Below, in pieces: positions 1 to 32,226 of a stretch of DNA of 32,226 nucleotides (position 1 is the first letter of the stretch; every line of letters starts with the position of its first letter). A program made the translations under genes and the position numbers. This stretch comes from Actinomycetes bacterium (GTDB lineage: Bacteria > Actinomycetota > Thermoleophilia > RBG-16-64-13). The stretch lies in the NCBI GenBank assembly GCA_021802965.1, contig JAJZQZ010000007.1, positions 3,224 to 35,449 on the forward strand, given 5' to 3'. The notes under the pieces are model-generated. The model was not told where the DNA came from, did not search any database, and saw only the letters and a program-made list of their open reading frames with translations.

Positions 1-117
1 GAGAAACCGCTGGCTGAGCGGTTGGCGTCGGGGGTCGAAGACAAGGCGCGCTTGGCGGCCGCCACCGCCGCGGTCGCGGTAGTCCAGCTCATGGACAGCG
101 CCGGAGGACGGATATGA
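1..117 (+). CDS. C-terminal end of an unknown protein (5' end outside window)
   Basis: The frame is open from the first base to a TGA at 115-117 and encodes about 38 residues, ending in an Ala/Val-rich stretch and the tail LMDSAGGRI. I do not recognise the family. Two things support it as real coding sequence. The stop overlaps the ATG of the following UPF0261 remnant (ATGA). The same tail and the same overlap recur at 1695-1865, where IMNSAGGRT precedes the intact UPF0261 gene. The Ala-rich end suggests a C-terminal helix. No function can be given from this fragment. Confidence 0.55.
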   Translation, partial: EKPLAERLASGVEDKARLAAATAAVAVVQLMDSAGGRI

Positions 118-214
118 ACCCAGGGACGAAGCGCATCGTACGGTCGGCACCCTTGATACCGCGATCTTCCACGCCAACGGAGTGGGCGGCAGGGAGACTT
201 CAAAGACGATGTGA
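114..214 (+). pseudogene. Decayed, internally deleted UPF0261 (Tm-1-like) gene remnant
   Basis: Bases 114-163 match the start of the intact UPF0261 gene at 1862: Met-Asn-Pro, then Lys, Ile-Val, then the VGTLDT motif. One base is missing before VGTLDT, which breaks the frame. Directly after VGTLDT the sequence jumps to the equivalent of about 2527-2570 of the intact copy, the IFHANGVGG segment, so roughly 600 bases are deleted. The restored frame ends at a TGA at 212-214. This is a relic of a paralogous copy and cannot make a functional protein. It lies immediately upstream of the HAD-like gene. Confidence 0.75.
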
Positions 215-268
215 AGCGGCCTTGTGGATACTGAGGGCGGGGCAGCGGCGAAAAGGGAAGGCTGGACG

Positions 269-1006
269 GTGATAGAGGCGAGATGGGTCGGCATCGACTT
301 CGGCCAGACGCTCTGCGACACGTCTCCTGAACGCACCTACTGGCTGATCGGAGACACGAGCAGAGAACTCGGGGAACCGGAGCTGGTTGACGCCCGCTGC
401 TACCGGTGGCGAACCATGAAGGAGAAGTACGGTTCCTGGTCTGCCATCAAAGAGGGGCATAGAGACGAGATAGCGAGTTACGTGTTCGATGGTCGACCGG
501 GCGCCGCGGAGATCTTTGCCTGTAAGGAGCAGCGGTTTACGAAGCTGGCCGATGGGTGTCTGGAGGCCATCGCGTACCTGAGGGACCAAGGCATCGCGGT
601 CTCAGTGGTCGCCGAATTGAAGAGGACGTTCGGGCCTATTGGGACGGACCAGGTCAGCAGGTTTCTCAGGGCCCAGAACGTCATCGACTACTTCGATGAG
701 TTGATTTCTCCACTGGGCAAGGTCGATCTCCGAGACAATTCAGTGGACGAAAGGTACCGGGGCCTTTCCAAAGAGGTGGGCGACATCTACGACTTGCTGG
801 CCGAGGATCTAGCCAAACGGGGCATCCGGACCTCGGAGGCGGTCATGGTGGGGGACAAGGAGTGGTCTGATCTCACCCCAGCCCAGCGCAGGGGCTTCAA
901 GGCTGTCCATTACATGGGCTTCACTGACCAAGGTCCGTCGAACGCCGACGCTACCATCCGACATTTCTCGGAACTGAAGACCGTTGTGAAGGGCGTCGCG
1001 CGATGA
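269..1006 (+). CDS. HAD-like hydrolase
   Basis: The protein is about 245 residues. Motif I is GIDFGQTL at residues 8-15, with the candidate nucleophile Asp10; the usual second Asp is Gly, as in many DxG-type HAD proteins. A Ser in the VSVVAE strand and a Lys in LSKEVGD are candidates for motifs II and III, and VGDKEWSD near residue 205 is a good motif IV metal-binding acidic loop. A phosphatase or phosphotransferase role is likely; the substrate is unknown. I chose the GTG at 269 because AAAAGGGAAGG lies just upstream, whereas the alternative GTG at 224 has no clear ribosome site. The stop overlaps the next gene as ATGA (1003-1006), so the two are translationally coupled. The gene lies between a decayed and an intact copy of a UPF0261 locus. 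Confidence 0.7.
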   Translation: MIEARWVGIDFGQTLCDTSPERTYWLIGDTSRELGEPELVDARCYRWRTMKEKYGSWSAIKEGHRDEIASYVFDGRPGAAEIFACKEQRFTKLADGCLEAIAYLRDQGIAVSVVAELKRTFGPIGTDQVSRFLRAQNVIDYFDELISPLGKVDLRDNSVDERYRGLSKEVGDIYDLLAEDLAKRGIRTSEAVMVGDKEWSDLTPAQRRGFKAVHYMGFTDQGPSNADATIRHFSELKTVVKGVAR

Positions 1007-1710
1007 GTGCCCCGAAGCGGCTGTTGATCGAGTATGAGGATGGGTCCACGCGGGCCGTCGAGTACGCCGCCCTGGACAAGCCGCTTCGGGAGGCACTGTC
1101 GAGGCTTGGACTCGCCCCCTCTCCTTCTGGGATAGCGGCATCGAAACACTATGCTGTGCTGCGCTGGGAAGACGGCTGGCAGGAGGTGGTCGCCGTAGAT
1201 AGGGATACTGCCGATCTCATCCGCTACTTCGTTATCAGGCGAATCGAGGATCGGGGCAGGCTTTCCTTCGAAGTCGGCGGCGAGTGGCCGGTTCTGTTCA
1301 TCATCGAACGAATGCCAGATGAGCTAGCCAGTGTCCTCGTCGTGGGAACGGATGGTTCGCAGCTCTATGCTCTTGACGGCGCACTTGAGCGGTTCGAAGG
1401 GACCTTCGCTGCCGGGGGTAAGCGAGAGTACGTGAAGTTCGACGGCACGAGCCCTCGCTCTCCGCAGCATCAGGGGCAGGGTTCGGAGGTCTTGGCGGCC
1501 ATGATCGACTCCGTAAGGACGGAAGTTGACCGTATGGGTACCACTTTGCAGGCAATACGCGGCACAGACGATTCCGGGCGCGTCCGCGCATACAGGGATG
1601 TGGCCGCAGGACTTGGCTTGATGGGCCACGAGCGGCAGGAAGATGTCTACGGATTGATAGAGATGCTTATGGAAATGGCTGCAAAAATAGATGAATGGAC
1701 CCTCTCATAG
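1003..1710 (+). CDS. Unknown protein coupled to the HAD-like gene
   Basis: This 235-residue soluble protein is not recognised. The N-terminal 130 residues look like alternating beta strands: RLLIEYEDGSTRAVEY at the start, then YAVLRWEDGWQEVVAV, then VLFIIERMP and VLVVGTDGSQLYAL. This suggests a small beta-rich sensor or binding fold. The C-terminal 75 residues are charged and predicted helical, and there is no signal peptide or membrane segment. The ATG overlaps the HAD stop by four bases, so the two proteins are probably made together and may act together. Its 3' end overlaps the ATG of the small ORF at 1695. High GC at third codon positions supports coding. The function is unknown. Confidence 0.65.
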   Translation: MSAPKRLLIEYEDGSTRAVEYAALDKPLREALSRLGLAPSPSGIAASKHYAVLRWEDGWQEVVAVDRDTADLIRYFVIRRIEDRGRLSFEVGGEWPVLFIIERMPDELASVLVVGTDGSQLYALDGALERFEGTFAAGGKREYVKFDGTSPRSPQHQGQGSEVLAAMIDSVRTEVDRMGTTLQAIRGTDDSGRVRAYRDVAAGLGLMGHERQEDVYGLIEMLMEMAAKIDEWTLS

Positions 1711-1865
1711 GACCGGCCGTTGGACGATATCAGGCAAGACTTGGAGCGCGAGAAATGCTGGGAGTGAAGCTTTCCCAGTCTGGGTTGTCGAAGGCGCCGG
1801 TCGCTGCCATCGCCGCAACGGCCGCTGTGGCCCAGATCATGAACAGCGCCGGAGGGCGGACATGA
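1695..1865 (+). CDS. Small ORF preceding UPF0261, similar to the tail at 1-117
   Basis: The frame runs from ATG at 1695 to TGA at 1863-1865 and gives 56 residues, ending in Ala-rich sequence and IMNSAGGRT. The tail closely matches the end of the partial CDS at 1-117 (LMDSAGGRI), and both stops overlap the ATG of a UPF0261 sequence as ATGA. It may be an intact small protein. More likely it is the 3' remnant of a larger gene that normally precedes UPF0261, because the first 20 residues look less conserved in style and overlap the previous gene. In plants the Tm-1 domain is fused to a TIM-barrel domain that bacteria usually encode next door, so loss of such a partner is conceivable. That link is inference only. 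Confidence 0.4.
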   Translation: MDPLIGPAVGRYQARLGAREMLGVKLSQSGLSKAPVAAIAATAAVAQIMNSAGGRT

Positions 1866-3094
1866 ACCCAGACAAGAAGCACATCGTGCTGGTCGGTACT
1901 CTCGATACCAAAGGCACGGAGTTCGCGTACGTGAGAGACATAATTGAAGCCGCAGGTCACACCACGATCAGCATCGACATGGGCACGGGTGCCCGCGGCG
2001 AGCTCGTGTTCGGCCCTGATCATACTCGGGAAGAAGTGGCCCAGGCGGGCGGGAGCACTATCGCCGAAGTCCTGGCGTTCGGCAGTGTCGGCCGCGAGAC
2101 CGAGATCATGCGGATCATGGCCGACGGCGCCAAAGCAATCTGCCAGCGACTGCATGAGTCGGGACGCATGGACGGCATTCTGTCTCTCGGGGGGACCATG
2201 GGCACCAACCTGGGGACTGAGGTCATGCGCGCCCTCCCGTTCGGGTTGCCGAAAGTCATGCTCTCGACGATAGCCTCGGGTGACACGCGGCCGTTCGTAG
2301 GCACCAAGGACATTACCATGCTCTCTTCCGTGGCCGATCTCGCCGGCCTGAACCGGATCACGGAGGTCGTGCTGGCGGCTGCCGCCTCGGCGGTCACGGG
2401 CATGGTCGCCGCGCCGCGGGTAACGGTCAGCAGCCGAGTGCTCATAGGCATCACCACCCTTGGCGGCACCACCAACTGCGCTCTGCAGGCCAAGCAGCAG
2501 CTGGAGGCCTGGGGCTACGAGGTGGTGATCTTCCATGCGAACGGTGTAGGCGGCAAGGCGATGGAAGAAATGATCGAGGAGGGTCTCATTCAGGCGGTCT
2601 TCGATCTATCGACCAACGAGGTGGTGGATCACATGTATCAAGGGTGGAGCGACGCCGGGCCCGACCGGCTTGTGCAGGCGGGCAAGATGGGGATACCCCA
2701 GCTTATCGCTCCGGGCAATATCGACCACATGATCTACTCGTCTACCGACTTGATCCCGACTCGGCTCAAAAGGCAGCACGTACACGTTCACGGTCCCGGT
2801 ATCAATGTCATCAGGACCAAGAGGAACGAGATGGTCGAGGTGGCCAGGTTTATGGCCGAGAAGATCAACCAGGCAACGGGGAGGACCGCGGTCATTCTTC
2901 CCCTCAAAGGTCTCTCGGTTCTGGATCTGTGCGAGAAGGAGTTCGACGATCCGGAAGCCAATACGGCGTTCTTCGAGACGCTCAAAGACTGTCTCAAGGG
3001 CGAAGTCGAGGTGAAGGAGGTCGACGTGCACGTGACGGATCCGTCTTTCGGCGCGGTCGGTGCGGAGATGCTGCATGAGATGATGCACGCGTGA
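1862..3094 (+). CDS. UPF0261 / Tm-1-like ATP-binding domain protein
   Basis: The 410-residue length is normal for UPF0261. Family landmarks in order are IVLVGTLDTKGTEF at the N-terminus, the glycine-rich ILSLGGTMGTNLG loop and PFGLPKVMLSTIASGDT in the N-terminal half, then VIFHANGVGGKAMEE, the AGPDRL segment, the IPQLIAPGNIDH segment and VILPLKGLSVLD in the C-terminal half. The family is named after the ATP-binding domain of tomato Tm-1; the bacterial enzyme activity is not established. The ATG at 1862 overlaps the small ORF's stop. An upstream in-frame start at 1691 would run through the small ORF and lacks family similarity. The stop is 20 bases from the acyl-CoA ligase ATG, so the protein probably works in the same CoA-ester or acid-processing pathway. 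Confidence 0.9.
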   Translation: MNPDKKHIVLVGTLDTKGTEFAYVRDIIEAAGHTTISIDMGTGARGELVFGPDHTREEVAQAGGSTIAEVLAFGSVGRETEIMRIMADGAKAICQRLHESGRMDGILSLGGTMGTNLGTEVMRALPFGLPKVMLSTIASGDTRPFVGTKDITMLSSVADLAGLNRITEVVLAAAASAVTGMVAAPRVTVSSRVLIGITTLGGTTNCALQAKQQLEAWGYEVVIFHANGVGGKAMEEMIEEGLIQAVFDLSTNEVVDHMYQGWSDAGPDRLVQAGKMGIPQLIAPGNIDHMIYSSTDLIPTRLKRQHVHVHGPGINVIRTKRNEMVEVARFMAEKINQATGRTAVILPLKGLSVLDLCEKEFDDPEANTAFFETLKDCLKGEVEVKEVDVHVTDPSFGAVGAEMLHEMMHA

Positions 3095-3114
3095 ACGAGG
3101 GGGGAGCCATCACC

Positions 3115-4695
3115 ATGGGGAATGGACAAACACCGCCGGTAATCGGCGCGCTGGTTGCGGAGCGGGCCCGGAGGCTAGGCGATCGCCCGTTCCTCCGGTT
3201 CAAGGACCAAGAGCTCACCTACGGCGACATGGACCGGCTCTCCAACCGCTGCGCGCACGCGTTCGCCGCGCTGGGGCTTGGTAAGGGTGACAAGGTGAGC
3301 ATCATGCTCCCGAACTGCCCGGAGTTTCTCCACCTCTGGTTCGGGGCGGCCAAGATCGGCGCCGTGGAAGTGCCCATCAACACAGCCTACAAGGGCGAGT
3401 TCCTGCGCCACATCGTCGACCAGTCGGATTCGCGGGTGCTGGTTGTGGACAGCCAGTATCTCGACCGGGTCGAGCTGATCCAGGACGATCTGAAGAAGCT
3501 CGAGCGGATCGTGATCTTCGGAGGCGGGCCGGCAGGGGCGGCCGCGGGGCTCCGGATTCCGGTTGTGACCTATGAGGAGTTCGTGGAGGCAGCTGAGGCT
3601 CCGGTGGAGGTCGAGGTCCGGCCGTGGGACCCCCAGAGCATCATCTACACCTCGGGCACGACCGGGGTCTCGAAGGGCGCCCTCGGGTGCCACAAGTTCT
3701 GGATCGTGGTGGCCGAGAAGATGCTGGAGTACCGGGAGGGCACCGCGGACGACGTCTTCTACACGTTTCTCCCTCTCTACCATTTCAACGCCCAGGTGCT
3801 GACCACCCTCACCGCACTCGTCGCCGAAGCGCGGATGGTGCTCTCCGACAAGTTCAGCGCGTCCCGCTTCTGGGACGATATGCGGGAGAGCGGCGCCACC
3901 CAGTTCAACTACCTGGGGGCGGTGATGCCCATCCTCGCCAAGCAGCCCGAGCGGTCGAACGATCTGGACAACCCGGTGCGCGTCGCCGTGGGAGCGGGCT
4001 GTCCGCCGGGCGTGATGGACCAGGTCGAGGAGCGCTTCGGCATCACCTGCATGGAGGGCTTCGGCATGACCGAGATCGGCATCCCCATCCATGTGCGCAT
4101 GCACGACCGCCGGCCGGGGTCCTGTGGCAAGCCGTTCGACATCTACGAGATGCAGCTGGTCGACGATTACGACCACAAGGTGCCGGTGGGCGAGCCTGGG
4201 GAGATCGTCTTCCGGCCGAAAGAGCCCTTCACCATGATGAGCGAGTACTACAACATGCCCGAGAAGACCCTGGAGGCCTTCCGCAACCTGTGGTTCCACT
4301 CGGGTGACCTCGCACGGCAGGACGTCGACGGCTACTACTACTTCGTCGATCGGAAGAAGGATGCGCTCCGGAGGAGGGGCGAGAACATCTCGTCGTTCGA
4401 GGTAGAGCGGGCCATCAATACCCATCCGGCGGTCTTGGAGTCGGCGGCGGTGGCGGTCAAGTCCGAGCTCGCCGAGGACGAGGTCAAGATCTGCGTCGTC
4501 CTGAAGCCCGGGCAGTCGCTTTCGCCGGAGGAGCTGATCGCCTACGCGAACGAGCGGATGCCTTACTTCGCCGTACCCCGCTACGTGGAATTCTTGGAGA
4601 GCCTCCCGAAGACCCCCACCGAGCGCACTCAGAAGTACCTGCTGAAGCAGGCGGGAGTCACGCCCGGCACGTGGGACCGGGAAGCGGCGGCGTGA
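3115..4695 (+). CDS. Acyl-CoA ligase / AMP-forming synthetase (CaiC-like)
   Basis: The 526-residue protein belongs to the ANL superfamily, which activates a carboxylic acid to an acyl-adenylate and then an acyl-CoA thioester in the cytoplasm. The AMP-binding P-loop YTSGTTGVSKG is at residues 178-188, GFGMTEIG (motif A5) at about 315, SGDLA with the ATP-ribose Asp at about 396, and the hinge region DRKKD followed by RRRGENIS at about 412-424. The C-terminal subdomain is complete. The N-terminal style (NCPEF, WFGAAKIGAVEVPIN) resembles the crotonobetaine/carnitine-CoA ligase group, but the substrate cannot be read. I chose ATG 3115, preceded by GAGGGGGGAG, over the GTG at 3091, which overlaps the UPF0261 stop. 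It is in an operon with UPF0261 and the thiolase. Confidence 0.92.
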   Translation: MGNGQTPPVIGALVAERARRLGDRPFLRFKDQELTYGDMDRLSNRCAHAFAALGLGKGDKVSIMLPNCPEFLHLWFGAAKIGAVEVPINTAYKGEFLRHIVDQSDSRVLVVDSQYLDRVELIQDDLKKLERIVIFGGGPAGAAAGLRIPVVTYEEFVEAAEAPVEVEVRPWDPQSIIYTSGTTGVSKGALGCHKFWIVVAEKMLEYREGTADDVFYTFLPLYHFNAQVLTTLTALVAEARMVLSDKFSASRFWDDMRESGATQFNYLGAVMPILAKQPERSNDLDNPVRVAVGAGCPPGVMDQVEERFGITCMEGFGMTEIGIPIHVRMHDRRPGSCGKPFDIYEMQLVDDYDHKVPVGEPGEIVFRPKEPFTMMSEYYNMPEKTLEAFRNLWFHSGDLARQDVDGYYYFVDRKKDALRRRGENISSFEVERAINTHPAVLESAAVAVKSELAEDEVKICVVLKPGQSLSPEELIAYANERMPYFAVPRYVEFLESLPKTPTERTQKYLLKQAGVTPGTWDREAAA

Positions 4696-4724
4696 TGGTG
4701 ACGAGATAGGAGGACTGAGGCCCT

Positions 4725-5993
4725 ATGCGTGACGTGTACATAGTCGGCGCCGGCATGACGCCGTTCGGCAAGCACTTCGACAAATCGGTCAAGGACCTCA
4801 CCGCCGCCTCCGTGCTCTGCGCCCTCCACGACGGAGGCATCGCGAAGGAGGAACTCGACGGGGTGTGGTTCGCCAACTCGACCTGGGGGTTCTTCAGTGA
4901 GCAGAACTTCGTTCGCGGGCAGGTGGCCTTGAAGGGACTGGGCATCCACGGGATCCCGGTGATCAACGTGGAGAACGCGTGTGGGGGAGGAGCCACGGCG
5001 CTCCATTCGGCTTGGCTGAGCGTCGCCTCGGGGCTGCATGAGTGCGCCTTGGCCGTGGGGACTGAGAAGCTGTGGCACGAAGATAAGGCCCTATCCTTTC
5101 GCGCCTTGCTCGGCGGCACCGACATGGAGACCATCGACGAGTTCCTCGAAGCCTGGAAGAACGTCTGCCCTGAGCTTCCCGACGAGGCTCCGCCGGAGAT
5201 CGCGGCCGCGGCCAACGGGGCCAGCCCCATCTTTACGATGGACCTCTATGCATGGATGGCGTGTGCGCACATGAAGCGTTACGGGACCACCCAGCGACAG
5301 ATAGCCGCCATCGCCTCGAAGAACCATTTCCACGGGTCGCTGAACCCGCTGGCCATGTACCGCACGGAGATGAGCATCGACGAGATCCTGGCCGGCCGCC
5401 TGCTCAGCTGGCCGGTGACGGTGCCCATGTGCGCGCCGGTATCCGACGGGAGCGCGGCGGCTGTGGTCTGCTCCCGGGAATTCCTCGAGCGGCTCCGCGG
5501 CAGGGCGGTCGCCGTGCGGCCGGTCAAGGTGCTTGCGTCGGTCATGGGCTCGCACACACCGCGTCCGTTGTCGGATGTCGAAAACGATACGGCTCGGATC
5601 GTCTCCCGCAAGGCCTACGAGAAGGCGGGCGTCGGCCCGGAGGACATCGACGTGGCCGAAGCCCATGATGCCTCGGCTTTTGGCGAGCTGCGGGTAACCG
5701 AGGCGCTTGGGTTCTGCGCACCTGGAGACGGAGGCCCCTTCGCCGAGTCTGGCGCGACCCGCCTGGGCGGGAAGTTGCCGGTGAACGTTTCGGGCGGGCT
5801 GGTGTCCCGGGGCCACCCCCTGTCGGCTACCGGACTTGCGCAAGTGCACGAGCTGGTCACCCAACTGCGGGGCGAAGCGGGCGATCGGCAGGTGAAGGGC
5901 GCGCGGATCGGGATCGCTGAGAACGGCGGCGGATTCGTGTATTTCGAGGAGGCGTCCATGCACGTCCACATCCTGGAGAAGGTGCCGCGGTAA
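4725..5993 (+). CDS. Thiolase family protein (SCP2-type)
   Basis: The 422-residue protein is a thiolase-fold enzyme acting on acyl-CoA esters. The nucleophilic Cys86 is in ENACGGGATAL, and the conserved His364 is in SRGHPLSATG. The C-terminal Cys-Gly-Gly of classical thiolases is replaced by AENGGGF, as seen in SCP2/lipid-transfer-type thiolases, so cleavage rather than synthesis, or a non-standard substrate, is plausible. An upstream AHDASAFGE segment provides another catalytic-loop His. AGGAGG lies 11 bases before the ATG. The gene is 29 bases downstream of the acyl-CoA ligase, suggesting that the ligase charges an acid to CoA and the thiolase processes a later 3-keto or related intermediate. 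SCP2 thiolases often have a DUF35 OB-fold partner, but no intact one follows here. Confidence 0.9.
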   Translation: MRDVYIVGAGMTPFGKHFDKSVKDLTAASVLCALHDGGIAKEELDGVWFANSTWGFFSEQNFVRGQVALKGLGIHGIPVINVENACGGGATALHSAWLSVASGLHECALAVGTEKLWHEDKALSFRALLGGTDMETIDEFLEAWKNVCPELPDEAPPEIAAAANGASPIFTMDLYAWMACAHMKRYGTTQRQIAAIASKNHFHGSLNPLAMYRTEMSIDEILAGRLLSWPVTVPMCAPVSDGSAAAVVCSREFLERLRGRAVAVRPVKVLASVMGSHTPRPLSDVENDTARIVSRKAYEKAGVGPEDIDVAEAHDASAFGELRVTEALGFCAPGDGGPFAESGATRLGGKLPVNVSGGLVSRGHPLSATGLAQVHELVTQLRGEAGDRQVKGARIGIAENGGGFVYFEEASMHVHILEKVPR

Positions 5994-6223
5994 CCCTGGT
6001 GCTTGGCCTGCGGAGCCGCCTCGCCCTCGACCCAGGCGTGGAGGGACGAATGGGCGGCGTGTCTTGAGAGTTTCGGTGTGCTCTAGGTCCTCGTGACGCC
6101 CGATTCTCTGTGCGACATAAGCTCCGAGGACACTATCCAAACAGGCGGTTTCCTGCTCGGGGCTATTGCTTTTTTGGAGGTGACCCCCCTGAACCGTGAC
6201 CCGGCGGAGCACGGGGCGTCAGG

Positions 6224-6982
6224 ATGCCACTCCATCCCTCCGCTCGACGTCCGTGCGCTCTGCGTCCCAGCCAGGTGCCGCTCTTTGGACTCATGCGCGA
6301 AGATAACCCCGGGATTCAGTGTCTGGATGACGGAGCGTCTAGACCAGAACGGCGTGGAGGCCTACATGAAGGGTTTCCCCGGGACGGCTACGGTGGACAA
6401 GGTCCTGGCGGTGACCGACATACTCTTGGCAGAGAAGCCACCCTCCACCATTGCACCGAGCACTACCACGACGACCTTGCCCCCCTCAGCCCCCGAGCCC
6501 CCTTGGTGACCACGACCACGCAGCTGGTTCCCACCGTAGACACGTTCCTGGGCCAGCTGCGACTCGACGTCAAGCCGCGCGAGGGTGTGCGGGCAGCCGT
6601 GGGCGGGCTTCGCGAGACCCCTTCCGACTCGATCGACTCTCGGAAGCGTCTCATCGAGGGTGAACTCGTCATCGAGAATCAGAGCGACGCCCCGTTCGCC
6701 TATCGACCGGACGACTTCCGCATCTACGTCGGGCCGTTCCAATTCCAGATCGCGGGAATGACGGCGTCCACCGACTTCCCCGTCAAGGACGAAGTCTTGG
6801 CGCCTGTTGAGGCGGGGGACCACCCGTTCCTGACCGAGGGCACCGTGGCGCCCGGTGAGACCCTGCATGGCTATCTGCTGACCTGGGTCGCCGACAAGGG
6901 GACTGAGACCTCAGGGCTCCAATACAATCCGAGTGACCCGGAGAGTGGCAAGAACAACTACATGATGAAGATCCAGCCCTGA
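6224..6982 (+). CDS. Secreted DUF4352-like protein, probably frameshifted
   Basis: Only the part after about 6505 looks convincing: roughly 155 residues with DUF4352/telokin-like features (LIEGELVIENQSDAPF, DDFRIY, then VAPGETLHGYLLTWV near the end). Upstream in this frame the sequence is low-quality. In a neighbouring frame, 6290-6509 encodes YMKGFPGTATVDKVLAVTD and then a Thr/Pro linker (STTTTTLPPSAPEPP) that would join naturally to the VTTTTQ start of the good domain. The switch point lies among C-runs at about 6475-6505. I infer one secreted or lipoprotein gene with a frameshift, real or from sequencing, and a decayed or unrecognised signal region. A GGAGGTGA near 6176 may be the original ribosome site. 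The protein would be extracytoplasmic; its role is unknown. Confidence 0.45.
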   Translation: MPLHPSARRPCALRPSQVPLFGLMREDNPGIQCLDDGASRPERRGGLHEGFPRDGYGGQGPGGDRHTLGREATLHHCTEHYHDDLAPLSPRAPLVTTTTQLVPTVDTFLGQLRLDVKPREGVRAAVGGLRETPSDSIDSRKRLIEGELVIENQSDAPFAYRPDDFRIYVGPFQFQIAGMTASTDFPVKDEVLAPVEAGDHPFLTEGTVAPGETLHGYLLTWVADKGTETSGLQYNPSDPESGKNNYMMKIQP

Positions 6983-8025
6983 TGGTGGGAACGGACTGAC
7001 GAGCCGCCTACCCAGTCTGAGCCTGTCGCCGCCGGGTGAATACTGAACACTGGGCGCCGGCTGAAATAGCTATATCGACGAGGCCGGCAAGGTGATCTGG
7101 CAGGGTAAGTGATTGCGGAGTCCCTGGCGACTCCTCGGAGCCCCTGGTACCGCTTTCCGCGGCATGATCCTCGAAGAGACCCACGTCTGCGTCAATGCGA
7201 GCCGCCGGTGACGCTCTGGGACCACGCGGTGATCGCCTGCTTCCTGTCCGCCGGAAAGTCCTCCCACGCGGTATCGTGCAGCCACAAGAGCGACTTCGCC
7301 CTCAAGGCGTCCCGCATGAGTTCCTCCGCGTCCTCGATGACCACTTTGATCAAACACGGGCAACTGCTCGAAAGGACCCCGGGGTCTTCAACAAAGATGT
7401 TCTTCTGCCGCAGCTCCGCGCACCGGAAGAAGTGCGCAGGACCCTCTATCGCCTCGATGACGTCCCGTGACTGCCCACGCCCTGGGTCAGGAAGGTAGGC
7501 AGGCCGACTGAGGGCGGAATCGGAGACTCCGCCTCGGCCGGCCCTCCGATGGGGCTGCCGTGCAGGCTGTACCCGCCGCCTCCTACGCCGCCGCTCTTCG
7601 GTGTAGGTGCAGCCGCGGGGCGATCGTCCCCCGGATGGTCTTCGTCCCGAGGGGCAGCACCACCCGCCCGTACATCTCGTTCCACAATTGAGCCATCGAG
7701 GTGTAGACGGGCGGCCAGCCCCACGAAGATACCCTCGGCTCCGGCGATGCGACCGAGGGTCTCGTTGCCCGTCCAGTCGCGCAGGGCGAGACACTCCTAT
7801 TCCATGGCCTGGGCTCATTTCCGCCTCCAAGTGCTTCAGGGGCCGAGGTTTCCGGCACGGATAGGCGGCGGTACAAATCTTAGGACCCGAACGGCCAAGT
7901 ACACACAGCGAGAGGGGAGCCACGCCCATGGTCATGAGCCTCGAGCGATTGTCCTCTTGTCTTTGTTAGCCCGGGCGGCCAGGCCAGGTGCTGGTCGCCG
8001 ATCATCCATGGAAGGGAGCATCATC
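6983..8025. other. 1 kb stretch without a confident intact gene
   Basis: No frame here reads as one credible protein. Open frames on both strands are arginine-, proline- and serine-rich shadows. Short minus-strand pieces do look protein-like but lie in three different frames; they are listed separately. The last 200 bases, before the hemoglobin gene, hold nothing I can name. No tRNA, IS element ends or repeats were seen. Confidence 0.5.
7192..7810 (-). pseudogene. Possible decayed minus-strand gene in several frames
   Basis: Reading the minus strand from about 7810 down, one frame gives LRDWTGNETLGRIAGAEGIF, the next gives TSMAQLWNEMYGRVVLPLGT, and the third gives DVIEAIEGPAHFF followed by DAEELMRDALRAKSLLWLHD, ending at a TGA at 7192. 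Each piece has sensible composition and GC-rich third codon positions, while the sequence between them does not. This is the pattern of a gene with two or more frameshifts. The family is not recognised. The plus strand antisense to the last piece is also open, so a chance open frame cannot be excluded. Confidence 0.3.
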
Positions 8026-8463
8026 GTGTCGGCCGAACAGAGTCTCTATGACCGACTCGGCGGGGTGTTCGCCATCGCCGCAGTGGTCGACTATTTCAGT
8101 GATAGGATCCTCGAGAACCCGATAGCGGGCAAAGCCTCGCCCAATCCTCAGCTGAGAGAATGGTCGAACAACCAGCTGGGGAGATTGCCCGGACTCAAGT
8201 TCATGCGGACCCTGTGGGTTTGCGCCGCAGCCGGCGGACCCCAACAGTACGTGGCCACGAAGCCCGGAGAGACCCTTATGGGCCTCGAGAATGCCCATCG
8301 TGATCTCCGCATCTCCTCGGACGAGTTCGACGCCGTGGCGGGAGTACTTGAAGAGAGCCTCGATCATTTCGGTGTGCCCGAGCGAGAGAAGGGCGAGGTC
8401 CTGGGTGCTTTCGCGGCCCACAAAGAGGAAGTGATCACCGGTTCCAAGAGCGCGGCGGCCTGA
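8026..8463 (+). CDS. Truncated hemoglobin, group 1 type
   Basis: The 145-residue protein opens with SLYDRLGGVFAIAAVVDYF, the group 1 truncated hemoglobin start. AAAGGPQQY is the conserved E-helix end, and ENAHRDLRIS holds the probable proximal haem His. DEFDAVAGVLEESLDHFGVP completes the fold. Such proteins bind oxygen or detoxify nitric oxide in the cytoplasm. There is an insertion of about six residues between GGPQQY and the proximal His compared with the usual spacing. By alignment from memory the B10 Tyr of the DFY motif is Ser here (DYFS), which would alter the distal pocket. I chose GTG 8026 because GAAGGGAG lies just upstream; ATG 8008 is the alternative. The gene is monocistronic and convergent with the substrate-binding protein gene. 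Confidence 0.85.
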   Translation: MSAEQSLYDRLGGVFAIAAVVDYFSDRILENPIAGKASPNPQLREWSNNQLGRLPGLKFMRTLWVCAAAGGPQQYVATKPGETLMGLENAHRDLRISSDEFDAVAGVLEESLDHFGVPEREKGEVLGAFAAHKEEVITGSKSAAA

Positions 8464-8664
8464 ATCGGGTCCACCGGCCGCTCACGTCGACACTGTCCGG
8501 GCCCGCGAGGTCAACGCATCGGACAACCGGCGCCAGCTGACCCACCAGATTAGCGCGAACCAGCAGCCTGAACTGTTCCAGTGCGCCCCCGGCGGCACTT
8601 TGCTCCAGTAGTAGGCCACGACTTGGCCGGAGGTGAGGTACTCGGGGGCAGCGCGTAGAGCGCC

Positions 8665-8691
8665 AGGGCCGGGGGTGGTCCCCCCGGCCCT
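8665..8691. terminator. Strong hairpin between convergent genes
   Basis: The arms AGGGCCGGGGG and CCCCCGGCCCT form a perfect 11-bp G+C-rich stem around a 5-base loop. It lies between the hemoglobin stop (8463) and the substrate-binding protein stop (8751), 60 bases beyond the latter. There is no T-tract on either strand, so it is a terminator-like structure rather than a textbook intrinsic terminator. It could serve both directions. Confidence 0.6.
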
Positions 8692-8750
8692 ACCTGATGC
8701 ACGTATGATGAGGCGCCCGGAGTCGGAGGGCGGCCCGGATTTGGACAAAC

Positions 8751-10145
8751 CTACGTGATCGGCTGCAGCTTGGCCTGGGGCGTGACGTTCCGGTCGTTCA
8801 CGTTCTCGATGATCACCCAGTCGAGCGGGAAAGCGCCCGTTCCTTTGACCCACTGACCGCCCAGGATCGGGGTAGCCACGACATTGGCCACCGGACCGGT
8901 GCCCCAGGCCACCTTCCCCAACATGGTGTCGACCGAGAGGGTGGGCATGACGCCCGCGACGGCCGCCTTGTCTTTCGGGTTGCCGCTGGCCTTGAGCGCG
9001 GCGATGCCTACCTCGACCAGGGACGCGCTGTTCCCAAGCATCTGATACGGCCATTTGCCTCCGGTCGATGACGTCCAGTCATCACCTAGCTCCTTAGGCG
9101 TCATCCCGGTGAGCTTCCAGTCATACGGGAACGCGGGCGACCAGGCCAACGCGCCGGAGACGTTGTAGGCGAGGGGCCCCAGGGCTTCCATTTCGGATTC
9201 CAGAGACGCGGCCTTTTGTATCTGGCAGATCTTCGGTGTGAATCCCTGCTGCCGCATCTGCCGCCAGAACACGGCGAAGTCGGGGGGAAGCGGGAAGCCC
9301 TGCAAGATCTCACATCCCTCGCTCTTGAACTTCGCGATCTGCGTGGAGTAGTCGTTGCTGCCGTTCTCGTAGGCGCCGGGATCGACGACCGTATACCCGG
9401 CCTTGGTGAAGGCGGGGGTCATCGCCGCCCGGATGGCGTTGCCGTCGGCGTCGTTGGGCCACATCACGCCGACCTTCTTGTTCGTCTCGATCTGAGGCCA
9501 TGAGGACAGGAATGAGTCGATGAACTGTTGCGTGCCGAACGAGAACAGATACGTCCATTTGAACGGCGACGGTTGGCCTGGCTTGGCTCCACGCCCGAAG
9601 TACCAGGCTTCCCAAGGACACATCGCGGAGATGCAGGGGATCCCGGCCGCCTCGCACGCATCGGAGACGGGATTGATGGTCTCGGGCGTAGAGGTGGTGA
9701 GCATCAGGTCGATCTTGTCGCTGTTGATGAGCTCTTGCGCCACCTCGGCGCCACGGGCTGGGTTGGTCTGCCCGTCCTTCGCTATGAACTCGACGGAGTA
9801 TGTCTTGCCGCCTACCTCGAGCCCCGAAGCGAGGGCCTTGCGGGTCAGGTCGAGGATGTAGGGATCGACTTCGCCGAAGGTCGACGCCGGTCCCGTCAGC
9901 GGGCTGACCCAGCCGATCTTGATGGCGCCCGCCGGGGTGGCGAGCGTCGTGCCCGTCTCGGCCGCCGCGGTGGTAGCCGTGGTGCCGGCCGTGGTGCCGG
10001 GCGCCCCCGTCGTGGTCGTCTCGGAGCCCCCGCATGCGGCCACCAGGCCCGGCAGCATGAGCACGCCCGCCCCCGCCCCTGCCCGCTTCAGCAGCTCCCT
10101 TCGAGTGAGATGGTGTCCCAGAAGGCGGTCTACTTCGTCAGCCAT
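8751..10145 (-). CDS. Branched-chain-amino-acid-type ABC substrate-binding lipoprotein (Tat signal)
   Basis: The 464-residue protein starts with a twin-arginine signal (LTRRELLKRAG, residues 13-23) and a lipobox LVAAC with Cys38. A Thr/Ala/Gly linker follows, then a periplasmic-binding-protein type 1 fold (IKIGWVSPLTGPAS at about residue 75; KDGQTNPARGAEVAQELI later). It should be exported folded and lipid-anchored, delivering a small molecule (amino acid, amide or aromatic acid) to a LIV-type ABC transporter. No permease or ATPase genes are adjacent, so it is an orphan. I chose ATG 10145, preceded by AAAGGGGG, over the in-frame GTG at 10163. A promoter and palindromes lie directly upstream. 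An acid-uptake role linked to the acyl-CoA ligase operon is possible but unproven. Confidence 0.88.
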   Translation of the reverse strand: MADEVDRLLGHHLTRRELLKRAGAGAGVLMLPGLVAACGGSETTTTGAPGTTAGTTATTAAAETGTTLATPAGAIKIGWVSPLTGPASTFGEVDPYILDLTRKALASGLEVGGKTYSVEFIAKDGQTNPARGAEVAQELINSDKIDLMLTTSTPETINPVSDACEAAGIPCISAMCPWEAWYFGRGAKPGQPSPFKWTYLFSFGTQQFIDSFLSSWPQIETNKKVGVMWPNDADGNAIRAAMTPAFTKAGYTVVDPGAYENGSNDYSTQIAKFKSEGCEILQGFPLPPDFAVFWRQMRQQGFTPKICQIQKAASLESEMEALGPLAYNVSGALAWSPAFPYDWKLTGMTPKELGDDWTSSTGGKWPYQMLGNSASLVEVGIAALKASGNPKDKAAVAGVMPTLSVDTMLGKVAWGTGPVANVVATPILGGQWVKGTGAFPLDWVIIENVNDRNVTPQAKLQPIT

Positions 10146-10160
10146 CGTACCCCCTTTGGC

Positions 10161-10185
10161 CACTATTCTATAGTGTCTGGACTAT
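10161..10185. promoter_or_regulatory. Overlapping palindromes at the substrate-binding protein promoter
   Basis: CACTATTCTATAGTG (10161-10175) is a perfect inverted repeat with a 3-base centre, and ATAGT (10170-10174) also pairs with ACTAT (10181-10185) across 6 bases. The elements cover the predicted -10 and start-site region of the minus-strand promoter, just upstream of the ribosome site. This is where a repressor would act. The regulator is not in the window. Confidence 0.5.
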
Positions 10186-10210
10186 GGCACCGGTGTTGCT
10201 GCTTTGTCAA
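10181..10210 (-). promoter_or_regulatory. Sigma-70-like promoter of the substrate-binding protein gene
   Basis: On the minus strand, TTGACA (10205-10210) is a consensus -35 box. CATAGT (10181-10186) is a four-of-six -10 box at 18-base spacing. Transcription would start near 10174, about 30 bases before the ATG. Confidence 0.5.
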
Positions 10211-10493
10211 GGAATATCTCCAGTATTCTATGTATGTATTATGTCTACATCTGACGTGAGGCTATATTTACTAATCATACCGGGAGAAAGAACATCGATC
10301 TGCCGGAAAGTACTATCTGCTCGATAGTGGATGTTGAATGTAGAAGGCCTCGAGGGAGTCGCGACGGCGGGCTTACGACGAGCCGACGTTTTGCCTAAGG
10401 CGAGCCTATGGAGAGCCCGCGCAGGTTACGCTCGTGTCGATCCACGGGTAGGGTGTTGCCCGAGCCCCGCACGATGCCGGCGAAAGGCGGATC
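10211..10493. other. A+T-rich divergent intergenic region and antiporter leader
   Basis: The first 120 bases are unusually A+T-rich for this window and lie between divergent genes. The rest forms a leader of roughly 160 bases before the antiporter. I looked for a riboswitch of the kinds found before ion transporters and could not match one. A palindrome at 10312-10328 is listed separately. No gene is supported here. Confidence 0.4.
10312..10328. promoter_or_regulatory. ACTATC/GATAGT palindrome
   Basis: ACTATCTGCTCGATAGT is a perfect 6-bp inverted repeat with a 5-base centre. It uses the same ACTAT/ATAGT half-site as the palindromes at 10161-10185, 130 bases away. It may be a second operator for the same regulator, acting on the divergent antiporter gene or through looping. 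This is inference. Confidence 0.4.
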
Positions 10494-10547
10494 CTGACCG
10501 AGTCCATCCTCACCGACGTTCTGATCGCCCTCGCCGCGGCCGTCGCC

Positions 10548-12224
10548 GTGTCCCTTCTCTTCGGCCGGCTCCGTCTGCCCTACCTTGTGGGCCTGTTCAT
10601 GGCCGGAGCTTTGGTGGGTCCGAACGGCCTGGGCTTGATCCGCGCCACGGACCAGGTGGAACTTCTTGCCGAAGCCGGCGTCGTGTTCCTGCTCTTCTCG
10701 CTCGGCCTGGAGTTCTCGTCGGAGAGGCTCAAAGGCTTGTGGAGGGCCCTCGCGATCGCGGGGCCCATTCAAGTGCTCGCCACCGTCGGCGTCGTCTTTC
10801 TCGGAGCCCTTGTTTTCGGCCGTCCCTTGTCCCAAGCCGTCCTACTCGGAATGCTGGTCGCGCTGAGCAGCACGGCCGTCGTCTTGCGCGTGCTTCAGGA
10901 GCGCGCCCAAACCGAGACGCCCCAAGGTCAGAGTGTTCTCGGAATCCTCGTGTTCCAGGACCTTGCTGTGGTCCCCATGATCCTGGCCGTACCGCTGCTT
11001 GCCGGAAGCCGACCCACCATCACAGCCGACGTCGCCTTGGCCGTCGTTTTGGGAGTGGCGACGGCGTTTCTACTGGTTGTGGCCGCCCGCTGGGTCGTGC
11101 CCCGCCTTCTTCTCGAACTGACTCGCACCCAGGACCAGGACGCGTTCCTGGTGGGGGTCGTGGTCGTCTGCCTGGGGGCGGCGGCGTTGTCGGCGCGCGC
11201 GGGCTTGTCCCTGGCGCTCGGCGCGTTTCTCGCCGGCCTCCTGATCGCCGAGTCGGACTTCGGGTACCAGGCCCTTGGGCATGTGCTTCCTCTGAGGAAT
11301 CTCCTCATGAGCTTCTTCTTCGTCTCGGTCGGCATGCTTCTCGACGTGAGGCTTCTCGTCCAGAATTGGTGGCTCGTGCTTCTCGCCCTGGTCGCTGTGT
11401 TCATCGTGAAGGCCGTCACGGGCACGGTCGCCGTCTTGGCGCTTCGCTACCCGCTGCGCATGGCCCTGATCGCGGGGTTCACCCTGTGCCAGGTGGGGGA
11501 GTTCTCCTTCGTTCTGGCTGCGACGGCCGGCCGATACGAGCTTCTGCCTCGGAACCTCGAGCAGGGGTTCTTGGCGGTCACCGTCGTCACCATGGCCGTC
11601 ACACCGTTGATCGCGGCCAAAGCCGACTCGTTCGCAGGGTCGGTCTGCCGGCTGCTCCCCAGGCGCGCGTGGGGGTTATGGGTGGAACTCCCCACGGAAC
11701 CCGATGCCGCCCCCGCCGACCACCTTCTCATCGTCGGCTATGGCTTGAACGGGCGCAATCTTGCGGTGGCCGCGTGCGAGGCGGGCATTCCCTACGCGAT
11801 CGTCGAACTGAACCCGCACACGGTCCGTGTCGAATCGGGCAAGGGGCAACCCATGCACTACGGCGACGCGACGAACAGCGCGGTCGTCGAGCATGCCGGC
11901 GCCCGCACAGCCCGAGCGGCGGCCATCGTGATCAACGATCCGGCAGCCACCCGACGGATCGTCGCTCTGCTGCGGAGCCTCAATCCTGGCCTCTACATCG
12001 TCGCCCGCACCCGGTTCGTCACCGAAGTCGAGCCCCTTTCGCGTCTGGGGGCGAGCGAAGTGGTGCCCGAAGAGTACGAGACATCGCTGGAGATGCTGTC
12101 ACTCACGCTTCGTTCGTTCACCGTCCCGGAGGAGGCGGTCCGGTCGGTGCTCGCCCGTGTACGTGCCGACCAATACCGCCTGCTGCGATCGTCATTCTCG
12201 GAAAGAGAGGACACAGTCCCGTGA
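10548..12224 (+). CDS. CPA2-family cation:proton antiporter with TrkA-N domain (KefB-like)
   Basis: The first 370 residues hold about a dozen membrane helices of the Na+/H+ exchanger fold, including VFLLFSLGLEFS and the family motif LVFQDLAVVPMIL. They are followed by a cytoplasmic RCK/TrkA-N domain starting at about residue 391 (LLIVGYGLNGRN, then VELNP with an acidic residue for NAD binding). It probably exports K+ or Na+ in exchange for protons under nucleotide control. GTG 10548 is the first conventional start, but it cuts into the first helix. The frame is open upstream to a stop at 10449. A CTG at 10494, preceded by AAAGGCGG, would give MTESILTDVLIALAAAVAV, a complete first helix typical of the family. 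I think the CTG is the likelier true start. The gene stands alone, divergent from the substrate-binding protein gene. Confidence 0.9.
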   Translation: MSLLFGRLRLPYLVGLFMAGALVGPNGLGLIRATDQVELLAEAGVVFLLFSLGLEFSSERLKGLWRALAIAGPIQVLATVGVVFLGALVFGRPLSQAVLLGMLVALSSTAVVLRVLQERAQTETPQGQSVLGILVFQDLAVVPMILAVPLLAGSRPTITADVALAVVLGVATAFLLVVAARWVVPRLLLELTRTQDQDAFLVGVVVVCLGAAALSARAGLSLALGAFLAGLLIAESDFGYQALGHVLPLRNLLMSFFFVSVGMLLDVRLLVQNWWLVLLALVAVFIVKAVTGTVAVLALRYPLRMALIAGFTLCQVGEFSFVLAATAGRYELLPRNLEQGFLAVTVVTMAVTPLIAAKADSFAGSVCRLLPRRAWGLWVELPTEPDAAPADHLLIVGYGLNGRNLAVAACEAGIPYAIVELNPHTVRVESGKGQPMHYGDATNSAVVEHAGARTARAAAIVINDPAATRRIVALLRSLNPGLYIVARTRFVTEVEPLSRLGASEVVPEEYETSLEMLSLTLRSFTVPEEAVRSVLARVRADQYRLLRSSFSEREDTVP

Positions 12225-12282
12225 ATCCGTACTTCATGATCGGCGTCCTCGCTCGCCGTCGCGGCATGCGCGTCTGCCCGCC

Positions 12283-12574
12283 CTACATCTCCCGGAGTTC
12301 CTCGAGGACGGCCGCGACCGTCGCCGATGGGAGGCCGAGTCCCTGGATCTGCACGCTCACGTCGTCCCGTCAGGTAGCAGACTAAGACGAGCGCTGCCAC
12401 AAGAAAGGCCTCGACGATCAGGATGAGCGGCAAGCTGTGCAGTAAGAGGGCCGCGCAGACGACGCCTATGACGAACAAGGCGATGACCACCCAGCCTTGC
12501 CACGAGCTCGGCGACCATCCCCAGCCGAACACGCGGCGGGGACCGAACCACGGTCGATTCACGAGCGGAGGCAT
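12283..12574 (-). pseudogene. Small two-helix membrane protein with a frameshift
   Basis: From ATG 12574, with AGGAAGGTG seven bases upstream, the frame encodes PWFGPRRVFGWGWSPSSWQG and then two hydrophobic helices (VVIALFVIGVVCAALLL and LILIVEAFLVAALVLVCYL). This is a style common to small uncharacterised membrane proteins. After about 12370 this frame becomes arginine-rich and runs antisense into the antiporter gene to 11993. The next frame instead gives LGLPSATVAAVLEELREM and stops at TAG 12283-12285, clear of the antiporter stop at 12224. A single extra base at about 12367-12372 would explain this. I read it as one gene of about 97 codons with a frameshift, either real or a sequencing error. 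Its function is unknown. Confidence 0.5.
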
Positions 12575-12964
12575 CCGCGTCACCTTCCTGGCGGGTTCTT
12601 TTCGTCTTGTGCACAAACAAGGGCTCATCCGAGTATAGAACGAACTTCTTGCGGTTCGCTAGGTACCGGACGACCGTCGCGCTGCTTGCCGGCAAGAAGG
12701 CCGATCTCCGCCTCGAGCGCGCCAGGGTGATGCTGTGCCGCTCGGCCAGAATGTCGCAAATTGCGTAGGTTTCGTCGGCCCGGCCATTCTTCTCTGTAAT
12801 AACCGGCTCCGCCGTGACATTAACAGGGTAGAAGGATGAGCTACGCGTGCCTTTAGGCGGTGATGGGTGTCCTCATGGGTCACTGCATTGGGGAGGGAGG
12901 TCCAGACCGGAGGTCGATGCACGGGAACCCGGAGCCGCGTCGAGTGCACTTCCAAGGAGATGCC
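12575..12964. other. Intergenic stretch, no supported gene
   Basis: This lies between the divergent small membrane protein and the four-helix protein. Its first half is less G+C-rich than the surroundings. On the minus strand, about 12850-12600 encodes a protein-like frame (ADETYAICDILAERHSI and ATVVRYLANRKKFVLYSDE), but it has no usable start codon near its beginning and then degenerates, so it may be gene debris. I see no clear promoter or terminator. Confidence 0.35.
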
Positions 12965-13351
12965 GTGGACAAGAGGAGACGGTTGGCGCTGGCGGTGGCG
13001 GGACTCGCCGGCCTGGGGGCCTGGTACGCGTATTGGTGGATCGTCGACGCACGCCTGGTCCATCGACTCCGCATTCAGGAAGGGGTCATCTTCGGTCCCA
13101 CGGGGCTTTGGGCAGGACTCCGATTCGGCCTGCCGGTGATCGCCGTTGTCCTCGCGAGTATCGTACTTCTTCAGGCTATCCGGGACCGGCCGGCGCGAGG
13201 GTGGTCTTTGGCTGTCCTTGCCGTCCTCCTCGGGCCGCTCGCCGTGGCTCGGGGACTGCCACTTCGATGGGTGTACCTTCCCTACTACCTGTTCGCGGCT
13301 CTCTACCTCGTGCTGGCCGCGTCGAACTGGGGCCGGGAGGTGAGAAGGTAG
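12965..13351 (+). CDS. Four-helix membrane protein, unknown function
   Basis: The 128-residue protein has a positive N-terminus (MDKRRR) and about four membrane helices, at residues 7-27, 48-70, 78-94 and 98-120, ending in a charged tail (GREVRR). I do not recognise the family; it resembles small unannotated integral membrane proteins. I chose GTG 12965 because AAGGAGA lies five bases upstream. The frame is open back to 12860, but that extension is polar, lacks a good ribosome site and would hide the typical cytoplasmic start. The propeller/SLH gene starts 43 bases downstream, so the two may be co-transcribed. Confidence 0.6.
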   Translation: MDKRRRLALAVAGLAGLGAWYAYWWIVDARLVHRLRIQEGVIFGPTGLWAGLRFGLPVIAVVLASIVLLQAIRDRPARGWSLAVLAVLLGPLAVARGLPLRWVYLPYYLFAALYLVLAASNWGREVRR

Positions 13352-13394
13352 GCTGACGGCACGCGCAGCGCAGCATCGCAAGAGGAGGTCTCAG

Positions 13395-15224
13395 GTGAGG
13401 CACGCCAGGAAACTCGAGTCGTTGGCGGCCATCGTCTTTGCCGCCGCGGCGGCGGTCCTGCTGTTCGCGGGACCCGCTGTCGCCGAGATCGACGTGGCCG
13501 GCTGGCATTTCACCGACCTGTCGACCGCGCAGATCCCGATCACGTTCAGGCTCGCGTTCGACGACCAGCGCATCGCGTGGACGAAGGGGGACGGTGGCCA
13601 GACCGACGTGTACGTCAAGGATATTGCCACGGGCGCCAGCACTCGGATCACCGACACTCCCGAGTCGGAGGACTCGGTCGCTCTGGATGGGGATCGCCTC
13701 GCATGGATCGCTCGTCCCACTTTGGACTTCGCGGTGCCCGGGGAGGTGAGGCTGCACGACCTCAGCACGCACGAGACACGCGTGCTCGGCTCGGGGCGGG
13801 TCGCGTCGGAGACCGGCCTTCAGATACTCGGCGACCACGTCGCCTGGGCGATGTACGAGCAAGGCGCAGGAGGGCTGGGAGGCGCGCGACTGACCCTCTT
13901 CGTGTACACGATCAGCACCGGCGCCACGGCGAAGGTCACTGAGGAGCTCTCCAACGAAGGGGGAGGTTCCGGCGGGGGCAGGTCCTTCGATCTGGGCAGC
14001 GATCACCTCGCGTTCGTGAAGGAGGCTCCCGCCGGCCAGGACGCCGAGGTGTGGCTGTACGACCTTGCCTCCGGCTCCTTTACCAACCTCGGGAGGTCGG
14101 CGGCCGATTCGCGTCACGTGAGCCTCGAAGGCGACGTAGTCACCTGGGCAGCGCCGGGCGAGCCGGCACATGGGGCTTCCTACGGAAGGTACAGCGTCTT
14201 CACGCATCGCATCTCCACCGGCCAGACTCGGGTGGTCGCCACGAGGGAAGGCCCCGAGCCCTATCCAAAGACCGACGGACGCTTCATCGTCTGGGACACC
14301 TACGACGGCGACCTGAGGAAGATCCAGGCCTACGACCTCCAGACGGAGCAAGTCATCGACGTCAGCCACAACCTCTTTCTCAACTTCACCCCCGAGGTCT
14401 CCGACGGCCTGGTGGTGTGGGAGCGTGGGGGAGAGCTCGACTCGGAGATCATGGCCCACGACCTCTTGAGCGGGCAGACCACGCAGCTCTCCACCAACCG
14501 GACCTGGGTCGACCAGGCCTCGCAGGTACACGGACGGACCGTGGTCTGGTGGAAGCACTGGTTCACGAACCAGCCAGGGCCGGAACCGCCGGATGAGTTC
14601 GCGGTCGCCCGAGCCCCGGTATCTTTCGCCGATCCCTTCGGCGACGTCGACGGCCATCACCGGTATCGCACCGCCATCATCGGCGCCGACGAGCAGGGCA
14701 TCGCCGGCGGGTACATCGTCGGAGGCGACCTTCTGTTCCGTCCGGAAGCGCCGCTTCTGCGTGCCCAGTTCGCCAAGATGGTCGTCGAAGCCTTCGACGT
14801 GCCCGTGACCGAAGACCTGGCCAACGCCTTCTCGGACCTCGGACCCGACGACCCCGGGAGCCTCTATCCCCACGAGTACGTGGCAGCCTTGAGCAGCCGG
14901 GGGATCATCAAGGGCGTGGGCGGCGGCAGGTTCGACCCGTACGTTCCCCTGACCCGGGCCCAGGCAGCGACGATCCTGGTGCGGGCGCTCGACCAGCTCT
15001 ACCCGGGGTTGCTCACCGACGCCCAAGGTCAGGCGCCCGGCGCGTACTATTGGGAGCCGCCCCACCTGGAGAATCTGCGGCGGGCCTACGGCAACGACCT
15101 GCTGGCCGGCACGGTCGATTGGATGCAACGCTGGGATGCGCGCGTCGTCTGCAGCCGGGGCGAGGCCGTGCAGCTCATATGGAATGCGCTTTCGCTGCTC
15201 CATGAGGAGGGGAGGCGGTCGTAA
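13395..15224 (+). CDS. Secreted seven-bladed propeller protein with C-terminal SLH repeats
   Basis: The 609-residue protein starts at a GTG with AGGAGG seven bases upstream. A signal peptide (hydrophobic core at about 12-27, ending AVAEID) is followed by seven similar repeats of about 50 residues, each with a Gly/Asp-x-x-Val-Ala-Trp strand (RIAWTKG, RLAWIAR, HVAWAMY, HLAFVKE, VVTWAAP, FIVWDTY, LVVWERG) and an aromatic strand ending in TG or similar. This is a TolB/PD40-type propeller. From about residue 410 there are SLH repeats: FADPFGDVDGHH, FSDLGPDDPGSLYPHEYV, then a final unit with WDARVVCSRGEAVQL. SLH domains hold proteins to wall-linked polymers, so it should be displayed on the cell surface. 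The propeller probably binds or senses a ligand; no enzyme motif was seen. Confidence 0.85.
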   Translation: MRHARKLESLAAIVFAAAAAVLLFAGPAVAEIDVAGWHFTDLSTAQIPITFRLAFDDQRIAWTKGDGGQTDVYVKDIATGASTRITDTPESEDSVALDGDRLAWIARPTLDFAVPGEVRLHDLSTHETRVLGSGRVASETGLQILGDHVAWAMYEQGAGGLGGARLTLFVYTISTGATAKVTEELSNEGGGSGGGRSFDLGSDHLAFVKEAPAGQDAEVWLYDLASGSFTNLGRSAADSRHVSLEGDVVTWAAPGEPAHGASYGRYSVFTHRISTGQTRVVATREGPEPYPKTDGRFIVWDTYDGDLRKIQAYDLQTEQVIDVSHNLFLNFTPEVSDGLVVWERGGELDSEIMAHDLLSGQTTQLSTNRTWVDQASQVHGRTVVWWKHWFTNQPGPEPPDEFAVARAPVSFADPFGDVDGHHRYRTAIIGADEQGIAGGYIVGGDLLFRPEAPLLRAQFAKMVVEAFDVPVTEDLANAFSDLGPDDPGSLYPHEYVAALSSRGIIKGVGGGRFDPYVPLTRAQAATILVRALDQLYPGLLTDAQGQAPGAYYWEPPHLENLRRAYGNDLLAGTVDWMQRWDARVVCSRGEAVQLIWNALSLLHEEGRRS

Positions 15225-15334
15225 GGGGCAGGCTCGCGTCGCCTCAAACAAAACACCCTCTTTACGAAACCGGTCGTCCCCGGAGAGAGGCGGGGGTATC
15301 ATCCGCCGCCTGGCAACCGGAAGGGGGTGAAGAC

Positions 15335-15595
15335 ATGGACGGTATCCTTGCTCCTTGGCACTGGGCGATCCTGATCGTCGTGATCCTGCTCGTCTTCGGG
15401 CCGAAGAAGCTGCCCGAGCTTGGGCATTCCCTCGGACGCGGTATCACCGAGTTCAAGAAGGGTCTCCACGATGTGCAGCAGGAGCTCACCACGGTCACGC
15501 CGGAGACGCCTGAGCCGGACGTGGCCACGCCGGGGATGGCAGCGGTAGGCGAAGCCGTCGCGGTGACCGAGGCGGAGTCGGCATCCAAGGAGTAG
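15335..15595 (+). CDS. tatA: Sec-independent translocase subunit TatA
   Basis: The 86-residue protein has the TatA/E layout: a short N-terminus, one membrane helix (WAILIVVILLVF, residues 10-21), the hinge FGPKKLPELG, and an amphipathic helix (GRGITEFKKGL), then an acidic, poorly conserved tail. TatA oligomerises in the cytoplasmic membrane to pass folded twin-arginine substrates. GGAAGGGGGTG precedes the ATG. No tatB or tatC is adjacent. A twin-arginine substrate is encoded in this window (8751-10145). The gene sits between two propeller protein genes, which themselves have Sec-type or anchor signals. Confidence 0.93.
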   Translation: MDGILAPWHWAILIVVILLVFGPKKLPELGHSLGRGITEFKKGLHDVQQELTTVTPETPEPDVATPGMAAVGEAVAVTEAESASKE

Positions 15596-15694
15596 GTCGG
15601 CACACAGCCTTTTCACGGTTCCGACGTCCTTCCCATGCGCTTAGGTCCTCCCGGGCAGCCGACACGCAATCGCGTTATCCTGTCTGTCGCAATC

Positions 15695-15713
15695 GAGCCT
15701 GCGCTCCAGGCTC
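15695..15713. other. Hairpin upstream of the anchored propeller gene
   Basis: GAGCCTG and CAGGCTC form a perfect 7-bp stem around a 5-base loop, 30 bases before the GTG at 15744. No T-tract follows. It could be a weak terminator for tatA or a leader structure; neither is shown. Confidence 0.3.
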
Positions 15714-15743
15714 AGGACCAGCCGCGCTGCGAAAGGGTGACTC

Positions 15744-16868
15744 GTGAGCTCCAGCCGCATCCTTGTATTGGTGGGCGTCGTGCTCTTGCTCGTCGCTGCC
15801 GGCGTGGCGGCGCTGGTGATCCTGTCGACCGGCGGGTTCTCGGGAGCAGGTACGACAAGCACGGACGCGGCACCGCAGGGAGGGACGCCCCCGACCTCGG
15901 CGACCTCCGGCCCTCGCTGGGTCTCGGTGCCCACTCCCGATTTCCCCGGCAGGCCCGATGCTGTCGCGGTGTCCGAGGAAGCTCTCGTGGTCAGCACGGC
16001 AAAAGGACTGTACGCGAGCATGATCGACGGACGAGCCGTCGGACCGCCTGCCAAGCTTCCCGCTACCGGCCCCAAGGCCGGCTACCCGAGCCTGGATGGT
16101 ACGTTGGCGGCGTGGTGGGAGGGGACTCCCTCGCAGGGTTCGAGCGCCTTCGTCGACCAGACGATCTACGCCATGCGCCTCCCCGACGGCGCGCCCGCCA
16201 AAGTGGTCGGCGCCGACCGGGATCCATACTACCCGCAGGTCAGCGGGGATCACCTGACCTGGGTCCAGCCGAAGCCCGCCGAGGACGACCCGACCGGCCA
16301 GGTCTGGGCGCAGCCCATCTATCGCGTATCTATCAGGCGCGACGGGTCGCCGCGGGGTGAGCCTCAGCTCCTGACCAGTGCCCCTCGAGCGTTCGTGGGA
16401 GGCGCCTCGCGTTGGGCATACAGCTTCGACGGCTCGTTCCTGGCGTGGGAGCAGAATCAGGCTGCCGAAGGACTCGAGGCCGGGGTCTACCTCATGGACC
16501 TCGGCACACGGCAGATCACGAAGTTGGCGTGGACGGGAGGCCGCCCCTCGCTCGCGGGCCCCGTCGTCACCTATTTTGGCGAGGCCCTCGATGCTCTGGA
16601 TGTGACGACCCGCACGTCATGGACGATCGATACCAGGGGCGACTGGGCGACCGCGTCCGATGACTTCGTCGTGTACCTGCGCGGCGTACGCAGACAGACC
16701 TACCGCGAGGTAGTGGCGCATCGGTTCGTGGACGAGTCTGAGCAGATCTTGGGTCGGCTGGAGGCGCACCCGCTGGCGGCGGCGACGCTCGCCGCCTCGC
16801 GCAACCACATCGCCTACGTGGGTGACGATGGCAAGGTCAGGCTCTTCGAGTGGCTGCCGGCCGGTTAG
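15744..16868 (+). CDS. Membrane-anchored beta-propeller protein
   Basis: The 374-residue protein has one N-terminal helix (residues 5-28, ILVLVGVVLLLVAAGVAALV) and a Thr/Ala/Gly/Pro linker to about residue 55. A propeller-like domain follows with repeats resembling those of the neighbouring SLH propeller (HLTWVQPKP, FLAWEQNQ, PVVTYFGE, DFVVYLRG, HIAYVGDD). No SLH repeats follow, so the helix rather than the wall holds it. The domain should face outside, because the helix has an uncharged exterior side and resembles a signal anchor. I chose GTG 15744 with AAAGGG upstream. The MFS gene begins directly after its stop, suggesting co-transcription. Ligand and role are unknown. Confidence 0.75.
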   Translation: MSSSRILVLVGVVLLLVAAGVAALVILSTGGFSGAGTTSTDAAPQGGTPPTSATSGPRWVSVPTPDFPGRPDAVAVSEEALVVSTAKGLYASMIDGRAVGPPAKLPATGPKAGYPSLDGTLAAWWEGTPSQGSSAFVDQTIYAMRLPDGAPAKVVGADRDPYYPQVSGDHLTWVQPKPAEDDPTGQVWAQPIYRVSIRRDGSPRGEPQLLTSAPRAFVGGASRWAYSFDGSFLAWEQNQAAEGLEAGVYLMDLGTRQITKLAWTGGRPSLAGPVVTYFGEALDALDVTTRTSWTIDTRGDWATASDDFVVYLRGVRRQTYREVVAHRFVDESEQILGRLEAHPLAAATLAASRNHIAYVGDDGKVRLFEWLPAG

Positions 16869-16869
16869 T

Positions 16870-18216
16870 TTGACTCTGCGCTCGCTTCAAGCCGGTCGTC
16901 AGTCTGTGCTTCCCGCGTGGCGTCACTACGCGTGGCGAGTCCTCGCCGCCGCCTTCGTCATCCTGTTCCTGAACTCGGGCGCACGCATGGTCGTCGGGCC
17001 CATGCTCAAGCCGATGGTCCAGGACATGGGCTGGAGCAGGGGCATGGTCTCGGCGGCTGTGATGCTGAACATGGCCGTCAGCGCGCTTGCGGTCCTGGCG
17101 ATGGGCCGCCTATACGACCGGTTCGGCCCCCGTTCCATCACCATCGCCTCGACCGGGCTTTTCAGCGCGGGCTACCTTCTGATGGGCTACATGAACGCCT
17201 ACTGGCAGTTCCTGGTTCTGTTCGGCATTCTTGCCGGGATGGGACTGGGGGGCCTGGCGAGCTCACTGTTCGGCGCGGTGCTGAGCAAGTGGTTCGAGCG
17301 CTCGCGGGGTCTCGCCATCAGTCTCGGGATCGCCGGGGCGTCCCTGGGACAGTTCATCCTGGTGCCGCCGTTCAGCGCGTTTCTCATCGCGCACGGCTGG
17401 CGGCTCACCCTCGTGCTCATCGCCCTGGTGACCGTGACGGTCAACGTCCCGTCGATCCTGCTTGTCATCCGCGGTGACCCGGCTCATCTGGGGATAGAGC
17501 CGTTCGGGCGCGTTCCCGCGCCCGTCCGCGTGAAGGCCGGTGCCGTCACCCCGCCCGACGGTTTCTCCTTGAAGGAGGCGATGGCGACGAGGTCGTTCTG
17601 GTTGTTCGCGACGGCCATGTTCGTCTGTGGCAGCGGCGACTTCCTTTTGACCACTCACCTCGTGGCCATGGCGACCGACCACGGCGTCTCGGCCGCGACC
17701 GGAGCGGGCCTTCTGGCCTGGTTCGGCCTGATGAGCCTTCTTGGACTGCTCCTGGCCGGGCCGGCGTCGGATCTGATGGGCAACAAGGCGCCGATGGCAG
17801 CCTCGTTCGTCATCCGCATCGCGGTGTTCGTGCTCATCCTTCGCTCGCAGACCCTGGTGAGCTTCTACATCCTCGCGCTCGGTTTCGGGCTCACATTCAT
17901 GGTAACGGCGCCCCTCACTCCAACGCTGGCCGGCCGCATGTACGGTTTCGCGGCCGTAGGTGTGATCGGGGGTCTCATCACCACGTTCCACCACATGGGC
18001 GGCGGGTTGTTCGCCTATCTCGGCGGCTTGATCTTCGACCGCACCGGCGACTACTCCTTGGCTTTCATCATGTCACTCGGCCTGTCGGGGCTCGCGTTGG
18101 TCTGCACCTTGCTCATCCGCGAGGAGCGGCATGCCGTCCCCGGAGTCGCCGCGGCCGCTGTCCCATCCAGCCTGCCAAGCGCCGCCACCCTGGCGCGCGA
18201 GGTCGAAGACGCCTAG
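16870..18216 (+). CDS. Major facilitator superfamily transporter
   Basis: The protein is about 448 residues with twelve predicted helices. GRLYDRFGPRS, between helices 2 and 3, is MFS motif A, and the second half has the matching SDLMGNKAP loop. The style (GWSRGMVSAAVMLN, LGIAGASLGQ) resembles the oxalate/formate or monocarboxylate group, so an organic acid is a likely substrate, though this cannot be read with certainty. The start is uncertain. TTG 16870 begins one base after the preceding TAG and avoids overlap, and an ATG at 16822 lies inside the previous gene. There is no strong ribosome site, which is consistent with translation coupled to the upstream gene. Confidence 0.85.
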   Translation: MTLRSLQAGRQSVLPAWRHYAWRVLAAAFVILFLNSGARMVVGPMLKPMVQDMGWSRGMVSAAVMLNMAVSALAVLAMGRLYDRFGPRSITIASTGLFSAGYLLMGYMNAYWQFLVLFGILAGMGLGGLASSLFGAVLSKWFERSRGLAISLGIAGASLGQFILVPPFSAFLIAHGWRLTLVLIALVTVTVNVPSILLVIRGDPAHLGIEPFGRVPAPVRVKAGAVTPPDGFSLKEAMATRSFWLFATAMFVCGSGDFLLTTHLVAMATDHGVSAATGAGLLAWFGLMSLLGLLLAGPASDLMGNKAPMAASFVIRIAVFVLILRSQTLVSFYILALGFGLTFMVTAPLTPTLAGRMYGFAAVGVIGGLITTFHHMGGGLFAYLGGLIFDRTGDYSLAFIMSLGLSGLALVCTLLIREERHAVPGVAAAAVPSSLPSAATLAREVEDA

Positions 18217-18333
18217 CCGTCGCGCGCGGAGCGTCTCCAAGAATCTCCGCAAGCTGGGGCCGGGGATGTGAAACGGTTCAAAAGCCCGAGAGCGGGCGCC
18301 GAAGGCCTCTCCGAGCGGGCATGGCGAGACCGC

Positions 18334-18362
18334 TTGTCTGCGATTACCCGGCTTGATAGTGT
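18334..18362 (+). promoter_or_regulatory. Possible promoter of the zinc-ribbon gene
   Basis: TTGTCT (18334-18339) and TAGTGT (18357-18362) are separated by 17 bases. The predicted start is about 40 bases before the ATG at 18409. Confidence 0.35.
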
Positions 18363-18408
18363 GCGGCGCGAGGGGGGAGCAGCTACGCGGCGGCGAAGGG
18401 GGAGACGG

Positions 18409-18624
18409 ATGCCATCGTACGGAGAGCAACCGGGAGCGGGCACCTACGAGTGCCCGTACTGCACGCAACGAGTGGTCATCGAGCACGATTGGGAAGTGCT
18501 GGGCGAGTGTCCCGCGTGCGAGGGTTTTGTGTTCCTGAGCGTCGACGACGACGCCGAGGAGAACGAGGGGCAGCCGGTGGTCTCCCAGGCTCTCGACGCC
18601 ATCAGGAGCGGGCAAGGCCTCTGA
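18409..18624 (+). CDS. Small zinc-ribbon protein
   Basis: The 71-residue protein has two Cys pairs, CPYC (15-18) and CPAC (34-37), the four ligands of a single zinc ribbon. Between them is a beta hairpin (RVVIEHDWEVLGE), and the tail is acidic (SVDDDAEENEG). Such ribbons bind nucleic acid or partner proteins. I chose ATG 18409 because GAAGGGGGAG lies just upstream; the open frame extends back to 18268, but that part is arginine-rich and lacks a ribosome site. It is separated by about 190 bases from the MFS gene and by 142 bases from the PPC/SLH gene, so it is probably monocistronic. Confidence 0.7.
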   Translation: MPSYGEQPGAGTYECPYCTQRVVIEHDWEVLGECPACEGFVFLSVDDDAEENEGQPVVSQALDAIRSGQGL

Positions 18625-18666
18625 TCCGGGGGGTTGTTGCCCCGCCCGGACCACCAATTCGCTCGT

Positions 18667-18695
18667 TTGCCTCCCCAATCTTTCGGGAGTAGATT
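18667..18695 (+). promoter_or_regulatory. Probable promoter of the PPC/SLH gene
   Basis: TTGCCT (18667-18672) and TAGATT (18690-18695) are 17 bases apart, each matching four of six consensus bases. The transcript would begin near 18702, about 65 bases before the ATG at 18767. Confidence 0.4.
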
Positions 18696-18766
18696 GATGG
18701 GGGAAGGTCTTGACTGCCGAGCGGAAGATCCTCCACGGTGAGGCCGTCGGGGATGGGAGGTGCGTC

Positions 18767-20269
18767 ATGGGCTGGTCGGGTCGACGGGATACGAACGGCT
18801 GCCACCCGGCGAAGATCCTGGTGGCGATCTCCGTGGTCGGGCTGCTCTTGGTGCTCGCCGGGGCGGGGCCGGCTCTAGCCGCTGCCGACGACGACATACC
18901 CGGTCAGGACCTTGCCCTGGGGCAGCAGGTCACCGGGTCGGTCGACGTGGGGTCGGACAAGAACGATGTCTACGGTCTTGCCCTCACGTCAGGGGAGGAG
19001 GTGCACGTCCGGGCCAAGTCGACGGGGACCAGTCTCGCGAACGCCGACATGCACTGGATGGTGCTGGGCGCCACGAGCGTCGCCGCCCCCGAGGACTACG
19101 AGCTGATCAGCGCCCGCCTGTTTCAGAGCCAGTTCCTCTACAGTGAGCCCGAGTTCGACTACGTCCCTCCGCACACCGGCCGGTACTTCTCCTGGTTCGA
19201 AGCGCTGGAGGGTAGTCTTTCGTATGAGCTCGAGGTGACTCGCACTTCCCGAGCCCCCATCACCACCGCCGACACCGACGACATCCCGGGTGTGCCGATC
19301 GGCGAGGAAGCCTTGCTCAGGGTCGTCGACACCTTCGCCGACCACGACGACCTGTACTCGGTCAAGCTGTTCGCCGGTGAGCCTGTGACCATCCGCCTCG
19401 AGCCGTTGGGCGCCGACATGTTCGGGTCCGCCTGGCTGGGCCTGCTCACACCGGACTCGACCTCCATCTCCAGCTGGGGCACCTACGACCGGGCGGTACC
19501 GCTGGATTCGAACGCCCATAACGCTGTGAACTTCACCTCGGACACCTTGGCCGACGAGACCGCTGTCCTGCAGTTCACGCCGTCAGAGACCGGGGTGTAT
19601 CCGGTTTGGGTGGAATCGGGGAACATCGGCAGCAACCTGCCCTATCGCCTGAGCATCACAGGTCACGCCGAACGACCCGGAGGAGGCCCTCCGCCGCCGA
19701 CCGGGTTCCCCGACGTCACTCCGTCTCACCCGTACTATGAGGCCATCACCGGCATCGCCGACGAGGGCATCATCAACGGCTACACCAACGGCGAATTCGG
19801 TCCTGAAGACCCCGTGAAGCGGGCGCAGTTCGCCAAGATGATCGACGGGACCATGGGGGTCCAGGTCTCTGAAGCGATGACCTCGCCGTTCACGGATCTG
19901 GGGCCGGACGACCAGGGCGACCTGTATCCCCACGAGTACGTGGCGGCTGCGGCGGCAGCGGGGATCACGACCGGGGTCACGCCCACGACCTTCGCCCCCT
20001 ACAACGACATCTCGCGGGCGCAGGTCGTGACCATGATAGTGCGCGCCGCGGAGGGACTCGCCCCCGGGGTGCTGGACCAGCCGCCGGCCGGCTATGCGGG
20101 GACGGTGCCCTCCTTCAGCGCGATCCACTCCCCCAACATGCGGATCGCGGAGTACAACGGACTTCTCGAGGGACTGACGGGCTTCGGCGGATCGTGGGAC
20201 CCATGGGCCAAGTCTAGTCGCGGAGAGTGTGCTCAGATGCTTTGGAACCTGATGCTGCGTATGCGCTAG
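18767..20269 (+). CDS. Secreted double-PPC protein with C-terminal SLH repeats
   Basis: The 500-residue protein has a signal peptide (ILVAISVVGLLLVLAG, ending GPALA) and then two pre-peptidase-like domains, each opening with an Asp-Asp-Ile-Pro-Gly motif (DDDIPGQDLALG at about 45 and TDDIPGVPIGEE at about 175) and containing the DVYGLALTSGEE or DLYSVKLFAGEP core. A proline linker at about 310 leads to three SLH units: FPDVTPSHPYYEAI, FTDLGPDDQGDLYPHEYV, and a last unit with AEYNGLLEGLTGFG, WDPW and SSRGECAQML. It should be wall-anchored through SLH and display PPC beta-sandwiches. ATG 18767 is chosen because GGGAGGTG precedes it; an in-frame TTG at 18710 would precede the signal with unneeded polar sequence. 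Its stop shares CTAG with the convergent gene. Confidence 0.85.
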   Translation: MGWSGRRDTNGCHPAKILVAISVVGLLLVLAGAGPALAAADDDIPGQDLALGQQVTGSVDVGSDKNDVYGLALTSGEEVHVRAKSTGTSLANADMHWMVLGATSVAAPEDYELISARLFQSQFLYSEPEFDYVPPHTGRYFSWFEALEGSLSYELEVTRTSRAPITTADTDDIPGVPIGEEALLRVVDTFADHDDLYSVKLFAGEPVTIRLEPLGADMFGSAWLGLLTPDSTSISSWGTYDRAVPLDSNAHNAVNFTSDTLADETAVLQFTPSETGVYPVWVESGNIGSNLPYRLSITGHAERPGGGPPPPTGFPDVTPSHPYYEAITGIADEGIINGYTNGEFGPEDPVKRAQFAKMIDGTMGVQVSEAMTSPFTDLGPDDQGDLYPHEYVAAAAAAGITTGVTPTTFAPYNDISRAQVVTMIVRAAEGLAPGVLDQPPAGYAGTVPSFSAIHSPNMRIAEYNGLLEGLTGFGGSWDPWAKSSRGECAQMLWNLMLRMR

Positions 20270-21843
20270 GAGTGATGTCCGTTGCCGTTGTCGCGCGTTG
20301 CCTCATGGTCTTCGACCTCGAGTGCCTTCGCCTTCAATCTTCCGCGGATCTCCTCGATGCGCGAGCGTATCCCGTCGGCGTCGAAGCCGCCGAGGGTGCC
20401 GGCGGTCTCGTTCTGGACGACGCCCTCGCGTGGGCTCGGAGGGCTCCACGCGGGCCACTGCAGCTCCCCGGGTCCCGCCCGCAGACCGTCGCGCATGAGC
20501 TTATCGAGACTGGCCTCGGCGAACGACTGGAAGTCGTCGTCCAGGCTTTGGCGCTCGCTTCGAGGCACCGGCTCGACTTGACCGGCCTCCACGGCTACGT
20601 CGTCCGCGTCCCCGGCCGAAGGGCCGGCCTTCGCCGTCGACATCGACACCCGGGGGTGCGTCACCGTCTGCATCATCCTGGCCATGATCATGGCGACCTC
20701 GCCCCGCGAGGCGCTGGCTAGGGGGTCCCAGTCGGTGCGGAACTTGACCAGGCCGCTGAGGAAGCCGTTGTATTCCGCGATGCGCAGGAAAGGGAAGCGA
20801 GGGTCTTCGGTCACGGGGAGGATGCCGCGGTACTCTGGAGGCGCCTCGGAGAGCGCGGAAGGACCCCACAGGGCCAGTCCCCGGACGACCGTCGTGATCG
20901 CGTCCGCCCGGGTGATCAGTGCCAGGTGCCTACGCTCTTTGGGGGGTGGGCATGGTTCCTCCTGGTCCGCATCGTCCGTGCAGAGAGACGAATCCCAGTC
21001 GGGGGGGAGCAGCGAATCGGGGTCGTCCATGCCCAGGTCCGCGAGCAGGTCGTACGCCGCGGATCGAAGGTCGGGCTGGATGGAGGCCACGAAGACCTTG
21101 GAGAAGTCGAGGCGGGATATCGGAGTATCCGGCAAGAACTCCCAGCGGTCGCCGCTCCGGTAGCCGGTCATCGCGCGGGCCACGCTCACGGCCCGGACCG
21201 CGTCGTGATAGGGGTGCCAGACAGGCACGTCGCTGAAGTCCCCGCGCCCCCGAGGCACGCGCGGGGTGTCCTTGGCCCGCGGCGGGGCGTCGATGCTGAG
21301 CTTGTAGTGGCACGGTGTGCGAAGACGGCACTCGAGCTTGACTCCGACGTAGTGGACGCCCGTCGACGAGGCCGAGAACGACAACCACGAGTGGCCGTTG
21401 GGGCCGCACAGAGCGTGCGCCGATGCGTGATGGAGGTCCTCGGGCCCGAAGAGCCAGATGCTCAGCCCGGGGGATCCTTCGGCGGTCTGGACCGCGATGG
21501 TCACGTCGTCACCCTCTTCCGCGTAGAAGAAGAAGGCACGAGGCGCGTTCGGCTCGGCGATGCGAAGATCGAAGGGATCTCCGTCACCCGCGCTCCTCCA
21601 GGGGACGGTGACAGGGGTGGCGGACTGTCGCCACGCATCGGACTCGAAGGGGTCTGGGAGCGCCTCGTCGCACGTCTTCCTTGGACGCGATAGGACCAGG
21701 TAGAAGACGCAGCAGAGCACGACGGTCGCCGCCAGTGGCCAGGCCCACTCGGAGCCACGCACGAGAGAGGCCGCAAAAAGACACCCAGTGATCACGATGA
21801 GCGCCGGCAACCACGGTCGGAGATCTACCCACCTAGCAGGCAT
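20266..21843 (-). CDS. Membrane-hairpin PPC/SLH-like protein with long tail
   Basis: The 525-residue protein has two closely spaced helices (about 11-28 and 33-51) joined by RGSE. The N-terminus (RWVDLR) and the segment after helix 2 (SRPRK) are positive. A PPC-like sandwich (RAFFFYAEEGDDVTIAV, TGVHYVGVKLE) and degenerate SLH units follow: FSDVPVWHPYHDAV, a middle unit, and one with AEYNGFLSGLVKF, WDPL and ASRGEVAMIM. A charged tail of about 125 residues ends in a predicted helix (RSRIEEIRGRLKAKALEVED). The charge pattern predicts both the N-terminus and the PPC/SLH part in the cytoplasm. It is a paralogue of the protein at 30577-31719, which lacks the long tail. ATG 21843 follows a GGGGGA site; GTG 21867 is the alternative. 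It is divergent from the fusion gene at 21911. Confidence 0.75.
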   Translation of the reverse strand: MPARWVDLRPWLPALIVITGCLFAASLVRGSEWAWPLAATVVLCCVFYLVLSRPRKTCDEALPDPFESDAWRQSATPVTVPWRSAGDGDPFDLRIAEPNAPRAFFFYAEEGDDVTIAVQTAEGSPGLSIWLFGPEDLHHASAHALCGPNGHSWLSFSASSTGVHYVGVKLECRLRTPCHYKLSIDAPPRAKDTPRVPRGRGDFSDVPVWHPYHDAVRAVSVARAMTGYRSGDRWEFLPDTPISRLDFSKVFVASIQPDLRSAAYDLLADLGMDDPDSLLPPDWDSSLCTDDADQEEPCPPPKERRHLALITRADAITTVVRGLALWGPSALSEAPPEYRGILPVTEDPRFPFLRIAEYNGFLSGLVKFRTDWDPLASASRGEVAMIMARMMQTVTHPRVSMSTAKAGPSAGDADDVAVEAGQVEPVPRSERQSLDDDFQSFAEASLDKLMRDGLRAGPGELQWPAWSPPSPREGVVQNETAGTLGGFDADGIRSRIEEIRGRLKAKALEVEDHEATRDNGNGHHS

Positions 21844-21910
21844 CGCGTCCCCCACGATGACTTTCACTATCGTAGCATTCCTTCGGTTTCCGTCGTGATA
21901 CCTTTAGCCA

Positions 21911-23344
21911 GTGCAGCCTCTCGCCGTCGTAACCGCTCTGTTTCAAGCGCTCAGCGAGCGGGCGATCGCGCACTGCATCTTCAAGAGCGTGGAGCACTTG
22001 GAGGACTCGCTTCTCGGGTTGACCGACATCGATCTGCTGGTCGATGAGCGGCGGCAGCGGGATTGTCGCGAGGCCCTCATTTCGGCCGGCTTTCGATCGG
22101 CGAAGTCGCAGCCTTGGGCTCGCTACCCCGGCATCGAGGACTGGGTGAGTCTCGATCCAGCCACCGCCAGGATCGTGCACGTGCACCTTCACTTCCGGTT
22201 GCACACCGGCCTCAAGTATGTGAAGGATCTGCATCTGCCCTGGGAACGAGATGTCCTGTCCTCGGCGAAGCCACATCCGGTTCATGGCGTCCCGGTGATC
22301 GACCCTTCCCTGGAGTTGGTCCTGCTGGTGGTGCGTTCCGCAGCCGCCTTGCCGCCCCGAACCGCGGTCCGAGGGGCCCAGGACCTGGGCGTCGGCGAAG
22401 GTACCCAGCGCGAGCTCGTATATCTCCGGGAGAAGGCCGTGCCCGCGCAGGTCGGGCGTTACGCGCATCTGCTGAAGGACCCGACGCTGGCGCGACACGT
22501 GGCCGACATGGCGTTGGGCTCCGGCCCCCCGGGCGGTGAAGGCCTGCTCCTCATCAAGGCCCGCTTGTCTGAAGAACCGCGACTGCACCGTCTGCGAACA
22601 TCGAGAGCGAAGTCTCAACAACTGCGGCGCAAGGCGATCCGCCGGGGGGTCAGAAGCGGCATCGGCCGGGCCCTGCACGTGCCCAGCGGCAAGCGCCTCG
22701 GCCCAGGGGGGCTGGTCGTAGGCTTGGTCGGTTCTGATGGATCTGGCAAGTCGACCGTGATCGCGGAGGTCCACCGGCGCCTGGCGGCCAAGGTCGACGT
22801 GCAGCGCTTCTATCTCGGCAGGGCGAGGGGCCCGGCGCCGGCCTTCGACCGCGCGCTCTCCGGCGCGACCATGCGCCTCGGCCGGGGCACATCGGCTGCG
22901 CGCGCGGCGGCAGGGGTGGGCTATGCCCTGCAGCGTTGGCTGATACTCAGGAGGTCGGCCGCCGCGGCGGCCGGAGGTTCCCTGGTGCTGCTCGACAGAT
23001 ACCCGCAACGCCACCTGTTCCGTCTTTTCGACGGCCCGATGATCGTCGCTGAAGGCGCCCACTGGCTGGTCAGATGGTGCGCTCGAGTGGAGCGCTCCCT
23101 GTTCGCCTCGATGGAGAGGCAGCCGGGCGCCCTTATCATGCGGTTGCACGTTCGGCCGGAGGTGGCCCTCGCGCGAAAACCGGGCGAGGGCGCGGCCATC
23201 AGAGCGAAGGCCGGGCTGCTCGATCAGCTGCGCTTCGGACACGGCGTGACGGTGGTAGAGGTCGACGGAGAGCAACCGCTCGACAGTGTGGTCAGAACGG
23301 TCATGAACGAGATATGGGGACGCCTTCCGCAGGCTCCCAGCTGA
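21911..23344 (+). CDS. Nucleotidyltransferase-fold and P-loop kinase fusion
   Basis: The 477-residue protein has two parts. Residues 1 to about 200 resemble the uncharacterised nucleotidyltransferase family often found in glycan loci: IFKSVEHLED, then LTDIDLLVDE with the Asp-x-Asp metal pair, then VHVHLHF. Residues from about 265 resemble thymidylate kinase: P-loop GLVGSDGSGKST at about 270-281, LLDRYPQR with the Asp-Arg pair at about 361, and a lid-like Arg/Lys-rich segment (ARKPGEGAAIRAK) near 420. It probably transfers a nucleotide or phosphate to a sugar or glycan precursor in the cytoplasm, but no substrate is known. GTG 21911 is the only sensible start. It lies beside the minus-strand glycan-export operon and converges on the Kre9-like gene, with 9 bases between stops. 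Confidence 0.75.
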   Translation: MQPLAVVTALFQALSERAIAHCIFKSVEHLEDSLLGLTDIDLLVDERRQRDCREALISAGFRSAKSQPWARYPGIEDWVSLDPATARIVHVHLHFRLHTGLKYVKDLHLPWERDVLSSAKPHPVHGVPVIDPSLELVLLVVRSAAALPPRTAVRGAQDLGVGEGTQRELVYLREKAVPAQVGRYAHLLKDPTLARHVADMALGSGPPGGEGLLLIKARLSEEPRLHRLRTSRAKSQQLRRKAIRRGVRSGIGRALHVPSGKRLGPGGLVVGLVGSDGSGKSTVIAEVHRRLAAKVDVQRFYLGRARGPAPAFDRALSGATMRLGRGTSAARAAAGVGYALQRWLILRRSAAAAAGGSLVLLDRYPQRHLFRLFDGPMIVAEGAHWLVRWCARVERSLFASMERQPGALIMRLHVRPEVALARKPGEGAAIRAKAGLLDQLRFGHGVTVVEVDGEQPLDSVVRTVMNEIWGRLPQAPS

Positions 23345-23353
23345 GCTCCCGAC

Positions 23354-25192
23354 CTATAGGGTTATGCTGAAACGGGTGTTCGACGTGTCCGAGCGGACGA
23401 GTGCCCCTGAGACGTTGTAGTAACTGACCCGGACCTTGTACTTCGTCCCTATCGGTTGGGTCACGTTCCACGCAAGAGAATAGTTCGTTTGCCCGCCGAC
23501 CGCCGCCATGGGCTGGGGGGTCAACTCCCAGGTCGACGTCCCGTTATACACGTAGACTCGGAACGAACCGATGGCAAGGGCTTCGTTGACCTTCCAGCTG
23601 ACCGTCTGCGAGGAACCGGACGCATAGAGCTCTCCTCCGTTCGGGGCCAAGACCGTGACCGTCGGGGCCACGATACTGAACACCGTGTCAGAGACGTCCG
23701 AGGCGAGCACACTCCCCTGACCATCCTCGTAGGTCACGCGCACCTTGTATCCGCCGGCTATGGGTTCGGAGACGGTCCAGGGGACACGATAGGCCGTCTG
23801 CCCGTCGACCGCCGCTACCGGTTCAGTCGTGAGCTCGTAGGTGGCCGTGCTGTTGTACAGGTAGACTCGGAACACTCCGGCAGACACGGCCGTGCTCGTG
23901 CTCCAGCGCACGCTGCTCTCGGTCCCGTATACGCGGACGACGTTGCCGTTCGGCGCCGTGACCGTCACCTTGGGCACCACGGGTTGAGGCGCCACGATGC
24001 TGAAGACGGCATCGGAGGCGTCCGTGGCGACCACTCCCGCCCCTTCTTCGTAGTCCACACGCACGCGGTAGTCGGTCCCCAAGGGCTGGGTCACGGTCCA
24101 CGCGAGGTTGTACGTGCTTTGTCCGCTCGCAGTCGGGATCGGCTGCGAGGAGAGCTCGTACGCACCCGCGGCGTTCTCCGCGTAGACACGGAAGAAGCCG
24201 GAGCTTGTCGCCGTCACGGCCTGGAACACGTCTCCGCCGCCCATATCCGGGTAGTCGGCCGCGGTGAGCTCGTATTGCAGGCTGCCGTCGGCTGCCAGCA
24301 CCCGGACGGCTGTGAGCGGGAAGAGCAGGCTCGAGCCGTTGGCCACCGCCGTTCCTCCCGATTCCACGGCCGTGACCGTCTTCGTCCCGCTGACGAGCTG
24401 CAGCTTGTACCCGGTGGGCAGACCTCTCATGGTCACGTCGGCGGTGGTGCGCCCTTCGATCCAGTCGACGTCGCCTCCGGGAGATGTCTTGAACCCGAAG
24501 CCCACTCGATCCACGGGGACGTCGCTGTTGTACACGGTCTTGGTGGTACCCAGTGTGGCGCCCCAGTTGACTTTGATGGCCGTGCCCTTCTTCCAGATGC
24601 GGGCATGCGTATACACGTTGCTGGTGGGGGGAGTGACGGCGGACTTGAACAGGTTGATCTTGTAGCCGTTCGCGTACAGCCGGTCAAGCGACCATTGGTC
24701 GATCGGGTCACGCTCCAGCCGGTAGCTCTGGAAGTTCTGGCCGTCGTCCCCGGTCGCCGAGGCGAGGTACAAGTAGGCGTCGCCGAGCGACACGTCGTAG
24801 ATGCGGAAGCGGGCGGTCACCGCCGTCACGCCGGTCTGCCCGGTCCTGGCCATGCGCCCGTTGATGCCGGTGTATGTCAGCACGCCGTTGGCGACAGACC
24901 AGGAGCTCGGATCGGTGTCCAAGATGAACGTGTAGTTCGAGAGCGTGTCGACGGTGAAATCGTCGCGCTCCACCAAGCCGGACGACAGTCGAGAGACAGA
25001 GTCGATGGCAGACCCGGCAGGGGCGGAGAGGCTCCAGCTGACCGTCGTGTTCGACCCGGAGACGAACTGCTCGCCGCCGTTGGGGGAGATGACCGTCACG
25101 GCGGGTGCCGCGAACGCGGGAGCCGCGGTGATAAGTGCCACAGCGATGACTGTGACGAGCGCAAAGCTCCGAAGCAGACTGCGCGCAGACAT
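23354..25192 (-). CDS. Secreted repeat protein with Kre9/KNH-like and lectin-like domains
   Basis: The 612-residue protein has a signal peptide (residues 1-28, ending PAFA). The first unit has ISPNGGEQFVSGSNTTVSWS, the Pro-Asn-Gly-Gly-Glu start of the Kre9/KNH beta-sandwich family. Residues about 75-260 look like a jelly-roll (LamG or concanavalin-like) domain, with WSVANGVLTYTG, FRIYDVSLGDAYLYLAS and VNWGATLGTTKTVYNSD. Three direct repeats follow (GxFRVYxxN, ELTxxP, GQTxYxxxW, PIGxxYKVRVxY), the last two with their own APNG start. There is no SLH domain, anchor or enzyme motif, so it is probably released or bound to surface glycan. It has its own promoter and lies just downstream of the glycan operon on the same strand. 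Confidence 0.75.
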   Translation of the reverse strand: MSARSLLRSFALVTVIAVALITAAPAFAAPAVTVISPNGGEQFVSGSNTTVSWSLSAPAGSAIDSVSRLSSGLVERDDFTVDTLSNYTFILDTDPSSWSVANGVLTYTGINGRMARTGQTGVTAVTARFRIYDVSLGDAYLYLASATGDDGQNFQSYRLERDPIDQWSLDRLYANGYKINLFKSAVTPPTSNVYTHARIWKKGTAIKVNWGATLGTTKTVYNSDVPVDRVGFGFKTSPGGDVDWIEGRTTADVTMRGLPTGYKLQLVSGTKTVTAVESGGTAVANGSSLLFPLTAVRVLAADGSLQYELTAADYPDMGGGDVFQAVTATSSGFFRVYAENAAGAYELSSQPIPTASGQSTYNLAWTVTQPLGTDYRVRVDYEEGAGVVATDASDAVFSIVAPQPVVPKVTVTAPNGNVVRVYGTESSVRWSTSTAVSAGVFRVYLYNSTATYELTTEPVAAVDGQTAYRVPWTVSEPIAGGYKVRVTYEDGQGSVLASDVSDTVFSIVAPTVTVLAPNGGELYASGSSQTVSWKVNEALAIGSFRVYVYNGTSTWELTPQPMAAVGGQTNYSLAWNVTQPIGTKYKVRVSYYNVSGALVRSDTSNTRFSITL

Positions 25193-25236
25193 CTTGACTA
25201 CCTACCCCCCAAGTCGAGTACCGCTGCCCATGCCTC

Positions 25237-25265
25237 TTTGTATTCCCAGAAAGACGCAATGTCAA
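25237..25265 (-). promoter_or_regulatory. Sigma-70-like promoter of the Kre9-like gene
   Basis: On the minus strand, a perfect TTGACA (25260-25265) is followed after exactly 17 bases by TACAAA (25237-25242). Transcription would start near 25230, leaving a leader of about 38 bases with a G-rich ribosome site. The region is A+T-rich compared with its surroundings. The gene is therefore likely expressed independently of the glycan operon ending at 25317. Confidence 0.6.
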
Positions 25266-25316
25266 ATTATCATGGTGCCTTCCTGCAATTCTACTCTTAC
25301 GCAAAGTGCCTTCCTC

Positions 25317-26027
25317 TCAGTAGCAAGACCGGAAGGCCGCTTGGACGCGTGCCGCCAAGTCGCCCAGCTCGTCAGGCCGGACTCCCGCCCGCTCGTTGTC
25401 CACCCGTATCGCTGGGCCCAGCCACGCGTCGACGATCGTCTCCAGAGCATGCGCGGAGGCCGACATCCTCGCCAGGGCCTCGTCCGAATCGAGTTCTTCG
25501 AGACGGGAGTGCTGTCGGGGCCGAGCGACGAGACGGGCGTGCGCAGTCGCGGGAGTGACCTCGACGACGACGACGAGGGGTGCGTACCTCTTGTGCACCG
25601 AGCGGAGCAGGGTCTCGAGGGGCCGAGCCGGTGGAGGCGACCCGAACAAACCGATGGACCAGATGGCTTGGAGCACGCCCTGATCGGCCACGATGACGTC
25701 GTGGGAGGTGGTGTCGCGCGCCGCCGCTCGGGCGACGAGCCTGAGCAAGAAGGCCACCCTCGACAGGCGCTCCGCCCTGTAGGGCCGTATGCGCAACGCA
25801 TAGGCCAGGGCCGCCGACGAGAGCCGGGGGAAGCGTGCGCATATACCCAGGAGCTTGATCTGCCTTGCGATCCGCTCACATGCGGTCCGCCGGGGAGGCC
25901 CGGCGTCGGTCAAGAGGGGGCGGCAGGGGAAGCCGCGCTCCGTCAGCGCCTTTGCCAGTCCGACGGCGAGTGTGGTCTTGCCCGCGCCCGGCAGGCCGAA
26001 GAACTCGATGGCGGCTTCACCGGGCAC
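25317..26027 (-). CDS. P-loop kinase-like protein of the glycan operon
   Basis: The 236-residue protein opens with IEFFGLPGAGKTTLAVGLA, a Walker A P-loop at residues 11-19. VIVADQGVLQAIW at about residue 115 provides a DxG-type acidic strand, and VVVVEVTPATAHARLVAR the lid-side strand. The layout resembles thymidylate-, zeta- or sugar-kinase-like nucleoside/sugar kinases. Its place at the end of a Wzm/Wzt operon suggests phosphorylation of a glycan or lipid-linked intermediate; this is inference. GTG 26027 overlaps the preceding glycosyltransferase gene by 11 bases, implying coupled translation. A longer frame to 26129 is entirely within that gene and is arginine-rich. Confidence 0.7.
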   Translation of the reverse strand: MPGEAAIEFFGLPGAGKTTLAVGLAKALTERGFPCRPLLTDAGPPRRTACERIARQIKLLGICARFPRLSSAALAYALRIRPYRAERLSRVAFLLRLVARAAARDTTSHDVIVADQGVLQAIWSIGLFGSPPPARPLETLLRSVHKRYAPLVVVVEVTPATAHARLVARPRQHSRLEELDSDEALARMSASAHALETIVDAWLGPAIRVDNERAGVRPDELGDLAARVQAAFRSCY

Positions 26028-27279
26028 GCCGTGCCGCCGCAGCGAACAGGTCCTGGTACAGGGCGAGAAAGGCCGACACCTGGTCTTCGAGGCGGAAGCG
26101 CATCTGCACCCGCTTCCGCCCGGCCTCACCCATCTGCCGCCTCAGTACGGGGTCGCGAGCCAGTTCGAGGACCGCGGCGGCCATGGCCTCCGGATCACGA
26201 CTCCGCACCTGAAGCCCGGTCACGCCTGGTTCGATGTTCTCGGCCAGGCCATCGGCGTTGGTTCCTACCACAGGCAGACCTGCCGCCTGGGCCTCGAGGA
26301 CCACGTTGGGGAAACCCTCGGAGACGGCCGGATGCAGGAACACGTCTGCGCACAGGAGCCTCTCACGCACTTCGCGCGGCGGCAGGGCTCCCGTCAGTTG
26401 GACGCAGGTCTCGAGCCCCAGTTGGCTGCGACAGACCTCGAGCGCTTCGCGATAGCTTCCGGCTCCCACGATCTCATACGTGACAGGGAGGCCTTGGTCT
26501 TTCAGCAGCTTGACGGCCTGCAACGCGAATTCGAAGCCCTTCTTCCACTCCAGCCGGCCGACGCTTATCAGTCGCAGCGTCTCTGAGGAGCCCTTGAGGG
26601 GATCGGACTCGCTCTCATCCGCGAAGTGAGCCGGTCCCAGGGCCGGCGAGATCTCGGCGTGCGGCATGTCGGGAGGACACCCCCGGGCGAGGCATCGACG
26701 CCACAGGTCGATCCCGTTGCAGTGCACTGCGTCTGCGTGGGACCACACCTCGTTGTAGTAGTCGGGGTTGTCTAATCCGGCATAGTTGATGTCGTATCCG
26801 CGGAAGCTCACCAGTGTCCTACAGCCCAGCGATTCGCCCAGGTAGATCCTCTTGGGCGCCAGCGTGCCGAACTCGAAATGGACGATGTCCGGCCGCAGGC
26901 GGATGAGGGCTTCGTCCGCGGAGAGCTTACGCAGGAGCCGGATGCCGTATCGTCTTGCACCGCGGCGCAGGTATGCGAGGGATGTCCCCGGCCGGACGGC
27001 GATGCACCGCAACAAGATCAAGGGCGACCGCAGTACGTCCAGCTCGCGACGACGTTCTCGGGCCACGTGCACCCTGGCCCGAGCGTCGGGCCGTTGCGCG
27101 AGCCCCTCGTACCAGCGCCACTCCTCAGGGTTGCTCTCGGCGCAGACGACATGGACGTCGGCTCCCCGCTCGAGCAGGCCGAGGAAGACGTTGACGATGA
27201 ACACTTCCGAGAGTTTCGGGAAAGAGCGCAGTATCAGGGCGATTCGCGGGCCCTGCATGCCCCGAGCGCCCTCTGTCAC
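26017..27279 (-). CDS. Glycosyltransferase family 4 (GT-B), WcaL-like
   Basis: The 420-residue protein has the two-domain GT-B style. RSFPKLSEVFIVN near the N-terminus is typical of WcaL/AmsK-like exopolysaccharide transferases. The C-terminal donor domain has ISVGRLEWKKGF and the E-x7-E motif EGFPNVVLE, with both glutamates intact. It should transfer a sugar from a nucleotide donor to a lipid-linked glycan on the cytoplasmic face. GTG 27279 overlaps the previous stop as GTGA, which I prefer to the longer frame from 27339. The sugar specificity is unknown. It is followed with an 11-base overlap by the P-loop kinase-like gene. Confidence 0.88.
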   Translation of the reverse strand: MTEGARGMQGPRIALILRSFPKLSEVFIVNVFLGLLERGADVHVVCAESNPEEWRWYEGLAQRPDARARVHVARERRRELDVLRSPLILLRCIAVRPGTSLAYLRRGARRYGIRLLRKLSADEALIRLRPDIVHFEFGTLAPKRIYLGESLGCRTLVSFRGYDINYAGLDNPDYYNEVWSHADAVHCNGIDLWRRCLARGCPPDMPHAEISPALGPAHFADESESDPLKGSSETLRLISVGRLEWKKGFEFALQAVKLLKDQGLPVTYEIVGAGSYREALEVCRSQLGLETCVQLTGALPPREVRERLLCADVFLHPAVSEGFPNVVLEAQAAGLPVVGTNADGLAENIEPGVTGLQVRSRDPEAMAAAVLELARDPVLRRQMGEAGRKRVQMRFRLEDQVSAFLALYQDLFAAAARRAR

Positions 27280-28331
27280 CGCTGTGTCCCTTCGATTCGG
27301 GCCGTCGCCTGCGTTTGTCGCTCGACCATGTCGGCGCATAGACCGGCGAAGGCCCGCGCGTGCGCCTCCAGCGAGTAGGAGTCTTCGACCCGCCGTCGCC
27401 CGGCCGCGCCCATCCGGAGCCGAGTCTGGGGTGCACGGGCCAGAGACTCCAGGGCTGCGGCCATCGCCGCGGCGTGACGGGGGGGCGCCAGCAGACCCTC
27501 CTCCTCGTGGGTCACGACGTCGGCCGCGTAGTCGCAGTCGGCGGCCACGACAGGGATGCCCCGGGCCATGGCTGCCAGGAGGTCCGTCGGGAAACTGCCG
27601 GCGACCGCCGAGCAGACATAGAGATCGGCGTGGTCGAAGAGCAAAGGTGTTTGCTCGGGGTCGTATGCCGTCAGTCGGACGATCTCGGTCAGGCCAAGGT
27701 CATGGATGGCGAACGTCACGCGGTTGCGGTCCGGTCCGTGTCCCACAATGTCGAGCCGCACCGAGGACCCACCCTCGACAAGGATCCCGATGGCCATCAC
27801 GAGGTATTCGAGACCCCTCCACCACCTAAGCGGGCCGACGGTGAGGATACGCAGTGGCCCAGTCTCGGAGGGCGGCCGTATGGGCCGGCCCGCGGGCGGC
27901 ATGCCGGGAGGGACGACGCGGGTCTGCTCGATCGGCAGGCCCGCCGATGCAAGCTCCCGTGCCATCGACTCCGAGGGGCACACGACGACGGCTGCTCGTC
28001 GCAAGAGGGCGGACGCTGTGGCCAGATCCAGAGGCTCCGGTGTGCCGTCTAGGTTAGTGCTGGGGTAGCGCCCCGAGTACGCGACAAGCACGGGAAGGCT
28101 CAGGTCGAGCAGCCGAGGCTCTGACAGAGCAAGGGGGGGGTCGGTCAAGTAGAGGAGGTCCCAGCGTGGTTTCGAGAAGAGCCGCGGGCCGAGCCATCGC
28201 CGGGGAAGTCGTTCGGTGATGGCGACGTCTATCCCCTCGTCTTGCAGGCGTGACCGCAGTAGGGACGGCCGTGCCGCGAAGGGATCCGAGGGTCCGGCCA
28301 TCAGCACGCGGACTCGGTCTTGCCCGGTCAT
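27276..28331 (-). CDS. GT4-like protein lacking the E-x7-E glutamates
   Basis: The 351-residue protein has GT-B family 4 layout: an acceptor domain of about 160 residues, then LRILTVGPLRWWRGLEYL and LDIVGHGPDRN in the donor domain. Where family 4 has Glu-Gly-Phe-Pro-x4-Glu, this protein reads AGSFPTDLLAAM, so Gly and Ala replace the two glutamates. The protein may use another residue, transfer a special donor, or be a non-catalytic subunit. The ATG overlaps the wzt stop as ATGA, and its own stop overlaps the next glycosyltransferase start as GTGA. The coding pattern is intact, so it is not an obvious pseudogene. Confidence 0.8.
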   Translation of the reverse strand: MTGQDRVRVLMAGPSDPFAARPSLLRSRLQDEGIDVAITERLPRRWLGPRLFSKPRWDLLYLTDPPLALSEPRLLDLSLPVLVAYSGRYPSTNLDGTPEPLDLATASALLRRAAVVVCPSESMARELASAGLPIEQTRVVPPGMPPAGRPIRPPSETGPLRILTVGPLRWWRGLEYLVMAIGILVEGGSSVRLDIVGHGPDRNRVTFAIHDLGLTEIVRLTAYDPEQTPLLFDHADLYVCSAVAGSFPTDLLAAMARGIPVVAADCDYAADVVTHEEEGLLAPPRHAAAMAAALESLARAPQTRLRMGAAGRRRVEDSYSLEAHARAFAGLCADMVERQTQATARIEGTQR

Positions 28332-29611
28332 GGGGCAGAGCTTCCGTCTGACTGTCTCCAGCTGCCCGTGAGCAGCACGTTGCCGTCATTGGTGCGGCGC
28401 TTCCGGTATCGCTGAGGGGCGTTTATGTTCGTCACGTCTACGGTCATGACACGCTCGTACGAGGCGAGGTTGTGCCACAGACGTCCCTTTGCCACCAGGC
28501 TGACCCGGTAAGTCCCAGGGACGAGGGGCAGTCCATCCGAAGACCACAGGAGCTCGAACCGATCACCCTCGGCTGGGCTCAGAACCAGATCCTGGTCCAC
28601 CGACGCCGAGGTGCCCACGATGGCGCCGTCGCTCGCCTGGATGCGCATGAGGAACGAGACGGCTCCCACGTCTTTCTGGCAATGCCAGCGGGTCCTGATC
28701 GCCACCGGCGCGGCGAACGGCAGCGAGTTGCCGCCGACACCGTCCTCTCGCAGTAATTCGATGCTCTCCAATCGTACCGCCCAGGCTTGGTCCGCCTGCT
28801 TGAGCTGCGCTTCACCGGTGACGCTGTCCAGATACTGAGCCACGACGCGGTCGGTCGGCCCGTACTCGATGAGGCGTCCGTGGTCGAGGAAGACGCAGCG
28901 CTGGGTGATCCGGTTGACCGCCCCCATGTCGTGGCTGACGAACAGGACCGTGCGCCCGCTGGCGGCGACCTCGCTCATGCGCCCCAAGCACTTGGCCTGA
29001 AAGGCGGCGTCGCCGACGGCGAGCACCTCGTCCACCAGGAGGATCTCGGGGTTGAGGAAGGCGGCGACCGCGAAGGCGAGGCGAAGGTACATGCCGCTGG
29101 AATAGTGCTTGACGGGGGTGTCGATGAAGGCGGAAACCTCAGCGAAGTCCACGATCTCGTCGAAGACCCGCTCGATCTCGCTCTTGCGCATGCCCAGGAC
29201 CGCTCCGTTCAAGAAGACGTTCTCACGGCCCGTGAGCTCCGGGTGGAAGCCTGTGCCGACCTCCAGCAGGGACCCTACACGCCCCCGCACCACAGCGCGG
29301 CCTTCGGTCGGGTCGGTGATGCGAGAGAGCACTTTGAGGAGCGTGCTCTTGCCCCCGCCGTTCCGCCCGACGATCCCGACCACGTCGCCCTTGTTCACAT
29401 CGAAAGTGACATCGCGCAGGGCCCAGATCGTGTTGTCGACTTTCTCCCGCTCGGCGCGCGTGATGCGCTCCTTGGCCCGGCGGAGCGAAGTGCGAGTGCC
29501 CGAGGTCAAGCTCTCTCTGAGGGTGCGATAGCGGGCCCGCAGTTCGCCGATCTCGTATTGCTTCGAGATGCCCGTGCAGACGATGACCGGTCTGGAGCTG
29601 GCGGTTGACAT
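28328..29611 (-). CDS. wzt: Glycan ABC exporter ATPase with carbohydrate-binding C-terminus (Wzt type)
   Basis: The 427-residue protein has an N-terminal ABC ATPase with a long lead-in characteristic of O-antigen/teichoic-acid exporters. It has Walker A GRNGGGKST (82-90), signature YSSGMYLRLAF, Walker B ILLVDEVLAVGD and the switch His in FVSHD. After about residue 265 comes a beta-sandwich Wzt-C domain (VAIRTRWHC, FELLWSSDGLPLVPGTYRVSL) of the kind that reads the finished glycan end. It pairs with the permease encoded 3 bases upstream (29615-30580) to flip lipid-linked polysaccharide across the membrane. Its stop overlaps the next gene by ATGA. Confidence 0.92.
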   Translation of the reverse strand: MSTASSRPVIVCTGISKQYEIGELRARYRTLRESLTSGTRTSLRRAKERITRAEREKVDNTIWALRDVTFDVNKGDVVGIVGRNGGGKSTLLKVLSRITDPTEGRAVVRGRVGSLLEVGTGFHPELTGRENVFLNGAVLGMRKSEIERVFDEIVDFAEVSAFIDTPVKHYSSGMYLRLAFAVAAFLNPEILLVDEVLAVGDAAFQAKCLGRMSEVAASGRTVLFVSHDMGAVNRITQRCVFLDHGRLIEYGPTDRVVAQYLDSVTGEAQLKQADQAWAVRLESIELLREDGVGGNSLPFAAPVAIRTRWHCQKDVGAVSFLMRIQASDGAIVGTSASVDQDLVLSPAEGDRFELLWSSDGLPLVPGTYRVSLVAKGRLWHNLASYERVMTVDVTNINAPQRYRKRRTNDGNVLLTGSWRQSDGSSAP

Positions 29612-29614
29612 CGG

Positions 29615-30580
29615 TCAGACCAGGTCCGCGAACCGCCGCTCGAGGCGGCGGAAGTAAAAAAGGCCGCCGACCAGTATCGCGAGGCAGGCGAACACCGACA
29701 CCGAGGTCACTGGTCCGGGGTGCGGAAAGTCCGGACCTCCCAGGAGCGCCCAACGGAAGCCGTTGACCACTCCGACCATGGGGTTGAGTGCCCAGACGAG
29801 CTGCCAGGGTCCCTCGGGCACCTTGTTGCTGGTGTATATGATGGGCGTGGCGAAAAGCCAAAGCTGCACTAGGAAGGGCACGGTGTAGCGCACGTCGCGG
29901 TACTCGACGTTCAAGGCCGCGAGCCAAAGACCCACCCCGACGGCGGTCAGGAAGGCCAGTACCACGAAAAGCGGCAACCAGATCACGTGTATCGTGGGCA
30001 GATTGGCCTGACCCCGCGTGTAGTAGAACACCTGCATGACCACAAGGACGGCGAAGGCCAGTACGAAGTCGACGAGACCGGCCATGACCGTCCCCAGCGG
30101 GATGGCGAGGCGCGGGAAGTACACCTTCTTCACCAGCTGCTGGCTTGCGACCAGGCTGTTCGACGCTTGGGTGATCCCTGTGGCAAAAAGGGTCCAGGGG
30201 ACCAGGGCGGCGTAGGAGACCAGCGGGTAGGGAAGGCGCAACCCCTGGCTCATCTTGCCCAACCGACCGAAGAAGATGCTGAAGACCACCATGGTGAAAA
30301 AGGGCTGCATGATCGCCCAGCTGGCCCCGAACACCGTCTGCTTATAGCGCACCTTGACGTCACGCCAGGTGAGGAAGTAGACCAGCTCGCGGTACTCCCA
30401 CAGCTCCCCCAGGCGGAGAGGGACCCATCCCTTCGCGGGCTGGATGACGATCTCGACGGGCTCGGGGGGTGCAACAGCTCGGACGTCCGCGTCGTCGGCG
30501 TCGAGGCGGAGGGCTGCCGCGGCCACCGCGTCGGCAGCGGCCGCTTTGGCGGCTTTCCGACTCTTCCAGAAAGGCGTCAC
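29615..30580 (-). CDS. wzm: Glycan ABC exporter permease (Wzm type)
   Basis: The 321-residue ABC-2 permease has a cytoplasmic N-terminus rich in Ala and Asp (to about residue 60), an amphipathic connector (LGELWEYRELVYFLTWRDVK, a hallmark of the family), and about six membrane helices. Conserved family segments include YKQTVFGASWAIMQP, VKKVYFPR and ALNPMVGVVNGFRWALLG. It forms the channel for lipid-linked glycan with Wzt. GTG 30580 is chosen because it overlaps the preceding stop as GTGA; a longer frame to 30712 lies within that gene. The N-terminal Ala/Asp extension of about 45 residues is longer than in typical Wzm proteins. Confidence 0.92.
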   Translation of the reverse strand: MTPFWKSRKAAKAAAADAVAAAALRLDADDADVRAVAPPEPVEIVIQPAKGWVPLRLGELWEYRELVYFLTWRDVKVRYKQTVFGASWAIMQPFFTMVVFSIFFGRLGKMSQGLRLPYPLVSYAALVPWTLFATGITQASNSLVASQQLVKKVYFPRLAIPLGTVMAGLVDFVLAFAVLVVMQVFYYTRGQANLPTIHVIWLPLFVVLAFLTAVGVGLWLAALNVEYRDVRYTVPFLVQLWLFATPIIYTSNKVPEGPWQLVWALNPMVGVVNGFRWALLGGPDFPHPGPVTSVSVFACLAILVGGLFYFRRLERRFADLV

Positions 30581-31719
30581 ATCCTGCCCGGCTCCGGCCG
30601 GGTCTGTGCAACGCCGGCGACCGTGACGGAGTGTTTCGTCGTCAACAATTCGGTCATGTTCGAGAGGATCTGGGCGGCCTCGCCTCTGCTGACCGGGTGC
30701 CCCGGGTCCCAATCCGATCGGAATCCGATGATGCCTCGGAGGAGGCCGTTGTACTCGGCGCTATGCAAGACCCGCGAGATATGGGGGTCGGCTGCGGCGA
30801 CCGTTGCCCTGTAGTCGATGGGGACGGGAGTGAGCACGTGGCCCCGCCGCTTCTCGAGGGTCTTGACGGCCGTGGTGACCACATCCGCGCGCGTGGCGTC
30901 GCCCCCGGCCAGAGCCCCGGTCGGGACGGAGAACGCCGGCGATCCCGCAGGCGAGCGGGCGACGATGGCCGATAGCGCCTTGTCGAGCTCCAGGTGGCTC
31001 AGCGATGCGTCGGGCCGGAAGGTCCAGCCGCCGGCTGTGGTGGTCGCGCGCAGGGCCCCGAGTGCCACCATATGCCTGATGGCTTCCCGGTACGGGTGCC
31101 AGGTGGCGACGTCGTCCACCTCGCCGGTGAGCTGGTATTTGCTCGGCGGCGCCTCGCCTGTCTGTCGTCCTTCGAGCGTCAACCGGAATCTTTGCTCGAC
31201 GAGACCTGTTGCGGGGAGCAACCCGATGCCGAGGTAGTAGATGCCGGCGGCGGGAGTGGTGAGCGTAAGAGAGAGGCGGCCGGGCGCTTCGCGGTGCGCT
31301 TCTCGCAAGGATCTTTCGCCGTCCGGAGCAAAGATCCTCACGCAGATGCCGGGGCGTTCGGTGGGTGTCTCGACGGTCACCCGCACGGATGCACCCTGCT
31401 CCGCGCAGAAGTAGTACGCGGCCGGGCCCGATCCGCGACGGATGGTCAGATCGGCGTCGCCAGGTGTGCTCGAGCTGTGCCAGGGAATGCTGATGGGAGT
31501 GGCTGTTTCCCGCCAGTGGGGAGACGTGAAGGGGTCGCCCTGCTTCCGCGAGCGGCGCCGACCGCGCAGCTTGATGGCGCCCCACGATGAGAGGCATACG
31601 GCTGTCGCGAGCGCGAACGGCCAGGAGCGGCCGGGGGTGCGCGTGATCGTCACCGCGAAAAGTGATATCGCAACGAGTGCGGCTGCCGGCAGTGCCGCCT
31701 GGATGAATACCCGCTTCAT
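30577..31719 (-). CDS. Membrane-hairpin PPC/SLH-like protein, first gene of the glycan operon
   Basis: The 380-residue protein has MKR, two helices (about 5-26 and 33-51), then RGRRRSRK. A PPC-like sandwich (AAYYFCAEQGASVRVTV, AAGIYYLGIGLL) and degenerate SLH units follow: VATWHPYREAI, a middle unit, and one with AEYNGLLRGIIGF, WDPG and VSRGEAAQIL. The strongly positive segment after helix 2 predicts that the PPC/SLH part stays in the cytoplasm, unlike ordinary SLH proteins. The stop overlaps wzm by four bases (GTGA), so it is probably made with the exporter. It is a shorter paralogue of the protein at 20266-21843. GGAGGCG precedes the ATG at 31719. The role is unknown; a glycan-binding or exporter-associated adaptor is inferred. 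Confidence 0.78.
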   Translation of the reverse strand: MKRVFIQAALPAAALVAISLFAVTITRTPGRSWPFALATAVCLSSWGAIKLRGRRRSRKQGDPFTSPHWRETATPISIPWHSSSTPGDADLTIRRGSGPAAYYFCAEQGASVRVTVETPTERPGICVRIFAPDGERSLREAHREAPGRLSLTLTTPAAGIYYLGIGLLPATGLVEQRFRLTLEGRQTGEAPPSKYQLTGEVDDVATWHPYREAIRHMVALGALRATTTAGGWTFRPDASLSHLELDKALSAIVARSPAGSPAFSVPTGALAGGDATRADVVTTAVKTLEKRRGHVLTPVPIDYRATVAAADPHISRVLHSAEYNGLLRGIIGFRSDWDPGHPVSRGEAAQILSNMTELLTTKHSVTVAGVAQTRPEPGRM

Positions 31720-31821
31720 CGGTGACGCGCGCCTCCCCAGAAGGGTGCTGAAATGTGACGCCTGGTCGCCAAGGCGCGAACAGGCGAGCGTGGTCCCTGC
31801 CTCATGCTAGCACCGCCGATG

Positions 31822-32226
31822 TCAGGATGCCCGTCCGAAGGCGGACTCGGCGAGGATCTGGCCTCCGTCGACCACGATGGTCTGGCCGGTGATGAACTTG
31901 GCCTCGTCCGAGGCCAGGAAGGCCATCGCCCAGCCGATGTCCTCCGGGTCGCCGAGATGACCCATGGGGATGACGGCCGCGTTCTCTCGCGCGTACTCGT
32001 CGCCGCCGGGCATCTCCAGCATGCCCTCGGTGACGATGTTGCCCGGCTCGACCCCGTTGACCGTGATGCCCCGATCGGCCAACTCCAGTGCGGCGTTGCG
32101 GATGAAGCCGTTGATGCCCCCCTTCGCCGATGCGTAGTGGCTCAGGCCCACGATGGCCGTGCGGTTGCCCGTCGTGGACGAGGTGATGACGATGCGCCCG
32201 CATCGTTGGCTCAGCATCTGAGGGAG
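31822..32226 (-). CDS. SDR-family oxidoreductase, C-terminal part (5' end outside window)
   Basis: The frame is open to the right edge, so the start is missing; the visible 134 residues begin at LPQM, a typical internal SDR segment. It has IVITSSTTG with the catalytic Ser, SHYASAKGG with the Tyr-x3-Lys pair, GITVNGVEPGNI, and the usual end ITGQTIVVDGG. The Rossmann-fold N-terminus with the NAD(P) motif lies outside. It is a classical short-chain dehydrogenase/reductase, probably an oxidoreductase of a hydroxy or keto group. It is separated by 102 bases from the glycan operon and need not be part of it. Confidence 0.9.
   Translation of the reverse strand, partial: LPQMLSQRCGRIVITSSTTGNRTAIVGLSHYASAKGGINGFIRNAALELADRGITVNGVEPGNIVTEGMLEMPGGDEYARENAAVIPMGHLGDPEDIGWAMAFLASDEAKFITGQTIVVDGGQILAESAFGRAS

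Follow-up and report, generated by a model that had tools for sequence, protein, structure and literature searches.

Genes and Domain Architecture

The window (the whole stretch of DNA analyzed, 32,226 nt) comes from an Actinomycetes bacterium (Thermoleophilia; RBG-16-64-13) and corresponds to positions 3,224-35,449 of the forward strand of contig JAJZQZ010000007.1 (GCA_021802965.1). The source genome comprises 3.24 Mb in 263 contigs and is 78% complete, the window being located on contig C100. Comparisons were made with 18 genomes of the family (17 relatives plus the source genome) and with 299 genomes of the class.

Two genes on the minus strand encode the proteins under study, T (20266..21843) and Q (30577..31719; 380 aa). 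Read from its ATG (21843), T is a genuine frame of 525 aa, or of 533 aa if an alternative GTG at 21867 is taken as the start, and the GC3 of the coding region is 0.84. Both proteins consist of two adjacent transmembrane (TM) helices, a linker motif, a PPC-type sandwich and a degenerate SLH trimer, and T carries in addition a charged tail of about 125 residues which is not found in Q. T is a single gene located outside the wzm operon and, as originally predicted, is divergent from a fusion between a nucleotidyltransferase (PF14907-like, with a sub-threshold match to this family) and a P-loop kinase (21911..23344, plus strand). At its other end T converges, with a 4-bp overlap, with the gene of an ordinary secreted PPC-SLH protein (18710..20269, plus strand), the closest SLH relative of T in its own genome after Q. 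Downstream of Q are wzm (29615..30580, minus strand), an ABC-2 permease with a GTG start at 30580, and wzt (28328..29611, minus strand), an ATPase that itself carries a carbohydrate-binding domain, Wzt_C. The TGA stop of Q overlaps the wzm start (GTGA) and, judging from this arrangement, Q is translationally coupled to wzm. Two further SLH proteins in the window are exported, one combining a propeller-like protein with SLH (13395-15224) and the PPC-SLH protein at 18710-20269. SLH proteins are plentiful in the family, the source genome showing 78 SLH repeat matches, that is, dozens of repeats.

The alignment of T and Q extends from end to end with 32% identity and includes the hairpin and the linker DPFxSxxWRxxATPxxxPW, confirming the earlier observation that T repeats the layout of the wzm-coupled protein; the two are genuine full-length paralogs. 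Based on hydropathy, charges and structural models, the first TM helix of T spans residues 10-28 (21760..21816, minus strand), with R4 and R9 on its N-terminal side, and the second residues 33-51 (21691..21747, minus strand), followed by SRPRK. The hairpin of Q (TM helices at residues 6-25 and 32-49; 31573..31704, minus strand) is followed by the strongly basic KLRGRRRSRK. The remainder of T, also on the minus strand, comprises a PPC-like beta-sandwich at about residues 74-187 (21283..21624), assigned by model and Foldseek, an SLH region at residues 203-397 (20653..21237), assigned by alignment, model and Foldseek, and the charged tail at residues 400-525 (20266..20646), delimited by sequence and model. 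In the AlphaFold2 models both proteins have two paired helices (residues 9-29 and 31-52 in T, 6-27 and 33-58 in Q), together with a sandwich of eight strands and a bundle formed by the SLH region. An ITGC motif in the first TM helix of T suggested a lipoprotein, a reading that was rejected because Q has no such motif and the helix is followed by another TM helix.

T has no Pfam match even at E<=1, the Pfam SLH family (PF00395) matches neither T nor Q at E<=1, and Q shows a sub-threshold PPC match (E 0.0099); hence the domains are named here from comparisons of profiles and folds. In Foldseek searches the model of T matched a solved PPC domain (5sv5) with a TMt of 0.81, placing it in the PPC fold as far as the model allows, and the ligand-bound SpaA-SLH structure (6cwh) with a TMt of 0.62. 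A profile of T and its relatives matched 3pyw and 4aq1 in the PDB, and a search of the source genome gave 22 matches besides T itself, with E-values down to 6e-34. By sequence relationship and modeled fold T is thus homologous to the SLH trimer despite falling below the Pfam cut-off.

Relatives and Distribution

SLH regions resembling that of T were detected in 15 of the 18 family genomes vs none of 43 other class genomes sampled. The hairpin form is much rarer: an N-terminal profile of T and Q found no such protein in the 17 family relatives and nothing convincing in the 299 class genomes, and a hairpin-PPC profile scan of GTDB contigs yielded no relative. A match in G267 (E 1.3e-5) was dismissed since the sequence contains 3 internal stops. 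Within the family the N-terminal profile found only a signal-peptide form in genome G004 and a leaderless form in genome G005. The former (L056 6228-7364, contig G004:C130) is a secreted PPC-SLH protein with an integrase and phage-like genes nearby; no other signal-peptide form has a PPC domain that the profile of T and Q recognizes. The latter, which belongs to another genus (L024/L055, G005:C1 at about 3599600-3601000), is the sole tailed PPC-SLH relative and sits between glgE and treS/maltokinase in an alpha-glucan operon, these enzyme names being read from the sequence itself. The gene has no clean stop before treS, perhaps due to an assembly frameshift, and its limits are therefore uncertain. 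Neither a signal peptide nor a TM segment was found in any frame, and a signal peptide hidden by a frameshift was discarded because the three upstream frames contain no hydrophobic stretch (maximum mean KD 0.71).

A Derived SLH Clade With One Retained Groove Triad

An analysis of the SLH columns, with 23 canonical rows for comparison, unites T, Q and the G005 protein in one clade (support 98/94), which persists when the degenerate columns of the second repeat (SLH2) are removed (96/90). Omission of any one member leaves the other two grouped (87/87 to 99/98); this lessens the concern that long-branch attraction produced the clade, although the branches remain long. In all three proteins the first half of SLH2 is degenerate, scrambled or deleted, and in the T model the corresponding residues (271-294) have a pLDDT below 50. 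The sequences therefore describe a derived SLH clade that has lost the first half of SLH2.

In SpaA each sugar groove draws on all three repeats, one supplying Arg43, the following one Gly29 and the remaining one Trp13 (PMC6081394), and this scheme was transferred onto the SLH alignment. All three proteins retain the full triad of groove 3 (Y212/R312/G364 in T numbering) and have lost groove 2. Groove 1 is doubtful in T, where it may still be usable, and has gone from Q and from the G005 protein; none of these proteins has three full repeats with complete Trp13/Gly29/Arg43 grooves. The decayed positions read, in the order T/Q/G005, G/A/A at G227, R/H/V at R244, W/-/- at the SLH2 aromatic and E/-/A at the SLH2 Gly, whereas among the 23 canonical proteins the Arg, Gly and SLH1/SLH2 aromatic positions are conserved with hardly an exception. 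This pattern is the one expected from selection for a single binding site, with a triad that is possibly in part structural, given that the TRAE Arg also contributes to folding (PMC6081394).

The Tail Helix Is a Shared Module

The charged tail had been predicted to end in a helix and was suggested as a partner-binding site. The model places a helix at residues 489-518 (pLDDT 91-93), and profile searches defined a docking-helix motif, GTLGGFDADGIRSRIEEIRGRLKAKALEVED (residues 482-512; 20308..20400, minus strand), with the consensus xRIExxRxRLKxKA. An HMM built from the tails of T and its G005 relative found a YtxH-like acidic membrane protein (E 8e-11 in the source genome), and the reverse search with an HMM made from the YtxH-like protein alone recovered both T (E 1.5e-5) and the G005 tail (E 1.3e-4); T scored 27.3 bits vs a maximum of 10.6 among 40,000 shuffles. 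In this acidic protein, present in 17/18 family genomes, a long acidic linker connects a glycine-zipper membrane helix with the C-terminal helix MRxRIExTRxRLKAKAFDAMM. The same helix is located at the C-termini of REC-DUF4388 response regulators in genomes G003 and G005, adjoining RelA-type and metallo-beta-lactamase genes, and in YtxH proteins of 86-102 residues from another family. The module's second acidic segment (EIDxTIExxLxEE) is missing from T, which ends in HEATRDNGNGHHS. DUF3618 and DUF1409 were rejected as identities of the tail, their E-values being merely 0.013-0.13. The tail helix is hence conserved in the YtxH-like proteins, the REC-DUF4388 regulators and the G005 relative, and as a common module it lends support to a partner-binding function. 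It exposes an uncharacterized interaction module, present in three families of the class.

Several members of this group were recorded. The YtxH-like protein occurs in three class families (49/299 genomes). One uncharacterized acidic member, encoded at G000:C108:122-2248 (L092) and with homologs L087, L088 and L183, carries the RIEETRxR helix motif twice. Genes neighboring the YtxH-like protein, as read from sequence, encode a RarA/MgsA-like ATPase, a YhaM-like exonuclease and accA/accD/fabF. REC-DUF4388 regulators with the C-terminal helix module are found at L085 721-1686 and L151 6432-7397.

These data bear on the view that T and Q arose by duplication of a secreted PPC-SLH gene, for instance the neighbor at 18710, and have degenerated to the point of having no present function. 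Their rarity, their fast evolution and the absence of a Pfam score for T would fit such a history; nevertheless, the frames are open, the GC content by codon position is normal, several features persist (hairpin, linker motif, tail helix and the triad of one groove), and Q is coupled to wzm, making decay a very improbable explanation.

Membrane Side of the PPC/SLH Part

SLH domains are textbook extracellular anchors. In T and Q, an even number of TM helices means that both termini lie on one side of the membrane, and the distribution of Lys and Arg over N-terminus, loop and the stretch after the second helix (3/1/3 in T, 3/2/7 in Q) predicts, by the positive-inside rule, that the C-terminal part is inside; the prediction is clear for Q and weak for T alone, whose net charge after the second helix is 0. 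The tail points in the same direction: the helix also ends response regulators, which are cytoplasmic, so that it works in the cytoplasm. Weak additional evidence comes from the Cys content, 1.1 per 100 aa in the soluble part of T vs 0.35 in the exported SLH proteins of its own genome. Taken together, hairpin and tail most likely place the SLH/PPC part inside the cell, a point missed in the original prediction, and we regard a cytoplasmic orientation of this part in both proteins as highly probable.

The opposite arrangement, an ordinary surface-anchoring protein with an N-out/C-out hairpin whose SLH part binds the wall outside, would agree with the export signals carried by most SLH proteins of the source genome and with the signal peptide of the nearest PPC-SLH protein in G004. 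It is at odds with the positive-inside charges (clearest in Q), with a tail helix common to cytoplasmic response regulators and YtxH tails, with a leaderless G005 relative lying among glucan enzymes and, weakly, with the Cys content, and we consider it improbable. Among the 5.39 million papers covered by a literature search, none was listed as using the phrases "cytoplasmic SLH" or "intracellular SLH".

Glycan Context and Proposed Role

CsaB is the enzyme that makes the SLH ligand. A CsaB-type pyruvyltransferase (PF04230) is encoded in the source genome beside a MurJ-like flippase, and CsaB is present in 11/18 family genomes. Its presence follows SLH number in these 18 genomes, with 2-26 SLH matches where it is found vs 0-8 where it is not. 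Published data suggest that pyruvylation acts on a lipid-linked disaccharide (PMC6030368), and a report on O-antigen export describes recognition of the modified chain end by Wzt via its carbohydrate-binding domain (PMC9445017). Because the Wzt of this cluster already contains a Wzt_C domain, Q would add to it rather than replace it, and a second glycan reader is not required. The dedicated role near glycan genes that had been proposed for the paralogs is plausible in view of the coupling of Q to wzm and the tailed relative among alpha-glucan genes, but conserved synteny with glycan genes was not found, since the hairpin form has no ortholog in the 17 family relatives; the association with wzm is thus a single case. 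The further idea that the two paralogs act on separate glycans or at separate steps is speculative.

The preferred interpretation is that of a wall-anchor module repurposed to face inward, with a glycan role and a docking helix; taken as a whole, we judge it evenly balanced between right and wrong. An ancestral secreted PPC-SLH wall-anchoring protein would have been turned around, giving rise to T and Q, in which the two-helix hairpin would keep the PPC sandwich and the degenerate SLH trimer at the membrane on its cytoplasmic side. Of the three sugar grooves of the SLH part, two would be lost or almost lost and one kept; this groove, perhaps together with the PPC sandwich, might hold an anionic (e.g., pyruvylated) lipid-linked glycan by the export or assembly machinery or, alternatively, mark the finished end of such a glycan. 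Q would act at the Wzm/Wzt transporter, while T would work separately, with its C-terminal helix docked to a cytoplasmic partner common to YtxH-type membrane proteins and REC-DUF4388 regulators.

A tentative alternative is that T and Q are cytoplasmic scaffolds devoid of glycan binding, the SLH-PPC part being a remnant fold used for protein contacts and the tail recruiting a partner to the membrane. The long branches, the two grooves that are lost or doubtful, a tail that is clearly a shared module and relatives that adjoin quite different enzymes (GlgE/TreS vs Wzm/Wzt) are all consistent with this possibility. Against it stands the triad of one groove, retained by all three divergent proteins although the equivalent positions of the other two grooves decay. 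T and Q are probably single-groove proteins that either handle glycans or serve as scaffolds.

Returning to the inward-facing glycan role, a more specific and speculative version is that the SLH module serves as a reader at the cytoplasmic face, the kept groove checking or holding a pyruvylated lipid-linked polymer prior to export, with Q coupling it to Wzm/Wzt and the docking helix of T linking it to a lineage-specific network of membrane proteins and regulators. If this were true, the ligand of an inward SLH module would be recognizable before export, offering a handle on the licensing of SCWP-type polymers for export. An anchor module that seems to face inward and a tail that is a shared docking helix make the finding more interesting than first stated.

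Comparison With Known Systems

The carbohydrate-binding domain of Wzt (PF14524) would be a functional analog, the proposed role being that of a cytoplasmic beta-sandwich reading a glycan terminus beside Wzm; no homology to T or Q appeared in any search. With the PPC domain (PF04151; 5sv5) T shares the eight-strand sandwich in its model, and Q the weak Pfam match, but in T the domain is preceded by a TM hairpin rather than by a signal peptide. YtxH-like membrane proteins (PF12732) and REC-DUF4388 regulators have the tail helix xRIExxRxRLKxKA in common with T but contain neither PPC nor SLH domains, and T in turn is without the second acidic segment of their module. Compared with the SLH trimer (PF00395; SpaA 6CWH, Sap 3PYW), T differs in lying below Pfam detection, in the loss of the first half of SLH2, in two grooves lost or doubtful, and in its predicted cytoplasmic side without a signal peptide, whereas the modeled fold, the three TRAE-type Arg positions and the homology to canonical SLH proteins of its own genome relate it to this family.
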